A stretch of 64,000 nt of DNA, from the NCBI RefSeq assembly GCF_011207455.1, contig NZ_CP048877.1, forward strand, positions 674,576 to 738,575. Direction: 5' to 3'. The position numbers and the translations under genes were made by a program. How positions within the stretch are numbered: position 1 is the first letter of the stretch; the number at the start of each line of letters is the position of its first letter. This DNA is from Thermosulfuriphilus ammonigenes (GTDB lineage Bacteria > Desulfobacterota > Thermodesulfobacteria > Thermodesulfobacteriales > ST65). A model generated the notes under the pieces. The model was not told where the DNA came from, ran no database searches, and saw only the letters and a list, made by a program, of their open reading frames with translations. Below, in pieces: positions 1 to 64,000 of the stretch.

Positions 1-422
1 AAGGCCATGGGATAAGGAAGATAAATGGCTTTAGTCTTCCCCAGTCCGAAGTCAAAGTCACTATCCCTTTCCACCGGACAGGCCTCCACACAGGCCCCAC
101 AGGCGGTACAGTTTTCGTTAACCATCCGGGGGGCAATACTTACCGAGACATTATAGTTTCCAGGCCCTCCAGATATTCCTTTAACTTCCGCCATTGTGTA
201 GAAGGTGATCCGAGGATTTTCCTTTATTCGCCGGAAGTTTATCTCCAGACCGCAGGTTGGTGGGCAGAGCTTCGGGAAGTAATAGTTCAACTGGGCCACT
301 CGACCGCCGAGATAAGGGGCCTTTTCTAAGAGGATGACCTCATAGCCAACCTCTGCAGCCTCCACGGCGGCCGTAATACCGCTTATACCCCCGCCGATGA
401 CCAGTATCTTTCCTTCCGCCAT
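1..422 (-). CDS. qmoA: QmoA, quinone-interacting membrane-bound oxidoreductase subunit A (3' end cut by window)
   Basis: This is the N-terminal part of an HdrA-like flavoprotein. It starts at the ATG at 420-422, preceded by GGAGGAAGAT as ribosome binding site. The visible translation has the FAD-binding motif GGGISGITA near residue 10, a second dinucleotide-fold stretch (LEKAPYLGGR), the CPPTCGLE segment, and a ferredoxin-like CTACGACVEACP. In sulfate reducers QmoABC links the menaquinol pool to AprAB. The position directly behind sat-aprB-aprA on the same strand fits the conserved sat-apr-qmo order. The reading frame runs off the left edge, so the C-terminus is not seen. Confidence 0.9.
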   Translation of the reverse strand, partial: MAEGKILVIGGGISGITAAVEAAEVGYEVILLEKAPYLGGRVAQLNYYFPKLCPPTCGLEINFRRIKENPRITFYTMAEVKGISGGPGNYNVSVSIAPRMVNENCTACGACVEACPVERDSDFDFGLGKTKAIYLPYPMA

Positions 423-501
423 ATCTTCCTCCAGATTTGAAATTTTTCGATCCTTTGAGCCAGAGGCTAACGCGCGAACCTCCGCTTCAAAGGACCGTAT
501 T

Positions 502-539
502 AAAAAGCTCCAGGCACCAATTGGTGCCTGGAGCTTTTT
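502..539. terminator. Perfect 38-bp palindrome with T-tract after aprA
   Basis: The half-site AAAAAGCTCCAGGCACCAA is followed immediately by its exact reverse complement, centred at 520/521, giving a long hairpin flanked by A and T runs. It lies 22 bases past the aprA stop and about 80 bases before the qmoA start. This is what an intrinsic terminator looks like on either strand. It would end the sat-aprBA transcript, fully or partly, before qmoA. Confidence 0.85.
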
Positions 540-560
540 CTAACCGTTTAGACCACTCAT

Positions 561-2549
561 TTATGGTCCAAGAGGATCAGGAATAATCTGGATGTATGGG
601 AACTTCTCCAAGGTCCACTCGCCAGTTTCCGCATTGAAACTAGAGAGCGTAAAGCAACGCCAGTTGGCATCGTCGATATTCAGAAAGTCAGCCCGATAGT
701 AGTAACCAGGATAACGGCTCTCCTCGCGGAAGAGGATGTGGCGGAGATGGGCCTCAGCCGTAAGGATACGGTGGTAGTTTTCCCAGGCCCTCATAAGCTC
801 GTGGAGGTCTCGAGCCGCCATCTTGGCCGCATCCTCACGGAGCATAACGAGAAGCTCAAGGCCCCGCTCCAGCATAATCTTGTTGGTCTGGTAGTAAGTG
901 GCTACACCAGCCACATACTCATCCATGATCTTCTGGAGCCGGAACTGACACTGCTTGGGCAGAATGTAGTTAGGATTGATCTCAAAGGCCGTGGTAGCTC
1001 CCTTGAACTCCTCGAAGCGATACCAAGGAGCATAGATCTCCTTCTTGAGCTCCTCAGGATTTTCCTTCGGAGTGGGTTTGAAGTCTTTGTTGTCGAGGCA
1101 GAACTTGATCATGGCCTTAGCGGCAATACGGCCCTCAACATGGGAGCCAGAAGAGAACTTGTGACCACAGGCGCCGCAGGTGTCACCGGCCACAAACAGG
1201 CCCTTGACCGTGGTCATACGATTGTAAAGACCGATCTCCTTCCAGGGCTCCTTGTACTCAGCCGGGACCCAGTCCTCATCCGGACCGCAGGCCCAAGCCC
1301 CAGCACAACCGGCGTGAGAACCGAGGAAGTAAGGCTCGGTAGGCATAATCTCAGAGGGTACCTTCTCAGGCTCAATATTCAGACAGGCCCACAGACCAGC
1401 CTGGGTAACGCACATGTCAAGGAAGTCTTCCCAGGCCTCAGCAATGAGGTGCTTAAAGCGCTTCTTATCCATGGTCTTGGCCGCTTCCTGAAGGGCCACC
1501 TCAGTGTGCATGTAGATAGGCCCACGGCCTTCCTTCATCTCAATGAGCATGGCGTGGTTACGGAGACAGGTACCAATAACTGAGGCCTCGCTGTAAGGCT
1601 TAAACTTGTCAAGCTCATCCTTGTGCTTGGCGATGTAATCCTCACCATAGGCGTTGCTAGCCTTGGCCTTGAAGAGGAGGAACCAAGCACCAACCGGACC
1701 GTAACCATCCTTAAAACGAGCCGGGACAAAACGGTTCTCCATAAGAACCAGCTTACCACCGGCAATCAGGGTCATAGCGTAACCAGAGCCCGGATTCCAG
1801 ACAGGGTACCAGGCACGGCCCATACCCTCACCAACGGAACGGGGCCGGAAGATGTTCACCGCGCCACCGGTGACCACCAAAGTGGCGTTGGCCTTGATGA
1901 TATAAACCTTGTTTTCACGAACACTGAAACCAACACCACCGCAGCAGCGATTGGGCTCATTGGCATCCATAAGGGGACGAACGATGAAGCAACGCTCGAT
2001 GATATTCTCCATCCCCAGGGCATTCTTGGCCGCCTCAGCCACGATGCACTTATAGGACTCACCGTTGATCATGATCTGCCAGCGACCAGAACGGACCGGC
2101 TTGGCTCCGCCACGAAGAGTAAGACCACGGGCCTTGGCCTCGGCACCGTCAAGAGTCTCACCATCGTCGGTCTTCTTCCAGATAGGAAGACCCCAGTCCT
2201 CAAAAGCATGAACAGTATCATCCACATGACGGCCAACATCGAAAGAAAGATCCTCTCGGATGATGCCCATCAGGTCACAACGAACCATCCGGACATAATC
2301 ATCGGGCTTGTTCTCACCAATGTAGGTGTTAATAGCCGAAAGCCCCATGGCCACGGCACCAGAACGCTCCATGGCGGCCTTATCTACCAAAAGAATCTTT
2401 AGACCAGCCGGCTTGGCCCACCGTACGGCTTCAACCGCAGCGCCGCAGGCAGCCATACCACCACCGACCAGGAGAATGTCGGTTTCCAGCTCGACAATCT
2501 CAGGCTCCGCACAGGGAAGCCCCGGGTTATAAGAATGAATCTTACCCAT
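561..2549 (-). CDS. aprA: Adenylylsulfate (APS) reductase alpha subunit
   Basis: This 662-aa flavoprotein reduces APS to sulfite and AMP in the cytoplasm as a heterodimer with AprB. An N-terminal FAD-binding fold begins at about residue 24 (LLVGGGMAACGAA). The sequence also has the fumarate-reductase-like segments typical of AprA, including CIVAEAAKNALG and the late FVAGDTCGACGHKFSSG. Length is normal for the family. A strong AAGGAGGT site precedes the ATG. It is the third gene of sat-aprB-aprA, 38 bases after aprB, and ends just before a palindromic terminator. Identification is secure from sequence and context together. Confidence 0.97.
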   Translation of the reverse strand: MGKIHSYNPGLPCAEPEIVELETDILLVGGGMAACGAAVEAVRWAKPAGLKILLVDKAAMERSGAVAMGLSAINTYIGENKPDDYVRMVRCDLMGIIREDLSFDVGRHVDDTVHAFEDWGLPIWKKTDDGETLDGAEAKARGLTLRGGAKPVRSGRWQIMINGESYKCIVAEAAKNALGMENIIERCFIVRPLMDANEPNRCCGGVGFSVRENKVYIIKANATLVVTGGAVNIFRPRSVGEGMGRAWYPVWNPGSGYAMTLIAGGKLVLMENRFVPARFKDGYGPVGAWFLLFKAKASNAYGEDYIAKHKDELDKFKPYSEASVIGTCLRNHAMLIEMKEGRGPIYMHTEVALQEAAKTMDKKRFKHLIAEAWEDFLDMCVTQAGLWACLNIEPEKVPSEIMPTEPYFLGSHAGCAGAWACGPDEDWVPAEYKEPWKEIGLYNRMTTVKGLFVAGDTCGACGHKFSSGSHVEGRIAAKAMIKFCLDNKDFKPTPKENPEELKKEIYAPWYRFEEFKGATTAFEINPNYILPKQCQFRLQKIMDEYVAGVATYYQTNKIMLERGLELLVMLREDAAKMAARDLHELMRAWENYHRILTAEAHLRHILFREESRYPGYYYRADFLNIDDANWRCFTLSSFNAETGEWTLEKFPYIQIIPDPLGP

Positions 2550-2587
2550 AGTCTACCTCCTTATATGAACTTTTTAGATTGATGTCA

Positions 2588-3052
2588 TTAGCCAGCAAAC
2601 TTGATAGCCACAGGATTCTCCGGAGTGGCCGGAGTCACACCATCGGCGATTTCAGTGAAAAGACGATTGTCACCAATGGCATCGAGACTGGGATCAGGCT
2701 TACCCACGGTAGGATCAGCCTCACCTTCCGGGGTAGTCCGGATAGGGAACTTGAAGCGCAGCACCACGCCATTACGGAACTTAATGGTCCACATGATAGA
2801 ATCAGTACCCCGCATTGGCTGACAGGTACCGCCCATAGGAGCGAAGTCAGAGTAATGGCGCACAGAGATAGCGCCCTGCGGGCAAATCTTAACGCAAGAA
2901 TAACACTCCCAACACTGATCCGGCTCCTGGTTATAAGCCTTCATCGCATCGGTGTCGAGAATCATCAGGTCATTAGGGCAGATGTACATGCAGGCCGTCT
3001 TCTCTCCGCCCTTGCACCCGTCACACTTTTCTGGATTGACATAACTCGGCAT
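2588..3052 (-). CDS. aprB: APS reductase beta subunit, 2x[4Fe-4S] ferredoxin
   Basis: This 154-aa iron-sulfur subunit passes electrons to the FAD of AprA. Two cluster-binding cysteine sets are visible: C10, C13, C21, C25 with the expanded spacing typical of AprB, and C47, C50, C53, C57. The C-terminal half is the AprB tail that wraps around AprA in known structures. The gene sits between sat and aprA with its own AAGGAGGT site. Electrons are expected to come from QmoABC, encoded downstream. Confidence 0.97.
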   Translation of the reverse strand: MPSYVNPEKCDGCKGGEKTACMYICPNDLMILDTDAMKAYNQEPDQCWECYSCVKICPQGAISVRHYSDFAPMGGTCQPMRGTDSIMWTIKFRNGVVLRFKFPIRTTPEGEADPTVGKPDPSLDAIGDNRLFTEIADGVTPATPENPVAIKFAG

Positions 3053-3135
3053 ACTCTACCTCCTTCTAGAAGAGTTTTTGGTTAGTTAGCCCTACAAAAG
3101 CCCTCTCTTCCCCCTTTGAGTTTCACCCCCCTTAA

Positions 3136-4389
3136 TTATTTCTTGGCACCAGGTAGATCCTCGTAAGCACCCTTCTTGATCTCCACCTTGACCCCTTTCT
3201 GGGCCAGCTCCTGGTAGTACTTAACCAAGATCTCTATGACCTCGGGACGACTAAACTCACGAGGAGGAACCTGACCTTCGGCCAGCATCCGACGAAGCTT
3301 GGTGCCAGAGAGGACCAGACGATCCTCATTGCCGTGAGGACAGGTCTTAAGAGAGGCCATACCCTCACACTTGTAGCAATAGAAAGTCCAGTCCATCTTA
3401 AGGGGGCGAAGCTCCAAGGCCCCAGGCCATAGCTTGTCAAAGATCTCTTGAGCCTCAAAGACTCCATAGTAGTCACCGACACCAGCATGATCACGACCAA
3501 CAATTAAATGGCTACAGCCAAAGTTCTGACGGAAGATGGCGTGCAAAAGGGCCTCCTTGGGCCCGGCGTAGCGCATATCCAGAGGATAAACACCAAGGAC
3601 AGTCCGGTCTTTATTGTAGTATTTATCTATAAGGACCTCGTAGCACTTCATACGGATATCAGCGGGAATATCGCCGGGCTTAAGCTTACCCACCAAGGCA
3701 TGGATAAAGACGCCGTCAGAGACTTCCTGCGCCACCTTGGTGAGATACTCATGAGAGCGATGGATAGGATTCCGGGTCTGAAAGGCGGCCACCGTGCTCC
3801 AGCCCTTTTCCTCAAAGATGGCCCGGGCCTGTGCCGGATGGAGGTAGTAATCGCCGTATTTCTCAGGATAATCCAGCTCTGTTAGGACCTTCACCGGACC
3901 AGCGATATTGTACTCACCCTGGCCCATAACCATGGCCACCCCGGGGTGCTCCATATCATCGGTCTTATAGACGTGGATACACTCCTCACGCTTGGCCTTT
4001 TCATCAAGTTGATAGACCTCTTCTACAGTCATGGTGGCCATGAGGGTGCCGGTTTCCTTATCCCAAAGGGCAACATCTGAACCCTCTTTCACATTTTTGA
4101 CCTGCTCAGCATCAATGGAGCAACAAATAGGAATGGGCCACATAGTGCCCGGATCAGACTTGCGAAGCTTCATCTCATAAATAACACCTTCCCAATCCTC
4201 CTTACCCATAAAACCAGTAAGGGGAGTGAAGGCCCCCATACCAATCATGAGGAGATCACCCTTTTCGCGGGAGCCAATCTCGATACGGGGAAGATTTTGA
4301 GCCCGCTTTATCTCCTCCTCTCTTTCCGTCCCGTGGAGCAGGCGCGGGGTTAACTTTTTCTTTGAACCATGGGGGTTAACTAGAGCCAT
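3136..4389 (-). CDS. sat: Sulfate adenylyltransferase (ATP sulfurylase), dissimilatory type
   Basis: This enzyme activates sulfate with ATP to APS, or works in reverse during sulfite/thiosulfate disproportionation. The 417-aa protein has the signature QTRNPIH at residues 204-210 and GRDHAG at 298-303, both ATP/sulfate-binding motifs. It also has a CYKC...TCPHG zinc-type cysteine set near residue 340. It is the first gene of the sat-aprB-aprA unit. A consensus sigma-70 promoter lies 65 bases upstream of the ATG, and the start has a GGAGAGGG site. Confidence 0.97.
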
Positions 4390-4454
4390 GACCCTCTCCT
4401 TTCTGCAAAATTTTATGGATTAAATAAATGAATCTTCACTCATTTGCCAGGGTA

Positions 4455-4483
4455 TTTATATGGAACAATGTCTTCCATGTCAA
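4455..4483 (-). promoter_or_regulatory. Sigma-70 promoter of sat-aprBA with a dyad in the spacer
   Basis: On the minus strand TTGACA (4478-4483) and TATAAA (4455-4460) are separated by exactly 17 bases, a near-consensus promoter. The spacer itself is an inverted repeat, TGGAA-N7-TTCCA, filling 4461-4477. A protein bound there would block RNA polymerase, so it is a candidate repressor operator. The regulator is not identifiable from this window. Confidence 0.75.
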
Positions 4484-4502
4484 GCGGAAAAAGGGGCTAT
4501 AA

Positions 4503-5216
4503 TTGTTTAAACGCTATATTGCTGATATATTTAAAACCCTAGTGAATAATTTCTCATCAGTTTCTGAAAAATCCGGTTCCTCTTTTTGCATTAGGCCCCA
4601 GAGAAGTCAAGATTTTTTTGTTTACGGGGCTGTTTTAGCCGGGGGGCAAAGTCGCCGCTTCGGAAAAGATAAGGCCCGCTTTAAGTGGCAGGGTGTCTCT
4701 TTTGTGGAACGGGTTTGTTTGGCTTTGGAAAGAAGCGGTCTGCCTGTTTGTATAATTTTAAAAAAGGATCAAGCTTATTATTATAAGGATAGCGGACGAA
4801 AAATTCTTCCTGATCTATACCCCCAACAGACCCCTCTAGTAGGTCTCCTAACAGCCCTTGAATCTCTCCCCTCTGAATGGGTATTTGTGACTGCCTGTGA
4901 TATGCCAGCTATTTGTCCCCGACTGATAAAAGGCTTAATTCATCTAGCCCAAGAGAGTCCGGCGGAAGCTATTATCCCTGTTTACAAAAGCCGCCCCCAG
5001 CCTCTCCTCGGCCTTTATCGTCGAACAATCCTGGAACAGGCCAGAAATCATTTAAGAAGAAAAGAGCTTTCTCTCCAGAGACTTTTGAGTAGCCTAAGGA
5101 GGCACCTTGTTTCGGAAAGACTCTGGCGAAGCCTTGATCCTCAGGGGACAAGCTTTTTGAACATAAACTATCCTGAAGATGTCAGTAGATTGACAAAGGC
5201 CTTAGGGAGGCTTTAA
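4503..5216 (+). CDS. mobA: Molybdenum cofactor guanylyltransferase
   Basis: The protein transfers GMP from GTP to molybdopterin to make the guanine dinucleotide cofactor of molybdo/tungsto-enzymes such as formate dehydrogenase. The nucleotide-binding signature LAGGQSRRFGKDKA is at about residues 45-58 and TACDMP, the metal-binding Asp region, at about 138-143. The start is uncertain. The longest frame opens at a TTG at 4503 that overlaps a TATAAT (4498-4503), so a later start such as GTG 4542 is more plausible. Homologues begin only a few residues before LAGG. The gene is divergent from sat. Confidence 0.88.
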   Translation: MFKRYIADIFKTLVNNFSSVSEKSGSSFCIRPQRSQDFFVYGAVLAGGQSRRFGKDKARFKWQGVSFVERVCLALERSGLPVCIILKKDQAYYYKDSGRKILPDLYPQQTPLVGLLTALESLPSEWVFVTACDMPAICPRLIKGLIHLAQESPAEAIIPVYKSRPQPLLGLYRRTILEQARNHLRRKELSLQRLLSSLRRHLVSERLWRSLDPQGTSFLNINYPEDVSRLTKALGRL

Positions 5217-5241
5217 ATGGACAAAACTTGGGGAGGCAAAC

Positions 5242-6057
5242 ATGGGTAAGTTCGAACATAAACTAACCGCCCGGGACAAGGTTATTGTTCCCGTCCAGTT
5301 GACAGAAAAGACCCGCTTCCGTTTTGTTTGCGACAAGGGCGTGCCTTGCTTTACTGAATGTTGCTCAGACCTCTTTATTTGTCTTACACCATATGACATC
5401 ATCCGGCTCAAAAATAATCTGGGGTTAAGTTGTGATGAATTTCTCCTCAAGTACACAGAGCCTTTCATCCTTCCCCGTTCAGGACTCCCGGTGGCCCGTC
5501 TTAAGATGGAAGGGGAACAAAAACTCTGTCCTTTCCTTCTAGATGGAGGCTGTTCTGTGTATCCAGACCGGCCGGTCTCCTGCCGTTACTACCCCATCGG
5601 CATGGGAATGTTTCGCAATACAGACAAAAAAAAGAACGAGGAGTTCTACTATTTTGTCAAAGAGGGTTTTTGTCAGGGAATGGGCCGGGGTAAAGAGTGG
5701 ACTATTGCTGAGTGGCGGAAGAACCAAGGAGCAGTGGAATACGATGAATTCAATCAAGACTGGATGGAAATCATCATGAAGAAAGAATCCCTGGGGCCCA
5801 TGAAGGTTCATCCTCAGACCCTGGAGATGTTCTTTATGGTCTCTACCAATGTAGATCGCTTCAGAGATTTTGTTTTTGGTAGCCGGTTTCTGGAGATTTA
5901 CGATGTAGATGAACAAACAGTAGAAAAAATCCGCCAAAGTGAGCTTGAGCTCCTTAAGTTCGGTTTTCTTTGGTTAAAGAAGGCCTTATATAATGAAGGC
6001 CCCCTTCGTCTGCGCGAAGAGGCCAAACGCCCCAAGAAGAAGGTAAAACCACTTTAG
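5242..6057 (+). CDS. YkgJ-family cysteine cluster protein
   Basis: This 271-aa protein of the YkgJ-type zinc/iron-chelating family has clustered cysteines: C30, C36, C40, C41, then CPFL, GGCSVY and SCRYYPIG around residues 95-118. The motif CSVYPDRPVSCR is the family hallmark. The function of the family is not settled; metal or Fe-S binding is inferred. It follows mobA by 25 bases with a GGGAGG site and may be cotranscribed. Proteins of this family are often seen beside sulfate-reduction genes in related bacteria, which is recollection and was not checked here. Confidence 0.85.
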   Translation: MGKFEHKLTARDKVIVPVQLTEKTRFRFVCDKGVPCFTECCSDLFICLTPYDIIRLKNNLGLSCDEFLLKYTEPFILPRSGLPVARLKMEGEQKLCPFLLDGGCSVYPDRPVSCRYYPIGMGMFRNTDKKKNEEFYYFVKEGFCQGMGRGKEWTIAEWRKNQGAVEYDEFNQDWMEIIMKKESLGPMKVHPQTLEMFFMVSTNVDRFRDFVFGSRFLEIYDVDEQTVEKIRQSELELLKFGFLWLKKALYNEGPLRLREEAKRPKKKVKPL

Positions 6058-6075
6058 CCATTTAGGTTTCACCAG

Positions 6076-6150
6076 GCCGGCGTAGCTCAGCGGCAGAGCA
6101 GCGGATTCGTAATCCGCAGGTCAGGGGTTCAAATCCCCTCGCCGGCTCCA
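6076..6150 (+). tRNA. tRNA-Thr (anticodon CGU)
   Basis: A full cloverleaf can be drawn: acceptor stem GCCGGCG/CGCCGGC, anticodon stem GCGGA/TCCGC around loop TTCGTAA, and T-arm AGGGG-TTCAAAT-CCCCT. The CCA end is encoded. It marks the left border of the AT-rich island. Confidence 0.95.
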
Positions 6151-6694
6151 ACCTTTCCCAGGAATATCAAGCCTTTCCTGGAAATCAGTTTCGTGAAATC
6201 TGATGGGATGCCCAAATTGCCCGCGCTCTGCAGGCAATCGGCAGGCAATTTTGATCAGGAATTCTTTCCTCAGAAGCCAGGCGACGCTCGGGGGGCTTTC
6301 CGGTGTAGACTAGGTAGAACATGGTAAGAAAGGAGCCAAGATGGCAAAGGCGGAAGAAGCCTTAGAACTGCTGGAGATGAGAGAGTTTGCCAACTTAGCG
6401 AGACCGGATGTCCCGATTCCGGGCTGTATCCAGATCTGGTCTCCTGGTCACCGGAGATCATTATCCCCTTAGCTAATCCCCGGAGGCGGGTTCTTTCTGG
6501 AGTACAAGGTGAGGCTTTTCCTTTTGAAATTCATCCGGGAGGCTGAGCCATTGATTCGACGATAATGGGACGAAGCTTGGAAACTGGTGCGATCAGGGGT
6601 CCTAGGGGAATTTTGTGTAAAGTTTTTCAGGCAAAGTTGTCTTTTTAAAGCACTGCTTCAAGCTCGTAGGTCAAGATAAACTTCTGCTGAAGTT
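6151..6694. other. Non-coding or decayed DNA next to tRNA-Thr
   Basis: No intact gene is visible. On the plus strand a frame opening at ATG 6341 begins MAKAEEALELLEMREF and then breaks at stops and shifts after about 45 codons. It looks like the relic of a transposon-type protein, but the family could not be named. Confidence 0.4.
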
Positions 6695-7500
6695 CGTAAC
6701 TTACCGCTTGTACCGTAGGCATGGGCCTGCGCCACCATTTGTCCAGAAGATTAACCACCTGAACAAAAACAAGTTCACTTCCAAGGTCCTCTCCGGGGGG
6801 AAATAATTCCCAAGATCCACGGCCATCCTTTCTAAGCCCGCATTAATGCTTCCTACTGCATTGGTAGAATAAACGTGCTTGCGCACTCCTGAGGATAATC
6901 CAGAAAAGTCAGATAATGAGATGCCTTCTCTTTCAAACCCTTTCCCCAAGTTTAGTGTTCTTCCTTGACCACCTGGCAGAGGTCGGCAAAAAGCTTTTCG
7001 CCCTCCTTTCGGCCTGAGCAATCCTAATGGCAAAAAGGGACCTTTCTTTCCGGTAGGCTTTATTTGGGAGCTTAGTCCTTAAATTTCACTGAAGATGAAT
7101 GAGACAGAGCTGATGCCTGGCAGAGGGAAAGAGCTTGCTTATAACTCTAGTGAGTCCCAGAAATCGTGGGTTACAAAAAGAGGGGGCTTTTAAGGCCTCG
7201 GTTAATGAGATCCTAAAGGACCTCGATCCAAAAGGCTTTGGACTCTCGGCCCTGAAGGAGCCCCAGGATATGCTTGGAACTTTGAAATCTATGCCAAAGC
7301 CACAAAGATGAAAGATCTTTCAGGCCTCCCTAGTTTCAGGATCTTTGATCTCTCCAGTTGGCATCGATAAAGATGGCAAACCGGTCAGGCTTAAGGGTTA
7401 TTTGTGGTAGCGGCCTGGAAAAGTAGACGATTCGGGCTCTGGGAATTTTCAATTTAAGGTTTCCGAAGGAGAGGTAGAGGTTGCAGGGGGTAGAAGCCGT
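6695..7500 (-). pseudogene. Decayed IS256/Mutator-family transposase
   Basis: Reading the minus strand across frames recovers ordered pieces of an IS256-type DDE transposase. These are FAIFIDANWRDQR (first catalytic Asp region), then GRESKAFWIEVL-DLINRGLK, FPSARHQLCLIHLQ-NL (second Asp region and Cx2H), and finally VRKHVYSTNAVGSINAGLER with GNYFPPERTLEVNLF. The last is the usual C-terminal helix region with its catalytic Glu neighbourhood. Internal stops and frameshifts make it inactive. The longest intact piece is 6701-7033. Boundaries are approximate. Confidence 0.75.
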
Positions 7501-7790
7501 TCGTCAAGGTAAGGGAAGTTCTTGTCTGGTATGGCTATCCTTCCTAGTTTTTCAAAATTTTATCTGCTTACATAAATTTTCTCCCATCCCTCAATTTCCT
7601 ATAAGCCGATCTGCAAGATGAGGATTTGAGCGACATTTTTGCTTTGCAGTTAGGAATGCAAAATCGCTTGCAATAACAGTTGACAATAGCCTCTGAGTGA
7701 TTAAAAGTCTTTTTAATTTCCCTTAATAGAGGGAAATTATTAATATAAATTTTTCATAAAAAGCTATTACATAAGAAAGGAGGTGAAAAA

Positions 7791-8657
7791 ATGAGATATC
7801 TTAAGGGAACGGTGATGATATCATTTTTGATCCTATTGGTCTTCTTTATCCCGCAAGGGGCTAAGGCCCTTACTATTGGAACTAAAGCTTATTACTATTT
7901 AGATGATTATCCTCCCTCCTTACCTATTCTGGAAGAAGATAGTGATTACAAGACTGCAGGTGGAGGAGCGATACAATCGCAGGTCCAATCTTCATGGGGT
8001 GGAATAGCGTCATCCTATGCCGATGAAAGTGGGATTTTTGCTGTACATTCTGAGTTTGGTGCAGGATCTTTGAAGGCTTACTATTTCACTGCAAAAGCAA
8101 CCTCTTCTACGATTATTACCAACCCCACATCTCATGCAATAGAATATGGTTTATTCTTCCAAATTCCTGAAGTAACTCTTGGGATATGGGATGACTGCAC
8201 TTGTCAGGGTCTAATTCAACACTCAAAATATGAAATAGATATTTTACTCAATGGCGTGTCGATATGGAAATCTGATGCCACATTAGAAGGTGGAAATGCT
8301 AACGGTTATACTCTAACCCAAAGTGGAGATGTTGTATTAAATCCTAGCTTTTCATTCTGGTATGACGCATATTTTCAATCTGCACCGTATAATGGTTATC
8401 TTGCTTTAGGTAGATTTGGGCCGGGTGACTCATTTACTCTTGGGTATGAAATGATGGTAATGATCTATGGAGCTGATTTTGAAACTGGTGCCATAGCATC
8501 AGTGGGTGACCCCTTTAACCTTACAAGTACTGTAAACTTCAATGTAAGCGGAAGCGGAATTACTCCTATTCCCGAACCCTCTACCCTCCTTCTCCTTAGC
8601 TCTGGCCTTGCAGGACTTGCGGGACTTAGAAAAAAGTTAAAACCTAAAATTTCTTAA
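7791..8657 (+). CDS. PEP-CTERM sorting domain protein (secreted)
   Basis: This 288-aa exported protein has an N-terminal signal peptide (residues 1-26, ending QGAKA) and a C-terminal PEP-CTERM tail. The tail begins PIPEPSTLLLL, is followed by a hydrophobic helix, and ends in RKKLK. In known systems this tail is cut by an exosortase (EpsH/XrtA type) after export, linking the protein to exopolysaccharide or biofilm matrix. No exosortase is in the window. The middle is a beta-rich domain I cannot assign. The start has an excellent AAAGGAGGTG site. Base composition is much more AT-rich than the neighbouring core genes, suggesting horizontal acquisition. Confidence 0.85.
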   Translation: MRYLKGTVMISFLILLVFFIPQGAKALTIGTKAYYYLDDYPPSLPILEEDSDYKTAGGGAIQSQVQSSWGGIASSYADESGIFAVHSEFGAGSLKAYYFTAKATSSTIITNPTSHAIEYGLFFQIPEVTLGIWDDCTCQGLIQHSKYEIDILLNGVSIWKSDATLEGGNANGYTLTQSGDVVLNPSFSFWYDAYFQSAPYNGYLALGRFGPGDSFTLGYEMMVMIYGADFETGAIASVGDPFNLTSTVNFNVSGSGITPIPEPSTLLLLSSGLAGLAGLRKKLKPKIS

Positions 8658-8995
8658 TTCTCCCGCTCTGAGTTCAAAGTCCTTTGAGCGAGCTGATGTT
8701 TAAGCACAGAGGGTTTAGAAGTAATCCGGGAGAAGTCTGTGCCAAGAGCGAGAAATTTGGCGGTAAAAGAGGTTCTCTTTGCCCATGATCCTTTTCGGCC
8801 CTGGATGGGTATCTTGAGCATCATGATGGGCTTGTAGATCTTACGGCTGACTTTGGCAGAGTGGAGGGCACCAAGGATTTGTTCGAAAGGCTGCCAGTTG
8901 ATGAGCTTATTGATGTGAGAGAGGATATCTTCGGGCAGATTTTGGTAGATGAGATGTTCTCCTATGGTGAGCTGGCCGCTGTTTTTCTTGAACAT
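8654..8995 (-). pseudogene. Truncated IS5-type transposase remnant
   Basis: The 113-codon frame starts MFKKNSGQLTIGEH and continues SHINKLINWQPFEQILG and YKPIMMLKI. This is the usual N-terminus of IS5/IS1182-like transposases, including the helical substrate-binding part. After about residue 60 it jumps to unrelated-looking sequence and stops, with no DDE catalytic domain, so a large internal piece has been lost. It overlaps the last four bases of the PEP-CTERM gene on the other strand. Confidence 0.7.
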
Positions 8996-9117
8996 TATCT
9001 AAATCCCTTTAGTTTTTGCTAATACTAGTATGAGAAATGGAACTTTTCACGAAATTTTGCAAAGGTCTCTCTTAATATAAGAGGTAAAATCAGAAAATTA
9101 AGGAAAGAGGAGAACAA

Positions 9118-9960
9118 ATGTCTAAGTGGATATTAGGTTGTCGTCTTTGTTTTTTAACTCTTTTATTTTGTCTTCCTGTCAAGGGATATGCAATTCCTTT
9201 GACCGCTAATGAAGTAAAAACTCTAAAGACCGAGATCAATATACTATTACAATCTATCATAGTCGATACAGACGTATGGATACTAGGTACTCAATTTTTT
9301 GGTAATATCGATGGAAATCTTTTGTATACATCTCAAACCAATAATCAAGGCTGGATAGGGGTTCTATCTGGCTCTATTTCTGGAATCCCCATTAATATAA
9401 ACTATGAAGGAACATTAAGTAGTGATCCCGAAATTTCACTTGACATCGATGGTACAGTAGGAACAGATATTTGGAAGGGCAGTGCCAAAGGAATGATAAA
9501 CATAGGAGATAAGGATCCCATTACACAAAGTGTGGCAGTTTCTATCAATCCTCTCAAACAACAACTAAGTGTGCAGGGAGGGGTTAGTAATATAATTTGT
9601 AGTTGGAATATTTCTGCAATAAAGGACTTCGATGGCGATAAAAAAACGAAGGAAGGATATTTTCAAATAGACACTTCGATCGGAGTAGTTGAAATGCCTG
9701 TTATCCCTTCCCTTGCAGAAATAGGGACAGGATTCAAACTTTACCAAAAAAGTTGGCTTTATGAGTCATATATTAGAGGTAGAGTACTTATTTTCTTTGA
9801 GAAAACAAAAGTAGTAAATAAAGGGAATTTTAGTAATCCAAATAATTTTCCTGTTACAAATAAAATGGAAGTTAGTGCTGAGGTTCCTGAGCCATCAACT
9901 ATACTTCTCTTATTTACAGGTCTCTGCACTTCAGTAGTTAGTTTTAAAAAAAAAGAATGA
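9118..9960 (+). CDS. PEP-CTERM sorting domain protein (secreted)
   Basis: This 280-aa exported protein has a signal peptide (residues 1-25, ending KGYA), a beta-rich middle with no recognised catalytic motif, and a C-terminal VPEPSTILLLF helix ending in FKKKE. That is the PEP-CTERM sorting signal. A GGAAAGAGGAG site precedes the ATG. The middle domain is unlike that of the upstream PEP-CTERM protein, so the two are co-localised rather than tandem copies. AT-rich composition matches the island. The substrate or partner is unknown. Confidence 0.82.
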   Translation: MSKWILGCRLCFLTLLFCLPVKGYAIPLTANEVKTLKTEINILLQSIIVDTDVWILGTQFFGNIDGNLLYTSQTNNQGWIGVLSGSISGIPININYEGTLSSDPEISLDIDGTVGTDIWKGSAKGMINIGDKDPITQSVAVSINPLKQQLSVQGGVSNIICSWNISAIKDFDGDKKTKEGYFQIDTSIGVVEMPVIPSLAEIGTGFKLYQKSWLYESYIRGRVLIFFEKTKVVNKGNFSNPNNFPVTNKMEVSAEVPEPSTILLLFTGLCTSVVSFKKKE

Positions 9961-10443
9961 AAAAATAATCCCAATCTTAAACAAACTAGAATAAAATCCT
10001 AAAAGAACGCCTTTGTTTCATTTTTTGTTAATTTTTGTTTTTTTCTTGTGTAGAATAGACAATTAAAAGAAATTCTATTAAATGTGAGAATGAAATTTGT
10101 GATAAAAAATGTATCATGAATTTGGGCTGACCTTTGTTCTTTAAATAAAACTTGGCATTAGAGATTGATCTTACGATACTTGGTTCATATCGAGACTGGA
10201 TATCCTTATGAACTAATAAAGGAAAAGTTTATAAATTTTAGAAAACAGGGCCACAAATTAGTGACCATTCAATAGTCAGCTTAAGTTTTTAAGCGGTCTC
10301 TCGTCGTTGGTCAAATACGATATTTTCTTTGACTTTGCACCAAAGTGAGGGGAAAAAGGACATAGTGGAATTATGACAATTAGTGATTGAAATTATTTAT
10401 TAATGAGAGCATTTTTTAGACAACATGTTCAAAGGATCCATAG

Positions 10444-10484
10444 GGATCCGTTCCTATTTTTTGTCGAAAAATGGGAACGGATCC
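10444..10484. repeat. Long inverted repeat (18-bp arms, 5-base loop)
   Basis: The arm GGATCCGTTCCTATTTTT (10444-10461) is followed by loop TGTCG and AAAAATGGGAACGGATCC (10467-10484), with a single G-U type mismatch. It is AT-rich at the loop end and lacks a flanking T-run. It could be a protected RNA hairpin, a protein-binding dyad, or an end relic of a small mobile element. Confidence 0.8.
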
Positions 10485-10606
10485 TTAACGATGTCGACTA
10501 TTTAATGCCCCCATTAATACTACTAAAGTCCCCTATCGCCAAAAAAACAAAATAACTTTAGATTGACTTAAAACTCCTCCGAAAATACCCCACTTGAGGT
10601 ATAGAC

Positions 10607-10645
10607 AACCCCTTCGACTTTCCCTAAAAGCCTGAAAGGGGGGTT
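10607..10645 (+). terminator. Terminator or attenuator-like hairpin ahead of the response regulator
   Basis: AACCCC (10607-10612) pairs with GGGGTT (10640-10645), and inside it CTTTC (10618-10622) pairs with GAAAG (10634-10638). T-rich ATTTCTATTTTTTCT follows. It ends 33 bases before the ATG of the LuxR-type regulator, so it could control entry of transcription into that gene. Confidence 0.5.
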
Positions 10646-10677
10646 ATTTCTATTTTTTCTCTCTTTTTTATTATAAA

Positions 10678-11325
10678 ATGAAAATACTAAAGGTGATAAT
10701 CATTGAACATGATCATCTTTATTTGAAGAAATTAATTACATATTTAAACTCATTCTGTTTAAATATCTTAGGTACTTATACCAGTGGTAAAAGTGGTTTA
10801 CAAGCCATTTTAAAAAAGGAGCCACATGTGGTGCTTGTTGATTTAGATCTTCCTGACATGTCAGGAATTGAATTAATGAAGCGTGTCCTTAACAAGGGAC
10901 TAAATATAGAAATGATCGTTTTATCTAATAATGAGGATGAAAATCAGCTTTTTTCTGCCTTTAAGTATGGTGCTGTTGGTTATATTTTGAAGAATAAAAC
11001 AGATCCTAATGAAATAACAAGTCTCATAGAAAATGTCGTAAATGATTGTGCATTTATTTCTCCCAGAATGGCAAAAAGGATTTTAATGACTTTTAGAGAA
11101 AAACATGAGATCAACTTTGTCATAAAGTTAACTCCTCGAGAGCGAGAGATTCTTGAGTATTTATGCCAAGGCTTTGCCCCTAAAAAAATTTCTCTCATGT
11201 TAAATATAAGCTATCAGACGGTCCGAGTTCACCTTAAAAATATTTATAAAAAGTTACAAGTTAACTCTTTGGTTGAAGCTTTAGCTCTTTGTAGAAAATA
11301 TAAAAAAAACAATTTGGTCGAATAG
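10678..11325 (+). CDS. NarL/LuxR-type response regulator in the PEP-CTERM island
   Basis: This 215-aa two-domain regulator has a receiver domain at about residues 4-120 with the phospho-acceptor Asp at D55 (VVLVDLDLPDMSG), conserved Ser/Lys positions (LSNN and LKNK), and an acidic pocket that is slightly atypical (E10-H11-D12). A GerE/LuxR helix-turn-helix follows at about 147-205 (LTPREREILEYLCQG, then SYQTVRVHLKNIYKKL). No partner kinase is adjacent. Lying between PEP-CTERM genes in the same orientation, it is a good candidate regulator of them, which is inference. No clear Shine-Dalgarno sequence precedes the ATG. Confidence 0.85.
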   Translation: MKILKVIIIEHDHLYLKKLITYLNSFCLNILGTYTSGKSGLQAILKKEPHVVLVDLDLPDMSGIELMKRVLNKGLNIEMIVLSNNEDENQLFSAFKYGAVGYILKNKTDPNEITSLIENVVNDCAFISPRMAKRILMTFREKHEINFVIKLTPREREILEYLCQGFAPKKISLMLNISYQTVRVHLKNIYKKLQVNSLVEALALCRKYKKNNLVE

Positions 11326-11369
11326 TTTTTTATCTCGGACTAAAAAAAACTAAAAAGGGAGGAGGTATC

Positions 11370-12110
11370 ATGAAAATAAACAATTTTTTCTCCCTTATAG
11401 TTCTCTGCCTTATAGCTCTCTGTTTTAGCTCACTTAGAGCTAATGCTACTTTTATCATGATAGATACGCAAAGTTTTGCTAATGCTAATTATGATTTTAA
11501 CTATCAAATACCTCCAAATTCTCGACCGAGTTCTCCTTTGGGTGGTATACCCTTCGATATACCTTCTATTGGGAATAACTTTTATTTGTTCTCTGATAGC
11601 AATCCTGATCCTTTGATTATTCCAATAAACAACGTTTCTGAGATCACAAAAGTTTATTTTCTTATTAATACATCCTGGGGAATACCCGGTTATCATTCTG
11701 GAAGTATCCAGTTTTATTTTGATGGCAGTAATACCCCTGGTTTTTTATATGATTTATATTGTGGATTAAATGTCAGAGATTGGAACGATGGCACCTACGC
11801 AAATAGCGTTAGTAGTCCTGATGTGACCCCTGATGTGTATTGGGTTCTTTCTGATCAATGGGGAACACCCGGACGTATAGATTTATTGACTGTCTCTATC
11901 CCCTCTACTTTTTTTAACAGTCTTTTAACAAAAATTGTAATTGAAGATTATGGTCGAGATTATGAATCTCGACTAAGAGTTGCGGGAATTACCTTAAAAA
12001 CAGCTGTTGCACCGGTTCCTGAACCCTCGGGTCTGTCATATTGTTTGTTATCCTTTGGGGCCCTTTTTTGGATTCGAAAGAAAATATACTCTCCAGAAAA
12101 GGACATATAA
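11370..12110 (+). CDS. PEP-CTERM sorting domain protein (secreted)
   Basis: This 246-aa exported protein has a signal peptide (residues 1-26, ending LRANA). The beta-sandwich-like middle is rich in aromatic residues (WGIPGYHSGSIQFYF). The C-terminal tail VPVPEPSGLSYCLL, then a hydrophobic stretch and IRKK, is a PEP-CTERM signal. A GGGAGGAGG site lies just before the ATG, and the gene follows the response regulator by 45 bases, so the two are probably cotranscribed. It is AT-rich like the other two PEP-CTERM genes. Function beyond surface or matrix location cannot be read. Confidence 0.82.
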   Translation: MKINNFFSLIVLCLIALCFSSLRANATFIMIDTQSFANANYDFNYQIPPNSRPSSPLGGIPFDIPSIGNNFYLFSDSNPDPLIIPINNVSEITKVYFLINTSWGIPGYHSGSIQFYFDGSNTPGFLYDLYCGLNVRDWNDGTYANSVSSPDVTPDVYWVLSDQWGTPGRIDLLTVSIPSTFFNSLLTKIVIEDYGRDYESRLRVAGITLKTAVAPVPEPSGLSYCLLSFGALFWIRKKIYSPEKDI

Positions 12111-12309
12111 ATGCCTTCTAACGTTTGTCTTACTGTCTGTAAAGTTCATGGAGAAACTCATTGCTCCCAGAAAAGGACAGGTGACAGGAAAAGCTTATAA
12201 GGAGAGGGAGTGTACAACTTAAGATAGGTCCTCATGAAATTTATACAAAACCAAGTGGATGATTCTATAAAATACTCTCGATGGTGTAAGCTTGCGGAAG
12301 AGGCGTTCA

Positions 12310-13060
12310 CCGAGACCTATGTTCTGGTTTTCTCGTCAGGGTCTTTTTGACCGTGAGAACTCTTCTCCCCCAATGATTGATCCACTCCCATTTGAGTACA
12401 AGGATCTCGAAACGCCTGGGCCCCATCCGAAGGCGAAAATAGAAGGATGTCCAACGTAAAGAAGGCGAGATTTGCAGGCTTCTTTCAAGCACCCGCTCGA
12501 CCTCTTCTAGGGCTGGAACTTTTCATTTGACGAACATTTTCGGCAGAATCGAAGGAATTGTAAGGGCGCAACTGTTGCCCCCTCGCGATCGCCGATACGC
12601 CTGAGATCCTGAAACAGCGATTTACGGTGGATACGGCAAGTTTCTGTTCGAGGAGTCTTTTTTTCAGGAAATTATAGTTTTATTATCGCGACAGGCATAG
12701 AAGCCCGGGATGGAGAGGATACGCCTCACACAAATTGCAGGGCGACTCCATGTAATCTTTCGCGGTCTCATCGATGTTCGGGTGACAAGGATCTGATCGG
12801 TAAGGATCGCGGTGAGAAGTCCTCTGTCACGGTCGGAGATGAGATCAAGGGCTACCCTCGGCAAGATCCTCGGCGGTACAGCAACGAAACTTAATGGCTC
12901 CCTCCCTGAGGCCAGACCGATGAAGTCACCTTCGCCTCTTTTAGAGAAGTGTAGAGTCTTGATTCGATCGCCCCTAGATACATCAATGTAGCAGATTATG
13001 CCATCACCCCGTGGAGTGCTTAGAGAGGTGAGCCATAACCACCTCCTGATCAGTTTTTTA
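12310..13060 (-). pseudogene. Decayed tyrosine recombinase (integrase) downstream of tRNA-Leu
   Basis: The minus strand read across frames gives pieces in integrase order. The start region is MAHLSKHSTG (ATG about 13031), with DGIICYIDVSRGDRIKT in another frame. Then comes NRNL...QAYRRSRGGNS, then KVPALEEVERVLE and LRMGPRRFEILVLKWEWIN. The last resembles the box I region (R of the RHRY set), followed by a beta-hairpin VLTVKKTLTRKP. The C-terminal box II with the catalytic Tyr is not found. Several stops and shifts inactivate it. Its position at the 3' end of a tRNA gene is typical for such integrases. Limits are approximate. Confidence 0.5.
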
Positions 13061-13094
13061 CCGTGTATTTACTAGGCCCTCGACGGTAACCATT

Positions 13095-13144
13095 AAAATT
13101 CGTAAAAAAGGAGGACTTAAAAATGGCGGGAATTTACGAATTTT
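13095..13144 (-). repeat. Inverted repeat touching the tRNA-Leu 3' end
   Basis: AAAATTCGTAAA (13095-13106) and TTTACGAATTTT (13133-13144) are exact inverted copies with a 26-base loop. The right copy runs up to the encoded CCA of tRNA-Leu. On the minus strand it follows the tRNA and could serve as terminator, or be part of an attachment-site region. Confidence 0.6.
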
Positions 13145-13231
13145 GGTGCCGAGGGGGGGAGTCGAACCCCCACGGGGCTAGGCCCCTGCGGATTTTGAGT
13201 CCGCCGCGTCTGCCAGTTCCGCCACCTCGGC
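13144..13231 (-). tRNA. tRNA-Leu (anticodon CAA)
   Basis: On the minus strand the acceptor stem GCCGAGG pairs with CCTCGGC, the anticodon stem GCGGA/TCCGC holds loop CTCAAAA, and a long variable arm (GGGGC...GCCCC) marks a class II tRNA. T-arm and encoded CCA are present. The decayed integrase lies just past its 3' end. Confidence 0.95.
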
Positions 13232-13310
13232 TCAAAGAAGCCCTTTGTGGTCAACGGATTTACCACGATCACTTATCCCCTGCAAGTTCTGGCCAAAAGA
13301 CTCGGTTTGA

Positions 13311-13598
13311 TCAGGCCTGGGCAGTGAGCTGGGCCAAACATCTTTTTAGGCTGGAGAGGCCACAGGAGTGGAGCTGAATGAGGGGGATATCATTTTCTCT
13401 ATGGGCAGTAAGAACCTGCTTGCGGGCCTCATGGGAGACCTTGTTGGTAAATAAAATAATGGCATCAACATTTTTAATCTTTCGAGAAAGCCTCGGTACC
13501 AAACGAGAATAAACCCGCAATTCGATCCCCTTCTTCCGGGCCTCAGTTTCGTATTCTTTGCGCAATCTATCCATTCCTCCCACCAGAACAACACACAT
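13311..13598 (-). CDS. DUF2325 domain protein
   Basis: This small 95-aa protein has the DUF2325 fold: MCVVLVGGMDRLRKEYE at the start, then VDAIILFTNKVSHEARKQV, and HSCGLSSLKRCLAQL near the end. These are Rossmann-like, with conserved Cys/His at the C-terminus. The biochemical role is not established. The ATG has a strong AGGAGGAGGTT site, and a perfect 11-bp inverted repeat lies directly upstream, so the gene is probably repressed by a dimeric regulator. In other anaerobes such genes are often near ferrous iron transport genes; none is seen here. Confidence 0.85.
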   Translation of the reverse strand: MCVVLVGGMDRLRKEYETEARKKGIELRVYSRLVPRLSRKIKNVDAIILFTNKVSHEARKQVLTAHRENDIPLIQLHSCGLSSLKRCLAQLTAQA

Positions 13599-13608
13599 AA
13601 CCTCCTCC

Positions 13609-13639
13609 TAAGTAATTGAGTTTTAGTTTCAATTACTTA
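13609..13639 (-). promoter_or_regulatory. Palindromic operator upstream of the DUF2325 gene
   Basis: TAAGTAATTGA (13609-13619) and TCAATTACTTA (13629-13639) are perfect inverted copies around the 9-base spacer GTTTTAGTT. The dyad ends 10 bases before the start codon and overlaps the expected leader, a classic repressor position. Its AT-rich symmetry is compatible with a Fur-family or MarR-family site, but the regulator cannot be named. Confidence 0.65.
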
Positions 13640-13778
13640 AAGAGGGAGGAATTGTCAAGGAGATTTATTTCTCGGCTTTTTTGAGCCTTGGGCAGCCGGC
13701 CTGTAGATTATTTAAGAGGGCTAAAGACCAGCTTAGCCAGTTGACAAGCGGGGCTTGAGGGGTAATTTTCTAAAGGCT

Positions 13779-13853
13779 TCCGGGGTCGTCTAATTGGTAG
13801 GACATGGGACTTTGGATCCCAGTATCCAGGTTCGAATCCTGGCCCCGGAGCCA
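13779..13853 (+). tRNA. tRNA-Gln (anticodon UUG)
   Basis: Acceptor stem TCCGGGG/CCCCGGA, anticodon stem TGGGA/TCCCA around loop CTTTGGA, T-arm CCAGG-TTCGAAT-CCTGG, and encoded CCA after discriminator G. Confidence 0.95.
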
Positions 13854-13902
13854 TAATCTTCCAGTTGGTGGCCATTTTCCCTTTAACAGGGCAGCCAAGA
13901 CG

Positions 13903-14244
13903 TTATTCAAAATATCTCTCTTCGAGGATAACTCCGGCCTCCTTAAGACGCCGGAAATCTTCTTTAAGTCGGCTATTGGCAATATTTTTGTTCAGCCGGG
14001 TTGTATCCAAATCCTCATCAGAAAAGCCCATGACATAGACCTTTTCCACCCGGTAGACCTGGTCGGCCAACTTGAATCGGAACATGGCCTTTAAGAAGTA
14101 GGCCTCTTTTTCTTCAACGATTTCGGCCTCTGGATGGACTTTACAGGTGGCTGTTATTCGGGCCAGATTTACCTCTCCCTCTATTCTGTTGCCCGCCTGG
14201 GCCAATTTTATGATGTCTTCAAGACGGACGATCTTCTCGGCCAT
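13903..14244 (-). CDS. Conserved hypothetical protein, 113 aa
   Basis: This soluble protein is not recognised. It begins MAEKIVRLEDIIKLAQAG and is rich in charged residues. The centre is predicted beta-strand (ATCKVHPEAEIVEEKEAYFLKA) and the end is helical (RLKEDFRRLKEAGVILEE). No signal peptide, membrane segment or cysteine motif is present. It has a good AAGGAGGTAAC site. It lies 99 bases past the UbiX-type gene in the same direction and could be the last gene of the menaquinone cluster. The codon pattern looks like real coding sequence. Confidence 0.75.
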   Translation of the reverse strand: MAEKIVRLEDIIKLAQAGNRIEGEVNLARITATCKVHPEAEIVEEKEAYFLKAMFRFKLADQVYRVEKVYVMGFSDEDLDTTRLNKNIANSRLKEDFRRLKEAGVILEERYFE

Positions 14245-14343
14245 AAGTTACCTCCTTATGCTTTTTACCTGCTTTAAAGGTAGTATTTCGACAAAAAAAG
14301 GCAACAAATTGCTTTTATAGAAGATTCTTAGCTAAAACTTTGA

Positions 14344-14895
14344 TTAGTTTCCCCAGCGGGGATGATGGACGGGAAGACCAAGACGGGCCAGGAGTCGGCG
14401 GACAAAAAAGGCAACCATTTCTTCTAGAGTCTCCGGGCGATAATAAAAAGCGGGCATGGCCGGGTAGATAATCGCCCCGGCCTCAGAGGCTCGAAGCATA
14501 TTTTCCAAGTGAATGCGATTAAACGGCGTCTCCCTTACAACCAGGTAAAGGGGACGGCCCTCCTTAAGAAAGACATCCGCGGCCCGATGAATAAGGTTGC
14601 TGGCCAGCCCCTGGGCCACAGCGGCCAAGGTTCCCATAGTGCAGGGACAGATAACCATGGCCTCATAGGGGGCAGAACCGCTGGCCGGGGGAGCAAAGAG
14701 ATCATCCGCCCGATAGATGGCCTTAGCTAAGGAGGCAAGGTTTTGGGGAGGTTCTCCCAGTTCGTGGGCATAGACCTTTTCCCCGGCAGAGGAAAAGATG
14801 ACCTCTACCTCGGCTCCGACCTCGGTGGCGTTTTCTACTAGCTTCTTACCGTAGATGGAGCCAGAGGCCCCGGTTATGGCCACCAAAAGCCTCAT
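14344..14895 (-). CDS. ubiX: UbiX-type flavin prenyltransferase (MqnM-like)
   Basis: This enzyme makes prenylated FMN, the cofactor of UbiD decarboxylases, from FMN and dimethylallyl phosphate. The 183-aa protein starts MRLLVAITGASGSIYGKKL, the UbiX signature with the FMN-binding GASGS. It also has AMVICPCTMGTLAAVAQGL and PLYLVVRETPFNRIHLENML. The start codon overlaps the stop of the UbiD-type gene by four bases, so the two are translationally coupled. In the futalosine pathway such a pair supports decarboxylation of the 1,4-dihydroxy-6-naphthoate intermediate. Confidence 0.95.
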   Translation of the reverse strand: MRLLVAITGASGSIYGKKLVENATEVGAEVEVIFSSAGEKVYAHELGEPPQNLASLAKAIYRADDLFAPPASGSAPYEAMVICPCTMGTLAAVAQGLASNLIHRAADVFLKEGRPLYLVVRETPFNRIHLENMLRASEAGAIIYPAMPAFYYRPETLEEMVAFFVRRLLARLGLPVHHPRWGN

Positions 14896-16352
14896 TTTCT
14901 CAGCCTCTTAACTATCTTCTGCCAGATGGGTTCTACCTTTTGTCTGGTGGCCTCGTCCATCTCTATTACGGCCGGCCAATCACGCAAGAAGCCTTCTTCT
15001 GGCCACTTACGGGTGGCATCTATGGCCATCTTGCTTCCGTAATGAAGGTGGGGAGCAGCGTGATCCAGAGCATCCACCGGCCCATCGACAAAGAAGATAT
15101 CTCTTCTGGGATCAATGTTGTTGGTCATCCGCCAGAGGCATTCTGAAAGATCCTGGACATTTACTTCCCGGTCAAAGACGACAATGATCTTGGTGAACAT
15201 CATCTGCCCTAATCCCCAAAGGGCGCAGGCCACCTTCCGAGCATGACCTGGATAACGTTTGTCAATAGAGACAAAGGCCAGGTTGTGAAAGACCCCCTCG
15301 ATAGGGAGGTTCATGTCTACAATCTCTGGCAATGTCCGCTTTATGAGGGGGAGAAAAAGCCTCTCGGTAGCTTTGGCCATATAGCAGTCCTCTTGAGGAG
15401 GGCGTCCGACGATAGTGGCCGGATAGATGGCCTTTTTGCGCATGGTGAGGCAGGTAACATGAAAGACAGGATAATAGTCTGGTAAAGAGTAGTATCCGGT
15501 ATGATCACCAAAGGGGCCTTCAAGGCGCCTCTCTCCGGGCTCCACATAGCCCTCCAAGACAAACTGACTGTTGGCCGGGACCTCAAGGTCTACAGTTTGG
15601 CACCTGACAAGCTCCACCGGCTCTCCGCGCAGAAAACCGGCAAAGATGAACTCATCTAAGTCATCGGGCAGTGGAGCCGTGGCCGCATAAGTCACAGCTG
15701 GATCTGGACCTATAGCCACAGCCACCGGGAGCCTCTCTCCCCGGGCCTCGGCCACCCGGTAATGTTGGGCCCCTCCTTTGTGAGTATGCCAGTGCATGCC
15801 GGTGGTCCGCTTATCAAAGACCTGCATGCGGTACATGCCCACATTTCGTTTGCCCGTTTCGGGATGTTTGGTGATAACCACCGGCAGGGTAATGAAAGGC
15901 CCCCCGTCCTCTGGCCAACAGTGGAGAATAGGAAGCTGGTCGAGATCTACCTCTTCTCCCTTGAGAACTATCTCCTGGCACGGCGCCTTTTTGACTATCC
16001 GGGGCAAGGAGTTGGCCAAACGCTTTATCTTCGGCACCAGTTTGAGTTTTTTAACGATGGAATCTGGAGCCTCGACCTCTATGAAGGTGGTAATTTCCTC
16101 GGCCAGAGACTCGAGGCTCTCCACCCCCAAAGCCAAACACATTCTTCTCTCAGAACCAAAGGCATTGGTAATCACCGGATATCGATAGCCAGAGACATTT
16201 TCAAACAATAAGGCCGGCCCATAGGCCTTAGAAACCCGATCGGTGATCTCTGTAATCTCCAATTTTGGACTTACAGGGTCTTTTATCCTCAGGAGTTCTC
16301 CCTCGGCCTCCAGAGTCTGAATGAAGTGTTGGAGATCCTTGTATGCAATCAT
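14892..16352 (-). CDS. ubiD: UbiD-family decarboxylase (MqnL-like, menaquinone pathway)
   Basis: This 486-aa prenyl-FMN-dependent decarboxylase has family segments NAFGSERRMCLALGV near residue 65, HCWPEDGGPFITLP near 145, GMYRMQVFDKRTTGMHWHTHKG around 170-190, and GEPVELVRCQTVDLEVPANSQFVLEGYVEPGER around 255-290. The last contains the E-x-Y-x-x-P-E-E/R active-site neighbourhood. Length is normal. It sits between menG and ubiX in the menaquinone cluster, which makes decarboxylation of the prenylated naphthoate the likely role rather than ubiquinone synthesis. Confidence 0.95.
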   Translation of the reverse strand: MIAYKDLQHFIQTLEAEGELLRIKDPVSPKLEITEITDRVSKAYGPALLFENVSGYRYPVITNAFGSERRMCLALGVESLESLAEEITTFIEVEAPDSIVKKLKLVPKIKRLANSLPRIVKKAPCQEIVLKGEEVDLDQLPILHCWPEDGGPFITLPVVITKHPETGKRNVGMYRMQVFDKRTTGMHWHTHKGGAQHYRVAEARGERLPVAVAIGPDPAVTYAATAPLPDDLDEFIFAGFLRGEPVELVRCQTVDLEVPANSQFVLEGYVEPGERRLEGPFGDHTGYYSLPDYYPVFHVTCLTMRKKAIYPATIVGRPPQEDCYMAKATERLFLPLIKRTLPEIVDMNLPIEGVFHNLAFVSIDKRYPGHARKVACALWGLGQMMFTKIIVVFDREVNVQDLSECLWRMTNNIDPRRDIFFVDGPVDALDHAAPHLHYGSKMAIDATRKWPEEGFLRDWPAVIEMDEATRQKVEPIWQKIVKRLRK

Positions 16353-16385
16353 GGCTCCTCCGGTAATCAGCCCTCATTGGGTGCT

Positions 16386-17087
16386 TTATTTTATTCCTGT
16401 GTATATGGTCACAATTCCCATGGTCAGGGGACGATGGCTTACCTCTTTGAATCCGACCTCTTCCATCATAAAGGCGAAACGTGTCGGTTCGGGAAAGGCC
16501 CAAATGGAGGAGGCCAGGTAGCGATAGGCCTCCTCGTCTCCGGAGATGATTCCAGCCACCTTGGGGAGGATATGGGAGAGATAAAAACGGTAAAGGCCCC
16601 TGAAAAGCCCTTTGGGCCTGGAGAATTCAAGGATTACCACCTTACCTCTGGGCTTAAGGACCCGGTGCATTTCTGAGAGGCCTTTGTCTGGCCGGGAAAG
16701 GTTGCGTATCCCAAAGGCTACCGTGGCTCCCCAGACACATTCATCTTCCAGAGGAAGGCGTTCACCATCGCCACAGACCGAGAGAATTAAGTCCTCTTGG
16801 GAGTCAGTCTTGAGGCGGGCCTTTCCATAGGCCAGCATCTCATAACAGAAGTCAACGGCAATTACCTCCCGCGGCCGCTGACGGACAAGCTCGAGGGCCA
16901 GAGGGAGGGTTCCAGCGCACAGGTCGAGTATAGGGCCCTGATAGTGATAAAGCTCTCGGGCGGCCCGTTGCCGCCAGAGATGGTCTATGCCAAAGCTGGT
17001 AATAGTGTTGACAAGGTCATAGCGTCTGACTACTGCCGAAAACTTTTCTTTGACGAAACGCTTTTTGTCTTTTCTTTCGGCTAACAT
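16386..17087 (-). CDS. menG: Demethylmenaquinone methyltransferase (UbiE/MenG)
   Basis: This SAM-dependent C-methyltransferase performs the last step of menaquinone synthesis. The 233-aa protein has RRYDLVNTITSFGIDHLWRQ at residues 23-42, the UbiE signature, the SAM loop ILDLCAGTLPLALEL (DLCAGTG motif with a variant Leu), VAFGIRNLSRPDKGL around 125, and RVLKPRGKVVILEFSRP around 142. The ATG overlaps the stop end of mqnA by 7 bases. Placement in an mqn cluster confirms menaquinone as the substrate. Confidence 0.95.
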   Translation of the reverse strand: MLAERKDKKRFVKEKFSAVVRRYDLVNTITSFGIDHLWRQRAARELYHYQGPILDLCAGTLPLALELVRQRPREVIAVDFCYEMLAYGKARLKTDSQEDLILSVCGDGERLPLEDECVWGATVAFGIRNLSRPDKGLSEMHRVLKPRGKVVILEFSRPKGLFRGLYRFYLSHILPKVAGIISGDEEAYRYLASSIWAFPEPTRFAFMMEEVGFKEVSHRPLTMGIVTIYTGIK

Positions 17088-17911
17088 GGGACGAATTCGA
17101 GAGTCACTTGCTGGCTAAGCTCGCCTCGCTCAAAGAGCCTCTGAAAGAAGGTCTCCAGGGCCTTGATCTTTTGACTCTGGAGATCGTACTCGAGCCCTTG
17201 AAGATAGCCAAGACATTCTTCCTCGCTAAGAGAGACCAGGCGCGAGCACTGACAGGCGATCTCTCTAAGGCGCAGGGTCCCCTCTTGACGAGAGCGATAG
17301 AGGGCTTTGGTTACCTGGCAGACTTCGTTTAAGGCTTCCTCGGCAAACCGACGGCAGACAGCCATAACGGCAAAGACAAAGGGCAGGCCAGTATAACGAA
17401 GCCAGAGGTCAGCCAAGTCGTAAACTCGCCTGAGAGGGGGGCTTTGCCTGAGTCTCAAAGCCTCATCACCGATGGAAAGATAGGCCTGAGGCCTAGGCCA
17501 AAAGAGCTCCCTTTCGGCCCAGTTACCCACAAAATATCGAGGTTTTATTCCCAGCTCATCTTCAAGGAGCATCTTAAGGAGGGCCACCGAGGTCTGGCTG
17601 TGCCGAGTAAGGAGAACCGGGCCAGAGCCTATCTCCTCCAAAGGGCGGTTAGAGAAGAGGAGCACACTCCCTACGGCACCGGTGGCGCTAATGGATATGT
17701 CGGGCACCAGTAGATAATCTTTGGCCCGGCAGGCGTATTCGTGGGAGGAAATAAGCCCCATATCTATTTCTCCCGCGGCCAAAGCCTGGTTGAGAGTGGT
17801 CGGAGGGGCCTCGATGATCTCCCAGTCGGCGGCCTCAGCCAGCTCCCGAAAGGTAAAAAGCAAGGGAGAGGTGTTGAGATAGCCCACGATGCCGATGGTC
17901 ACCTTAGCCAT
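17081..17911 (-). CDS. mqnA: Chorismate dehydratase MqnA
   Basis: This enzyme removes water from chorismate to give 3-enolpyruvylbenzoate, the entry step of the futalosine route. The 276-aa periplasmic-binding-protein-like fold carries GIVGYLNTSPL near the N-terminus, GEIDMGLISSHEYA around residues 47-60, and the LLTRHSQTSVALLKMLL segment around 98-115. It lacks a signal peptide, as expected. The paralogue MqnD (dihydroxynaphthoate synthase) has the same fold, but the YLNTSPL start and neighbouring mqnC/mqnE favour MqnA. It overlaps mqnX by 8 bases. Confidence 0.9.
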   Translation of the reverse strand: MAKVTIGIVGYLNTSPLLFTFRELAEAADWEIIEAPPTTLNQALAAGEIDMGLISSHEYACRAKDYLLVPDISISATGAVGSVLLFSNRPLEEIGSGPVLLTRHSQTSVALLKMLLEDELGIKPRYFVGNWAERELFWPRPQAYLSIGDEALRLRQSPPLRRVYDLADLWLRYTGLPFVFAVMAVCRRFAEEALNEVCQVTKALYRSRQEGTLRLREIACQCSRLVSLSEEECLGYLQGLEYDLQSQKIKALETFFQRLFERGELSQQVTLEFVPC

Positions 17912-19106
17912 AGATCCAAGAAAGTTCCGGAGGATGGCTGGAGGTGGTCAGGAACCCGGCCAGATCTTCGGCCGCCAGTCCCAATCCATCTATCCTTAAG
18001 CTCAGGAAGGCCGCCCTTTTGCCCTGCTCCAGGCTTCCCCAGTCTCTCTCCAAACCCAAGGCCCTGGCTCCGTAAATGGTGCCCATCTTGATGATCTCCT
18101 CCGGGGGAATTCGGGGGAAGAAGCGGGCCACAGTAGCCATCTCGGCGAAGATAGACAGACGATCATTGCTGGCCAAGCTGTCAGTGCCTAAGGCAGGCCT
18201 AATCCCCAAGGCCAGAAACCTCTCCACCGGCGGAAGCCCCACCCCCAAGAAGGTGTTGCTCCGGGGGCAGAGGCAGACTGAGGCCCCCGTGCGGGAGATA
18301 AGTTCTAAATCTTCAAGGTCCACCTGAACCACGTGGACGCAAAGGGTTCGCTGGTCAAGCAGCCCCAGAGAGTGAAGATAGGCCACAGGGCTCATCTCCG
18401 GGGGCCTGAAGGAGGGATTCCACTGGCCTCGTTCCTCCAGCAAAAACCTAATAGGCCCTGAGCCCTCTTTTAAAAAGAGGACTTCTTCGGGACACTCGGC
18501 TACATGGATGGAAAAGATTGACCGTCGACTCCGAGTCCAGGCCTTGATGGCCTGAAGAAGCAGGGGAGAAACGGTGTATGGTGAGTGGGCCGAAAGGCTT
18601 ATCCGAATTCCCGGGGTTCGGCCCAGACCAACTAGTTCTTTAAACTCCCGAGATCCGTTGCGGAAGTTAATTATCTCTCGGAAAAAGATCCCTTCCACCG
18701 GAGAGCTTTCCAGGGCGCTTAAGGCCAAAGGAGTATTGCCGATATCGGCGATAACCCCTACCCCCTCATGCCACATCTCTCGAACCGCCTGCCAGGCTGC
18801 CTCTTTGGCCTCATCCTCCCCGACTTCGGTGCGTCCCTTAATAAGACTCTTTACCCAGGAGATGAAAGATCCGGTGGGCGTAAGACGCCACTTAAGGGCT
18901 GAGAGCTCCAGGTGTACATGGGCATTGACCAGGGCTGGCATCAAAACCACTTCCCCCAGATCAAAGACCACCCCCAGATCCTTAAGTTGGCGGTAGGGGC
19001 CCACGGCGATGATTCGTCCCTTGGCCGTGGCGACAATGCCATCTTCGATAACCGGAGAGCTAACAGGGTAGATATATTTGGCCCGAAAGATCTTGAGTTC
19101 GGACAT
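17904..19106 (-). CDS. mqnX: Aminodeoxyfutalosine deaminase (MqnX-type amidohydrolase)
   Basis: This 400-aa metal-dependent amidohydrolase has the metal site NAHVHLE near residue 64, HVAECPEE near 190, the HVVQ region near 248, and GTDSLASNDRLS near 298 with the catalytic Asp. Adenosine/cytosine-deaminase-like proteins of this kind in mqn clusters convert aminodeoxyfutalosine to futalosine. The role is assigned from context, since related amidohydrolases deaminate other compounds. A separate futalosine hydrolase (MqnB) would then be needed and is not in the window. It overlaps mqnA. Confidence 0.85.
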   Translation of the reverse strand: MSELKIFRAKYIYPVSSPVIEDGIVATAKGRIIAVGPYRQLKDLGVVFDLGEVVLMPALVNAHVHLELSALKWRLTPTGSFISWVKSLIKGRTEVGEDEAKEAAWQAVREMWHEGVGVIADIGNTPLALSALESSPVEGIFFREIINFRNGSREFKELVGLGRTPGIRISLSAHSPYTVSPLLLQAIKAWTRSRRSIFSIHVAECPEEVLFLKEGSGPIRFLLEERGQWNPSFRPPEMSPVAYLHSLGLLDQRTLCVHVVQVDLEDLELISRTGASVCLCPRSNTFLGVGLPPVERFLALGIRPALGTDSLASNDRLSIFAEMATVARFFPRIPPEEIIKMGTIYGARALGLERDWGSLEQGKRAAFLSLRIDGLGLAAEDLAGFLTTSSHPPELSWIYG

Positions 19107-19116
19107 GGCTTAAGTT

Positions 19117-20250
19117 TTAAGACTCCACCAGGGTGTAGTCCATGAGGCGCTGTCGGGCCTCAAAGCCGGCCTCCTCAATAAAGCGTCTGATCTCCTCTAC
19201 CGAAAGGCGATGGCTCACACCGGTAGCGGCAACGACGTTTTCTTCAATCATGGTGCTACCGAAATCGTTGGCCCCAAAGTAGAGGGCTACCTGGGCAATC
19301 TTTGGCCCCTGGGTGACCCAGGAGGCCTGAATATTGGGAATGTTGTCTAGAAGTATCCGAGATATTGCCAAGGTACGTAAATATTCCGCTCCCGAGGCCG
19401 GGAGAACATCAATGGCTGTATTGCGAGGTTGAAAGGGCCAGGGAATAAAGGCCGTAAACCCTCCGGTCCGATCTTGAAGGTCCCGGATTCGGAGGATATG
19501 GGTGAGACGTTCCTCGATGGTCTCAATGTGGCCAAACATCATGGTTGCCGTGGTCTTAAGACCCAACCTGTGAGCCGTCTCCATGACTTCAAGCCAGGCC
19601 TGGGCTGAGCACTTCCGGGGAGAAAGTTGTTCCCTTACCCTATCCACCAGAATCTCCGCCCCACCACCAGGAATGGAGTCAAGCCCCGCGGCAATGAGTC
19701 GCTCAAGGACCTTGACTATACTGAGGCCACTTATTTCTGAGAAGTGGACAATCTCTGGAGGGGAGAACCCGTGGATGTGAAGCCCCGGAAACTCTGTTTT
19801 CATAAAGCGAAGCATCTCCTCATAGAAGGAAAGATCAAGGTCGGGGTGAAGCCCCCCCTGAAGGAGAATCTGGGTACCACCAAGATCCAAGGTCTCTTGA
19901 ATCTTTTGCCGAAGGGTCTCTTTATCAAGCACGTAACCTCCATCCTGGCCTGGAGCCCGAAAGAAGGCACAAAACTTACAGCCCGAGAGACACACATTGG
20001 TATAGTTGATGTTTCGATCAACGACATAGGTTACCAACGGTTGGGGATGAAGGCGTAGCCGCACCTCATGGGCCAGGGCCCCGAGGCTGGTCAAGTCGGC
20101 CTCATGGTAAAGGCAGAGGGCCTCTCCAAGGCCGATCCGGTGGCCATCAAGGACCCTTTGGCAGATCTTTTCAAGCTGACCCTTAAATGGGGGCCCGGTT
20201 AGGGCCCTCTCAGAGGGGGTTGTACAAGCTGTCTCGCTCCACTGGCTCAA
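19117..20250 (-). CDS. mqnC: Cyclic dehypoxanthine futalosine synthase MqnC (radical SAM)
   Basis: The radical SAM cluster motif CX3CX2C is at C87, C91 and C94 (NVCLSGCKFCAFF). It is followed by DGGYVLDKETL and GGTQILLQGGLHPDLDLSFYE, the pattern that separates MqnC from MqnE, with GFSPPEI afterwards. It cyclises dehypoxanthine futalosine. Length 377 aa is usual. The reading frame overlaps the 3' end of mqnE by 41 bases, so the true start could be somewhat further in, but no better site is obvious. Confidence 0.93.
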   Translation of the reverse strand: MSQWSETACTTPSERALTGPPFKGQLEKICQRVLDGHRIGLGEALCLYHEADLTSLGALAHEVRLRLHPQPLVTYVVDRNINYTNVCLSGCKFCAFFRAPGQDGGYVLDKETLRQKIQETLDLGGTQILLQGGLHPDLDLSFYEEMLRFMKTEFPGLHIHGFSPPEIVHFSEISGLSIVKVLERLIAAGLDSIPGGGAEILVDRVREQLSPRKCSAQAWLEVMETAHRLGLKTTATMMFGHIETIEERLTHILRIRDLQDRTGGFTAFIPWPFQPRNTAIDVLPASGAEYLRTLAISRILLDNIPNIQASWVTQGPKIAQVALYFGANDFGSTMIEENVVAATGVSHRLSVEEIRRFIEEAGFEARQRLMDYTLVES

Positions 20251-21316
20251 AGCCGGCCTCCCTGATGAGACGTTCTATCTCTGTCCGGGTGAGGGTCTTT
20301 TCGTCCTCCACCCCAGAGAGCTCGCTGATTCGTTCCTCGATAACAGTGCCATGAAAGTCGTCGGCCCCGAAGGCCAAGGCCACCTGGGCGATTTTGAGCC
20401 CTAGAAAGATCCAGTAGGCCTTTATGTGAGGGAAGTTATCCAACATAAGACGGGAGATGGCTATCATCTTGAGATCTTCGGTACCGGTAGTGGGAGCTAC
20501 TTTAAGGGGAGTTTTCTGGGGCTTGAAAGGCAAGGGAATAAAACAGAGGAACCCCCCGGTCTCATCTTGGGCCTCTCTTAGGGCCAGAAGATGTTTAAGA
20601 CGTTCCTCGATGGTCTCAATGTGGCCATAAAGCATGGTAGCATTGGTGGGGATTCCTAACCGATGAGCCGTCTTGGAGATCTCTAGCCATCGTTTGCCGC
20701 TTATCTTCTTTTCACAGAGGAGATCCCTTACCCGGGGGCTAAAGACTTCAGCCCCTCCGCCAGGTAAACAGGCCAGCCCGGCCTCCTTGAGCTCAGTAAG
20801 CACCTGAGAGATGCTCTTCCCTGAGATTCGAGCCAAGTGATCTATCTCTACACAGGTAAAGGCTTTTATGTGGGCCTCGGGTCGAAGGGCTTTAAGGCGC
20901 CTAATGAGTTCTGGATAATACTCATAGGGAAGATCAGGGTGACAACCGCCGACGACATGGATCTCTCTAATTGGTTCCGAAAGTCGGGCTCGAACCTTGG
21001 CCTCAGCCTCCTCTAGGCTCATCTCATAGGCCCGGGGATCAGACTTCTGACAACCAAAAGCACAGAATTTACAGAGGTTAACACAAACATTGCTGTAATT
21101 TAGGTGCTGGTTGTAAATATAATAGGCCTTCTCACCGGAGTGGCGTCTCCGGGCAATGGCCGCTAGATATCCCAGAGCAGTAAGGTCAGAGGTCTCAAAA
21201 AGACGACGGCCGTCCTCGGCCTCCAGACGTTGGCCAGAGGCCACCTTTTCCAAGATGTCCTCCAGACCAGCCCGCCTAACAGCTCTTTCTCCTATTTGGG
21301 TGAGATACTGGGGCAT
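20210..21316 (-). CDS. mqnE: Aminodeoxyfutalosine synthase MqnE (radical SAM)
   Basis: MqnE joins 3-enolpyruvylbenzoate with SAM to give aminodeoxyfutalosine. The radical SAM motif CX3CX2C lies in NVCVNLCKFCAF about 80 residues from the start. HVVGGCHPDLPYEYY and IKAFTCVEI follow, which identify MqnE rather than MqnC. I chose the ATG at 21314-21316 (AAGAGAG upstream) over a GTG 42 bases earlier that has no ribosome site. It is the first gene of the mqnE-mqnC-mqnX-mqnA-menG-ubiD-ubiX run. It shares TAHRLG and GHIETIEERL motifs with mqnC, reflecting common ancestry. Confidence 0.93.
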   Translation of the reverse strand: MPQYLTQIGERAVRRAGLEDILEKVASGQRLEAEDGRRLFETSDLTALGYLAAIARRRHSGEKAYYIYNQHLNYSNVCVNLCKFCAFGCQKSDPRAYEMSLEEAEAKVRARLSEPIREIHVVGGCHPDLPYEYYPELIRRLKALRPEAHIKAFTCVEIDHLARISGKSISQVLTELKEAGLACLPGGGAEVFSPRVRDLLCEKKISGKRWLEISKTAHRLGIPTNATMLYGHIETIEERLKHLLALREAQDETGGFLCFIPLPFKPQKTPLKVAPTTGTEDLKMIAISRLMLDNFPHIKAYWIFLGLKIAQVALAFGADDFHGTVIEERISELSGVEDEKTLTRTEIERLIREAGFEPVERDSLYNPL

Positions 21317-21374
21317 GGAAACAACTCTCTTAAGGTCTGACCTGGCATTACTATACACAGATTTTTCCGCTTAT

Positions 21375-22475
21375 CTACTCATTGAAGGGCCCCTTACTTG
21401 AGCCCCCGAAAATGTTCCCCAGTTCTTCTACTACCAAGTCGTGGAGGGCGGGTCTGAAGGCCTTTATTTTTTGGTTATGACGCCAGGGATGGACCCGGTT
21501 GCACAGAAAGACGATGATCAAATCCCTTTGCGGATCAATCCAGAAGGAAACGCCGGTAAAGCCCAGGTGTCCCCAGCTTTCTCTGCTAAGAAGGCTACCG
21601 GCCATTGAGAGACCCTGCACCTCAGGACGATCAAAACCCAAGGCCCAGGTACCCTGGCGGCGCCAGTGCCAAAAAAACTTCAGGGTCGTCCCCTTCAGCG
21701 GACCGTCTTCTCCCCGATAGATCTGATAGAGACAGGCAAGGAGCTGAACTACCGCCTCCAGACGACCGAAAAGCCCGGCCTGTCCGGCGGCTCCTCCCAG
21801 AGCCCAGGTGTTTTCGTCGTGAACCTCTCCCCAAAGGAGCTTTCCGCGCCAGGGGCAGACCTCAGTGGGGGCAATATCATCCTGAAGGATGCCCCTCTTA
21901 AGGGGAAAGAAGGTTAGGCCATGGCTAAGACCAAACCGAAGGTATAACCTTTGGGCCGACACATAAAATGGAGTCTCACTAATTAACCCCAGTATTTCCC
22001 CCAGGAGAAAAAAACCCAGATCGCTATACATCTCTTTAAGGCCCGGAGGATAACAGAGGGGTTCGTTAAGGAGCCAGTAGAGAAAGACCTGACGGCGCCT
22101 TTCAGGAGGATAAGTCAGCAAGCGGGCAAAATATGGACGATGGCTCGGAAGACCGCTGGTGTGGCTGAGAAGATAGGCCACAGGAACCTCTGAGAGGGGA
22201 TAGGGAGCGGAGAGGAAGGCCTTAATGGGAGCCAGGGGATCAAAAAGCCCCTTGTCAAACAGGTCCATGGCTACCAGGGTGGTAGCCAGAGGTTTGGTAA
22301 GAGAGGCCAGATCATACCAGGTGTTTTCCGAAACCGGGGGAAACTCTCGGCCCCAAGCGGTTCTTCCTCGATAAAAAAGGGCCATCTTCCCCCTGTACCA
22401 GATCCCCAGGGCGCAGCCGGGAAAGACCCCCTCGTAAACTCCCCGATTGAGAAGCTCCTCAAGCCTGAGGGACAC
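21375..22475 (-). CDS. Serine hydrolase of the beta-lactamase/esterase family
   Basis: This 366-aa class C beta-lactamase-like hydrolase has the catalytic SxxK as S58-L-T-K61 (YDLASLTKPLATT), the second-site tyrosine as Y150-S-D (EMYSDLGFFLLGE), and a GHLGFTG motif late in the chain in the place of the third HxG-type motif. There is no signal peptide, so action is cytoplasmic. Substrate is unknown; family members are esterases, peptidases or D-aminopeptidases. The gene overlaps hslO by 17 bases and lies upstream of mqnE in the same direction. Confidence 0.85.
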   Translation of the reverse strand: MSLRLEELLNRGVYEGVFPGCALGIWYRGKMALFYRGRTAWGREFPPVSENTWYDLASLTKPLATTLVAMDLFDKGLFDPLAPIKAFLSAPYPLSEVPVAYLLSHTSGLPSHRPYFARLLTYPPERRRQVFLYWLLNEPLCYPPGLKEMYSDLGFFLLGEILGLISETPFYVSAQRLYLRFGLSHGLTFFPLKRGILQDDIAPTEVCPWRGKLLWGEVHDENTWALGGAAGQAGLFGRLEAVVQLLACLYQIYRGEDGPLKGTTLKFFWHWRRQGTWALGFDRPEVQGLSMAGSLLSRESWGHLGFTGVSFWIDPQRDLIIVFLCNRVHPWRHNQKIKAFRPALHDLVVEELGNIFGGSSKGPFNE

Positions 22476-23376
22476 GGTCTCTCCCGGGTTTCCCGCCGAA
22501 GACTTCTTTGATAAGGCGCTCTAGATCCTGACGGGTAAACACATATGTGGTTCGGCAGAAGTCACAGCTTATCTCGGTGGATTCTTTCTCTTTGGCCAGC
22601 CTTTCAATCTCTTTGATTCCTAAAGCGATCAGGGCTCTTTCCACCCTTTCCCGCGAACAGCGACAGCCAAAAACCACCGGCCTTGTCTCCAGGATCTTAA
22701 GGGACACCGGAGATAGAAGCTCGCGGGCGACCTCTTCGGGAGCCAGGCCTCGGGAAAGAAGGCTGGTCAGGGGGGGCATCTCCCGGAGTCTCTTTTCTAG
22801 GCGGGCTACTGCCTCGTCGCTGGCCTCGGGGAGGCTCTGGAATAAGAGCCCTCCAGCGGCCTTGACCCGGCCATCCACCTCTACCAGGACTCCGATGGCC
22901 GCTGCCGAGGGCACCTGTTCAGAGACAGTAAGATAGTAACTCAAGTCCTCGGCTATTTCTCCAGAGACAAGGGGAACCGACCCCTGGTAGGGTTCTTTAA
23001 GACCGAGATCCTTGGTAACAGAGAAAAAGCCCCTGGCTCCCACTCCCCCACCTACGTCTAATTTTCGGGCCTCGGTAGGGGGAAGATGAACAGAAGGACG
23101 CTGGATGCATCCTCTGGCCCGGCCAGCCCCATCGGCTTCGGCTAATATTTCACCCAGAGGGCCTCCACCCTGGATCTGGATCATCACCCGATGATCTTCT
23201 TTTTTGAGGTCAGCCGACAGGAGTACAGCCGCCGTCATGGCTCTTCCGAGAGCAGCAATGGCCGTAGGGCTGGCCTGATGCCGTCGCCGGGCCTCATCTA
23301 CCAGATGAGTTGTCCGGGCCCCGATGACCCGAAAAGATCCATCGTCGCTGACCCCTCTAAACAGATAGTCGTCCAT
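22459..23376 (-). CDS. hslO: Hsp33 redox-regulated chaperone
   Basis: This 305-aa holdase is switched on when its zinc-binding cysteines are oxidised. The C-terminal switch shows GCRCS (CxC) and SCDFC (CxxC). The N-terminal fold has ALGRAMTAAVLLSADLK and the VMIQIQGGGPLGEI segment. The start at ATG 23374-23376 (MDDYLFRG) has TAGGGAG directly before it and matches family length; an upstream ATG in frame would add an unlikely 68 residues. The neighbouring 23443 gene is divergent. Confidence 0.92.
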   Translation of the reverse strand: MDDYLFRGVSDDGSFRVIGARTTHLVDEARRRHQASPTAIAALGRAMTAAVLLSADLKKEDHRVMIQIQGGGPLGEILAEADGAGRARGCIQRPSVHLPPTEARKLDVGGGVGARGFFSVTKDLGLKEPYQGSVPLVSGEIAEDLSYYLTVSEQVPSAAAIGVLVEVDGRVKAAGGLLFQSLPEASDEAVARLEKRLREMPPLTSLLSRGLAPEEVARELLSPVSLKILETRPVVFGCRCSRERVERALIALGIKEIERLAKEKESTEISCDFCRTTYVFTRQDLERLIKEVFGGKPGRDRVPQA

Positions 23377-23442
23377 GCTCCCTATATCTAGCCTGCCGGA
23401 GGGAGTTTTCAAGGATGCACCCCACTGGTAAGATGCCTGGCC

Positions 23443-24021
23443 ATGGATGGACAGGAGTTGGTAGCCGAAGAAGCCTTTGCCATTGTTGAGGCCGGAGGGG
23501 AGATTCCAGAGGTAATTTACTATAATGCCATTTACTACCTCAGCGAAGATCCCGATGGCCCGGGGATACGTCTTACCCAAGAAGATCTAAGCCAACTCAA
23601 GCTGGCAGTGGTGGAACGGTATCGCCGGATCATCCTTCGAGACCTGACTCCAGAGAACCGAGATAAGTCTATCTATCGCGGCCTGGCCCGGGCCATAGTC
23701 AACTGGAAGAGACTGAAGAAGTTCTGTGACTGTCAAAAACTCGAAACAGGGATTTTAGCCTCTCTTCGTCAGGAAGTCTGCCGGGCCCTGGAGACCTTTT
23801 TGATTCAAGAGGCCTTTGATGTTAGCCGGGGACGACCCTGCTCCATAAACTGCTCCTCAAAAGAACTTTTCTCCTGGCTTAAAGAGTTAGGGGCCCCTTT
23901 AGAGGCTCTAGAAGGCCCTCTTAAGACCCTTTCTCCCTTCTTGATGCCCTGCTCAGCCAATGTTATCAACCAAGGTAATCAAGTAGAAAATAAAGGGGCT
24001 GTCCCCGGTCAAGAAATTTGA
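23443..24021 (+). CDS. Conserved hypothetical protein, 192 aa
   Basis: Not recognised as a named family. It begins MDGQELVAEEAFAIVEAGG and has the block YYLSEDPDGPGIRL at residues 31-44, then RYRRIILRDLTPENRD and YRGLARAIVNW around 60-88. These look like strongly conserved segments. Later cysteines (CDC, C, CSINC, C) are scattered. It is soluble with no signal peptide. The last codons overlap the TTG start of the AI-2E-type permease (TTGA), which couples their translation. The sequence has coding character and no in-frame breaks. Confidence 0.75.
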   Translation: MDGQELVAEEAFAIVEAGGEIPEVIYYNAIYYLSEDPDGPGIRLTQEDLSQLKLAVVERYRRIILRDLTPENRDKSIYRGLARAIVNWKRLKKFCDCQKLETGILASLRQEVCRALETFLIQEAFDVSRGRPCSINCSSKELFSWLKELGAPLEALEGPLKTLSPFLMPCSANVINQGNQVENKGAVPGQEI

Positions 24022-25088
24022 GTGCTCAGGTATTTGTCTCCATAATCCTGTTTTCATTTGCTGTGGCCGTTCTTCTTTTGGGAGCGGGGCTTTTTTTACC
24101 CTTTTTTAAGGCCATCGCCTGGGCGGTAATTCTAGCCTTGTTCTTTTACCCCCTGAACATGCGACTTCGACAGCGCCTCAAAGGCCATCGAGGAGTGGCG
24201 GCCTTTCTCATGTGTCTTCTTCTTATCTTCTTTATCATTGTCCCCGTATTTGCCTTTTTGGCCGCTTTGACCAATGAAGTCATCCGAATCTACTCTGAGA
24301 TTCACACCTCTCTGGGGGAAAACGGCCTCCAGATTCTGCCCCATCTTCAGAAACATCCACTTTTTCAGCGTTTGGGAGAAGGGGTTTTAAAGACCCTTCA
24401 GGCCCGGGAGGCGGCCATAAAAGAGAGCCTGGTGGATGTTGTTCGCCAATTTGGTGATTTTTTCATCCGTCAGGGAACAGTAATCTTCAAAAACGTGGCT
24501 GGCCTGGTCATTCAGGGGGCCTTCATGATGGTGGCCCTTTATTATCTTTTTCGGGATGGAGATGATCTCCTCTATGCCCTAAAGAGCTTCGTCCCCTTGC
24601 CTCCCGGAGACGTGGAGATTATTGCCACCAAGATAAATCAGGTTCTTACGGCCACCTTATACGGAAGCGTGCTTACAGCCATGGTCCAGGGATCTCTGGG
24701 AATTTTTATCCTCTGGATACTGGGCTTCTCGGCCCCTCTTCTCTGGGGGCTCATCATGACCATCTCGGCCTTTGTTCCTCTTTTTGGAACGGCCCTGGTC
24801 TGGGGACCGGCCACCGTTTATCTTCTGATCAAAGGTTTGTATTTAAAGGCCCTGGTCCTCTTCCTCTTTGGGGGGCTGGTGATAAGTCAAATAGATTCCA
24901 TCCTAAGGCCCCTCTTCATCGCCGGTCGGACCGATATTCACAATCTTTTTCTCTTCTTCAGCATTTTAGGAGGGCTTAACCTCTTTGGCTTTGTTGGGGT
25001 TCTCCTGGGGCCCATTATTATTGCCCTCTGTATTTCCATCCTAGAGATATACCGTTCCCGTATTTTACCAGGGGTAAGAAATGCCTGA
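24018..25088 (+). CDS. AI-2E family (PerM/YhhT-type) membrane permease
   Basis: This 356-aa protein has about eight membrane segments: two at the N-terminus (FVSIILFSFAVAVLLLGAG and AIAWAVILALFFYPL), one near residue 60, a soluble central part, then GTALVWGPATVYLLIKG and the terminal GGLNLFGFVGVLLGPII. The last pattern is the hallmark of this family. Members export small solutes; the AI-2 name comes from one E. coli member, and the substrate here is unknown. It starts with TTG inside the upstream stop and its stop overlaps mutM by 8 bases. Confidence 0.9.
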   Translation: MSAQVFVSIILFSFAVAVLLLGAGLFLPFFKAIAWAVILALFFYPLNMRLRQRLKGHRGVAAFLMCLLLIFFIIVPVFAFLAALTNEVIRIYSEIHTSLGENGLQILPHLQKHPLFQRLGEGVLKTLQAREAAIKESLVDVVRQFGDFFIRQGTVIFKNVAGLVIQGAFMMVALYYLFRDGDDLLYALKSFVPLPPGDVEIIATKINQVLTATLYGSVLTAMVQGSLGIFILWILGFSAPLLWGLIMTISAFVPLFGTALVWGPATVYLLIKGLYLKALVLFLFGGLVISQIDSILRPLFIAGRTDIHNLFLFFSILGGLNLFGFVGVLLGPIIIALCISILEIYRSRILPGVRNA

Positions 25089-25911
25089 GCTTCCTGAAGT
25101 TGAAACGGTAGTCAGAGATCTGAAGCCCAGGCTTACAGGGCGCAGAATAAGTGGTCTGAAGGTTCTTCTTCCCAAGCTCTTACGTCAAAAACCGGCAGAG
25201 TTTAACCGAATCATCGGCCACAAGATTCTGGGCCTTTCTCGTCGCGGAAAATTGATTCTCATCCATCTCTCTGGCGATTTGACGCTTATTGTTCACCTCA
25301 AACTCACCGGTAGGTTGGTTCATGGAAAGAATCAGCCTGACCACACCCATGTTATCTTTGAGTTCGATAACGGGAGTCGGCTTTTTTATGCCGATCTTCG
25401 GCAATTTGGCTTTCTAGATCTTGTCCCAACCTCCCGGCTAAAGACCCATCAGGCTCTGGCTTCTCTGGGGCCAGAGCCCTTTGACATCTCTGAGGAAGAG
25501 TTTCTGTCTATTCTTTCTAGAAGCCGCCGCAAGATAAAAGCCCTGCTCCTTGACCAGAACCTTATCGCCGGCCTAGGAAACATATATACTGATGAGGCCC
25601 TTTTCCGGGCCGGCATCCATCCAGAAAGACCAGCTAACACCTTGACCGCTGAGGAGGCCCGCCGCCTTCTTGAGGCTATCAGGCAGGTGCTTAAAGAAGC
25701 TATCTCTGCCCGCGGCTCTAGTGTAAGAAACTATGTCGATGGTCAGGGCCGGGCAGGATCCTTTCAGAGCCGCCACCAGGTTTACCACCAGCAGGGAAAG
25801 CCCTGTCCTCGATGCGGTACGCCCATTGTCCGCAAAATCGTTGCTGGTCGGGGAACCCATTTTTGTCCCTATTGTCAGCCATTCAAACACCCCCTCCCCT
25901 CTCTTGACTAG
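25081..25911 (+). CDS. mutM: Formamidopyrimidine-DNA glycosylase
   Basis: This is a base-excision repair enzyme removing oxidised purines. The 276-aa protein starts MPELPEVETVVRDL, with catalytic P2 and E3. It contains the helix-two-turn-helix segment LLDQNLIAGLGNIYTDEALF around 160-180, and ends with the four-cysteine zinc finger CPRCGTPIVRKIVAGRGTHFCPYC whose Arg contacts DNA. All key residues are present. It overlaps the permease gene by 8 bases. Confidence 0.97.
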   Translation: MPELPEVETVVRDLKPRLTGRRISGLKVLLPKLLRQKPAEFNRIIGHKILGLSRRGKLILIHLSGDLTLIVHLKLTGRLVHGKNQPDHTHVIFEFDNGSRLFYADLRQFGFLDLVPTSRLKTHQALASLGPEPFDISEEEFLSILSRSRRKIKALLLDQNLIAGLGNIYTDEALFRAGIHPERPANTLTAEEARRLLEAIRQVLKEAISARGSSVRNYVDGQGRAGSFQSRHQVYHQQGKPCPRCGTPIVRKIVAGRGTHFCPYCQPFKHPLPSLD

Positions 25912-25944
25912 CCTGGCAGCGATGCTATCTTTGTTAGCGCCGGT

Positions 25945-26021
25945 CGGGACGTGGCTCAGTTTGGCAGAGCACTGCGTTCGGGACGCAGGGGTCGCAGGTT
26001 CAAATCCTGCCGTCCCGACCA
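25945..26021 (+). tRNA. tRNA-Pro (anticodon CGG)
   Basis: Acceptor stem CGGGACG/CGTCCCG, anticodon stem TGCGT/ACGCA type around loop TTCGGGA, T-arm GCAGG-TTCAAAT-CCTGC, discriminator A and encoded CCA. Confidence 0.94.
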
Positions 26022-26150
26022 CTCCCAGATTTTCTCTCCAAGAATCCTCTCCTTAAAGGTCTCTCTACGCTATAGTAGAGGGATAAATTGGGGAAAGAGA
26101 CAATCTTAGAAATATCAGGAAGGTTTATTCTAAGATATAGGTAGAAGAAT

Positions 26151-26170
26151 AGAGGGGGCTTCCCCCCTCT
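26151..26170 (-). terminator. Terminator of the 56-aa protein gene
   Basis: AGAGGGGG and CCCCCTCT form a strong short hairpin. On the minus strand it is followed by the T-rich ATTCTTCT. It lies 6 bases past the stop of the small gene at 26176. Confidence 0.65.
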
Positions 26171-26175
26171 CCGGC

Positions 26176-26346
26176 TTATCCCAGCTGGCTGATTAATCTT
26201 TTTAAGAAGTCCTCCCTTTCTTTAAGCTTATCCCGCCATTCTTTCTTTTCCGTGGCGGCAATCTCCATTCGGAGATCAGAAAGATATCTCTCAAGGATCT
26301 CCTTTAAAACCTGGGCCTCTTGAGAATCAAGTTCAATCTTTATCAT
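26176..26346 (-). CDS. Small conserved-looking helical protein, 56 aa
   Basis: A short gene starts at ATG 26344-26346 with an excellent AAGGAGGGGGGAAG site and ends at TAA 26176-26178. The protein begins MIKIELDSQEAQVLKEILE and continues YLSDLRMEIAATEKKEWRDK. It is highly charged, almost wholly helical, and looks like a small coiled or adaptor protein. It has its own terminator. Family and function are not known to me; the pattern resembles short conserved hypotheticals found in several anaerobes. It reads toward lower coordinates, between tRNA-Pro and the hybrid kinase gene. Confidence 0.75.
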   Translation of the reverse strand: MIKIELDSQEAQVLKEILERYLSDLRMEIAATEKKEWRDKLKEREDFLKRLISQLG

Positions 26347-26534
26347 CTTCCCCCCTCCTTAATCTTTCTTCTCAATTAAATTAGGTATTTTGGTTTTAAA
26401 TGGCAACAACCATGCTTTACAGAGAAAATTTACCAAAAGGATCACTTTTGATCCGAACGGAACGGGAAAACGGCTATTTTGTGCTTAAAGGACGATAAGG
26501 CCCAGAATCTTACGCGGAGGGGTTGGCCTTTTGG

Positions 26535-27989
26535 TCAACCCTGATGTTCCCGGGTGATCTTATCCTCGTCTTCAGAAGACACCTTCTGGCTCTTCAGACC
26601 TTCCCAGATGGTCTTCACCAAATTGAGAATTTCTTTAAGGTGAAATGGTTTCTGAAGAAAATGAATTCGGTGTCCCATTTTGGGGATAGAGATTCCTGTC
26701 TCGTGACCACTTATGACGATAAAATGGGCCCGAGGCGATCGAACCAATGCCTCTTCGATAATTCTTAGCCCTCCCATAGCAGCCATATCCAGATCCACGA
26801 TAAGGATGTCAAAGCCCTTTGGCTCCTTTTCCAGAAGCTCTAGGGCCTTCTCACCCTTGGCGGCGGTAGATACCTGATAGCCATGAAGGGAAAAGGCCTC
26901 TTTGAGAAGATTTCGAATGTAGGTGTCCTCTTCAGCTACCAAAATTCGACACACCCGAGGGGCCTCCGTGGGGAGGTGAGCCCTCTTTTTAACGGGGAAA
27001 ATGATCCGGAAGGTGCTACCTCGCTCGGGGAGGCTCTCAAGCTCAATCTCTCCGCCCATAGATGAAACAAGGGAGTAAGCCATAGAAAGGCCAAGCCCCG
27101 CGCGCTTTTGATCCTTTTTGGTGGTGAAAAAGGGCTCAAAAATGAATTCCTGTAAATCTGGCGGGATGCCTACTCCTGTGTCTTTTATCTCCAGGATGAC
27201 GTTACCTTCGGGGGAGACGCCGGTGGTGATGGTGATTTGACCACCTTCTGGCATGGCATCCACGGCATTGCTTATAAGGTTAAGAAGCACCTGCACTAAA
27301 GCCATGCGATCATAGTGAATGTGAGGCAACTCACGATCCAGATCGCTCTCAAGGATGATTTTCTCTGGAATAAGATCTCTTAAGACCACGAGAAGATTTT
27401 TGATGTCTTGATTGATGTCTCCCAGCTTAATATCGATGGGCTGTCCCATTCCCAGGGTAAGGAGTTTATTGGTAAGCTCACTTCCATGCTGAAGATCCCG
27501 CAAGATTCGGGCTGCCCTCTCCTGGAGTGCCCCTTGAGTCTCCTGTTTCAGGAGTTCCAGTTGCCCCATAGCTCCAGCCAAAAGATTGTTAAAGTGGTGG
27601 GCGATATTGCCGGCAAATCTGGAAAGGGCTTCCATCTTTTTTCCAAGGTGGCGTCTTCTTTCTCGCTCTTCGATAGGAGAGATATCCCGAATTGAGCAAA
27701 CCAGAATTTGTTCTTCTCTTTCAAGCAGGTAAAGCCAAAGGTCGTAGTCTCCCCCTTGGGTAGTGACAATTCTTCGGGCCTGCCCCTTGGAAAGGGCTTC
27801 CTCCAGGGGACAGAAAGCACAAGGGGCATTTTCCCTAAAGAGTATCTGGAAACAAGATTCCCCTTTCCCTTGAATCTGCTGGGCCGCAGCATTTACGAAG
27901 AGAACCTTCCGTGAGGTATCAATACCTACGGAAGGATCTGGTTGGGTGGAAAAAATTTTACATATCTTGGGGTAGACGTTTTGAAACAT
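26535..27989 (-). CDS. Hybrid sensor histidine kinase (PAS-HisKA-HATPase-REC)
   Basis: This 484-aa soluble two-component protein has, in order, a PAS-like sensor (about residues 10-105) carrying C46, C57 and C60; the HisKA helix with phospho-acceptor H131 (GNIAHHFNNLLAGAMGQL); and the HATPase domain with N, G1 and G2 boxes (NLISNAVDAMPEGG, DTGVGIPPD, GLGLSMAYSL). A C-terminal receiver follows with acceptor Asp in ILIVDLDMAAMGG. There is no membrane segment. The CX10CX2C in the PAS domain could hold a metal or heme, or act as a thiol switch. No partner regulator is adjacent. Confidence 0.92.
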   Translation of the reverse strand: MFQNVYPKICKIFSTQPDPSVGIDTSRKVLFVNAAAQQIQGKGESCFQILFRENAPCAFCPLEEALSKGQARRIVTTQGGDYDLWLYLLEREEQILVCSIRDISPIEERERRRHLGKKMEALSRFAGNIAHHFNNLLAGAMGQLELLKQETQGALQERAARILRDLQHGSELTNKLLTLGMGQPIDIKLGDINQDIKNLLVVLRDLIPEKIILESDLDRELPHIHYDRMALVQVLLNLISNAVDAMPEGGQITITTGVSPEGNVILEIKDTGVGIPPDLQEFIFEPFFTTKKDQKRAGLGLSMAYSLVSSMGGEIELESLPERGSTFRIIFPVKKRAHLPTEAPRVCRILVAEEDTYIRNLLKEAFSLHGYQVSTAAKGEKALELLEKEPKGFDILIVDLDMAAMGGLRIIEEALVRSPRAHFIVISGHETGISIPKMGHRIHFLQKPFHLKEILNLVKTIWEGLKSQKVSSEDEDKITREHQG

Positions 27990-28170
27990 TAAAAAATTAC
28001 CATCCCTTAACTTAAAGTTAAAAAGCCCGCAAAACCGACATTTTTTCTACTTAGCCAGCTTTTTCCCATCTCGGCAAGACTAGCAATTTATTTGCCACTT
28101 TATGCACTCTATTACATCCGTTTTGCTACCCAAACTTACCAATTGAGCAAAAGATCCTGCGAAAATTGGG
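27990..28170. other. Intergenic, AT-rich
   Basis: No gene is seen between the kinase start and the downstream terminator of the CopZ-like gene. It probably holds the kinase promoter; no strong consensus could be picked. Confidence 0.4.
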
Positions 28171-28200
28171 AAAAATTTTTCCGTTGCCCTTACGGAAAAA
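28171..28200 (-). terminator. Intrinsic terminator downstream of the CopZ/BFD-like gene
   Basis: A 9-bp perfect stem (TTTTTCCGT at 28176-28184 and ACGGAAAAA at 28192-28200) with a 7-base loop is followed on the minus strand by a T-run. It lies about 120 bases past the stop of the UGA-containing gene. Confidence 0.7.
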
Positions 28201-28319
28201 ACGTCTCTTATTGGCGGGTTGTTTGACAGAAGCGGGACTGTAACAAGAAGTAAAAAAATTCTTAACAAATGGTAACAATTTTCGAGGAGTGTCTATCCCG
28301 GGAATTATCGAATCGAATT

Positions 28320-28562
28320 TCAAAAAACAGGCCGGGAAGAATTGGGCCCGGTTTCTTTAAGGATCTCCTCCAGCGCCCGCTGGATGTCCGGAAGACATCA
28401 GCGTCCCTTAGGATTAGTGTGGGCACAATTACAGCCTCCTCTCTTTTTGGCCCAAAGGATACTCTTTAGAATATTGGAATAGCCGTAGCGTTTATAATCT
28501 TCTTTAAGGTCCTCTAGGGTATAGCCAAAACAGTAGCAGATCATTTCTCTGGATTCAGGCAT
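28320..28562 (-). CDS. CopZ/BFD-like [2Fe-2S] protein, candidate selenoprotein (in-frame UGA, U55)
   Basis: An 80-aa gene starts at ATG 28560-28562 with a GGGAG site and stops at 28320-28322. Codon 55 (28398-28400) is TGA. The protein reads MPESREMICYCFGYTLED at the start, has GGCNCAHTNPKGR before the UGA, and then continues U55-CLPDIQRALEEILKE. The CxC...CxC...(C/U)C layout and the NPKGR-x-C motif match the N-terminal [2Fe-2S]/zinc domain of CopZ and BFD-like proteins, where a Cys occupies the UGA position. A 6-bp hairpin with loop GGGC starts at the 20th base after the UGA. There is no C-terminal copper-binding HMA domain. Read as Sec it is intact; read as stop it loses a cluster ligand pair. 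Confidence 0.72.
28369..28384 (-). other. SECIS-like hairpin in the CopZ/BFD-like gene
   Basis: On the minus strand TCCAGC-GGGC-GCTGGA forms a perfect 6-bp stem with a G-starting tetraloop. Loop distance from the UGA (about 20 bases) lies within the range known for bacterial SECIS elements bound by SelB. Confidence 0.55.
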
Positions 28563-28938
28563 TGAAGACGCTCCCTTATTTTTATTTTATAGGTTATGAA
28601 GATGGATTGTGGGCCTGCCTGAACCTTTTCCAATCAATTATCTACCCCCCCTTTCAAGCCTAAAGTAACTTAATTGATCTTCCTGCCAACTTAAGGCTAT
28701 TTTAAAGATTTTGATGATACTTTTTAATTTCGGAGAAAAAGTCCTTAAACATCTCTAATAGAAGGTTGTAGCCGGCCATGGTGTTTAGAGACCGTTAATA
28801 ACCAAGCCTCCCCTTTTGGGGCCTGCCTCAAGATATCACTGAGTGCAGCTCTTTCGGGATCTCCTTCGCCTGAAAACAAGCCTTAACAAACAAGAGGCCT
28901 TGCTAGGCCCCACCAGAGAGAGTTTATAAAATTTTATA
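28563..28938. other. Intergenic region, nothing coding seen
   Basis: This is a stretch of about 375 bases between the divergent CopZ-like and arsR genes. No gene-like frame, tRNA or strong hairpin was found apart from the arsR promoter at its right end. Promoter elements for the CopZ-like gene are expected here. Confidence 0.4.
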
Positions 28939-28967
28939 TTGACTATTTAGCCAAATGGCTATATAGA
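28939..28967 (+). promoter_or_regulatory. arsR promoter with an ArsR-type operator in the spacer
   Basis: TTGACT (28939-28944) and TATAGA (28962-28967) are separated by 17 bases. The spacer holds the inverted repeat TAGCCA-AA-TGGCTA (28948-28961), so repressor and polymerase would compete. The ATG of arsR follows at 28984, giving an almost leaderless transcript. Autoregulation by the adjacent ArsR is the straightforward reading. Confidence 0.75.
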
Positions 28968-28983
28968 CAAAAAAGAGTTAGCT

Positions 28984-29370
28984 ATGAAGAGACTTACCAA
29001 GCAACTTAAAGCCCTAGCAGATGGCACCAGGCTCCGGCTTGTAGCCCTTATTTCAACAAGGCCCTGCTGCGTATGTGAGCTGGCCGCAGTTCTTAATCTG
29101 GCCCAACCAACAATTACCAGACATCTCCAAAAACTTACCGAGGCTGGCTTCTTAGAGTATGAAAGACGGGGATTCTTCCAGATCTATCGCCTCTGTCCAG
29201 CCGACCAAAAGGCTAAGGATCTCCTGGCCCTTGTTATCCCCTCTCTATTGGAAGATCCAGAAATAATGGCCCTCCTTGAGAGGTTCCGCCACCTTAATGT
29301 AGGGCCAGCCTTTTTACGAGAGTGCCCTTCAAAACCTGAGGAGGAGAAGAACGGTGAACTGGAGACGTGA
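28984..29370 (+). CDS. arsR: ArsR/SmtB-family metalloregulator
   Basis: This 128-aa winged-helix repressor has the arsenite-sensing cysteine motif as C28, C29 and C31 (RPCCVCELA, compare ELCVCDL) in the helix before the recognition helix, which reads QPTITRHLQKLTEAGFL. The wing YERRGFFQIYRL follows. It should release its operator on binding As(III) or a similar thiophilic metalloid. It is first gene of the arsenic cluster; its 3' end overlaps the permease start by 17 bases. Confidence 0.92.
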   Translation: MKRLTKQLKALADGTRLRLVALISTRPCCVCELAAVLNLAQPTITRHLQKLTEAGFLEYERRGFFQIYRLCPADQKAKDLLALVIPSLLEDPEIMALLERFRHLNVGPAFLRECPSKPEEEKNGELET

Positions 29371-30640
29371 GACCTTCAGAATTCTCCTGGGAACAGCAAT
29401 TTTTCTATTCTTTTTCTATTTTCCCCTTAAAGAAAGGGTCTTATCAGGGGCCAGGGAGGCCCTTCTACTCACCCACTGGTATGCCCGGGAGCACGTCATC
29501 TTTTGCCTTATCCCAGCCTTTTTTATCGCCGGGGCCATAAGTGTCTTTGTGTCCAAGGAATCCGTCATGCGCTACCTGGGGCCTGCCGCCCCCAAGCCGG
29601 TGGCCTATGGGGTAGCCGCTGTCTCGGGGACAATCCTGGCCGTTTGTTCCTGCACCATCCTTCCGCTCTTTGCCGGTATTTATATGAACGGTGCCGGCCT
29701 CGGGCCAGCGACCACCTTTCTTTATTCGGGGCCAGCCATAAATGTATTGGCCATTGTCCTTACGGCCCGTATCCTCGGTGCGGATATTGGCATTAGTCGG
29801 GCCCTGGGGGCCATCGTAGCCAGCATCATCATCGGGCTCATCATGGCCTTTATCTTCCGCCGAGAGGAGCAAGCGAGGCTATCCCAATTTGGTAGTGAAG
29901 ACATCCCCCAGGGACGGCCCCTTTGGCAAAACGTCCTTTTTATGGCCACCCTGGTGGCCATTCTGGTGTTTGCCACCTGGGGAAAGGGCACCGGAGTATG
30001 GGCTGAGATTTACCGCCTTAAGTGGCCACTGGTGGCCCTGGCAGCCCTGAGCCTGCTGGCAGAACTTAAGGCCTTCTTCGGCGTAAGGCTTCCCTGGCTT
30101 CTGGCTACAGCAGCGGTAGTAACCGTGGGGGAGATCCTTTTCCCAGGGCATGAAGTCTCGTTTCTTACCGGGGTGTTTGTCCTCTCTCTGGCCCTTTATT
30201 CAACCGGCGGTGAGGCCCGCACTTGGCTTGAATCCTCCTATGTCCTTGGCCGACAGATTCTGCCCCTTCTTTTCTTCGGTGTTTTAGCTGCCGGCTTCTT
30301 TTTGGGAAGGCCAGGGCATGAGGGCTTTATTCCCTCCAACCTGGTGGCTGATCTTGTTGGCGGAAATTCCTTTGCCGCCAATTTTTTTGCCTCAATTTCC
30401 GGGGCCTTCATGTATTTTGCCACCCTGACCGAAGTGCCCATTCTTCAGGGTCTACTGGGGGCCGGCATGGGTAAAGGGCCAGCCCTGGCCCTTCTTCTGG
30501 CCGGACCAGCGGTCTCCCTTCCCAGTATGCTCGTCATCCGCTCGGTAATAGGGGTCAGGAAGACCGCTGCCTACGTGGTCATAGTAATAGCCATCTCCAC
30601 CCTCTGCGGTTTCATCTACGGTTTGATCTCCGGAGGCTAA
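29354..30640 (+). CDS. COG0701/DUF318-family permease (ArsP-like)
   Basis: This 428-aa membrane protein has about ten helices. Two related halves are visible, with conserved PAAPKPVAYGVAAVSGTILAVCSCTILPLFAGIY (SCS/CSC-T region) near residue 75 and the paired segments FLYSGPAINVLAIVL and ALLLAGPAVSLPSMLVI. The family includes ArsP, an organoarsenical exporter, and permeases tied to other metals. Coupling to ArsR and arsenate reductase supports an arsenic or metalloid role, which is inference. The double-cysteine CSC in a membrane helix may bind the substrate. Confidence 0.88.
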   Translation: MNWRRETFRILLGTAIFLFFFYFPLKERVLSGAREALLLTHWYAREHVIFCLIPAFFIAGAISVFVSKESVMRYLGPAAPKPVAYGVAAVSGTILAVCSCTILPLFAGIYMNGAGLGPATTFLYSGPAINVLAIVLTARILGADIGISRALGAIVASIIIGLIMAFIFRREEQARLSQFGSEDIPQGRPLWQNVLFMATLVAILVFATWGKGTGVWAEIYRLKWPLVALAALSLLAELKAFFGVRLPWLLATAAVVTVGEILFPGHEVSFLTGVFVLSLALYSTGGEARTWLESSYVLGRQILPLLFFGVLAAGFFLGRPGHEGFIPSNLVADLVGGNSFAANFFASISGAFMYFATLTEVPILQGLLGAGMGKGPALALLLAGPAVSLPSMLVIRSVIGVRKTAAYVVIVIAISTLCGFIYGLISGG

Positions 30641-30683
30641 AAAGTGAGGAGTTTCGATACCACAAAAAACATCCAAGGAGGAA

Positions 30684-30920
30684 ATGATGAAGATCAAAGT
30701 CCTAGGTCCAGGTTGCCCCAAGTGTGCCAATCTCTATGACAACGTTGTTTTGGCGATCAAGGAACTCGGCCTTGAGGCCTCGGTAGAAAAGATAACCGAC
30801 CTCGGGCAAATAGCGGCCCATGGAGTCCTCCAGACCCCGGGGTTGGTTATAGATGGAAAGGTTGTCTCGCAGGGAAAGATTCTCTCGGTAGAGGAGATCA
30901 TAAGACTCCTTAAGTCCTAA
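30684..30920 (+). CDS. Small redox-active disulfide (thioredoxin-like) protein
   Basis: This 78-aa glutaredoxin/thioredoxin-fold protein of the MTH895/TM0996 type has its CPKC redox site at C11-C14 (GPGCPKCANLYDNV), the cis-Pro in LQTPGLVIDGKVV, and no signal peptide. Start ATG 30684 or 30687 follows an AAGGAGG. Proteins like this commonly accompany COG0701 permeases. It could reduce the arsenate reductase or deliver a thiol-bound metalloid to the permease, which is inference from the order permease-thioredoxin-ArsC. Confidence 0.88.
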   Translation: MMKIKVLGPGCPKCANLYDNVVLAIKELGLEASVEKITDLGQIAAHGVLQTPGLVIDGKVVSQGKILSVEEIIRLLKS

Positions 30921-30936
30921 GGTTAAGGAGGTTACC

Positions 30937-31344
30937 TTGAAGCCTGAAGTGCTTTTTCTGTGTACCGAGAATGCCTGCCGATCCCAGTTGGCCGAGGCCC
31001 TGGCCAACCACTTCTTCGGCACAAAGGTGAAGGCCTTCTCGGCCGGAGTGCGTCCCAGAGGGGTGCATCCCCTGGCCCAAAAAGTCCTTGAGGAAGTGGG
31101 AATCGATGTCTCCGCCTTAAGGAGTAAGCATCTTGACGAGTTTTCAGGAAAGACCTTTGACCTGGTAGTCACTCTCTGCGATTCGGCTGCGGCCGAGTGC
31201 CCGGTCTTTCCCGGGGCCAAAAGAAGGCTCCATCTTCCTTTTCCTGATCCGGCAAAGTCTGGAGACGTAGAATCCTTCCGGGAGGTTCGGGACCAGATAC
31301 TTCAGAAGTTAAAAGATCTTTTTGATGAGGAGAAAAGAAGATGA
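30937..31344 (+). CDS. arsC: Arsenate reductase, low-molecular-weight phosphatase type
   Basis: This 135-aa thioredoxin-coupled ArsC has the phosphatase P-loop CX5R as C9 to R15 ([11 protein letters not shown]) and the later redox-cysteine segment [16 protein letters not shown] with two cysteines needed for the disulfide cascade. [11 protein letters not shown] closes the active site. It reduces As(V) to As(III), which ACR3 then exports. The start is TTG with a GGTTAAGGAGG site. It follows the small thioredoxin by 16 bases. Confidence 0.92.
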
Positions 31345-32393
31345 AGCGTCCAAGACTCGGATTTTTCGAACGTTACCTTACCCTCTGGATATTTTTAGCT
31401 ATGGTCTTTGGTGTGCTCCTTGGGAAGTTCGTACCTCAGACGGCCCAGTTTCTGGAGCGCTTTCAGGTGGGGACCACCTCCATCCCCATCGCCATCGGCC
31501 TCATCCTGATGATGTATCCGCCGCTGGCCAAAGTCCGCTATGAAGAACTTCCCATCGTCTTCTCCAACAAGCGGATGCTGGCCCTCTCCCTCATCCAGAA
31601 CTGGGTGGTGGGACCGCTCGTCATGTTTGTGCTGGCGGTGCTCCTTCTTCCGGATCACCCAGACTACATGATGGGAGTTATTCTGGTAGGCCTTGCCCGA
31701 TGCATTGCCATGGTCCTGGTGTGGAATGATCTTGCCGATGGCGACCGGGATCTGGCCGCTGGCCTGGTGGCCTTTAATGCCATCTTCCAGGTCTTAACCT
31801 ATTCTCTCTATGCCTATCTCTTTCTCTATGTCATGCCCTCCTTTTTGGGTCTTAAGGGAGTGGTCGTAAAGGTCTCCATGCTGGAGGTGGCCAAGTCGGT
31901 CTTCATATATCTGGGAATTCCCTTTCTGGCCGGCCTGATTACCAACCAGATTCTGCGTCGCACAAGGGGCGACTCTTGGTACTTTACTCGATTTGTCCCC
32001 CGGGTCTCCTGGCTTACCCCCATCGCCCTCCTCTTCACCATTGTGGTAATGTTTTCCCTCAAGGGCCAATTTATCGTAGACCTTCCGGTGCACGTTCTTC
32101 GGGTGGCTCTTCCCTATGTGGGTTACTTCTTCTTCATGTGGTTTGTAACCTTTTTTATCGCCTACCGGATGAAGATCTCTTACCCCAAGACCGTGGCCGT
32201 CTCCTTTACGGCGGCCAGCAACGACTTTGAGCTGGCCATCGCCGTAGCGGTAGCGGTCTTTGGGCTTAAGTCCGGTCAGGCCTTTGCCACGGTAATTGGT
32301 CCTTTAGTAGAGGTCCCCATCCTTATTTCCCTGGTCAACGTGGCCTGGTACTTCCGGAGGAGGCTTTTCGGTGAAGTGCCCAAACCTGCTTAA
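31341..32393 (+). CDS. acr3: ACR3-family arsenite efflux permease
   Basis: This 350-aa transporter has ten predicted membrane helices. Family motifs are visible: [11 protein letters not shown] near residue 30, [14 protein letters not shown] near 55, [18 protein letters not shown] (conserved Cys of helix 4) near 115, and [20 protein letters not shown] near 293. It exports As(III) from the cytoplasm. Its ATG overlaps the stop of arsC by four bases (ATGA). It completes a sense-reduce-export arsenic cassette. Confidence 0.95.
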
Positions 32394-33738
32394 GATATTA
32401 TTCATTTTGGCTCTTTCCATAATCTGGGCTTCTCCGGGCCTCGCCGACTCTCCGTTAACCTTGGATAAGGCCCTAAGAGAAGCCCTCAAACGCAATCCAG
32501 AAATCTTAGCCCGCAAATATGAAGTGGCCGCCTCCAAGGAGAGATACCGGGCCGAACGCGGGAAACTCTTTCCCCAGGTCAACTTCATAGCTCAGGCTAG
32601 CCGGCTAAGTGATGCTCAGGCGGTAGTTCCTATTAAAGGGCCCGGGCCCTTTCCGGCCTTTAGCCGAGATCGCTATTTCTTTAATCTGGAAACCCTTCTT
32701 CCCATTTATGAAGGTGGAAGGCTGCGCCGAAGGGCAAAAATCGCTGAGCTGGCTATCGCCTTTAAAGAAGGCCTGAGCCGACAAACAGCCCTGGATCTTC
32801 TAGCCAACGTCAAAGATACTTTTTATTTAGCCCTCTACCTTGAAGCCCTGGTTTCGGCCCGAGAAAAAACGCTAGCCGCTCTTAAAGACCAGGAAAAAGA
32901 GGCTGAGCTGAGGCTAAAAGTGGGCCGCATCCCGCCCCTTGACCTCATGCGCATAAGAACCCAGGTGCGGGCTGAAGAGGCCGCGCTTTCAGCCGCCAAA
33001 GAAGCCCTCCGGCGAGCCAAAGAGGCTCTCAGTGTTCTCCTCGGGGAGCCTCCCAGAAGCGACTTCAGGGTGGCCGGGACGCTTGAGATCAAAAAATTAA
33101 AACTCCAAAAAATAGACATTGAGGAGGCCCTCTCCTGTCGGCCAGATATCTTTGCCCAAAGGCAGGCCGTCCGGCAGGCTCAAGAAGAAATCAAGCTTGC
33201 CTCTGGAGAACATCTGCCAAGCCTTGATCTCTTTGCCGATTACGGCCGAAGGGCCGGCTCCGGGCTCAACGATTCCGAGGAGGTCTGGGAGGCCGGAGTG
33301 CGACTCAGGCTCAACATCTTTAGCGGAGGGACCATTTCGGCCCGGGTGGCCGAGGCCCGCTCCCGGGCCCTGGCCGAAAGGGAACGCTTAAGGCTCCTTG
33401 AACTTTCGGCCCGGCGGGAGATCGCTGACGCCCTCTCCCTCATTGCTCAGGCCGAAGAAGAAGTGGCCCATTTTGAGGCCGCCAGGGCCACCGCTAAAGA
33501 GGCCTTCCGCGTAGAGAGCCTCAAATACCGCACCGGAGCCGGCACGGTGACCGACATGCTTCTGGCCCAGGCGGCCTGGGCCCAGGCCGAGGCCGACTAC
33601 CTCGGGGCCCGCTACCGCCTGGCCAAGGCCTACGTGGCCTACGAGCGGGCCACCACCCTCATCGCCCGCGGCTGGCTGAAACTTGAGTGTTGGTCCACCG
33701 CAAAATTTGAAGGCAAGAATTCGAAGGCGGAGAAATAA
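32371..33738 (+). CDS. TolC-type outer-membrane efflux protein
   Basis: This 455-aa outer-membrane channel subunit begins with a signal peptide (about residues 1-24, ending PGLA) and has two TolC repeats, one from [19 protein letters not shown] and one from [25 protein letters not shown]. It includes the beta segment [23 protein letters not shown] and its partner [22 protein letters not shown]. Long alpha-helical coiled parts are evident. A GTG start overlaps the 3' end of acr3 by 23 bases, with GGAGGAGG upstream. It is the first component of a tripartite pump with the MFP and RND genes. Confidence 0.92.
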
Positions 33739-33808
33739 TGCTTGGTCTTGCCGGCAAGTTTTACGTGATCGCGACTATCTTAGGCATATTGCAAGCGTTT
33801 TCTATTTT

Positions 33809-33960
33809 GTCATGGCGAACATACGCGAGCAGCAAAGACATCTCAACGGATCGGTTGCCGAGATCGCTTCGGGCCCTCTACGCATTTTAAAGCGTAGAGA
33901 GATCCTCGCGATGACCTACTTATGTCATTGCGAGCGCAGCGAAGCAATCTCAAGGATCAC
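33809..33960. repeat. Palindromic REP-like repeat cluster
   Basis: The unit GTCATTGCGAGCGCAGCGAA with following GCAATCTC (33924-33951) has a degenerate copy at 33809-33844 and an inverted, interrupted copy around 33858-33915 containing GAGATCGCTTCG and CTCGCGATGAC. A CTACGC/GCGTAG hairpin lies inside the inverted copy. Elements of this GTCATTGCGAGCG type are common intergenic palindromes in proteobacterial and desulfobacterial genomes. The cluster fills the gap between the TolC-type and MFP genes. Confidence 0.75.
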
Positions 33961-34019
33961 TTGGCCTGCCGCCTTTACAATGACAGGCCATTTCAGCGCC
34001 TTCACCTTCGGAGGGGAAC

Positions 34020-35129
34020 ATGAAGAAAATTAAGATCCTTTTGGTCTTGCTCATAGCGGCCGTGGTGGTGGCCCTGGCCGTCCACCTGGTAAAAAAGAAA
34101 AAGGAGGCCCTGGCCAAGCTCCCGCCCCCGAAGGTCGTCCCCCTCCCGGTGGAGGTAGCCAAAGTAAAGTGGGGAAAATTGGCCGTTACCGAACACTATC
34201 TGGGAGAGATAAAACCCGTACTTGGAGCCAAGATCAGCTCCCGCATCTCGGGCTACCTCCTTGCGGTGACTAAATATGAAGGAGACCGGGTAAAAAAGGG
34301 AGAACTCCTGGCAAGGATCGATGATAAGCCCATTAGGGCCCGGATCTCGGCCCTTAAGGCCCAGATAGAAGCCGCCCAAACGAGTTTCCTTACCAAAAAG
34401 CGCATCTTTGAGCGTGACCGCATCCTTTACGAGAATAAGGCCATCTCCAAGGAGGCCTTTGAAATCTCAGAAGCCGCCTTCAAGGAGGCCAAGGCCCGGC
34501 TTAAGACCCTGGAGGCTGAACTTTCCGCCGCCAAAAACGACCTTTCCTACACCGTGATCAGAGCTCCCTTTAGCGGGGTGGTAACGGCCCGGCTCAAGGA
34601 ACCCGGAGAGCTGGCCCTTCCCGGAGTCCCCATCCTGGCCCTGGAGGAACCGACCAAAGGCTACCGGGTGTTCGTTCGTGTGCCCCAGACCAAGGCGGCC
34701 TCTTTCAGGCCCGGGGCCAGGGCCCTGCTCACCGAAGGGGAAAAGCGGCTTTCAGCAAGTATCTTTCGGGTGCACCCGGCGGTGGGGCCCGGGGAACTGG
34801 CCACAGTGGAGATCAGGCTTCCCAGCCGCCCCTTTGGGCTCCCTTCCGGAGCAAGGGTAGGCGTGGACCTTACGCTCAAAGAAGCGGAAGGGGCCATCGT
34901 CCCCTTAAGGGCCCTTCTTGAGAATGCAAACGAAACTTACGTCTTACGGGTAAAACCCGAAAAAGACGGCCTGGGAGAAATTGAAGCCGTAAAAGTCGAA
35001 CTCCTTGGCCGTTCAGGAGAGGAGGTCGCCCTGTCCGGCCCTCTCTCTAAGGGTGATCTCGTAGTGGTGGCCGAGGAATCCACCCTCCTCAGACTCCACC
35101 AAGGGGAGAAAGTGCGGCTGGAAAATTAG
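34020..35129 (+). CDS. RND efflux periplasmic adaptor (HlyD/MFP family)
   Basis: This 369-aa adaptor has an N-terminal membrane anchor (ILLVLLIAAVVVALAVHLV, residues 5-23), a biotinyl-lipoyl half motif SSRISGYLLAVTKYEGDRVKKGELLARID around 75-105, an alpha-hairpin (ALKAQIEAAQTSFLTKKRIF), and the second lipoyl half DLSYTVIRAPFSGVVTARL around 178-196. A membrane-proximal domain follows. It bridges the RND pump to the TolC-type channel. It has a GGAGGGG site. A toxin-antitoxin pair separates it from its RND partner. Confidence 0.92.
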   Translation: MKKIKILLVLLIAAVVVALAVHLVKKKKEALAKLPPPKVVPLPVEVAKVKWGKLAVTEHYLGEIKPVLGAKISSRISGYLLAVTKYEGDRVKKGELLARIDDKPIRARISALKAQIEAAQTSFLTKKRIFERDRILYENKAISKEAFEISEAAFKEAKARLKTLEAELSAAKNDLSYTVIRAPFSGVVTARLKEPGELALPGVPILALEEPTKGYRVFVRVPQTKAASFRPGARALLTEGEKRLSASIFRVHPAVGPGELATVEIRLPSRPFGLPSGARVGVDLTLKEAEGAIVPLRALLENANETYVLRVKPEKDGLGEIEAVKVELLGRSGEEVALSGPLSKGDLVVVAEESTLLRLHQGEKVRLEN

Positions 35130-35169
35130 CATAGTAAAATTTTCGGAAAATAAAGCAGGAGGAAATTTT

Positions 35170-35397
35170 ATGCTGGCCAAGCTTTCGGCTAAAAACCAGA
35201 TTACCATTCCCAAGAAGATTCTGGAGAAGCTTCCCCCAGTCAAATATTTCGAAATATCTCTGGAAGACGGGGTCATCGTTTTGCGCCCTATCCCGGAAAA
35301 TTCTCTGAGCCTTACTGAAATCCGGAAAAAAATGAAAAAACTCGGAATCACCGAAGAGACGGTGGCTGAGGCCATAAAATGGGCCAGAAAAAGATAA
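35170..35397 (+). CDS. AbrB/MazE-type antitoxin
   Basis: This 75-aa swapped-hairpin DNA-binding protein starts MLAKLSAKNQITIPKKILEK, the usual AbrB/MazE N-terminus, with a C-terminal helical tail (LTEIRKKMKKLGITEETVAEAI) that would bind and block the toxin. It has a strong AGGAGGAA site. It overlaps the PIN-domain gene by 19 bases, the standard antitoxin-first order. DNA binding to its own promoter is expected for the family. Confidence 0.85.
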   Translation: MLAKLSAKNQITIPKKILEKLPPVKYFEISLEDGVIVLRPIPENSLSLTEIRKKMKKLGITEETVAEAIKWARKR

Positions 35398-35810
35398 TCC
35401 GCGTAGTACTCGACACCAACGTAGTGGTCTCGGCCCTTCTTTTTGGAGGAACACCCGGGGAGTTGGTTTTTTGGTGGAAAAAAAGGCGCATAATCCCCCT
35501 TCTTTCAAAGGAAATATTAGACGATTACCTACGAGTGCTTGCTTATCCCAAATTTGAACTCACCAAAGAAGAAATCCTCTTCCTAATTACCAGGGAGATC
35601 CTTCCCTGGTTTGAAGTCGTGGAGAATATCACGGATAAAACCTCCTACGTCCCCGAAGACCCTGAAGACGACAAGTTTTTGCGTTGTGCCGTTTCCGGAA
35701 AGGCTGATTACCTGGTGAGCGGAGACCAGCATCTTTTAAAGCTCTCGGCCCCTCCGGTACCCGTCCTTTCGGTGCAGGAATTTTTAAGGCGACTCAAGGA
35801 GAAGTCATGA
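35379..35810 (+). CDS. PIN-domain toxin (VapC-like ribonuclease)
   Basis: This 143-aa PIN nuclease of the COG1569 type has its first catalytic Asp in VLDTNVVVSALLFGG at about residue 12, a conserved Glu in LSKEILDDYLRVL, and two further acidic residues in PEDPEDDKFLRCAVSGKADYLVSGD. All four catalytic acidic positions appear intact. Its stop overlaps the RND pump start by four bases, so transcription of the toxin and the pump are tied together. Confidence 0.87.
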   Translation: MGQKKIIRVVLDTNVVVSALLFGGTPGELVFWWKKRRIIPLLSKEILDDYLRVLAYPKFELTKEEILFLITREILPWFEVVENITDKTSYVPEDPEDDKFLRCAVSGKADYLVSGDQHLLKLSAPPVPVLSVQEFLRRLKEKS

Positions 35811-38800
35811 GTTTTGTAGAGCGTTATTTAAAAAATCCTTATCTCATTACTTCGCTTATCATCCTGGGCGTGGTCCTGGGGTTTCTTTCCTTCCGGGAGA
35901 TGCCCTTAAACCTATTTCCCGACGCCAACTACCCGAAGATCGCTGTGGTCCTGGTCTGGCCCGGGGCCTCGGCCGAAGACGTGGAAGATAAAGTGGCCCG
36001 TCGGGTGGAAAAGGAGCTCGCCACCCTTGACCTGGTGCGCAAAGTCCAGTCCTCCTCGCGGGACGAAGTGGCGGCGGTTTCCGTAGAGTTTGAATACGAA
36101 AAGGGCCTTGATTCGGCAGAAGTCGACGTCTCCGCCGCTCTTAACCGCATCTGGGCCTCCCTCCCCAAGGGGCTTCTTCCCGCACGCATCTTCCGGGTAA
36201 GCGACGCCACGGCCCCGGTCTGTACCCTTGCGGTCTATCCCAAACCCGGAGCACCCCTTGATCTGGCCAAGGTACGCCAGCTTGCCGACAACGAGCTCCG
36301 GGAGGCCCTCCTGCGCATCCCGGAAGTGGCCCAGGTGGAGGTCTTCGGGGGGTATTTCCCGGAAGTACGCCTTGAGGTGGACCGTGACAAACTTGCCCGC
36401 TACGGTCTTAACCTCTCCCAGGTCATCTCGGCCATCTACGCCGAAAATCTTAATATCCCGGGGGGGCTTCTTATCCGGAGCCACGACCAGATCCTCATTA
36501 AGGTAGCCGGCGAAAGGCTTGAAAAACAAAAACTCCTTGACCTGGTGGTGGCCCGCACCAAAAACGGCGAGATCCACCTGCGGGATATCGCCCGCCTTAA
36601 GACCCTTTACGCCGAAAGGGAGAGCCTCTTTCACGGAAACGGGAGACCGGCCATCGGCATCAACATCCTGCGCCCGGAAAAGGGCCACGTGACGGTAACC
36701 CTGGCCGGTCTCCACCGGGAACTTCCCAAGATCAAAAAAATGTTCCCTGAGCTCTCTTTTGAGGTGGCGGACACTCAGGAAAACCTCATCCGCACCTCCA
36801 TCTCCAACATGATCGACGCCTTAAGGGACGCGGTGGTCCTCACTGTAGGCGTGATTTTCATCATCCTTGCCCGCTGGCGGATGACGCTTCTTGCTGCCAT
36901 CTCTATCCCCTTCACCTATTTCATGACCTTTTTCGGGATGAGGCTCCTTGGCTTTGAGCTTAATATTGTGACTCTCACCGCCGTGATCGTGGCCGTGGGG
37001 CTTCTCCTTGACGACGCCATCGTGGTCATCGAAAACATCGACCGCCACCATCACCTGGGAAAGCCCCCTTTTCAGGCCGCCGTGGACGGGACAAAGGAGA
37101 TCTGGCTTGCGGATTTCGCCGGCACCATCACCACCGTGGCCGTGCTGGTGCCCATTCTTTTCATCGGGGGCTACGTGGAGAAGATCCTAAGGCAGTTTGC
37201 CTCAGTTCTCATCTTAGCCCTTCTTTCTTCCTATGTGGTCTCGATTACCGTGATCCCGCTTCTCTCTCAAAAGATCCTTAGAGGAGATGCCCGCCGGAAC
37301 GCCTTTGAACGCCTGCTCTATCGCGTAAGTGAAGGAATCCTTGAGCCTTTGAGAAACTTCTTCGTGGCCCTCTTTGACTTTGCGGTGACCAAAAGGCTTC
37401 TTTTCATCGGGCCTCTGGGGATAGGTCTTCTGGTCTTGAGCCTTAAGCAGATGCCCCTGGTGGGCAAGGACCTCATGCCCCCCATGGACACAGGGATCAT
37501 CAAGATCTCTTTTGAGACCGAGGCCAACACCTCCCTTGCCCAGACAGAAAAGATCGTGAACCAGATGGAAGAGATCATACGCGAGACCCCGGGTTTTATC
37601 CGTATGGCCACCATGGTGGGAAGCGAGCCCGGGGTGATCAGCTTCGGGGCGGAGAGGACCCCTCAGCAGGGGCTCATCACCGTCCATTTCATAGACCGCT
37701 TCCACCGCAAGGAGACCATCTGGCAGATCGAAGAGGAGCTTAGAGAAAAGTTCCTGCGTATCCCGGGACTCAGGTACGTGCACGTCTATGACTTTGGCGC
37801 CACCCCACTTTCTTCCATCGCCGCTCCGGTGGACGTTATGATCAGCGGGCCGGACCCAAAAGTACTCGATCGTCTGGCCGAAGAGGTAAAGACAAGACTT
37901 TACAAAGTCCGGGGGCTGGTCTCCATCTCCCGCAACTGGACGTTAGAGAAGAGAGAAATCGAACTCGTACTCAACCTGGAAAAGCTTGCCCGTTATAAAG
38001 TCTCTCCCCTTGAACTTGCCAGCACCGTGCGTGCGGCCTTCAGCGGCGCGGCGGCCTCAGTGCTAAGGGTGCCGGGGGAAGACGGCTACGTGATAAGGGT
38101 GCGCTTTCCAGAAGGAGAAAGGCGGACGCTCTCTGATCTTAAGACCTTAAAGATCCCCACCCCTGAGGGCCCTGTTCCTTTAAATGAACTTGCCACCTTC
38201 CAGGAGGTAAGGACCCTTACCGTCTATAAGCGCCAGGGGCTCTCCCCGGTGGTGGACGTCCTGGGTTACCGCTACACCACGGCCATCACCCACCTTCAGG
38301 GGCAGGTGAACCGGCTCCTGGCTGACCTCCCCCTTCCTCCGGGCTACCGCATAAGCCAGGAGGGGGAAAGCAAACACATGGGAGAGTCTTTTAGCCGCCT
38401 CAAAAAAGCCCTGATCTTGGCCCTGGTACTCCTCTACTTCTCCCTGGTGCCCACTTTCAAGTCGTTCTTAGATCCCTTGACCATTATGGTTGCCATACCG
38501 CTTTCCCTTATCGGGGCGGTCTGGGGACTTTTGATCGTGGGGCGGCACTTCTGTATGCCGGCGGCCATGGGGATGATCCTTCTGGCAGGAATCGTGGTCA
38601 ATAACTCCATCCTGCTTATCGACTTCATCAAAAGAGCCCGGGCCGAGGGCAAGGGCCGGCGGGAGGCCATCGAAGGAGCCATCAGGATCAGGACCCGCCC
38701 CATCATCATGACCGCCATGGGGACCATTACCGGCATGCTTCCCATCGCCGCCGAAAGGGCCTTAGGGCTTGAAAGGCTCTCGCCGCTTGCGGTGGTGGCC

Positions 38801-38911
38801 ATTGGTGGTCTTTTGGTGGCCACCCTCCTCACCTTGCTTTACGTGCCGCTCTTTTACACGCTTTTTGAGGATTTGAAAAAGAAAATAAGGAGAATAAGGG
38901 GGAATCAGTGA
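35807..38911 (+). CDS. RND-family efflux pump (AcrB-like inner-membrane transporter)
   Basis: This 1034-aa proton-driven transporter has the standard two-fold layout: helix 1 (LITSLIILGVVLGFLSF), a large periplasmic domain, helices 2-6 around residues 335-480, helix 7 near 530, a second periplasmic domain, and helices 8-12 at the end. The proton-relay acidic pair occurs in VGLLLDDAIVVIENIDRHHH (about residue 398-418), as in HAE-type pumps. The second half has GIVVNNSILLIDFIKRAR. Substrate is not deducible. Together with the TolC-type and MFP genes it forms one tripartite pump. Confidence 0.93.
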   Translation: MSFVERYLKNPYLITSLIILGVVLGFLSFREMPLNLFPDANYPKIAVVLVWPGASAEDVEDKVARRVEKELATLDLVRKVQSSSRDEVAAVSVEFEYEKGLDSAEVDVSAALNRIWASLPKGLLPARIFRVSDATAPVCTLAVYPKPGAPLDLAKVRQLADNELREALLRIPEVAQVEVFGGYFPEVRLEVDRDKLARYGLNLSQVISAIYAENLNIPGGLLIRSHDQILIKVAGERLEKQKLLDLVVARTKNGEIHLRDIARLKTLYAERESLFHGNGRPAIGINILRPEKGHVTVTLAGLHRELPKIKKMFPELSFEVADTQENLIRTSISNMIDALRDAVVLTVGVIFIILARWRMTLLAAISIPFTYFMTFFGMRLLGFELNIVTLTAVIVAVGLLLDDAIVVIENIDRHHHLGKPPFQAAVDGTKEIWLADFAGTITTVAVLVPILFIGGYVEKILRQFASVLILALLSSYVVSITVIPLLSQKILRGDARRNAFERLLYRVSEGILEPLRNFFVALFDFAVTKRLLFIGPLGIGLLVLSLKQMPLVGKDLMPPMDTGIIKISFETEANTSLAQTEKIVNQMEEIIRETPGFIRMATMVGSEPGVISFGAERTPQQGLITVHFIDRFHRKETIWQIEEELREKFLRIPGLRYVHVYDFGATPLSSIAAPVDVMISGPDPKVLDRLAEEVKTRLYKVRGLVSISRNWTLEKREIELVLNLEKLARYKVSPLELASTVRAAFSGAAASVLRVPGEDGYVIRVRFPEGERRTLSDLKTLKIPTPEGPVPLNELATFQEVRTLTVYKRQGLSPVVDVLGYRYTTAITHLQGQVNRLLADLPLPPGYRISQEGESKHMGESFSRLKKALILALVLLYFSLVPTFKSFLDPLTIMVAIPLSLIGAVWGLLIVGRHFCMPAAMGMILLAGIVVNNSILLIDFIKRARAEGKGRREAIEGAIRIRTRPIIMTAMGTITGMLPIAAERALGLERLSPLAVVAIGGLLVATLLTLLYVPLFYTLFEDLKKKIRRIRGNQ

Positions 38912-38968
38912 GAAAAAGATGGTTTTTATAAAAGTTTTGCCTTTTAAATAGCTCTTAGGAGGGTTTTT

Positions 38969-41380
38969 ATGAAGCTTAGATTATCTTTATTTTTGTTCCT
39001 TTTGTTTTTTTCTCCCTCCCTTGTTTTGGCCTTTCAATTTACCCCTCAAGTGGAAAAGCGATCTCTTCGCGAACAAAAAGTAAGAAAGTTCTTTTCCGTC
39101 TGCCCTCCCTTTTATTTAAGGGACGAAAAGGGGCAGATAATCGATCCGGTCCATAACAAGAACGCTGATGAGCCCTACAGCCCCAAAAAGACCTGTGGTC
39201 AATGTCACGACTACCAGCATATTACGAGCGCCTATCATTTTGAGCAGGGACGGCACGAAAAAATCCCTTCCTGGATGAAGGAGCGCTATCCCTGGGTCAA
39301 AAGTCCTGGCCAATATGGAGGCCGCTGGTGAAGTCCGGCTCCCCTTTTCCCGCAGTTGGCGGAAAAAAAGAATTCTTCAGCCAAAGAAATTGATCTTACC
39401 TCTTTTAAATTCGTGTTGGCTTGCGGGAAATGCCATCCTGGGGGTGGCCCTCTGGAGACGGACAGAGAAGGCCATCGATACGACAAATATATGCAGGAAA
39501 AGGGCTTGGTCTCCGGAGGGGTCAACGGCTTTGACGGGGATTATTACAAGGCCCACTGGGATAAGACGGGGGTTATAGAAGCCGATTGTCTTATCTGCCA
39601 CTTACCGGGATACCACTATGAAGAAAGAAATAAACAGATCAAGCTTTTAAATTTCCGTTGGGCGGCTACCGCAGGTGCGGGTTTAGGTCAAATTGTTGGT
39701 GCAGTAAAGGAAGGGACTTCTCCTCGCGTGGTTTATAATCTTCGCTTCTTTGACGCCAAAGGTCGGGTCAAACTGCATTTTGTAAAGGAAGTCCCCCGAG
39801 AAAATTGTCTCTTCTGCCACAAAGAAAGCGATTACAAGAAAAGAGGGGCCAGTTATAAGGCAAGGGACGACGTCCACACGCGGGCCGGGCTTAGATGTGT
39901 GGATTGTCACTGGGCCGGGAGCCGGGCCCGAGACCGAAGGATTGCCGGTCTAGAACTTCATGAAATAGGCAAAGGAGATGATCCGGGAGGCCACGTAAGG
40001 GATGATCTAGACAATACGGTAAGGCCGTGCCTTGATTGCCACGGAAAGGGCCTTCACGGAGCCCCCAAAGCCCTGCACCGTGGTCTTCCTCCGCGGCATT
40101 TGGAAAAATTGGCCTGTCAAACCTGCCACGTACCTTACCGGGCGGTCAAAGCGGCGCTTCTGCAGGACTCTACTCACTTTAATCCGGCTCCAGGCATTTC
40201 CCCTCCCCCTAAAAGGATTTGGACCTTTTATGGGCCCGACGCCAAACCTTGGAATTATTACGGAGAACTCCACCAGGAGGGGACCAAATTCCAGAGACCG
40301 TTTTTATATATCCCTGAAAAGGTCTGGTACAAAGGAAAAATTTGGCCCATGAACCGGGTGCACAGTGCCTGGGTTGGGTTCATCAAGCCGGGCCTTCCGG
40401 GCATTGATATGGTCTTTATGGTGGATTATTTCCGGATGTGGAAAGAACACCTTGCTGATCCCCAGAAGAATTTTCCCGCCTTAAACGAAATAAGAGACGA
40501 TAATCTAGACGGTGTGCCCGAAGTAAATAGGCCCGAAGAAATAAAGGCCCTCCTAAAAGAGGTCAAACGTTATCTTGAGCTTAAGGGAAAGTTCCCGAAA
40601 AAAGCCAGGCTCGTATTCGTCAAAGACGCCGCGTATACCGAAGACGGGAAAAACTGGACCCATCTCAAACACTTCCCCTGGGAGGCCACCCCTTACGCTT
40701 CGGTCTTTAAGTACTCCCATGATATTTATCCGGCTAAAGCGGCCCTCAGGAGCGAAGGGTGTGCAGATTGTCATAGTGGCCGTTCCCCCTTCTTTTATCG
40801 TCCGGTCCTTACTTCTCTGTGGGACGGACAGGGGAAGCTCTCTTTTAGACCGAATTACGAAATCCTTGGTTACTCCGCCTGGGCGGTAAAAGCCCTCACC
40901 TGGCGGCAAGAGGTACTTGAGCCGGTGATGTACTATGGGCTCCTTCTATTTTTCTTCGTTGTCGGCTTAAGCCTCGTCTTTTACGGACCACACTTAAAAA
41001 TAAACGATACCTCTCTTTCCCAGCGCCTAGCCTTTCTGATCTTGACCGTGGCGCTTCTTGGCCCGGCCTTAAGCGTTATCCTGGGCGGGTTTTTCGCCGC
41101 CTCTACTTTGGGCCACCTGGCTTCCCTTCACAAAGTGGTGGGGATTTTATGCGGACTGGCGGCCCTTTATCTCTTCTTTTCTCCAGGCCGAAAGGGCCTT
41201 CTTTTTGCCCTGGGAGCCTTACTCATCCTTTACCAAATCTTGACCGGAGCAGGGCTTTTCTTTTTACAGGGTGGTAATCTTCGCCAAATTATTTTTACCC
41301 TGCACGACCTCGGCGCCTTGCTCACGCTGGCCTGGGCCGGGGTGGTGCTCTTAGTTAATTCCTTTTGGAGGATAAAATGA
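38969..41380 (+). CDS. Membrane octaheme c-type cytochrome, candidate selenoprotein (in-frame UGA, U121)
   Basis: Read through a TGA at 39329-39331, this is one 803-aa protein. A signal peptide (residues 1-21) is followed by eight CxxCH heme sites at about residues 76, 152, 207, 280, 310, 354, 383 and 598, then five C-terminal membrane helices from about residue 645. The UGA lies in GQYGGRW-U121-SPAPLFPQL, between heme sites 1 and 2, and the frame continues without shift. Without read-through the product would be a monoheme fragment and a leaderless 674-aa remainder lacking export. A 9-pair hairpin with loop AGTTG starts 23 bases after the UGA. The role is probably electron transfer between the quinone pool and periplasmic or extracellular acceptors. 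The TSUP permease start overlaps its stop. Confidence 0.78.
39345..39367 (+). other. SECIS-like hairpin in the cytochrome gene
   Basis: CCGC (39350-39353) pairs with GCGG (39359-39362) around loop AGTTG, and after one C-A mismatch TTTT pairs with AAAA. The loop begins at the 23rd base past the UGA and has G in its second position, as in characterised bacterial SECIS elements. Confidence 0.6.
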
Positions 41381-42123
41381 CCAAGTCTCTCACCATCATG
41401 ACGGCTGGACTTTTCGGTCTGGCCTTTATCTCCGGGATGCTGGGGTTGGGGGTGGCCTTTGCTGCGGTACCCTTTCTCTCCTTCTTTCTTCCGGACCTGG
41501 TCAACCAGGTCCAGCCCCTGACCCTTTTTCTAAACGGGCTCACGGCCCTTTTTGCCACCTTCGGGTTTGCGAGAAGCGGCTACGTGGAGTGGAAAAAGGC
41601 CATCCCTCTTGCCGTAGTCACCACCGCCGCGGCGCCGGTGGGGGCCTTTCTCACCCGGTTTATCCCGGTAATGGTCATCTGGGTGGCCTACCTCCTTTCG
41701 GTAAGCTATCTGGCCTACCGGCTCTTTAAGCCCGTAAAAGGCGAGGAGGGCCGCAAAGAAAATTTTAAACTGGCCCTTATTTTGGCGGTTCCCATCTCGG
41801 TGCTCGCCGGTTTTCTGGGCATCGGCCCGGGATTCCTCCTTATGCCCACCCTCATTCTTTTGGGGTTTGAGCCCAAGAAGGCCGCGGGAATCAATGCCTT
41901 TGCCGTAACCCCGCCTTCTTTTTCGGCCCTGATCCCCCACCTCAGCACCGCTAAGTGGGACCCGGTCTTAACGGCCTCTTTGATTGGTGCAGGGGTGGTG
42001 GGAGCCTTTCTCGGGGCGCGCTTCACCAGCCTCTACGTCCCCAGCAACCGCCTGAAACAGCTTTTCGGCCTGCTTATCGTGGTGATGACGGCTTACAAGA
42101 TTTACACCCTTTTAGGAGGTTAG
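41377..42123 (+). CDS. TSUP-family (TauE/SafE) permease
   Basis: This 248-aa membrane protein has about eight helices and the repeated family motif seen in MLGLGVAFAAVPFLSFFLPDL near the N-terminus and again as GFLGIGPGFLLMPTLILLGFEPKKAAGINAFAVTP at about 150-185. TSUP proteins move sulfite, sulfoacetate, thiosulfate or similar anions. I place the start at ATG 41377 with GGAGGA five bases before it; this overlaps the cytochrome stop (ATGA). Coupling to a membrane cytochrome suggests a sulfur-compound role, which is inference. Confidence 0.88.
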   Translation: MTKSLTIMTAGLFGLAFISGMLGLGVAFAAVPFLSFFLPDLVNQVQPLTLFLNGLTALFATFGFARSGYVEWKKAIPLAVVTTAAAPVGAFLTRFIPVMVIWVAYLLSVSYLAYRLFKPVKGEEGRKENFKLALILAVPISVLAGFLGIGPGFLLMPTLILLGFEPKKAAGINAFAVTPPSFSALIPHLSTAKWDPVLTASLIGAGVVGAFLGARFTSLYVPSNRLKQLFGLLIVVMTAYKIYTLLGG

Positions 42124-42125
42124 CT

Positions 42126-42863
42126 ATGAAGCATGTCTGGGCCATATTTTTTATCGCTTTCTTTATCGCAACCCCGGCCCTGGCTGGGGAGGGGGCTACG
42201 GACAATTCTCCGGATTGGTTTTTTCCCAAATGGGCGGCCGAAGCCCCTAATAACAAGCCCATTAAGGTGCTTGATACTGAGGCTCCGCTGGGGCGTTACG
42301 CCCTGAAGACCAAGGAGATCGGGCTTAAGGACCTGGCCCGCATCCACGGCCACCTCTGCGACGGGCTGGCCTTTGCCTTCGTAGCCATAAGAGAGGCCCT
42401 CTTAAAGCTCTTTCCTAACGGAGTGGTGGACCGGACGGACATAAGGGTGGTCACCAGAAATAGCCCCTGCTTTGTGGACGCCGCTACCCTTATGACCAGG
42501 GCCCGGATCAACTTCATGACCGTGAGGGTGGATAACTCCCTGGGCTGGGAATTCATCGTCCAGAAAATCTCTACGGGAGAGGCCTACCGGGTAAGGCTTA
42601 AATCGGGCTTCATTCCCCGGGATTTTGAAGAGATCGAAAAAGAAATCAGGGCCCGGCGCAAGAAGGGGCTTCCGGTCTCCGCCAAAGAGATTGACCACTA
42701 CGAGGAGCTTCTTTCGGCCTTTATCCGCAAGCTCCTCTATACTCCGCCTGAATGGTTCATTATCGTTGAGCGGCTCCCCCACTATGAGTTCCGCTTCCTG
42801 GATCTTTTGGCCCCGCGTGGAGACATTATCAATAAAAACGTGCCAATGGGAATTCATTCCTAA
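42126..42863 (+). CDS. Exported FmdE-family protein
   Basis: This 245-aa protein has a clear signal peptide (MKHVWAIFFIAFFIATPALA) and an FmdE domain. The domain is named after formylmethanofuran dehydrogenase subunit E and shows IHGHLCDGLAFAFVAIREAL (metal-type His/Cys site) at about residues 73-92, NSPCFVDAATLMTRAR at about 113-128, and FRV-type later strands. Secreted FmdE proteins are not dehydrogenase subunits; a metal-binding or sensing role outside the cytoplasm is inferred. Start is ATG 42126, two bases after the TSUP stop, with AGGAGG. Confidence 0.82.
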   Translation: MKHVWAIFFIAFFIATPALAGEGATDNSPDWFFPKWAAEAPNNKPIKVLDTEAPLGRYALKTKEIGLKDLARIHGHLCDGLAFAFVAIREALLKLFPNGVVDRTDIRVVTRNSPCFVDAATLMTRARINFMTVRVDNSLGWEFIVQKISTGEAYRVRLKSGFIPRDFEEIEKEIRARRKKGLPVSAKEIDHYEELLSAFIRKLLYTPPEWFIIVERLPHYEFRFLDLLAPRGDIINKNVPMGIHS

Positions 42864-43110
42864 CCCGGTTTTTTCCCATAAGGAGTAGTTTCAGAGCACT
42901 CTCTTGGGCCTTTTCTCCTGAATAGCCCCTTCCCTTGAGGCCATATAATAAAGCAAAAAACGCAATTTTTTTCGAAAAATACTCATAATTTGCAAAAAAC
43001 CTTTTTGTTATTGCTTAAATTTTACTCTTTATTTATAGCCTTCTTTAAGTGTCGGCCTCTTTAGGCCATTAATCAAAAATTAAAAGATCGAATTATTTAA
43101 GAGGGAGGTC

Positions 43111-43998
43111 ATGTCTGTTCAAATCTTTTGGGATCCTAAAGGACTCGAATTAGATTCCCTGGGATCGAAAAAGTTCTTAAGGGCTACCGATGGTGATACA
43201 CCTTATGTATCCATCTCTATCCGGATGTTGAGCATCGACACCCCCGAAGTGCACTATCCTGGCAACCAAAAACCCTCCAAGCATGATAAAAAGCTTACCC
43301 AACTTGGAGAATGGCTTAAAGAAGGAAAAGTGCCGATAAAGGATAGTCTGGCTGAATATCTCTACCCCAAACTTGCCAGTGGGAAAGCCGGAAGTCTTCA
43401 GGAGAAACAGGGACGCCTAGCGGCGGAGTATTTTCGAAAACTCCTTGAAAAAAGGCTCAGTGATCCCCAAAAGAAGCGCAAGAGGGGGATCTTCTTACGA
43501 ACTGCGGACAAGCCTTTTGATCGATACGGACGCCTCTTGGCCTACATGGCCCCCTACTACACCCCTGAAGAAAGAGCCCGGATGAGCCGAAAAGATCGAG
43601 CTACATTCAACCTTCTGATGGTAGAGTCTGGTTGGGCGGCCCCTTTTTTGATCTATCCAAGTCTTCCGAGATACCAAGACTTGGTACTCTTTTGGGAGGC
43701 GGCCAAAAGAGCCTTCGAAGAAAGGGACGGCGCCTGGGCTGAACCTCTGATGCTAACAGGCTACGAGTTTCGGATGTGCGTAAGACTCTATGAGGTAATG
43801 AGAAAGCTCATTAAGGGAAAACGTTTGTCCTCGCAGGAGAGAAAAGGCTGGATCACACGCTATTGTGCCGATCTCACCACCTGTAAAATTTACGAGCCCC
43901 AGGATTATCATCGGGTACCACCTTACAATCGGCTCTTTATCTGGCCAGAAGATGTCACAGAAGCCGTGGGAAGGTTGAATCTGGTGTCAGGGTATTGA
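43111..43998 (+). CDS. Staphylococcal-nuclease-like domain protein
   Basis: This 295-aa protein carries an OB-fold thermonuclease-like domain: ATDGDTPYVSISIRMLSIDTPE at residues 25-46 (DGDT and RxxxIDTPE, with the catalytic Arg and Asp), then FDRYGRLLAYM near 138 (the D-RYGR motif), and LLMVESGWAAPF near 168. It has no signal peptide, unlike most SNase relatives, and an added C-terminal region of about 100 residues of unknown role. It stands alone with AGGGAGG before the ATG. An inserted Lys-rich helix (KPSKHDKKLTQLGEWLKEG) interrupts the canonical fold. Confidence 0.8.
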   Translation: MSVQIFWDPKGLELDSLGSKKFLRATDGDTPYVSISIRMLSIDTPEVHYPGNQKPSKHDKKLTQLGEWLKEGKVPIKDSLAEYLYPKLASGKAGSLQEKQGRLAAEYFRKLLEKRLSDPQKKRKRGIFLRTADKPFDRYGRLLAYMAPYYTPEERARMSRKDRATFNLLMVESGWAAPFLIYPSLPRYQDLVLFWEAAKRAFEERDGAWAEPLMLTGYEFRMCVRLYEVMRKLIKGKRLSSQERKGWITRYCADLTTCKIYEPQDYHRVPPYNRLFIWPEDVTEAVGRLNLVSGY

Positions 43999-44399
43999 CT
44001 TTCAGACTATAAATCTTGCGCCCCACCTTAACAGACACAGAAGAATATATGAGAAAGACTCTTGCCCTGAATATCTGAATAAAATCGAATGACCTTTTGG
44101 CCTGGATTTCCTCAGATGCCTCTTTTTGAAGGGCCCTGTCAGATTAAGTCTGAGCCAAGGGTTTAAGCTATTTGGGGAAAAACACTCCAGGCTTTCTTGC
44201 AATGGAATTTTTCCCTTTAACCTTAAACAACAAGCGAATACGGCTACTTGAGCGGTAACTGATACATTCTTTTTTTGGCAGAGTCCCCTCTCCTCCCTAA
44301 ATAAGATTCAGAAATGATATCTTTTGATTCTGGACTTTGGCAAAACCACCATCCAGTGTTAGCCTTTAAGGAAAAGACTCCTTTTTAAGGGGTACTTCC
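43999..44399. other. Intergenic, nothing recognised
   Basis: About 400 bases lie between the nuclease-like gene and the prenyltransferase. A minus-strand frame at 44002-44202 lacks a ribosome site and coding character. No tRNA or strong hairpin was seen. Confidence 0.4.
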
Positions 44400-45251
44400 A
44401 TGTGGCGGAAGATTCGAACTCTTCTTGAAATGATCAAATTTGAACACACCATCTTTGCCCTTCCCTTTGCCTTCATGGGAGCCGTGCTGGCCGCACGCGG
44501 CATCCCCGAAGCCAGGACTTCTCTCCTTATCCTGGGGGCTATGGTAGGGGCCAGGACTGCGGCTATGGCCTTTAATCGCCTGGTAGATTTATCCTTTGAT
44601 GCCGCCAATCCCCGGACTCAAAACCGTCCTCTGGTAACCGGAGAAGTCAGACCGGGTGAAACCTGGGCCATGATCCTTATCGCCTCAGCCCTTTTCTTCT
44701 TCTGTGCCTGGCGCCTTAACTCCTTGACCCTAAAGCTTTCACCCCTTGCCCTGGCTATTCTCCTGGCCTATTCCTACACCAAGCGGTTTACCTGGCTTTG
44801 CCACGTCTTTCTGGGGCTGGCCATCGGTCTGTCTCCTCTTGCCGGTTGGATAGCCGTCACCGGAGCCTTCTCCTGGGAGCCCGCCATCCTTTCTCTGGGG
44901 GTGATGTTCTGGGTGGCTGGTTTTGACATTCTTTATGCCTGCCTTGATGAAGAGTTTGACCGAAAGGTGGGGCTTTATTCCATTCCGGCCCGTTTTGGCC
45001 GTCGGAGAGCCTTTGCCATCTCTGCCTTATTCCACTCTCTGGCCTTTGGCCTCTTTGTTCTGGTGGGGCTGTTGCTTTCGCTGGGCTGGATATATTATCT
45101 CGGATTGACTGTCACCCTGGGGCTTTTTATTGCCCAGAGGGTAGTCATATCACCGGATGATCTCTCAAAAATGGACCTTTCCTTCTTTACCTTCAACGGG
45201 GCTATCAGCGTGGTAATGTTTTTAGCTACTGTTTTTTCCCTCATCTTTTGA
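44400..45251 (+). CDS. mqnP: UbiA-type prenyltransferase (MqnP-like)
   Basis: This 283-aa membrane enzyme adds a polyprenyl chain to an aromatic acid. Two Asp-rich sites are visible: NRLVDLSFDAANPRTQNRPL at about residues 60-79 (NDxxDxxxD-type) and YACLDEEFDRKVGLYSIPARFG near 181-202 (DxxxD). Around eight helices fill the rest. With a futalosine menaquinone cluster elsewhere in this window and no ubiquinone genes, the likely substrate is 1,4-dihydroxy-6-naphthoate. Its 3' end overlaps the convergent kinase gene by 30 bases. Confidence 0.88.
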   Translation: MWRKIRTLLEMIKFEHTIFALPFAFMGAVLAARGIPEARTSLLILGAMVGARTAAMAFNRLVDLSFDAANPRTQNRPLVTGEVRPGETWAMILIASALFFFCAWRLNSLTLKLSPLALAILLAYSYTKRFTWLCHVFLGLAIGLSPLAGWIAVTGAFSWEPAILSLGVMFWVAGFDILYACLDEEFDRKVGLYSIPARFGRRRAFAISALFHSLAFGLFVLVGLLLSLGWIYYLGLTVTLGLFIAQRVVISPDDLSKMDLSFFTFNGAISVVMFLATVFSLIF

Positions 45252-47903
45252 GATCAGGAGCTCCTTGAGGACCTCCGTCAGTTCATTCAGGCGGTAGGGT
45301 TTGTTAAGAATGGCCTGGAAGCCGTAGCGCTGATAATCATTCATAATAGGGTCACTGGAGTAGCCGCTGGATACAACCACCTTGGCCTTTGGATCTATCT
45401 GGAGAAGTTTGGCAACGGCCTCCTTTCCCCCCATACCTCCAGGAATGGTTAGATCCATAATCACCAGGTCAAAGCCCTGATCACGGTCCCTGGCTTGGGC
45501 GTAAAGTTCAAGGGCCTCCCGTCCTTCCCGGGCAAAGGCCACCTCACAGCCAAGCAGTCTGAGCATCTCCCCCAGAGTCTCCCTTACCAAATCTTCATCA
45601 TCCATAACCAGCACCCGGGCCCTTATCTCAGGGGAGATCAGACGACTCTCTTCCGGGGCATTTAGAACCTGGCCTCCACTGGCCGGAAGAAAGAGATAAA
45701 AGACTGTCCCCTCTCCTGGCTCTGACTCCACGGTAATATGGCCGCCGTGGCGCCTTATTACGGAAAAACAAGTAGCCAGCCCCAGGCCACTGCCACCAGG
45801 TTTGCTGGTAAAGAAAGGATCAAAAATCCGAGGAAGAATATCCTCCGGAATGCCCACCCCTTCATCCCTGATGGAGACCTTGACGTAACGCCCCGGAGAA
45901 AGGGGAAGACCTGCTTCAGGGGTAATGTGAACATTTTCGGCCGAAATCTCGAGAACACCTCCGTCAGGCATGGCCTCCACAGCGTTTATAACCAAGTTGT
46001 TGATGACAATGCCCATCTGATCCTCATCCACCTCTGCCGGCCAAAGCTGTTTGGGAAACTTGAAGCGGGGAACTACCCGGGAACCCCTCAGGGCAAAAGT
46101 GGTAGTCTCGGTAATCAGATCTGCCAGAGAGACTATCTTTTTAACCGGGGAGTCTTCTTTAGTGAAGGCCAGCAGTCTCTGGGCCAGGGCTTTTGCCCTC
46201 AATGAGGCCCTCTCGGCCTGATCAAGCAGAGAATAAAGAGAGCTTTTTTCTCCGGCCCGGAATTTGGCCAGGGAAATGTTCCCCAAGACGGCGGTGAGAA
46301 TGTTGTTGAAATCATGGGCGATACCTCCGGCCAGAACAGCCAGAGACTCAAGCTTACTGGACTTAAGCATTTCCTCCTCAAGCTTTTTCTTCTCCGTGAT
46401 GTCCCGGAAGACCATTACTGCCCCCACAATAAGGCTCTTTCTCTCGTGGATAGGGGAGCAAGTGCCTTCAATGAGCCGTTCCGAGCCGTCTTTTCTAAGC
46501 AGAAACCCTTCTTTTATCTCCACCAGTCTTTTTTCTCGAAGACAGACTCCCACCGGATCAAGGCAGCTATGATTATCCTCCTTAAGGCGAAAAATCTCCC
46601 TTAATGGACGCCCCAGGGCCTCTTTTTCTTCCCAGCCGGTTATTTCCTCGGCTGCTCGATTCATCATCCTTACCAGCCCGGTCTCATCCGTGGACAAGAC
46701 AGCTTCACCAATAGAGGTCATAGTTACCGCCAGGCGCTCCTTTTCGGCCGAAAGTTCGGCCTCGGCCCGTTCTCTTTCCTGAATTTCCTGAAGGAGCTTT
46801 TGGTTGAGGACTTCCAAATGGGCCGTTCTCTCCCGGACCTTTTCTTCCAGATGGTTGCGAGCCAGTTCCACCTGCCTTTTGGCCTCTCTTAGTCGGCGAT
46901 TAAGATTGCCCACGTAGACAGCAATGGCGCTGTTCACCACGGCAAACAGCAGAAGCAGCACCACCCAATACCAGTATTTACGCACGGCCTCTTTAAGGGT
47001 GAAACGGCCCAGGGATTGATATGGACCGATCCGGAGCTCTTTGAGGCACTCATGAACGGGCTGATAATTCTTGGGGATGGTCCAGCCGGCAATCCCGGCG
47101 GCCTTGGCGGCGGGAGACTCTGGAGACATCTTCATCAGGGCAATGGCCACCTGTTCGGCCAGATCGTCGGGGGTCTTTGAGGCCTTGGCAAAAGGCCATT
47201 CAGGATAAAGGCGAGTGCTAACCCTAAAGGGGAAACCGGGGTGTTTTTTGGGGGACAGGATCCGAAAGGTTTTAAGATCTATCTTTCCCTCCTGGGCCAT
47301 GGTCTCCAGGGTATCGGTTCTCACCGTACCGGCATCTACGGCCCCTTCAAGGACCGCATAGACAACCTCGTCATGGGTCTCCAAGAAGACCACCTTTTGG
47401 AAGTCTCTTTGAGGAGAAATCCCCCTTTCTTTAAGCTCACGCCAGGCCATTTGCCAGCCACCGAAAGAGTAGGGATTGACCGCGGCAAAACTCTTTCCCC
47501 GTAAGTCAGAAAGATCTCTGATGTCGAGACGATCAGCCCGACAGAAAATCACCCCTCCAAAGAGGGTGTAGGCTCCACCGTGACGACTGTTTTTAAGGGT
47601 TGCGATCCGGCTGGCCCCGTTTAGGGATTCAAACTCTACATACATGGCCGGATTGGCCAGAATGAAGTCCAACTCATTGTTTTGAACAGCCTCTCTCAGG
47701 GCATAAAAGTTCAGGGGCACCAAGATGAAGCGATACTGAGGCAGAGTTTGGTTGAGATAGGCCACCATGGGGGCCCACCTCTCCAGGGCCTTAAGTTCTC
47801 CTCTTTTGGCCAAAACACCAACTCTTAGGGTTTGGGCCGACGAAGAGGAGATACAAAGAAAGACAGCACCTAAACAAAGAATTAATTTAATAATTTTCTT
47901 CAT
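45222..47903 (-). CDS. PhnD-domain membrane hybrid sensor kinase (TtrS-like architecture)
   Basis: This 893-aa sensor has a signal peptide or anchor (1-24), a PhnD-like periplasmic binding domain at about 25-290 (TLRVGVLAKRGE, ELDFILANPAMYVEFE), a membrane helix near 312-335 (WYWVVLLLLFAVVNSAIAVYV), a coiled coil, and a PAS domain at about 390-505. HisKA follows (AGGIAHDFNNILTAVLGN), then HATPase (NLVINAVEAMPDGG, DEGVGIPEDILPRIF, GSGLGLATCFSV), and a C-terminal receiver (DLVIMDLTIPGGMGG). The same periplasmic fold is used by TtrS for tetrathionate. The ligand here is unknown; a sulfur oxyanion or phosphonate-like anion is possible. Confidence 0.9.
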   Translation of the reverse strand: MKKIIKLILCLGAVFLCISSSSAQTLRVGVLAKRGELKALERWAPMVAYLNQTLPQYRFILVPLNFYALREAVQNNELDFILANPAMYVEFESLNGASRIATLKNSRHGGAYTLFGGVIFCRADRLDIRDLSDLRGKSFAAVNPYSFGGWQMAWRELKERGISPQRDFQKVVFLETHDEVVYAVLEGAVDAGTVRTDTLETMAQEGKIDLKTFRILSPKKHPGFPFRVSTRLYPEWPFAKASKTPDDLAEQVAIALMKMSPESPAAKAAGIAGWTIPKNYQPVHECLKELRIGPYQSLGRFTLKEAVRKYWYWVVLLLLFAVVNSAIAVYVGNLNRRLREAKRQVELARNHLEEKVRERTAHLEVLNQKLLQEIQERERAEAELSAEKERLAVTMTSIGEAVLSTDETGLVRMMNRAAEEITGWEEKEALGRPLREIFRLKEDNHSCLDPVGVCLREKRLVEIKEGFLLRKDGSERLIEGTCSPIHERKSLIVGAVMVFRDITEKKKLEEEMLKSSKLESLAVLAGGIAHDFNNILTAVLGNISLAKFRAGEKSSLYSLLDQAERASLRAKALAQRLLAFTKEDSPVKKIVSLADLITETTTFALRGSRVVPRFKFPKQLWPAEVDEDQMGIVINNLVINAVEAMPDGGVLEISAENVHITPEAGLPLSPGRYVKVSIRDEGVGIPEDILPRIFDPFFTSKPGGSGLGLATCFSVIRRHGGHITVESEPGEGTVFYLFLPASGGQVLNAPEESRLISPEIRARVLVMDDEDLVRETLGEMLRLLGCEVAFAREGREALELYAQARDRDQGFDLVIMDLTIPGGMGGKEAVAKLLQIDPKAKVVVSSGYSSDPIMNDYQRYGFQAILNKPYRLNELTEVLKELLISKDEGKNSS

Positions 47904-47979
47904 AACTATTCTAGCTTCTTATATTTTAAGATCGGCAGAGAAAAAAAGAGAAAAAAAATAACAACTTCTCAGAGTCAAA

Positions 47980-48153
47980 ACCATAGGGTTGATCCAGGAA
48001 GTCGCCCGACCTTGCTGCTTCGGAAGGCAGGCCGTAAAATAAAAAATTCTGATTAGCAACTATTCCCAAGCCGATTTGGGAAGAAGGTTCCGGACAGAGA
48101 GCTTTAAGGCCAACAATGAAAGATCGGACTTCCAGCCTCATCTACCCTCAGGT
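47980..48153. ncRNA. Candidate structured RNA or long imperfect dyad, strand unknown
   Basis: Complementary segments nest across 174 bases: ACC/GGT, GGGT (47986-47989)/ACCC (48144-48147), GAT/ATC, GGAAGTC (47997-48003)/GACTTCC (48127-48133), and an inner CCGACCTT/AAGGTTCCGG. Local hairpins TGCTT-CGGA-AGGCA and TTCCCAA-GCCGAT-TTGGGAA lie inside. The region lies between divergent kinase and sbcC genes, so either strand could be transcribed. It does not match a riboswitch, 6S or SRP RNA that I know. Some pairings may be chance. Confidence 0.3.
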
Positions 48154-48224
48154 ACCATCTGGTTATCGGCCCAGTGGTCAAAAAAAATCAAAGGGCGTAG
48201 AGACGGCAAACTTCCGCATCCAGA

Positions 48225-51200
48225 ATGAAACCTCTTGAGTTAACCATCTCTGGTCTTCACAGTTACCGGGAACCGGTAAAGATAGACTTCAGCCCGGCCA
48301 TCGAGGCTCAGATTTTTGGGATCTTTGGCCACACCGGTGGGGGGAAGTCCACTATCCTTGACGCCATCACTTTGGCCCTGTTTGGCCGCACCGACCGTCT
48401 GGGGCGATCCCTTAAAGAGGCCATCAATCCCCACTGCCGGGAGCTGTCAGTAAGCCTGACCTTCGAGGTCGCCGGCAAAGTCTTCAAGGTCTCCCGGACC
48501 ATCCCCCGGGAGGGACGCTCCCGGGTCCTTCTTTGGGGAAAGCAAGAAGACCGCTTACAGGAGATTGCCGAAAAGGATCAAGAAGTCAGCCGAAAACTGG
48601 ATAGCGTCCTGGGGATAGCCTTTGAAGACTTCATCCGCATGGTCATCCTCCCCCAGGGTAAGTTCGACCGCTTTCTCTTTCTCCGCCCTGAAGAAAGGGC
48701 CCGCATGCTGGGCCGCATACTGAACCTGGAAAGACTGGGAGAGCCCCTTTATGAACGGGTAAGGGAGGAATGTCAGCGACACCTGAGAGAGCTGGAGGGC
48801 CTTAAAGGGCAGCTTGAGGCCCTCAGGTGGGCCACCCCGGAGGCCCTGACCAAACTGAACCGCCGAATTAAGGCCCTGGCCTGGGGAAGAGAGCATCTCG
48901 ACCGAAAACTCAAAAAGATATCCCAGAGACTCTCCAGACTAAAAGAGCTAAAGGAGTGGCTCGAGCAGGAACAAAGGCTGGAATTTGAGCTTAAGACCCT
49001 GACCAGAGAGGCCCCTAAAATCAAAGAGCTAAAGACAAAACTCCGGCTGGCCCAGGCCCTGGCCCCCCATTCTCGAGACCTTAAACGTTTAAGGGATATC
49101 GACACCGATATAGACAGGGAGCAGAAGACCAAAGAGCGACTTTTGACCCAACTAAATAAGGCCCAGGAGAGGCTAAAAAAGGCCGAAGAGCAGTATGAAA
49201 GTTTTGAAAAACGCTACTCAGAGGAGCTAGAGAACCTCTCCGCCCGGGCCGAAAAGGCCCAACGAGCTCTCAAGTTAGAGGAGCGGCGGCAGAAGGCCAA
49301 TGAAGAGATCAAAAATCTCCATGGCCATCTGAAGGGAATCTTGGCGGAGATCGACCAGGTCAAAAAACAGCAACACCGTTTGCAGCAGGGCCTCTGGAGT
49401 CTTGAGGCTCGAGAAAAGAAGATCTCCTTAGAGCTGGCCCAACTTAAATTTGGCAAGAAGGAAAAAGAACTCCTTAAGCTCCTTGAGGCCAGCCCCTTAA
49501 GTGAAGCCCTGGCCCTCGAGAAGACCTGGCGGGAGAAAAGGAAACGCCAGAAAGAAATCAAAGAGGCCCTGGAAGAAAGAGGCCATCGTCTGGCCCAAGA
49601 ATTTAATCTTTCCTTTGTCGAAGCGGGAAATCTTCTCCAGCAGATCAAGGGGCTTCTCGACCGTCTTCAACAAGAAAAAGAAAGGCTTCTCCTCGAAATC
49701 CAGGCCAGAGAAATCATCAATCAGCTGGCCGAAAACCTCAAAGCCGGGTTTCCCTGTCCGGTCTGCGGCTCTCGAGAACATCCTTCTCCAGCTCAAAAAA
49801 AGGAGGATACAGAAACCTCCCAAAGGCTGAGAGCCCTTGAGGATCGAATTAAGAAGATAAAAAGATTCCTTGAAGAGGCTGAAGGGCTGGCTCAAGATGA
49901 GACCAGGCTCAAGGCCTTAGTGGAAGAGATAACCCTTCTTGGGGAGCGAACCAATCAAATAAGGTCGGAGATCATTAACCAGACCGGGCTCCCCCCTCTT
50001 TTTTCTCTGACTGATCTTCAGCGAGAGAAGGAACGCCTCCTCAACCTTCACTATCAGGAGACCGACCTCAGGGAGGAATCCAGAAGAGTCCTTGAGCAAC
50101 TGGGGCGGGTCCAGCAGGAGGCCTTACACCTTCAGGAGAAGCTTGTTCGACTGGGGCAGGAGAAAGAACAACTATCCGTAAGGCTTAAAGAACGCCAGAG
50201 AGAACTAGCTGAGCTTAATCAAGAGATAAGGGAACTTACCGGAAAGGTCTCCCCTGATAAGCTGATCATCAAAATTCAGACCCAGATGGAAGAGTTAAAC
50301 CGGGAAAAAAACAAATTAAAGGAAGAGGTGACAGAACTGCGCCAGCACAGCCAGGGCCTGGAGAAGAAAGCAGCTGAGATCAGAGAGCACTTAAATCAGC
50401 TATACAAAGAAAAGAAGACCCTCTTGACCCAGGCTGAAGAGCTAAAAAGTCGTTTTAAGGCCACCCTTGAAGAACTCTATCAGCTCCTGCTTCCCCCCGA
50501 AGTAATGAAAGAGCTTGAAGAACAAATCCAGAGTTTTGAAAAGAGGCAGACCAGTCTCGCCTCCCGCCTTGAGGAGGTAAGACGTAAAATTAATGATCTA
50601 GGCCCAGGGCTCTCGCCTGAGGAGATCCCGACATTGGAAGATCTAAAGACACGGCTGGAGAAGGCCATCGGCTGGCTCAACCAGCAGGTGGGACGGACTA
50701 CCGAAGCAGAAAGAAGATTGAGGGAGGCCCTGAAACAGAGAAAAGACCTTCTCCGCCAGGAAAAAGAAATCCGGGCCGCCAGCGAACTGGCCCACGAGCT
50801 CAAAAGGCTTATCCAGGGAAAGGCCTTAGTCAAGTTTGCCACCCGCTTTTATTTGGCTCAGGTAGTCTCTTTAGCCAACCAGATGCTGGAGGATCTCTCC
50901 GGCGGGCGCCTCTTCTTGGCCCCTCCAGACGAAGAGCTCAACCTGGCCATTCATGACCTGTCCGCGGGCAATGTCCGTTCAGTCAAGACTCTTTCGGGCG
51001 GAGAGAGGTTTCTGGTTTCTTTCAGTCTGGCCCTGGGGCTTTCCGGTTATATTCAGGCCCAGCGGGCCAAACCCATAAACTTCTTCTTCGTTGATGAGGG
51101 TTTCGGGAGCCTGGATGCAGACCTCCAGCAACAGGTAGCCAAGGTGCTGGAGAGAATGCTGGCCGAAGGGCGTGTTGTGGGGCTTATCACCCATCTTGAA

Positions 51201-51290
51201 GCCTTCAGAGAGATAGTCCCGGCCTATTTCTGGGTGGAAAAGGATCCTCAACACGGAAGCCGGGTGCGTTTTATCAAGAACTTTGTTTAA
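48225..51290 (+). CDS. sbcC: SbcC-type exonuclease subunit (Rad50-like SMC ATPase)
   Basis: This 1021-aa protein pairs with the SbcD nuclease to open hairpins and process DNA ends. It has Walker A GHTGGGKSTIL near residue 36, long coiled coils from about 180 to 500 and 540 to 830, the zinc-hook CPVC (GFPCPVCGSREHPSP) near residue 511, the ABC signature TLSGGERFLVSFSLALGL near 925, and Walker B NFFFVDEGFGSLD near 947. All parts are intact. The usual sbcD neighbour is absent from the window, so the partner must be encoded elsewhere. No strong ribosome site is obvious before ATG 48225. Confidence 0.93.
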   Translation: MKPLELTISGLHSYREPVKIDFSPAIEAQIFGIFGHTGGGKSTILDAITLALFGRTDRLGRSLKEAINPHCRELSVSLTFEVAGKVFKVSRTIPREGRSRVLLWGKQEDRLQEIAEKDQEVSRKLDSVLGIAFEDFIRMVILPQGKFDRFLFLRPEERARMLGRILNLERLGEPLYERVREECQRHLRELEGLKGQLEALRWATPEALTKLNRRIKALAWGREHLDRKLKKISQRLSRLKELKEWLEQEQRLEFELKTLTREAPKIKELKTKLRLAQALAPHSRDLKRLRDIDTDIDREQKTKERLLTQLNKAQERLKKAEEQYESFEKRYSEELENLSARAEKAQRALKLEERRQKANEEIKNLHGHLKGILAEIDQVKKQQHRLQQGLWSLEAREKKISLELAQLKFGKKEKELLKLLEASPLSEALALEKTWREKRKRQKEIKEALEERGHRLAQEFNLSFVEAGNLLQQIKGLLDRLQQEKERLLLEIQAREIINQLAENLKAGFPCPVCGSREHPSPAQKKEDTETSQRLRALEDRIKKIKRFLEEAEGLAQDETRLKALVEEITLLGERTNQIRSEIINQTGLPPLFSLTDLQREKERLLNLHYQETDLREESRRVLEQLGRVQQEALHLQEKLVRLGQEKEQLSVRLKERQRELAELNQEIRELTGKVSPDKLIIKIQTQMEELNREKNKLKEEVTELRQHSQGLEKKAAEIREHLNQLYKEKKTLLTQAEELKSRFKATLEELYQLLLPPEVMKELEEQIQSFEKRQTSLASRLEEVRRKINDLGPGLSPEEIPTLEDLKTRLEKAIGWLNQQVGRTTEAERRLREALKQRKDLLRQEKEIRAASELAHELKRLIQGKALVKFATRFYLAQVVSLANQMLEDLSGGRLFLAPPDEELNLAIHDLSAGNVRSVKTLSGGERFLVSFSLALGLSGYIQAQRAKPINFFFVDEGFGSLDADLQQQVAKVLERMLAEGRVVGLITHLEAFREIVPAYFWVEKDPQHGSRVRFIKNFV

Positions 51291-51795
51291 GGCTGTCGGC
51301 AAGCGTCTCCGCTAAGCTCTGGGCCTCATCGAAGTGCTCAAGCTGACAGGCCGCTTCAAGGTCAGTTATCTTGAGAAGAAGCTCCAGGTGTCTCCGGGAG
51401 GGAAGATCGGTTCGGGAGAGAAGTTCCCGCAATTGCCTGGCCTCTTTAAGACAGGAGGCCAGGAGCTCTTTTCTTTTATTCAGGGCCTCATCTCGGGCCT
51501 TGCGGGCCCACTTTTGGGCCCGATTCAGGTAGGCCCTGGCCCGAGAATAATCTTTTCGAGCAATAAACTCCTTAGCCCGGCCAAAAAAGTAAATGGCCTG
51601 TTCATAAGCCTCCCGACTGTACCGGGCTCCGCCAGCCACATAGGCCTCGACAATACTCTTCTGAGCGGCAGAAAGGGCCTCGGAGGGAGGCACTTTCTTC
51701 TTAAAGGGCCCCACTTGGGGTATCTCCGGCACTTTAAAGGCTGTAGTTAGAGGTAGAAGCAATATTAGAGAGAGAACGATACCTGCGCTTCTCAT
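51274..51795 (-). CDS. Exported DUF4398-type helical protein
   Basis: This 173-aa protein starts at ATG 51793-51795 (MRSAGIVLSLILLLPLTTAF is a signal peptide). A longer frame upstream exists but would bury the signal. After export comes a helical-repeat region, YVAGGARYSREAYEQAIYFF then FIARKDYSRARAYLNRAQKW, that matches the DUF4398/TPR-like pattern of alternating A and Y residues. The role is unknown, probably envelope scaffolding. Its end overlaps the sbcC 3' end by 17 bases (convergent). Confidence 0.75.
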   Translation of the reverse strand: MRSAGIVLSLILLLPLTTAFKVPEIPQVGPFKKKVPPSEALSAAQKSIVEAYVAGGARYSREAYEQAIYFFGRAKEFIARKDYSRARAYLNRAQKWARKARDEALNKRKELLASCLKEARQLRELLSRTDLPSRRHLELLLKITDLEAACQLEHFDEAQSLAETLADSLKQSS

Positions 51796-51896
51796 GCCAT
51801 TCTTTTCGGCCAAGGTAACAGAGGTCAAAAACTGGTATTTTCTGTTATTATGTCCTCTCCTGAGGATAAATCCCAAAGTCTTAGGGGGTAAAAGAG

Positions 51897-53246
51897 GTGA
51901 AGAGAATCTTTGGTTTTCTGCTCATTATTCTGCTTTTGATAGTTATCGCTGGAACGGCGGCCATCTTTTTCTTTAAGTTTGAGAGCACTCCGCCCCAGGT
52001 ATCGGCTAAGATTCCCCAGGTAGCCGGTAAGAAGTTCAAGATCAGTTTCCAGGCCGGCGATGAGCAGAACGGACTCCGCAAGATAGTGGTGCTCATCACT
52101 CAGGGCAAACTTAAGAAGAATGTTTTTGCCGAGACCTATCCGGTCTCGGCCTTAAAGGGTAGCCCGGTAAAGGAAAGATCCTACGAGCTGGAGATCCTGG
52201 CCGACAAGCTTGGGCTTAGGGAGGGAGAGGCCCAGGTGAGTATTCTGGCCTGGGATGGCTCCTGGAGCGGTGGGCTTAAAGGCAACCTGGTTGAGAAAAG
52301 CCAGAAGGTGCGAATAGACTTAACCCCGCCCCGAATCATCCCTCTTTCCTTCACCCACAATATTCGTCAGGGAGGGGCCAACCTGGTGGTCTTTAAGCTG
52401 GAAGAACCGGTAAGCCGCCAGGGAGTCGTCTTCGGAAAACATTTCTTTAAGGGCTATCCTACAGGAGATGGTGTTTACGTGTGTTATATCGCTCTGCCTT
52501 ACAACCTCCGCAATCCCGGACGCCTGGCCATTCAGGCCCGCGATCTGGCCGGCAACGAAAGTGAGATCCCCTTAAACTTTCGGGCCCGGCCCATGAGATT
52601 CAAAAAGGATCGCATCAATATCTCCGATCGCTTTCTGACCCGTAAAATGCCGGAGTTTCTTCAGCGCTATCCTCAATATTCCTCGGACCGCCTAATTGAA
52701 GTCTTCCTTAAGGTAAATCGGGAGCTTCGGGCGGAAAACAACCGACAGATTAGAGAGATCTGCACCCAGTCTGTAGCCGAAAGACTCTGGAAGGGGGCCT
52801 TCCTGCGGCTTCCGCGCTCGGCCACCCGGTCAACCTTTGCTGACCATCGCTATTACTATTACCGGGGCCGCAAGATAGACGAACAGTACCACCTGGGGAT
52901 AGACTTAGCCTCGGTAGCCCATGCCCCTGTTCCGGCGGCCAACACCGGCAAAGTGGTCTTCGCCAACTATCTGGGTATCTATGGCAATACCGTCATCATC
53001 GACCACGGCCAGGGTCTCTTTTCCATGTATTCTCACCTTAGCAGTCTCAATGTCTCCCCTGGTCAGAAGGTAAACAAGGGGGAGATTATCGGCCACACTG
53101 GCATGACCGGCCTGGCCGGAGGTGACCATCTCCACTACGCCATGCTGGTTCAGGGGATCTTTGTTGACCCTCTCCAGTGGTGGGATTCTCACTGGATAGA
53201 CGTCCACATCGAGAGCAAACTTCAGGGAATCCATGGGGAAAATTAA
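51897..53246 (+). CDS. M23-family (LytM) peptidase, membrane-anchored
   Basis: This 449-aa envelope enzyme has an N-terminal membrane helix (IFGFLLIILLLIVIAGTAAIFFF), an Ig-like or beta-rich middle (about 35-230), and the C-terminal M23 domain from about residue 325. Zinc ligands are intact: HLGIDLAS (HxxxD) and GDHLHYAM (HxH), with DHGQGLFSMYSHL between them. It probably cuts peptidoglycan cross-links. It has a GGTAAAAGAGGTGA-type site and overlaps mutL by 14 bases, heading the mutL operon. Confidence 0.9.
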   Translation: MKRIFGFLLIILLLIVIAGTAAIFFFKFESTPPQVSAKIPQVAGKKFKISFQAGDEQNGLRKIVVLITQGKLKKNVFAETYPVSALKGSPVKERSYELEILADKLGLREGEAQVSILAWDGSWSGGLKGNLVEKSQKVRIDLTPPRIIPLSFTHNIRQGGANLVVFKLEEPVSRQGVVFGKHFFKGYPTGDGVYVCYIALPYNLRNPGRLAIQARDLAGNESEIPLNFRARPMRFKKDRINISDRFLTRKMPEFLQRYPQYSSDRLIEVFLKVNRELRAENNRQIREICTQSVAERLWKGAFLRLPRSATRSTFADHRYYYYRGRKIDEQYHLGIDLASVAHAPVPAANTGKVVFANYLGIYGNTVIIDHGQGLFSMYSHLSSLNVSPGQKVNKGEIIGHTGMTGLAGGDHLHYAMLVQGIFVDPLQWWDSHWIDVHIESKLQGIHGEN

Positions 53247-54915
53247 ACGTCTTCCCCAGGAGATAGCCCGAAAGATTGCCGCCGGCGAGGTAATCGAACG
53301 ACCGGCCTCGGTGGTTAAGGAACTGGTGGAAAACGCCCTTGATGCCGGGGCCAGCAGAGTAGAGATAGATCTGGACAAGGGGGGTAAGGCCCTCATCAGG
53401 GTCCGTGACGACGGTCAGGGGATCCCGGCGGAGGATCTCCCCTTGGCCGTGGAACGGCACGCCACCAGCAAGATAGGCAGCGAGGCCGACCTGGAGGCCA
53501 TAAGGACCCTGGGCTTTCGAGGTGAGGCCCTGGCGGCTATAGGGTCCGTCTCCCACCTTATCATCACCTCCAGACCACCAGAAAGCCCCCTTGGAGCCCG
53601 GGTTGAAGTCCGCTTCGGGCAAAAGAGTGAGGTTGTTGAGGCTGGCTGTCCCCAGGGCACCGTAGTCGAGGTGGCCGATCTTTTCGCCAACCTCCCGGCC
53701 CGGAGACGCTTTCTCAAAAGCGATCGGGCGGAGACCACCAGGATTCTGGAGACAGTGAAGGCCCTGTCTCTGGCCTGGGAGGGGGTCTCCTTCAGGCTAA
53801 AAGGCCAAGGGCGCCTCCTGCTTAACCTGCCTCGGGAGGATCTCCCCGACCGTCTGGGGCGTCTTCTTGGTCTTGGCAAAAAAGACTTCTTACCTCTTTC
53901 CCTGGAAAAAGAGGGGGTGAAACTCTTCGGGTTTCTTAGTCGGCCGGAGAAGGCCCGACATGATCCACGTAGTCTCTACTTCTATGTGCTTCGAAGGCCA
54001 GTAAAAAGTAGCCTTTTGGCCCGAGCCCTTAATGAGGCGACAAAGGGCTTTTTTATGAGCCGAAGCTATCCTGCCGGGGCCATTTTTCTTGACCTTCCCC
54101 CGGAAAGAATCGACGTCAATGTTCATCCGGCCAAACTGGAAGTTCGCTTCCGAACCGAAGGCCAGATCTTTTCCCTCCTTCATCAGGCTGTCCGTCAGGC
54201 CCTTTTAGAAAAGAGCCGCCTTAAGGCGGTTGAAACCCGGCCCTTCACCCCCCAGCTCGAGGATATCCCCTTAGAGGGAGCCCTGGAGTCCGCAGCTTCA
54301 AGCAAGGAAGCTCCCGTGGTGGCTGAGAGCACCTTTAACTATCACTCCCCCGGACCGCGTCCTTTAGGGCAGATCCTGGCTACCTACATTCTCTGTGAGG
54401 GAGACGAAGGACTGGTTATCTATGATCAGCACGCCCTTCATGAGCGCATCCTTTATGAAAAACTCCGGCGGGCGGTGAAGGAAAAGGGGCTGGCCGGAGA
54501 ACCCCTTCTCTTTCCGGTCGTCTTTGAGGCCCAGGCCCCGATCATCGAAGCCGCCGAGGAGGCCCGGAGGTTTCTTCAGCGTTTGGGCATTGAGGCCCGC
54601 CCCTATGGGCCTGGACAGATAGCTGTCTATTCCTGGCCGCGGGGGTTCCTTAAGGAAGACATTCCCCGGGTGGTCAGCGATATTCTTGGCCGCCTATCCC
54701 AGGGGAGGATGCCAGAGGGCTCCCTGCTTCATGAGATCCTGGCCCTTCTGGCCTGTCGTGCGGCAGTTAAGGCCGGCGACCACCTGACCGAGGCCGAAAT
54801 GACCGAGCTTTTGAAGGAGGCAGAGCGTTTCCCCTCTGACTACTGCCCTCACGGTCGCCCAACCTCAGCCTACCTGAAAAAGATGGATTTGGAGAGGCTC
54901 TTCAGACGGAAATGA
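53233..54915 (+). CDS. mutL: DNA mismatch repair endonuclease MutL
   Basis: This 560-aa GHKL ATPase has LPQEIARKIAAGEVIERPASV at the start, NALDAGASRVEID, DDGQGI and GFRGEAL. The C-terminal part has the endonuclease motif DQHALHERILYE, which fits DQHA(X)2E(X)4E, plus ACRAAVKAGDHL and CPHGRPT. This is therefore a nicking MutL of the type used by bacteria without MutH. It sits inside the M23-mutL-miaA overlap chain. Confidence 0.96.
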   Translation: MGKIKRLPQEIARKIAAGEVIERPASVVKELVENALDAGASRVEIDLDKGGKALIRVRDDGQGIPAEDLPLAVERHATSKIGSEADLEAIRTLGFRGEALAAIGSVSHLIITSRPPESPLGARVEVRFGQKSEVVEAGCPQGTVVEVADLFANLPARRRFLKSDRAETTRILETVKALSLAWEGVSFRLKGQGRLLLNLPREDLPDRLGRLLGLGKKDFLPLSLEKEGVKLFGFLSRPEKARHDPRSLYFYVLRRPVKSSLLARALNEATKGFFMSRSYPAGAIFLDLPPERIDVNVHPAKLEVRFRTEGQIFSLLHQAVRQALLEKSRLKAVETRPFTPQLEDIPLEGALESAASSKEAPVVAESTFNYHSPGPRPLGQILATYILCEGDEGLVIYDQHALHERILYEKLRRAVKEKGLAGEPLLFPVVFEAQAPIIEAAEEARRFLQRLGIEARPYGPGQIAVYSWPRGFLKEDIPRVVSDILGRLSQGRMPEGSLLHEILALLACRAAVKAGDHLTEAEMTELLKEAERFPSDYCPHGRPTSAYLKKMDLERLFRRK

Positions 54916-55829
54916 TCAGGGTTGTTGTCATCTGTGGCCCCACCGGAGTGGGTAAAACAGCCACGGCCATAAAGCTGGCCCGGGAGATAAAAGGAGAGAT
55001 CGTAGGGGCAGACTCCCTTCAGATCTATCGCTACCTGGATATCGGCACGGCCAAACCAACGCCCGAAGAGCGAGCTCTGGTGCCCCACCATCTGATAGAC
55101 ATCCTTGAACCTCATCAACCCTTTGACGCCGCCAAGTTTGTGCACCTGGCCGATAAGGCCATTTCGGAGATCGTCTCCCGGGATAGGACGCCTTTAGTCG
55201 TTGGAGGGACCGGTCTCTACATCAAGGCCCTTATCTATGGTTTAGCCCCCTTAAGCGGTAAGGTTGGCCCTGTAAGGGAGCGGCTAAAAGAGGAGCTTCG
55301 GGAAAGGGGCCGAGAGGTCCTCTACAGGCGACTTCAAAGCATCGATCCTCAGGCCGCCGCCCGGATTTCGCCAGGTGATACCGTCCGCCTTCTGCGGGCT
55401 CTGGAAATCTACGAGCTCACGGGAGAGCCGGCCAGCAGGATCTGGGAAAGGCATCGCTTTGCCCGGCCCCGCTACCAGGCCCTGAAAATCGGCCTTACTC
55501 TTCCCCGCCCCATCCTTTACGCCCGGATCGAAGAACGGACCAGACAAATGTTCGCCCAGGGCCTTGTAGAGGAGGTGAAGGGCCTTCTGTCCCGGGGATT
55601 CTCTCCAGACATCAAACCCCTTAAAGCTATCGGCTACCGTCAGGTCGTGGCCTATCTTGAGGGAAAACTCACCCTGGAGGAGACCGTGGCCGAAGTGGTT
55701 AAAGAAACCAAGCGCTACGCCAAACGACAACTGACCTGGTTTCGGGCCGACAAGGAAATCTTCTGGTTCTCCCCCCAGGAGACGGAGAAGATCATCGAGC
55801 TTACCCGGAGGTTCCTTGCCCAACGATGA
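54912..55829 (+). CDS. miaA: tRNA dimethylallyltransferase
   Basis: This enzyme prenylates A37 of tRNAs reading UNN codons. The 305-aa protein has the P-loop CGPTGVGKTATAIKLA at residues 8-23, ADSLQIYRYLDIGTAKPTPEE at about 36-56, VGGTGLYIKAL near 98, and KAIGYRQVVAYLEG near 236. Length is normal. Its ATG overlaps the mutL stop (ATGA). The mutL-miaA adjacency is common in bacteria. Confidence 0.96.
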   Translation: MIRVVVICGPTGVGKTATAIKLAREIKGEIVGADSLQIYRYLDIGTAKPTPEERALVPHHLIDILEPHQPFDAAKFVHLADKAISEIVSRDRTPLVVGGTGLYIKALIYGLAPLSGKVGPVRERLKEELRERGREVLYRRLQSIDPQAAARISPGDTVRLLRALEIYELTGEPASRIWERHRFARPRYQALKIGLTLPRPILYARIEERTRQMFAQGLVEEVKGLLSRGFSPDIKPLKAIGYRQVVAYLEGKLTLEETVAEVVKETKRYAKRQLTWFRADKEIFWFSPQETEKIIELTRRFLAQR

Positions 55830-56347
55830 ACATTCCCAATCTGATCACCCTTCTGAGAATCCTCCTTGTTCCGGCCTTTGTTATTCTCCTGTTGAGGGGC
55901 TATCGGGAGGGGGCCCTGGCCTTATTTATTGCCGCCGGGGTTAGCGACGGGCTGGATGGTTTTCTGGCCCGGAGCCTTAAACAGCAGACCACTTTAGGGG
56001 CCGTACTTGACCCCCTGGCCGACAAGCTACTCCTTTCCACCTCTTATGTCACCCTGGCCATCATCTCTTACCTGCCTGATTGGCTGGCAGTCCTGGTAAT
56101 CTCCCGAGATGTGCTTATTACCCTGGGAGTGGTGATCATCTTTATCTTTCGTAGCCAGGTAGAAATCAGACCAACCCTCATCAGCAAGGCCACCACCTGC
56201 CTCCAGATAGCCACTGTGGCTCTGGCTCTCTATAATGGAGAAGGAGTCGGGTTAAAATACTTCATCTACCTTACGGCGGCGGCTACTATCTGTTCTGGAC
56301 TTCACTATGTATATAAAGGGATCCGACTTCTCTCTGAGGAGAACTGA
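55826..56347 (+). CDS. pgsA: CDP-diacylglycerol-glycerol-3-phosphate 3-phosphatidyltransferase
   Basis: This 173-aa membrane enzyme makes phosphatidylglycerol phosphate. The CDP-alcohol phosphotransferase motif DG(x)2AR(x)8G(x)3D(x)3D is complete in SDGLDGFLARSLKQQ followed by TTLGAVLDPLADKLL, at about residues 34-64. The NIPNLITLLRILLVPAFV start is typical of PgsA. Four or more membrane helices are present. Its start overlaps miaA by four bases. Confidence 0.94.
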   Translation: MNIPNLITLLRILLVPAFVILLLRGYREGALALFIAAGVSDGLDGFLARSLKQQTTLGAVLDPLADKLLLSTSYVTLAIISYLPDWLAVLVISRDVLITLGVVIIFIFRSQVEIRPTLISKATTCLQIATVALALYNGEGVGLKYFIYLTAAATICSGLHYVYKGIRLLSEEN

Positions 56348-57417
56348 TGCCCGTATTTGATAACCAAAAGTGGACCAACCTTCTTCAGCTGGCCAGATCG
56401 GGCCGAATTGCTCCTGTATATCTCTTCACCGGAGACGAAACCCTTTGCCGCCTGCGTCTCAAGGAACTAAGCCGCTGTCTCCATGAACAAGGATACCTCT
56501 TAAAGGAACTCGAAGACGAAGAGGAACTTTTCCACGAGCTCTCAAGCGGATCACTTCTGGGGATAAGACAGCTTCTGCGTCCAGACCCCCCTCTTTCGCC
56601 CGGGGGCCAGGAACGGCTGGCCAGGATGGTGCGCGGCGGTCTTCCTCCAGGTCTTTGTGTAGCCCTTTTTCTATCTGGCCCCGGCGAGTCCCTCAAAAAG
56701 GCCGCCCGAGATAAAGGAGCTCTGATCCATCTCCGCCCCCCGGGAAAGGGTAGAGACCGACGCCCCCTTTTTAAGGAAGAGGCCTTAAGATTGGCCTCCG
56801 CCTGGGGAAAGACTCTGGGGTCAGGAGCCCTTGAGCTCCTTTACCAGAGGATCGGCGATGACCTCTTTGCCCTGGCCACGGAGATCGAAAAACTGGCCCT
56901 GGCTGCCGGCCCCAGAAGGGAGATCTCCAAAGACCTGGTTGATGAGCTCACTCCTCTGATAAAAGAAGAGTCCCTCCTGGGACTGGCCGAGACCATCACC
57001 ACCGGAGACCTCAGGAGGGCTCTGAGAATCATTCACCGCCTTCTTGAAGGAAGCGGTCTTCCGGCCCTTAAGATTCTGGCTGCCCTGGCCACTTATCTGC
57101 GTCGTCTCCTTCAGGCCCTCTGTCTCCTGGAAGAAGAGGGGTTGGATACCCTACCCTCCTATCCGATCTTCAGCAAAACCATCTTCCCCAAGTTAAAGGA
57201 AAAGCTGCCCGAATATCCTGATCTAAAAGGCCTTCATCCCTATGCCCTCTACCTTCTACTTGAACGGGCCAGACCCCAGAGACTCGATGACCTGATAGAG
57301 ATTTATCTCCAGCTGGCCGAGACCGATATGGCCCTGAAAGGAGGATCCTCCCTAGGATACCTGACCTTGGAGAATTTCGTGGTAACCTGGGCCAGAAAGA
57401 CCGGAGGAATAAGATGA
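56347..57417 (+). CDS. holA: DNA polymerase III delta subunit
   Basis: This 356-aa clamp-loader subunit shows the HolA layout: an early APVYLFTGDETLCRLRLKEL block around residues 22-42, the GSLLGIRQLL segment near 70, and the C-terminal helical part with EESLLGLAETITTGDLRRALRI and LLEGSGLPALKILAALATYLRRLL around 205-260. Sequence divergence in the middle is usual for this gene. Its stop overlaps the next gene (ATGA). Confidence 0.85.
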   Translation: MPVFDNQKWTNLLQLARSGRIAPVYLFTGDETLCRLRLKELSRCLHEQGYLLKELEDEEELFHELSSGSLLGIRQLLRPDPPLSPGGQERLARMVRGGLPPGLCVALFLSGPGESLKKAARDKGALIHLRPPGKGRDRRPLFKEEALRLASAWGKTLGSGALELLYQRIGDDLFALATEIEKLALAAGPRREISKDLVDELTPLIKEESLLGLAETITTGDLRRALRIIHRLLEGSGLPALKILAALATYLRRLLQALCLLEEEGLDTLPSYPIFSKTIFPKLKEKLPEYPDLKGLHPYALYLLLERARPQRLDDLIEIYLQLAETDMALKGGSSLGYLTLENFVVTWARKTGGIR

Positions 57418-57989
57418 GCCTCTATCATCGCCTGGCCAAGTTTCTTTTTGAGGCGGCCATGCTCAAGAGAACACCGCGCACCGGGTATCAATACCTGGGC
57501 AGTGGGGAGGAAAACGTTGCCGCCCACAGTTATGGCACAGCTATCATCGGAATGGTCCTTTCTGAAATGGCTAAAGACGTGGACCGGTGCCGGTTAATCT
57601 GCCTCTGTCTCCTCCACGACCTGCTTGAGGCCCGCACCGGCGATCTAAACGCCCTCAACAAACTCTATGAAGAGCCCGATGAGGAGGCGGCAGCAGAGGA
57701 CATGGCCCGGGATCTGCCCTTTGGAGACCGGATCAGAGAACTCCTTAGCGAGTATCGAACCGGCCAGAGCCGGGAGGCCCTTTTGGCCCACGATGCCGAC
57801 CAGCTGGATATGCTCCTTTCTCTCAAGGAGCAACAGGACCTTGGAAACCCCTACGCTCCCCGCTGGATCAAATTTGTCAAACGAAGAATCAAGACCCCGG
57901 AGGCCCGCCGCCTGGCTGAGGCCATCTGTGAGACGGATTGGGCCAGCTGGTGGCTGGATAAATTCGTAGAAAGGGGAGATGAAGGTTGA
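57414..57989 (+). CDS. HD-domain phosphohydrolase (YfbR-like)
   Basis: This 191-aa protein has an intact HD metal site: AAHSYGTAIIGMVLSEM (first His) at about 37-53, CLLHDLLEARTGD (HD) at about 63-75, and LAHDADQLDML at about 123-133. It resembles the YfbR/HDDC2 5'-deoxynucleotidase group. The substrate is not certain. It overlaps holA upstream and, through TTGA, the metallophosphatase gene downstream. Confidence 0.88.
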   Translation: MSLYHRLAKFLFEAAMLKRTPRTGYQYLGSGEENVAAHSYGTAIIGMVLSEMAKDVDRCRLICLCLLHDLLEARTGDLNALNKLYEEPDEEAAAEDMARDLPFGDRIRELLSEYRTGQSREALLAHDADQLDMLLSLKEQQDLGNPYAPRWIKFVKRRIKTPEARRLAEAICETDWASWWLDKFVERGDEG

Positions 57990-58876
57990 AAAAGCTTCTT
58001 CTGTTCCTCATCTTGGCGGTCATCGGTCTAAATAGCCCGGCAGTGGCCCAAAAAATTACCCTTATTTATACGGGAAAGACCTGGGGTGAGGTGGCCCCCT
58101 GCCACACCTGAAAGGGAGTTCTGGTGGGAGGGCTGGCCCGGAGGGTCGCCTTCATAAAAAAAATCAAGGCCGAGGCCCCAAACGTTGTCTTGGTAGACAC
58201 CGGTGACAGTCTTGCCTTCTGGCCAGAGCTTAGACCACTTCAGATGGGTATGGCCCAAAGAAAGGCCGCTGCTCTGGCCAAGGTTTATCACTATCTGGGG
58301 TATGAGGCGGTGGGGATCGGCCGCCGGGATCTAGGGCTGGGAGCTAAAGAACTTAAGCGTCTCTCCCGCGAGGTTCCCCTTATCTCGAGTAATTTAAAGA
58401 CCCGGGACTTTACTCCTCTAAAGGAGAAGGTGGTAGAGGTCGCAGGGGTAAGGATCGGTATTTTCGCCCTTACCGCCCCGATCCAAAAAACGGGCTTTGC
58501 CATGGAGGATCCTCTTACGGCGGCCGAAAAATCGGTGTCTCGTTTAAGAGAGCAGGGAGCTGACCTGGTGATCTGCCTCTCCAACCTGGGGGAAGAAGGA
58601 GACGAAGATCTGGCCGAGGATATCAGGGGGATAGATCTTATCCTGGGAAGTGGACCGGGGCCGCGCTTGTACAAGCCGGAAGAAATCGACGGAGTCTTTA
58701 TTTTTCGCCCCCATCCCAAGGGAAAATCAGTAGGGGTCATAACCCTTACCTTCAACCAGGGAAGGCTGGAGGCCATCAGTCACCAGCTATATCTTTTAGA
58801 GGCTGATAAATATCCCGAAGATGCGGAAACAGCCATTTGGCTCAAAGAACAAGGGCTTCTCCCCCAAGGGTACTAA
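57986..58876 (+). CDS. Exported UshA-like metallophosphatase, candidate selenoprotein (in-frame UGA, U42)
   Basis: Starting at TTG 57986 (overlapping the previous stop as TTGA) the frame gives a signal peptide (KKLLLFLILAVIGLNSPAVA), then ITLIYTGKTWGEVAPCHT-U42-KGVLVGGLARRVAFIKKIK, LVDTGDSLAFWPEL, and the rest of a 5'-nucleotidase/UshA-like phosphoesterase, 296 aa in total. The TGA is at 58109-58111. Homologues typically have Cys-containing segments before GGLARR, so the C39-x-x-U42 pair looks like a redox or metal CxxU. Without read-through the product would start at GTG 58124 and lose export and its first motif. A wobble-containing hairpin (58119-58143) follows the UGA, but it is weaker than in the other two cases. 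Confidence 0.7.
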
Positions 58877-59966
58877 AGCTCTGGCCGAGGTCTGCAACCT
58901 CTGTGGGGCCTGCGAAGCTGTCTGCCCCATCTATCGTCTGACCGGCCTTGAAACCCTGGTGGCCCGGGGGAAAATGGCCCTTGTACGCTTCAGTGATATT
59001 CCCTCCCAGAGACCTTTCCGGGGCTGTCTTTTATGTGGGGCCTGCAAAGCTGGCTGTTCCGCAGGCGCAGATGCCCCGGAGGTGGTCCGACGTCAGAGAA
59101 AGGAAGGGCTAGGAGGGCTGAATTTTGCCCTCTCCCTCTGGCGGAATGATCCGACCCGCGAGGCCGTTGTGGATCTCCTCCGCCGCGGAACTGGCCTGGC
59201 TTTAAGGATCAGCGGACTCAAAGTCCCCGAACTCCCAAGGCCAGACCTGGCCACCGTAGCCCAGATGATGGGGGCTACCGCCCCCCGGGAGATAGCCATC
59301 TTTACCGGCTGTGGTGGCAACTATCTCTTTCCAGAGGCCAGCTACAGCCTCTGGAGGTTGCTGAATGGCCGGGCCTACTTTCCGGCAGAACAGACCTGTT
59401 GTGGCCTTCCCTTTCTCTCCTTGGGGCTTAAGGAAGAGGCCCGAGAGCTTGCCCGGCGCAACCTAAAGGCCCTTGCCGGGGCCAGGGTGATTATCACTCC
59501 CTGTGTCTCCTGTGCCGCCGCCTTAGAAGAATACCCAAATCTCCTTACGCCCTCAGAAGGAAAGGCCGCTACAGAAATCCTCAAGCGTCTCAAAGGCCCT
59601 GAGGCCTTGCTACCCAGACCTAAAAGGATCACCCCCTTTGCCTTTCATATCCCCTGTCATCTCCGCTTCTCTCTCAAGGAAGAGGCCCCCTTTGTTGAGG
59701 CCATGAGGGAGATCTTCGGTGAAACCTTCTCGCCTCTTGAAAGGGCCTGCTGCGGCTTCGGAGGGCTTTTACCTCTTCTGGAGAGGAAACTGGCTTATCG
59801 AATCCTGGAAAAAAGAGTGGCGGGCCTTCCTGAAGACGTCCCTGTGGTCACCAACTGCACCGCCTGCCTTATCGCCTTAAGACAGAAGCTTCCCAAAGAG
59901 AAGGTCAGACACCTTTACACCTTCTGGCTAGATCCAGAAGAGGCCACTCCCTGGCCTCCTTATTAA
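58821..59966 (+). CDS. (Fe-S)-binding protein, GlpC/GlcF/LutA type
   Basis: This 381-aa protein has two N-terminal [4Fe-4S] motifs (CNLCGACEAVCPIY near residue 25 and CLLCGACKAGCSAG near 71). The C-terminal part has CCG-domain motifs, seen as CCGLPFLSLG near 194 and CCGFGGLLPL near 313, each with its downstream cysteines (PCVSC, NCTAC). Such proteins act as electron-transfer subunits of glycolate, lactate or glycerol-3-phosphate dehydrogenases, or heterodisulfide-type complexes. No partner oxidase is adjacent. It starts inside the previous gene (56-base overlap); a slightly later start is possible. Confidence 0.88.
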   Translation: MRKQPFGSKNKGFSPKGTKALAEVCNLCGACEAVCPIYRLTGLETLVARGKMALVRFSDIPSQRPFRGCLLCGACKAGCSAGADAPEVVRRQRKEGLGGLNFALSLWRNDPTREAVVDLLRRGTGLALRISGLKVPELPRPDLATVAQMMGATAPREIAIFTGCGGNYLFPEASYSLWRLLNGRAYFPAEQTCCGLPFLSLGLKEEARELARRNLKALAGARVIITPCVSCAAALEEYPNLLTPSEGKAATEILKRLKGPEALLPRPKRITPFAFHIPCHLRFSLKEEAPFVEAMREIFGETFSPLERACCGFGGLLPLLERKLAYRILEKRVAGLPEDVPVVTNCTACLIALRQKLPKEKVRHLYTFWLDPEEATPWPPY

Positions 59967-59975
59967 GGAGGGAAT

Positions 59976-60653
59976 ATGTCCAGAATCCTGATAGTAGAGG
60001 ATGAAAGAGACATTGCTGATCTTGAGGCCTTTCATCTCCAGAGGGCCGGCTTTCAGACCCTCCTGGCCGAGACAGGTCAGGAGGCTCTGAAACACCTGGA
60101 AGGAGGAGATATAGATCTGATCATCCTTGACCTAATGCTCCCTGATATGGATGGGCTGGAGATTATCAAGCGGGTCCGGCTTCGGGAGAGGCTTCAGCGG
60201 CTACCTATAATCGTTGTCACCGCCAAGGGAGAGGAGATGGACAGGATATTGGGCCTTGAGCTGGGGGCAGACGATTACGTCGTTAAGCCCTTTAGCCCCC
60301 GAGAACTGGTCCTCAGGGTCAAGGCGGTGCTTAAGAGAACCGGCTCCCGGGAGGAAACCGGAGGGATCATTCGTATAGATGGTCTGACTATCGATGAGGA
60401 ACGTTTTCAAGTCCTGATAAATGGGACCCCTGTAAAGCTAACGGCCACAGAATTTCGGCTTCTCTCCACCCTGGCCCGGGCCAGGGGCCGAGTGATGACC
60501 CGAGAAGTTCTGCTGGATAAGGTCTGGGGCTATCACTTTGAGGGATACGCCCGGACGGTGGACACCCACATCCGAAGGCTTCGCAAGAAACTTGGCCCCA
60601 TGGCCGACTACATCGAAACCGTCTGGGGGGTAGGGTATCGTTTTCGGGAATGA
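59976..60653 (+). CDS. phoB: PhoB-like response regulator
   Basis: This 225-aa OmpR/PhoB-family regulator has a receiver domain with E10-D11 acidic pair (LIVEDERDI), phospho-acceptor Asp in IDLIILDLMLPDMDG near residue 53, a VVTAKG Thr/Lys switch, then a C-terminal winged helix (TATEFRLLSTLARARGRVMTREVLLDKVWG). It has an AAGGAGGG site. It is followed by a PhoR-like kinase, a phosphate-type porin and pstS, so phosphate starvation control is the likely role. Confidence 0.92.
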   Translation: MSRILIVEDERDIADLEAFHLQRAGFQTLLAETGQEALKHLEGGDIDLIILDLMLPDMDGLEIIKRVRLRERLQRLPIIVVTAKGEEMDRILGLELGADDYVVKPFSPRELVLRVKAVLKRTGSREETGGIIRIDGLTIDEERFQVLINGTPVKLTATEFRLLSTLARARGRVMTREVLLDKVWGYHFEGYARTVDTHIRRLRKKLGPMADYIETVWGVGYRFRE

Positions 60654-61743
60654 ACTTATCTTTTTAAGTCTAGGGGTTCTCTTAGGTCTGGGTGGAGCCC
60701 TTCTGTTTCTTAAAAAGAGGGGGGGCCGAGAGCTTAAGTCTCCCCTGCCTCCCCCCGGAGAGAAGACCTGCGACGAAAGAGATTATTTAATCAAGGCCCT
60801 GGATTGCCTCGAGGAGGGGGTGGCCCTGCTGGATCATTCCGGCAAGATCCTCCAGACCAATTCCCTCTTCTCTTTTCTCCTCCCGGCCCCTGACCCTCAG
60901 GGCCGCAATATTCGGGAGATCCTCCGCAAACCAGAATTTGTCGCCGCCCTCACCAGGGAAGAGGAGATCACGGTTTACCTGGACCCCAGCTGGACCGGCC
61001 GGGGGCATCTTGAAGTCCGGCTGATTCCCCTGGCCGAAAGAAAGGTCCTTCTCCTTAAGGACGTTACCAGGATCCGCCAGATGGAAGTCAGTCAGAGAGA
61101 CTTTATCGCCAATGTCTCCCACGAGCTCAAAACGCCCCTAACGGCTATTGCCGGCTACGCCGAGACCATTCTGGAGGAGAGCCAGGATGAAATCATAAGC
61201 CATTCCGCCAGAGTAATACTCAAACACTCCGAAAGGCTCACCAAACTTATCCGCAACCTCCTGACCCTCTCAAGTCTTAAGGGCCACCTTCTTGAAGAAA
61301 AGATTCTCCTTGAAGCCGTGGTGCTCCAGAGCCTGGAAGCGGTAACTTCCCTGGCCCGAGAGAAGCAAATAAAACTCACCTTTAAAGGCAAAGGGCAGGT
61401 GTTCCTTAGGGGAAAGGAGGATCTCCTCGTGCAGGCCCTTATAAACATTCTAGAAAATGCCATAAAGTTCTCCCCTCCAGGCTCAAAGGTGGAGCTCACC
61501 ACAGAGACAGAAGGGCCGTGGATCAAAATAACCATTGCGGATCAAGGGCCGGGAATACCCGAAGAAGCCAAAGAGAGAATATTTGAGAGATTCTACCAGG
61601 CCGGGCGAGACAGGCGCCAAGGGGCCGGATTAGGTCTGGCCATCACTAAGGAGATCATCACCGTCCACGGAGGCTGCATCTGGGCCGAAAATCTCCCCTC
61701 AGGGGGAGCGGCGTTTCATATTATCCTGCCAGCAATTCCCTAA
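60650..61743 (+). CDS. phoR: PhoR-like histidine kinase, 5' end frameshifted
   Basis: This is a kinase with an N-terminal membrane helix (LGVLLGLGGALLFL), a PAS domain (LDCLEEGVALLDHSGKILQTNSLF), HisKA with acceptor His in VSHELKTPLTAIAGYAETI, and HATPase boxes (NILENAIKFSPPGS, DQGPGIPEEA, GAGLGLAITKEI). The only suitable ATG (60650, overlapping the phoB stop as ATGA) is one base out of frame with the rest. A single extra T in the run at 60661-60665 would restore about 364 aa. The domain-bearing frame has no start codon before GTG 60820. It is either an indel error or slippage at this T-run. Confidence 0.82.
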
Positions 61744-61757
61744 AGACCGCCATTTTT

Positions 61758-61790
61758 TTGTCAAAGATTCTCCATCAGTTTGTCATAGGC
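61758..61790 (+). promoter_or_regulatory. Pho-box-like phased repeats upstream of the porin
   Basis: TTGTCA at 61758-61763 and again at 61780-61785 are 22 bases apart, two turns of the 11-bp spacing PhoB uses. A weaker middle unit (TCTCCAT) lies at 61769. They sit about 65 bases before the porin ATG, and phoB-phoR lie directly upstream. Confidence 0.5.
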
Positions 61791-61849
61791 CGCCCCTAAA
61801 GTAGGCCCTGCCTATTCAGGCAAATCAAATCCTTTAAGGAGGTGTCTCC

Positions 61850-63253
61850 ATGAAGATGTTATGGGGCTTTTTGCTGGTGCTTGTCCTCGTCGCTCCCGCC
61901 TGGAGCTACCAGGTAGATGACCCTTTGCTAAGGGTTCTTATCCGAAAGGGGATTCTCAGCGAAGACGAGGCCCTGGAAATTCTCCAGGAGGCCCGCAAGG
62001 AAAAGGTGCTTGAAGAGCAGAGGACACGAAAGATCGCCCAGGAAGTGGCCAGGAAGGAAAGTACCAAGGTGGCCCTGCCCAAAGGGCTAAGGGGAGTTAA
62101 ACTGGGCACTCTTACCTACATTGACTACTCCGCCGGCAAGAAAAACGGAGAATCTTACAACAAGTTCGCCATCACCAGAGGATACCTCAACTTCAAAAAG
62201 AAGATAAATGACTGGTTGAGCTTTCGGATGACCCCGGATGTCCATCTAGATGATAATGGTGACCTTAATGTGCGTATCAAATATGCCTATGCCGGTTTCA
62301 AGCTCCCCTCCTTCGGTTTCCTGACCGATATCAAGATGGAGGCCGGCCAGGGCCACTTCCCCTGGCTCGATTTTCAGGAGCATATCAACCCCTACCGGGC
62401 TCAGGGAACCATGGCCCGGGAGCGGGCCGGAACTTTCAACTCCGCTGATGTCGGCGTCTCCATCGCCGGATACTTCGGGGGCCGGCTGGACAAGACCTAT
62501 GTCCGGGAGCTCTCCAGCCACTACCCCGTCTTTAACCATTACGATGGTAAGTATGGTTCCTGGTGGTTCTCGGTGATGAATGGCGGTGGTTATCACGCCA
62601 AGGAGAATAACCAGAACAAGGTCATCGAAGGCCGGATCACCCTAAGACCTTTTGGGGATTATACCCAGGGGTTTATGCCGCTGGCTGGTCTTCAGTTCAG
62701 CTACTTCTTCATCCGGGGAGAGGGGAACAACACCCCGGCAGAAAACTACTCCAGCGGCTACAGCTCCGGGCTGGTCAGCGCCAACACCTCCCTTGATAGC
62801 TGGAACAAGGAATATCCAGACTACAACCTGGACCTCTTTATGCTTTCCTACCAGCACACCTGGTTTGTGATCACCCTGGAGTACAGCACCTCTGAGGGCA
62901 ATAATTCCGGCAAATGGGTTGGCCCCACCGGCGAGGCCCTGGACACCGAGCTCTGGTCTGTCTTTGCCGATGTCACTCTGCCGGTCTTCGGTGAGAGGCT
63001 TCACCTCTTCGGTCGTTATGACAGCTTCGATCCCGATGAAGACGATGTCTGGACTGCCGGTATCGGAGACGATGAATACGACCTCTACATGGTTGGTCTG
63101 GCCTACCAGGTCTACAAAAAGAACATGATCCTTCTGGTCAATGAGTGGGTGGACTATGAGCGCAACAACGGCGGGCTCAAAAAGCTCCCTTCGGTTAACA
63201 AGGCCCTGGACAACGACTACCGAATCCAGCTGGTCTATCAGGTGAGTTTCTGA
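61850..63253 (+). CDS. Outer-membrane porin of the OprO/OprP (phosphate-selective) type
   Basis: This 467-aa protein has a signal peptide (residues 1-19, ending APAWS), a short helical SLH-like or coiled N-terminal part (VLIRKGILSEDEALEILQEARKEK), and a long beta-barrel domain with alternating aromatic strands, closing in YRIQLVYQVSF. The terminal Phe is the classic outer-membrane insertion signal. It lies between phoR and pstS behind a Pho-box-like site, so phosphate or polyphosphate uptake under starvation is the likely role. It has an AAGGAGG site. Confidence 0.85.
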   Translation: MKMLWGFLLVLVLVAPAWSYQVDDPLLRVLIRKGILSEDEALEILQEARKEKVLEEQRTRKIAQEVARKESTKVALPKGLRGVKLGTLTYIDYSAGKKNGESYNKFAITRGYLNFKKKINDWLSFRMTPDVHLDDNGDLNVRIKYAYAGFKLPSFGFLTDIKMEAGQGHFPWLDFQEHINPYRAQGTMARERAGTFNSADVGVSIAGYFGGRLDKTYVRELSSHYPVFNHYDGKYGSWWFSVMNGGGYHAKENNQNKVIEGRITLRPFGDYTQGFMPLAGLQFSYFFIRGEGNNTPAENYSSGYSSGLVSANTSLDSWNKEYPDYNLDLFMLSYQHTWFVITLEYSTSEGNNSGKWVGPTGEALDTELWSVFADVTLPVFGERLHLFGRYDSFDPDEDDVWTAGIGDDEYDLYMVGLAYQVYKKNMILLVNEWVDYERNNGGLKKLPSVNKALDNDYRIQLVYQVSF

Positions 63254-63273
63254 TACCCTCTGACTCTCCTCCT

Positions 63274-63301
63274 CCCGGACGGGCTGACCGGCCCGTCCGG
63301 G
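63274..63301. terminator. GC-rich hairpin between porin and pstS
   Basis: CCCGGACGGGC (63274-63284) and GCCCGTCCGGG (63291-63301) pair perfectly around a 6-base loop, followed by a smaller CCCC-AAAA-GGGG hairpin and no T-run. It may be a weak terminator or an RNA stabiliser that sets the porin/pstS ratio. Confidence 0.6.
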
Positions 63302-63374
63302 CCCCAAAAGGGGGAGCTGGAAATCTAGCGAATAAAAAACTAGCTTATAGGCAGGCTTAACAAAGGAGGGCTCT

Positions 63375-64000
63375 ATGAAACGATTACTTATTCTTATGAG
63401 CGTCATAATGCTTCTGGCCCTGGGAATCTCCCCGGCAGGGGCTAAAAAGGTCCAGCTTTTAGGGGCCGGGGCCACTTTCCCCTACCCTCTTTACTCCAAG
63501 TGGTTTTCCGTCTATCACCAGAAAACCGGAGTCAAGATTAACTATCAGGCTATTGGCTCCGGTGGGGGAATACGCCAGATCATCAATCGCACCGTGGATT
63601 TTGGGGCCTCAGACGCCCCTATGAGCGACCAAGAACTGGCCAAGGCCCCGGGAAAGATTCTTCATATCCCCACGGCTTTGGGAGCAGTGGCGGTGGTTTT
63701 TAATGTTCCGGGAGTCACCGAACTTAAGCTTTCCCCGGAGGTTTTGGTCGATATCTTCCTTGGCCGGATCAAAAAGTGGAACGACCCAGCTATAAAGGCC
63801 CTAAACCCCCAGGCCAAACTCCCCAAACTTCCCATAATGGTGGCCCATCGTTCCGACGGATCCGGAACAACCTATGTTTTTACCGACTATTTAAGCAAGG
63901 TCAGTCCTGAATGGGCCAAACGCGTGGGCCGAGGGAAATCTGTCAACTGGCCAGTGGGAATCGGTGGCAAGGGCAACCAGGGAGTAGCCGGTATTGTTCT
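63375..64000 (+). CDS. pstS: Phosphate ABC transporter substrate-binding protein PstS (3' end cut by window)
   Basis: A signal peptide (about 1-23, ending PAGA) is followed by the PstS N-terminus: [47 protein letters not shown], then [18 protein letters not shown]. These include the phosphate-binding loop residues, with Ser, Asp and Arg-Ser-Asp-Gly-Ser-Gly intact. The start is ATG 63375 with AAAGGAGGG. The frame continues past the right edge. It belongs with phoB/phoR and the porin to a phosphate-starvation locus. Confidence 0.95.

Follow-up and report, generated by a model that had tools for sequence, protein, structure and literature searches.

A short stand-alone predicted selenoprotein related to the [2Fe-2S] domain of CopZ, encoded beside an arsenic operon in Thermosulfuriphilus ammonigenes

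We have analysed a short gene in the window (the whole stretch of 64,000 nucleotides from Thermosulfuriphilus ammonigenes), which, judged from comparative sequence evidence, almost certainly encodes a selenoprotein with selenocysteine (Sec) at position 55, directly before a cysteine. Its product is very probably a [2Fe-2S] protein, as predicted from its relationship to the N-terminal domain of CopZ, and we consider it likely that both predictions hold jointly. The gene is an additional member, of form 1, of a selenoprotein family that had already been predicted.

Results

An earlier note on this DNA had placed a gene at 28320-28562 without giving its strand. The gene is real and lies on the minus strand (Table 1), where it extends from an ATG at 28562 to a stop at 28322-28320 and translates as MPESREMICYCFGYTLEDLKEDYKRYGYSNILKSILWAKKRGGCNCAHTNPKGR-U-CLPDIQRALEEILKETGPNSSRPVF-stop, the 54 codons before and the 25 codons after the in-frame UGA being followed by a terminal stop which is UGA too, with a TAA a few codons beyond. 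The ribosome site described in the note corresponds to a Shine-Dalgarno-like AAGGGAG 8 bases 5' of the ATG, and the minus-strand translation has the layout noted earlier, CxC (9/11), CxC (44/46) and UGA-Cys (55/56). A plus-strand reading of the same interval was rejected because of its in-frame stops.

Table 1. Positions of the predicted selenoprotein gene, its features and its neighbours in the window.
Feature	Position	Strand	Basis or remark
Predicted selenoprotein gene, 80 residues with Sec55	28320-28562	-	Frame; NF047645 and NF045877 profiles; PDB 2hu9; homologues
In-frame UGA, read as Sec55, then Cys56	28398-28400	-	UGA-Cys in one column in 84 distinct homologues
Cys9, first conserved cluster Cys (CxC)	28536-28538	-	Invariant in alignment A3; aligned with NifU
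Cys11, second Cys of the N-terminal CxC	28530-28532	-	
Cys56, aligns with the final cluster Cys of NifU	28395-28397	-	Alignment
Putative SECIS hairpin UCCAGC-GGGC-GCUGGA, 6 pairs, 4-nt loop	28369-28384	-	Comparative counts; RNAalifold
Sensor kinase, downstream of the Sec gene, same strand	26535-27989	-	
ArsR/SmtB-family regulator, divergent neighbour	28984-29370	+	
ArsP_1 permease, related to SaoE and the SO_0444 Cu/Zn exporter	29354-30640	+	
MTH895/ArsE-family thioredoxin-like protein	30684-30920	+	
ArsC-like arsenate reductase, low-molecular-weight phosphatase fold	30937-31344	+	Below equivalog cut-off
ACR3 arsenite exporter	31341-32393	+	Above cut-off

The host genome (2.29 Mb in one contig, 100% complete) contains SelA (633 bits), SelB (393 bits, above cut-off), SelD (376 bits) and tRNA-Sec (76 bits). 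The frame of SelD, which is located outside the window (G000:C1:748881-749804, locus L026), itself holds one in-frame TGA, and SelD is thus probably a selenoprotein as well. The first six relatives found with the protein query contain exactly one in-frame TGA each, positioned in a common column and followed by TGY (Cys). A match was present in 61 of 395 genomes of the phylum, with an in-frame TGA inside the match in 57 of these 61. All 57 genomes with a TGA-containing match possess SelA, compared to 355 of the 395 overall (hypergeometric p 0.0014), which is a modest test given this high base rate. A scan of genome contigs contributed 54 further loci. In total, 84 distinct Sec forms were collected, in all of which the UGA occupies the same alignment column and Cys is always next; cysteines at both -11 and -9 relative to Sec are present in 83 and the motif GRUC in 58 of them. 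Counts on the frame and on the hairpin were made on 58 distinct downstream stretches, and in each of these the frame remains open for at least 11 codons past the UGA, compared to 43 and 33 stretches for the other two frames. Cysteine homologues at position 55, which the note had suggested looking for, exist as well: Cys occupies the Sec55 column in the CopZ_Nterm_CC relatives.

The perfect 6-bp hairpin with the loop GGGC, which had been noted about 20 bases past the UGA, was confirmed, its stem starting 13 nt and its loop 19 nt past the UGA. In PMC13188914, the bacterial SECIS element is modelled as a stem of 4-16 bp and a loop of 3-9 nt with G among its first two positions, at a UGA-to-loop distance of 16-37 nt, and the hairpin fits this model (6 bp, a 4-nt loop that opens with G, 19 nt). 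As single-sequence folding did not return the hairpin as the minimum-energy structure of the stretches folded, comparative counts were used. Numbered from the U of the UGA, the hairpin occurs gap-free and in a single register (stem 17-22 with 27-32, loop 23-26) in 58/58 stretches, and 93.6% of the cells across the hairpin alignment are paired. The covariation that the earlier note had recommended searching for was found over these stretches: four of the six pairs display compensatory changes on both sides, amounting to 14 cells where shuffles would give 1.9. The covariation score of 0.281 was equalled in none of 500 shuffles and was lost when the partner strand was slid. RNAalifold independently recovers five of the pairs, and an Rfam search at a permissive threshold returned chance matches only and no SECIS family. 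The hairpin resides within coding sequence, so that part of its conservation could be driven by the protein, for which 19 Cys homologues served as a control. They argue against this explanation, as at least five of the six pairs together with a G in the first two loop bases occur in 58/58 Sec forms and in 0/19 Cys homologues, and as the mean number of pairs at the hairpin positions is 5.6 in the Sec forms versus 2.9 in the Cys homologues, two of which have five or more pairs. In a comparison of the gene with its nearest relative (L010), a single pair with few codons, dS is about 2.5 before the UGA and about 0.2 over the 15 codons after it, as would be expected if the RNA were under selection. 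The recurrence of this UGA with its frame and hairpin in dozens of further genomes exceeds what chance would produce.

The earlier assignment of the protein to a CopZ-N/BFD-like [2Fe-2S] family was supported by its match to NF047645 (CopZ_Nterm_CC; E 5.6e-13, 49.3 bits, profile 84-137 of 138), which is also matched by 45/45 members of an alignment of Sec and Cys forms (A3), and by Fer2_BFD (PF04324), matched by 42 of these 45 (E up to 1, best 4e-6). The cut-off of 100 bits for NF047645 is not reached, identifying the protein as a relative and not as a member of this equivalog. Similarly, a match to NF045877 (the Csac_0668 family; E 2.8e-5, model positions 99-160 of 161) falls short of membership, its 24 bits lying far below the cut-off of 190, and the motif is UC, not CU. 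These low NCBIfam scores arise because the short protein lacks the region that corresponds to the start of either model. PF04324 itself scores 13.3 bits on the window protein against a Pfam gathering score of 26 bits, and in a search of the relatives its sole match was a selenoprotein homologue, again below the cut-off. CopZ-NT (2hu9) was the only convincing match in the PDB (E 0.0057 by sequence, 5e-4 by profile).

The closest sequence match, CopZ_Nterm_CC, a putative iron-sulfur cluster-binding metallochaperone, has the same cysteine layout but carries Cys-Cys in place of Sec-Cys and an additional N-terminal half. In the N-terminal domain of Archaeoglobus fulgidus CopZ the C-x-C, C and CC positions align, whereas a cysteine at the position of Cys44 is lacking; in CopZ this domain of 130 residues binds zinc too and is joined to a domain for copper binding. 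The protein described here is not a CopZ copper chaperone: it is a stand-alone protein of 80 residues with a single domain, without HMA domain, as recognized earlier, and without the zinc-binding N-terminal part. The zinc binding that the earlier note had mentioned for CopZ is thus inapplicable, only the C-terminal part of the profile being present. The NifU central domain and bacterioferritin-associated ferredoxin have a BFD-like [2Fe-2S] domain with CxC, C and a final Cys followed by a helix; they differ in the absence of a Sec-Cys pair and in having the last two cysteines closer together, by about nine residues. The Sec forms are short stand-alone proteins of about 65-80 residues. Most of the recovered Cys homologues are longer proteins that carry an additional part at the N-terminus, and search patterns that would have admitted a short Cys form yielded none.

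The Sec family occurs widely among sulfate reducers and groups related to them. In a tree of 104 rows, built on few columns and hence of weak resolution, the Sec forms group together with one Cys row inside (89/98 support); this row, L170, sits on a very long branch, which probably reflects a misplacement. Nitratidesulfovibrio oxamicus (L036, L043) and N. liaohensis (L041, L058) each have two distinct Sec gene copies at different loci. Copies on contigs labelled Verrucomicrobia and Synergistaceae (L047, L057) adjoin a Desulfobulbaceae copy in the tree, reflecting either gene transfer or misbinned contigs.

As stated in the earlier note, the Sec gene is adjacent to and divergent from an arsenic operon, whose ArsR, ArsP_1, ArsE-like, ArsC-like and ACR3 genes are located upstream of it (Table 1). 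The ArsP_1 permease scores under both NCBIfam cut-offs (SaoE and SO_0444 exporter). A perfect dyad, AGCCAAATGGCT (28949-28960, plus strand), which lies between the start codon of ArsR and a TTGACT hexamer, is a likely candidate for the ArsR operator of the operon.

Across the family, an arsenic-type gene is present within 6 kb at 25/84 Sec loci compared to 0/20 stretches of 12.2 kb that were taken as controls from these genomes (p 0.002), the neighbourhoods covering 6 kb per side where contigs allowed and the identities of the neighbour clusters being checked on representatives. The markers at these loci are the ArsP_1 permease (20), ArsR (15), the ArsE-like thioredoxin (11), ArsC (9) and ACR3 (5), as well as ArsG/ArsF and ArsM; because markers occur together in operons, the counts per locus are not independent of one another, and one family (f80) accounts for several of the loci. 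At eleven Sec loci a permease-type gene is located at most 300 bases away, often 9-45 bases upstream and in the same direction. The other 59 of the 84 loci have no arsenic marker by clustering and no neighbour in common, and the members in Thermodesulfobacterium, of the same order, are adjoined by unrelated genes. One Cys relative is positioned inside a gene annotated as merA on a planctomycete plasmid, and another on an Enterococcus plasmid, located after ArsR and a heavy-metal P-type ATPase. The planctomycete merA-annotated gene (L192; CP036351.1, 37939-39174) spans the match to the CopZ-N/BFD-like domain.

Discussion

As a selenoprotein family this is not new: a "(2Fe-2S)-binding protein (CopZ family) form 1" with the motif GxUC and a form 2 with the motif CU are already listed in PMC9312934 (2022) and PMC13188914 (2026), where Zhang and Gladyshev 2008 is cited for the CopZ-family entry. 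In the main text of the 2008 and 2016 selenoprotein papers CopZ is not named. With G53-R54-U55-C56 and a CopZ-like BFD domain, the gene fits form 1 (cd10141, CopZ-like_Fer2_BFD-like; Sec directly before Cys, Gly at -2) and is therefore a new member of this known predicted family. Form 2, the Csac_0668 family (NF045877, a model of 161 residues), shares the domain and has its Sec within the same vicinal pair, there at the second position. For the short stand-alone form, the SECIS covariation and the arsenic linkage we found no description in the papers covered, though other papers may contain one; in the two reviews we saw neither a length nor SECIS conservation nor a neighbourhood given for form 1.

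Based on the conservation of the RNA and the presence of the machinery, we infer that the SelB-tRNA-Sec complex binds the hairpin past UGA55, leading to insertion of Sec and to a cytosolic selenoprotein of 80 residues. This protein would represent the [2Fe-2S] half of CopZ-NT with the zinc half absent, and, by homology, a [2Fe-2S] cluster is probably held in a site, rich in thiols and selenol, that is made up of its CxC, second CxC and Sec-Cys pair. Four of the six conserved Cys/Sec residues would ligate this cluster, most likely with Cys56 in the last place, and Sec55 would then lie next to the cluster and be redox-active or bind soft metal(loid)s. The most likely role of the protein would be that of a small partner of resistance genes, in this case those for arsenic, with a function in redox reactions or in metal(loid) handling, and it might be speculated that thiophilic species are reduced or passed on with electrons from the cluster.

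The arsenic neighbourhoods and the Cys relatives near metal resistance support a role in soft metal(loid) handling without proving it. We put the chances of a metal(loid)-related role of the Sec protein at about even, and metal(loid) handling by part of the family is our best guess; a carrier role is a hypothesis. Alternatively, the protein could be a simple, Bfd-like electron carrier of general metabolism, in which Sec tunes the potential and which has no tie to metal resistance. This is a conceivable, if somewhat doubtful, explanation: it would agree with the BFD-like domain in 42/45 members, the wide occurrence in sulfate reducers and related groups and the lack of a conserved resistance neighbour at most loci, but it leaves unexplained the arsenic markers at 25/84 loci, where the Sec gene often directly follows an ArsP_1 permease gene in the same direction, and the positions of the Cys relatives beside or inside metal-resistance genes. 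Given the 59 loci without arsenic marker, a resistance role may also be secondary.

The earlier note had further placed the UGA at a cluster-ligand position, which is not established. In the alignment of Sec and Cys forms C9, C11, C46, U/C55 and C56 are invariant and C44 is nearly so, yielding six candidates for four ligand places. When the NifU of a relative, which has exactly four cluster cysteines, is aligned, its CxC corresponds to C9/C11, its third Cys to C44 and its last to C56, and a Thr occupies the Sec55 column. On the basis of this sequence alignment, homology favours C56 over U55 as ligand. Moreover, the CxC at 44/46, both cysteines of which occur in 83/84 Sec forms, could supply the third ligand without Sec. 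That Sec55 is itself a ligand, resulting in a naturally selenocysteine-ligated [2Fe-2S] cluster, thus appears unlikely, even though the position next to the cluster region is invariably Sec or Cys, CopZ has Cys at both residues of its CC pair, and the two sister families place Sec at either residue of the vicinal pair, indicating that the whole pair is under selection. More speculative still would be a natural Sec-ligated [2Fe-2S] cluster in a dedicated small protein handling arsenic or other soft metal(loid)s.

A genuine stop at codon 55, in a decaying gene or through a sequencing error, would be compatible with a single in-frame UGA within an otherwise intact frame but can be dismissed, since the UGA recurs in one column in 84 distinct homologues, the frame stays open beyond it in all 58 stretches, the hairpin is kept and covaries, and the Sec machinery is complete. 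The earlier note, which had proposed a selenoprotein gene, had named an unconserved downstream frame or a genome without Sec machinery as signs of decay, and the opposite was observed for both.

Beyond what had been predicted for the family, our analysis contributes a strong RNA signal, a stand-alone form that is short and always contains Sec, and a frequent arsenic-resistance neighbourhood. The gene belongs to those selenoprotein genes that standard annotation may truncate at the UGA or overlook. As every short form found carries Sec, this form is useful as a marker and as a case for examining why Sec is retained over Cys. If the predictions are true, the protein would provide a very small and easily expressed model for Sec beside, or ligating, an iron-sulfur cluster, and the arsenic linkage offers a function that can be tested.

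Follow-up and report, generated by a model that had tools for sequence, protein, structure and literature searches.

Results

The gene run and the octaheme cytochrome

The window analysed here, the whole stretch of 64,000 nucleotides from Thermosulfuriphilus ammonigenes, contains a run of arsenic-resistance genes on the plus strand that extends from arsR at 28984 to a gene for an FmdE-domain protein at 42126 and near the end of which a multiheme cytochrome is encoded (38969-41380). The run opens with genes for an ArsR/SmtB-family metalloregulator (28984-29370, NF033788 over cut-off), an ArsP-type permease (29354-30640, an ORF matching PF03773), a thioredoxin-type, ArsC-like arsenate reductase (30937-31344, TIGR02691 with E 1.5e-32, below the cut-off) and an ACR3 arsenite efflux transporter (31341-32393, TIGR00832 at 444 bits, cut-off 283). 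These are followed by ORFs for a TolC-like outer-membrane efflux protein (32371-33738, shared neighbour cluster c8), an RND membrane-fusion protein or adaptor (34020-35129, cluster c10) and, within the efflux run, a PIN-like protein of 143 residues (35379-35810), all three named by eye. The PIN-like ORF overlaps by 4 bases the start of an RND efflux pump gene (35807-38911), which ends 57 bases upstream of the cytochrome gene. On the other side, the start of a TauE/SafE transporter gene (41377-42123, PF01925) overlaps the cytochrome stop codon (ATGA), and the FmdE-domain protein (42126-42863, PF02663) is the last of the run. Judging from spacing and overlaps, all genes from arsR to the FmdE gene may well form one transcript; a promoter scan stayed at background level and an Rfam scan returned nothing relevant. 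The first-pass annotation of this DNA was silent on the arsR, arsP-type, arsC-like, ACR3 and RND pump genes. A long sensor kinase whose N-terminal part resembles a substrate-binding domain is encoded further downstream on the minus strand (45222-47903); four other loci with homologous cytochromes have relatives of this kinase nearby (cluster c4).

When the sole internal TGA of the frame, codon 121 (39329-39331), is read through, the gene specifies a single octaheme c-type cytochrome of 803 residues that ends at a terminal TGA (41378-41380). Its N terminus resembles a signal peptide. One CXXCH site precedes the UGA (C76GQCH80, 39194-39208) and seven follow it, namely C152GKCH156 (39422-39436) and heme sites 3 to 8 at residues 207, 280, 310, 354, 383 and 598 (39587-40774). 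Codon 121 lies within the motif SPGQYGGRW-U-SPAPLFPQLA, and the tryptic peptide across this residue would be W-U-SPAPLFPQLAEK. The C-terminal ~165 residues (about 637-803, 40877-41377) make up a predicted membrane domain with five long helices in an AlphaFold model, and in an NCBIfam scan of 18 family members the membrane domain of two homologues in the alignment matched formate dehydrogenase gamma (cytochrome b). Translation and structural model thus bear out the initial description of one frame running through the UGA, with one plus seven heme sites and five helices. Annotation without recoding yields two ORFs (38969-39331 and 39356-41380), which fits the earlier expectation of two truncated genes, the second devoid of an export signal.

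An AlphaFold model of residues 44-649 reached a pLDDT of 85.5, confidence being low around Sec121, and a Foldseek search with this model found no solved relative; in a full-length prediction based on 18 sequences the heme domain was poorly modelled. Solved structures gave no match in a single-protein sequence search and weak NrfA-type matches only in a profile search. A plasmid search found no match.

Selenocysteine, cysteine and other residues at column 121

Homologues were sought in 395 genomes of the phylum and the family was found in 78 of them. A single TGA is present in most of the top matches, and even very divergent members have it at the same column, within the motif G(QYG)GxW-U-xP...QLA. 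Across the phylum, 48 distinct Sec sites with TGA at exactly column 121 were collected (49 pattern hits minus one spurious). A TGA is also present at this column in a separate metagenome-assembled genome (L002), the protein of which is 97% identical, and in a paralogue that the window's own genome encodes (L042, at 455514-457886 of the contig); the codon is therefore not a sequencing error. Cysteine occupies the column, with no TGA in the gene, in L014-L020, L022, L023 and L142-L144, and decayed side branches carry serine, glutamine, leucine or other residues. The first-pass annotation had named homologues lacking both cysteine and selenocysteine as evidence against recoding; such homologues do exist, in some side branches only, while TGA or a cysteine codon is found elsewhere. 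Given the related Ser/Gln/Leu clade, selenocysteine or cysteine appears dispensable in some family members. A quick tree of 52 members, in which some forks are open, requires Sec status to have changed at least five times and places the Cys clade L142-L144 among Sec rows.

The search also brought up more distant architectures. L050 and L053 are 16-heme proteins that combine the Sec domain of this family with a second, OTR-like octaheme domain. A large unnamed branch of Sec cytochromes (L063, L066, L068, L070-L078, L150-L164) shows the motif U-PPSYRQLA together with a hairpin, many of its members being about 1000-1480 residues long.

A covarying SECIS hairpin

A candidate SECIS hairpin follows the UGA at 39345-39366 (plus strand), with an upper stem CCGC/GCGG of 4 bp that carries the loop AGUUG (stem and loop 39350-39362), a bulged C39349 and a lower stem UUUU/AAAA. 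Its loop begins on the 23rd base past the UGA (22 nt between), exactly as first reported. In bacterial SECIS elements, the loop is expected 16-37 nt from the UGA, with a G in loop position 1 or 2 and an upper stem no shorter than 4 bp, and the hairpin of the window conforms in all three respects. The published model includes a free-energy limit of -7.5 kcal/mol (PMC13188914); the values obtained here are about -6.8 kcal/mol for the local stretch, a little above this limit, and -10.6 for 62 nt. The fold of the 62 bases from the UGA scores z = 0.38 against shuffles, and many random TGAs within the window are followed by an equally good hairpin. Taken alone, the hairpin of the window is statistically unremarkable, and the case rests on the comparison of homologues. 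The geometry originally described is there, but in a single sequence it does not count as evidence.

At 44 of the 48 distinct Sec sites the hairpin has the register NCGCC-AGUU-GGCGN, as such or in a covarying form, and the group of four that includes the window has CCGC-AGUUG-GCGG. The distance from UGA to loop is 16 or 22 bases, and distance and loop fit the published model (PMC13188914). Among 23 distinct sequences, 99.1% of the pair cells of the stem are standard and in 14 cells both partners have changed; 500 shuffles never reached both values and every slid register scored lower. The hairpin overlaps the Gln-Leu-Ala codons, and Gln-Leu is written CAG-TTG at 34 of 34 Sec sites versus 2 of 54 occurrences elsewhere in the same proteins; the hairpin evidently forces these codons on the Gln-Leu pair. 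Most Cys homologues lack the hairpin, and those that share the QLA residues spell Gln-Leu as CAGCTT or CAACTG. Exceptions are L142-L144 (Cys, TGT), in which the hairpin is intact, and the Ser copies L044 and L045 (TCA, one base off TGA), which keep an eight-pair hairpin; these elements look like fossils of a lost selenocysteine.

Selenocysteine machinery

The complete 2.29 Mb genome encodes selA, selB, selC and selD, the tRNA-Sec having the anticodon TCA, so that an absence of selB and selC, which would have spoken against recoding, is excluded. The selD gene (L132, G000 C1:748881-749804) has one internal TGA and is itself probably a selenoprotein gene. A selB gene scoring over cut-off was found in 63 of the 64 family-bearing genomes checked, Cys bearers included; the cysteine forms are therefore not explained by lost decoding, and loss of selB as the cause of the Sec-to-Cys change was rejected. 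TGA/Cys exchange, the covarying hairpin and the presence of selA, selB, selC and selD together support the original assignment of selenocysteine to residue 121, and we conclude from sequence comparison that UGA codon 121 almost certainly encodes selenocysteine.

Linkage to arsenic-resistance genes

Genes for ArsP, ACR3, ArsC-like proteins, ArsR, thioredoxin, DsbD and arsenite methyltransferase (ArsM) recur around the homologues, and linkage of the cytochrome family to ars genes is thus a repeated feature. Of the 25 genomes that have a close homologue, 12 have ACR3 at most 7 kb from the cytochrome, three of these 12 (G346, G418, G422) containing only ACR3 pieces below cut-off, and two others have it at a distance of 11-14 kb; in the remaining genomes it resides on another contig or is absent. 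ACR3 is usually present once per genome; the number expected by chance (14 kb of roughly 2.5 Mb) is far below one; the linked genomes are not independent, though several taxonomic families are represented. No ars gene was found among the scanned neighbours of the paralogue L042, which include a distant TauE and a PF03601 (YeiH-type) protein, and the divergent Sec clade L024-L031 shows no ACR3 link, ACR3 being located on other contigs where present.

Discussion

In the NCBIfam scan no model passed for the cytochrome, the nearest being TIGR04314 with 32 bits and TIGR04315, octaheme tetrathionate reductase (OTR, PDB 1SP3), with 31 bits, and for the 18 members scanned the matches were for the most part to weak relatives. 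The cytochrome shares with OTR the eight CXXCH hemes, of which hemes 4-8 can be profile-aligned (E 5e-25), and a selenocysteine or cysteine between hemes 1 and 2. It nevertheless falls far below the TIGR04315 cut-off of 375 bits, differs in spacing and motif (GGRW-U-SPAP..QLA as opposed to NNF-U/C in OTR) and possesses, unlike OTR, an extra five-helix membrane domain and an ars context. Profile alignment places the invariant K291 on Lys153 of OTR, which Mowat and co-workers are said to have described in 2004 as an unusual ligand of the catalytic heme. Of three MAFFT modes, one alone puts Sec121 on Cys64 of OTR, and hhalign does not. By sequence, the cytochrome is a remote relative of OTR and not a member of that family, and it perhaps works like OTR. 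OTR-family proteins of the phylum often carry a TGA themselves: 31 matches to TIGR04315 over cut-off have one internal TGA each (among them L088, L092, L093, L098, L099, L104, L106 and L109), and in the sequences that were read this codon falls on Cys64 of 1SP3.

Other known cytochromes are less close. MmcA-type multiheme cytochromes of methanogenesis (TIGR04314, cut-off 250 bits) show weak profile similarity over hemes 3-7, yet the 32 bits obtained lie well short of that family. The diheme TsdA thiosulfate dehydrogenases/tetrathionate reductases differ in heme number, but offer with their sulfur (Cys)-ligated active heme a model for the role of the selenocysteine. ExtKL of Geobacter (NF040886), for which a role in metalloid (selenite) reduction has been suggested (PMC5877670), is likewise a multiheme cytochrome with an in-frame selenocysteine; its five hemes and the C-terminal context of its selenocysteine (HAIPDG-U-PTPNR) set it apart. 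Identity with ExtKL was rejected, as NF040886 (cut-off 250 bits) is not among the models that the NCBIfam scan listed for the cytochrome at E<=1e-3, and the Sec context differs. The genome from which the window is taken does encode two ExtKL-type Sec cytochromes with one internal TGA each (L082 and L083, G000 C1:1755392-1756651 and 242440-243597). Since ExtKL-type and OTR-type Sec cytochromes have already been catalogued (PMC13188914), the initial statement that selenocysteine is unusual for a c-type cytochrome needs qualification. Literature searches found no description of the present family; relative to the literature searched, the family, its membrane domain, the ars link and the series of fossil SECIS elements are new, while Sec cytochromes as a kind are known.

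We consider it reasonably probable, on sequence grounds, that the protein is a quinone-linked periplasmic oxidoreductase with selenocysteine at or near the active site. SelB and tRNA-Sec would decode UGA codon 121 under the direction of the hairpin that follows 22 bases later, and the exported octaheme domain would face the periplasm. The membrane domain would carry electrons from the quinone pool to the hemes or the other way, a coupling suggested by the matches of two homologues to formate dehydrogenase gamma. Sec121 may be part of the catalytic heme pocket or lie next to it, close to one heme, where it could take the place of Cys64 in OTR and either attack the substrate as a nucleophile or ligate substrate or heme; in this way it may ligate or tune a redox site, as originally surmised. 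The substrate would be arsenate, thioarsenate or another arsenic or arsenic-sulfur compound, which best fits the neighbouring genes, with sulfur oxyanions as the next choice. A Sec-dependent periplasmic oxidoreductase acting on arsenic or arsenic-sulfur compounds is the explanation that we favour as a whole and regard as fairly likely to hold; for an arsenic-related substrate, which is suggested by genomic context, the chances are about even. The narrower proposal of an undescribed selenoenzyme class that performs quinone-coupled periplasmic redox chemistry on arsenic-sulfur species, for instance thioarsenate reduction, is speculative and rather unlikely in this precise form. Thioarsenates are described as common in sulfidic geothermal water (PMC5509915).

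The same Sec octaheme cytochrome could instead act on a sulfur oxyanion such as tetrathionate, thiosulfate, sulfite or polythionates, its ars neighbours being incidental or sharing a metalloid/sulfide regulator. OTR as the nearest characterised relative by profile points in this direction, as do the TauE/SafE genes that adjoin the cytochrome gene in the window, L113 and L123, the position of paralogue L042 near TauE and PF03601 genes and the His/Cys-ligated active heme of TsdA tetrathionate reductases (PMC5146829). The repeated occurrence of a usually single ACR3 gene nearby in several taxonomic families, together with ArsC-like, ArsP and ArsM genes, speaks against it, and we consider a sulfur oxyanion substrate somewhat unlikely. 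Still less probable is a genuine selenoprotein that serves as a non-catalytic electron conduit or a metal-binding stress protein, in which the selenocysteine would bind metalloid or protect heme. Selenocysteine has been proposed as a possible metal ligand in other metal-resistance selenoproteins (PMC13188914), and serine or glutamine at the column in some homologues would be compatible with such a role; however, Sec or Cys and the adjacent invariant residues are strongly maintained, and a high protein mass per heme, as seen here, has been described as characteristic of catalytic cytochromes (PMC7096707). That there is no selenocysteine at all, the frame being broken by a true nonsense mutation or consisting of two genes, can be claimed on the basis of the stop codon and the unremarkable isolated hairpin, but is scarcely credible in view of TGA at the same position in dozens of genomes, its replacement by cysteine, the covarying hairpin, the codon lock, the complete Sec machinery and a downstream piece that would be left without an export signal.

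Heme proteins are rare among selenoproteins, and the family of this almost certain selenoprotein is widespread in the phylum. Its genes would normally be split by annotation; no NCBIfam model scores over cut-off and the family could not be recognised in the census of prokaryotic selenoproteins from 2026. Nature offers one multiheme enzyme in Sec, Cys and Ser form, some Cys and Ser forms with fossil SECIS elements, so that what selenium contributes at a heme site becomes directly testable. For a heat-loving bacterium of the sulfur cycle, a UGA read as selenocysteine beside arsenic-resistance genes suggests selenium chemistry on arsenic or arsenic-sulfur compounds and points to a reaction of arsenic metabolism outside the known ars genes. 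If the narrower proposal above were true, an undescribed class of selenoenzymes would link selenium, arsenic and sulfur metabolism in bacteria of sulfidic hydrothermal environments.

Follow-up and report, generated by a model that had tools for sequence, protein, structure and literature searches.

A UshA-like selenoprotein gene with a putative SECIS hairpin and a largely lost metal site in Thermosulfuriphilus ammonigenes

Analysis of a 64,000-nucleotide stretch of Thermosulfuriphilus ammonigenes DNA (hereafter the window) pointed to a UshA-like selenoprotein gene on the forward strand (57986-58876), encoding 296 amino acids with a selenocysteine (Sec) at residue 42. The case is real and well supported, and it comes from an unmodelled branch of a known kind of selenoprotein; the protein is a member of the already catalogued UshA-like (seleno)protein group, and not of a new group. 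We propose, with a probability of roughly 60%, that it is an exported redox protein with a Sec-Cys pair, built on a phosphoesterase scaffold that has been disabled, with Sec42 decoded by means of a SECIS element, and not a phosphatase. The label "metallophosphatase", which a sequence-only reading of this DNA had attached to it, should not be adopted. UshA-like selenoproteins have been listed since 2008, and no function for them was found in the literature.

The gene starts with TTG (57986-57988), which shares 4 nt with the end of the upstream HD gene (57414-57989), and stops with TAA (58874-58876). Its translation reads LKKLLLFLILAVIGLNSPAVAQKITLIYTGKTWGEVAPCHT-U-KGVLVGGLARR... and contains one in-frame TGA (58109-58111, forward strand, residue 42). 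Cys39 of the C-x-x-U motif is encoded at 58100-58102 (forward strand), and the GGLARR segment at 58127-58144 (forward strand) is kept also in true 5'-nucleotidases (VGGVARR in 2z1a). The first codons (57986-58048, forward strand) encode a probable Sec-type signal peptide, LKKLLLFLILAVIGLNSPAVA/Q with cleavage before Q, judged by eye; hydrophobic leaders also open the proteins of relatives, and we infer from the leader that the selenoprotein is exported. Under table 11 without readthrough, only a 250-aa ORF from GTG 58124 remains. Standard annotation would start at this GTG and miss both the signal peptide and Sec, so the gene call needs correction. The TTG start overlapping the upstream stop and the signal peptide behind it, both claimed by the sequence-only reading, were thus borne out, the latter by eye.

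By comparison of sequences, 57986-58876 is one gene and not a chance continuity of frame, since about 107 relatives carry Sec or Cys at the same column and the stretch ahead of the TGA shows conservation at the protein level (YTGNTWG..PCP.U). TGA occupies this column in about 100 relatives, mostly Thermodesulfobacteriota and other "delta" lineages, and Cys replaces Sec in 7. Five Solidesulfovibrio loci (L120, L125, L132, L161, and L163) carry tandem copies with PCPTC (CxxC) beside PCPSU (CxxU), a natural Sec/Cys pair for experiments; a CGC form, with Cys at the Sec column, was found in L013 and L052. Conversely, Cys39 is replaced by Ser while Sec is retained in L008 (PSGU) and L045 (DSGU), and Sec is therefore more conserved than Cys39. 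All 109 motif-extracted members have Sec or Cys at the column, the extraction motif itself having required one of the two, and merging Sec with Cys leaves the column invariant in alignments A2 and A3.

While a single-protein scan of genome contigs found no relatives, a degenerate PCxxU...GGLARR DNA pattern succeeded. The pattern P-C-x-x-TGA-x5-GG-[LIM]-A/T-R-R matched 101 stretches among 84,980 species genomes, with about 1 estimated by chance; among the matches listed, nearly all belonged to Desulfovibrionales, Syntrophaceae, and other "delta" lineages. Compared with 60 relatives' genomes, the read-through protein had matches in 17, nearly all of the stronger ones with exactly one TGA, and the NF049981 model had matches in 121 of the 297 genomes of the phylum. 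Comparison with relatives thus shows UGA 58109 to be decoded, as judged from sequence, as Sec42. The sequence-only reading had proposed this alignment with homologues and had named, as evidence that would count against it, homologues starting at the equivalent of GTG 58124 or lacking Cys/Sec at position 42; the outcome favours its selenocysteine reading of C39-x-x-U42.

The genome contains the complete bacterial set for selenoprotein synthesis. A tRNA-Sec (selC; 76 bits, anticodon TCA), selB (393 bits), selA (633 bits), and selD (376 bits) were all detected above their cut-offs. The selD gene (L074, G000:C1:748881-749804), about 10 kb past the window end, is itself a selenoprotein gene with an in-frame TGA.

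Just after the UGA and within the coding region lies a SECIS-like hairpin (58128-58153, forward strand), whose base is 16 nt after the TGA and which consists of 6 bp, a bulged U (58134), 5 bp, and a GGA triloop (58140-58142). A bulged U together with a loop G is also found in known bacterial SECIS elements, that of E. coli fdhF for instance. The hairpin after the selD TGA has the same upper part, with a bulged U, 5 bp, and an AGA triloop, so that RGA is common to both. At -17.0 kcal/mol the hairpin is far more stable than synonymous recodings (n = 2,000; mean -8.5, sd 2.6), only 1 of which was equally stable; calling it "only moderate", as had been done before, understated it. Family-wide, hairpin stability gave a mean z of -1.02 over 100 Sec members (Wilcoxon p 6e-13) and of -0.19 over 7 Cys members; the difference between the two (p 0.03) comes from few Cys sequences and from related sequences that are not independent. 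Rfam at the gathering threshold found only tRNAs within the window, and a permissive scan of 58050-58250 gave chance matches only. As bacterial SECIS elements are poorly covered in Rfam, this is no evidence against a SECIS. The in-gene hairpin is therefore supported as a putative SECIS for the genome's SelB and tRNA-Sec.

An AlphaFold2 model, built from an alignment of the window protein with 40 named relatives, reached a pLDDT of 93 and a pTM of 0.90. Its nearest solved structure was the 5'-nucleotidase 2z1a (Z 33.1, rmsd 2.2, 265 residues), followed by CD73 (Z 32), UshA (Z 30), and SoxB (Z 30), and profile searches returned the same 5'-nucleotidase and SoxB families, with E down to 1e-39. 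The metallophosphoesterase fold of UshA/5'-nucleotidase metalloenzymes is thus present, as had been read from the sequence; the protein consists of the N-terminal catalytic domain only, and the C-terminal nucleotide-binding domain is absent. The metal site tells a different story. At the 8 metal and catalytic positions, the window protein has K,W,D,R,R,N,G,G where 2z1a has D,H,D,N,H,H,H,H, so that only the Asp of motif II (D74) is kept; these columns come from an alignment to this one reference, and the last two lie at the end of 2z1a. The di-metal ligands and catalytic His (D-x-H, GD, GNH, H, GHxH) are consequently missing as a set. Among 88 CxxU/CxxC members the median number of ligands kept is none of 8, while CxU members with fused hemes retain as many as 4. 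Pfam gave no domain in the window protein even at E 10, and its Metallophos model no match, which fits the loss of active-site motifs. P38, C39, U42, G48, G49, R52, R53, and G246 are the invariant residues of the alignment.

Comparison therefore shows the fold of a UshA/5'-nucleotidase/SoxB N-terminal domain, with almost all di-metal ligands apparently lost. With 7 of the 8 metal and catalytic residues gone by one alignment, and the C-terminal substrate domain absent, the metallophosphatase or nucleotidase-like activity suggested by the sequence-only reading is unlikely; elsewhere in the family, where up to 4 of 8 ligands are kept, phosphoesterase activity may persist. The same reading had placed the C-x-x-U site near the active centre, which appears to hold for its position in the sequence, as the loop follows motif I.

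In the accessible text of two papers, UshA-like selenoproteins appear without a function: a 2008 ocean survey (PMC2398784) contains the CxU form and a 2026 review (PMC13188914) both CxU and CxxU. The best NCBIfam match of the window protein was NF041198 (UshA_like_PCGU; 135.2 bits, E 2.7e-39), below the curated cut-off of 275; NF049981 (UshA_like_Sel_2, family 2) scored 111.2 bits, and 102.3 in the genome search, below its cut-off of 140. L173, L119, L138, L136, and L005 likewise fell below both cut-offs. With NF041198, which describes PCGU (C-x-U) proteins at full length with a heme domain, the window protein shares the UshA-like domain, the place of Sec before GGLAR, and export; it differs in having C-x-x-U (PCHTU), 296 aa, no CxxCH, and no C-terminal tetraheme cytochrome domain. 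This domain, of the cytochrome c554 type with four CxxCH motifs, is carried by the CxU sister group. With NF049981 it shares C-x-x-U before GGLAR, a length of about 300 aa, the missing heme domain, and the loss of metal ligands, but it lies outside the Desulfovibrionales clade of that model, in another neighbourhood, and has His instead of Pro after Cys. A quick tree set this Desulfovibrionales clade apart from a second clade that holds everything else, the window protein among it (support 100). The window protein seems nearest to a branch covered by neither model; it is the neighbourhood, and not the tree, that ties it to an HD-linked branch.

Among characterised proteins, the 5'-nucleotidases, UshA, and CD73 (2z1a, 1ush, 4h2i) share the N-terminal catalytic-domain fold and the GG-ARR segment, whereas in the window protein the di-metal ligands are replaced, the C-terminal substrate-binding domain is absent, and Sec is inserted after motif I. 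The thiosulfohydrolase SoxB (2wdc, 4uwq) has the same fold and represents periplasmic relatives that act on sulfur-bound groups; unlike SoxB, the window protein lacks the metal ligands and the C-terminal domain, and no sox genes were noticed beside its gene.

Upstream on the forward strand lie an HD-domain (YfbR/HD_3-like) phosphohydrolase gene, the HD gene mentioned above, and, two genes upstream, holA (56347-57417), encoding the DNA polymerase III delta subunit. Both are conserved neighbours: the HD phosphohydrolase (50-55% identity) directly precedes the UshA-like gene in 11 other contigs, with holA before it in several of them. Downstream, a gene for a protein with two 4Fe-4S clusters and CCG cysteine-rich domains (GlcF/GlpC/LdhH-like; 58821-59966, forward strand) overlaps the selenoprotein gene, and it directly follows it in 4 relatives (L081, L086, L173, and L177). 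In the window, these four genes lie so close that they overlap or all but abut, as genes of a single transcript do. The 4Fe-4S/CCG protein is presumably cytoplasmic, with no evident leader, and direct contact with the exported protein is doubtful; we kept this gene as a genomic association only, and the link may be regulatory or indirect. Directly after it follow phoB, phoR, a porin-like outer-membrane protein gene, and pstS (59976-63998), and in this genome the selenoprotein operon may extend into the Pho regulon. A role in the Pho regulon was considered and rejected, as relatives' loci show only generic histidine kinases and receiver domains and the link looks genome-specific.

In the redox reading, the hairpin would be read as a SECIS by SelB and tRNA-Sec, so that UGA is decoded as Sec42, and Cys39 and Sec42, located in the loop that follows what was once motif I, would constitute a redox pair (selenenyl-sulfide/thiol-selenol). 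Pairs of the CxxU/CxxC type are classical redox motifs. The protein would then be a periplasmic reductase or electron-transfer partner, perhaps acting on a sulfur or thiol compound that occupies the former phosphate pocket, a guess based on the likeness to SoxB. The fused tetraheme cytochrome of the related CxU group would supply or take electrons, which argues for an electron transfer at the outer face of the membrane; for the window protein, the electron partner would be another periplasmic protein. CxxU/CxxC-type motifs stand in motif lists in PMC13188914 and PMC2398784, although the latter counts UshA-like selenoproteins with those that lack a conserved redox motif based on Cys. Against a strict redox pair stand the two members with Ser at Cys39, which indicate that the Cys-Sec pair is not strictly required, and against a general redox role that neither fused hemes nor the CCG neighbour are universal. 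The metal-site loss of most CxxU members, the tetraheme fusions of CxU members, and the Cys/Sec tandems make the redox role directly testable. With somewhat less than even odds, we extend this reading to the whole selenoprotein group, as a di-metal phosphoesterase scaffold turned into a periplasmic redox enzyme through loss of ligands and a Cys-Sec pair after motif I, with the window protein as the founder of a branch that has no model and is linked to the HD phosphohydrolase and the 4Fe-4S/CCG partner.

Other explanations have to be weighed against this. That the TGA is a true stop, owing to a pseudogene, a sequencing error, or a start at GTG 58124, with the upstream part untranslated, agrees formally with the 250-aa ORF of table 11; a start at this GTG would, however, drop the signal peptide and the first beta strand, and the same TGA stands between conserved protein on both sides in the roughly 100 relatives. 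Together with the Cys forms, the Sec machinery, and the hairpin, this led us to rule out a pseudogene or true stop as highly improbable. The protein might instead still be a hydrolase, binding a metal through Cys39/Sec42 and D74 and cleaving phosphate or thiosulfate-type esters as SoxB does, with Sec as ligand or nucleophile and not as redox centre. Active 5'-nucleotidases and SoxB have the same fold and GG-ARR segment, the SoxB model (TIGR04486, E 2.8e-17) was the top-scoring among characterised enzymes, some relatives retain His/Asp ligands, and the gene lies just upstream of phoB-phoR-porin-pstS. We nevertheless regard hydrolysis as unlikely, given the replaced ligand positions of the window protein and the CxxU median of 0/8; the invariant residues offer no plausible new site, and Pho neighbours were not found at other loci.

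The near-complete loss of catalytic residues, with the fold and a soft CxxU site retained, would also suit a non-catalytic binding or carrier protein of the periplasm, with the Cys-Sec site trapping soft metals or metalloids (Hg, As, Cu, or selenite products). It would be unusual, though, to maintain costly Sec just for binding, the hemes fused to relatives point towards electron transfer, and no metal-resistance genes were seen beside the window gene, which makes a carrier quite unlikely.

The window contains a second gene with an in-frame TGA (39329-39331), a probable selenoprotein gene for a multiheme c-type cytochrome with membrane helices (38969-41380, forward strand). The TGA lies within QYGGRW-U-SPAPLFP and is followed by a weak hairpin, and the protein has a weak likeness to TIGR04315. 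A second copy within this genome (C1:455511-457886, 55% identity) has the motif together with the TGA, and so do genomes G013 and G057. The G013 copy (L201, G013:C216:347-2773), from a genome of another family, has 97% identity; despite this, the UshA-like gene was not found in G013, and its cytochrome may be either a recent transfer or a stray contig in the assembly.
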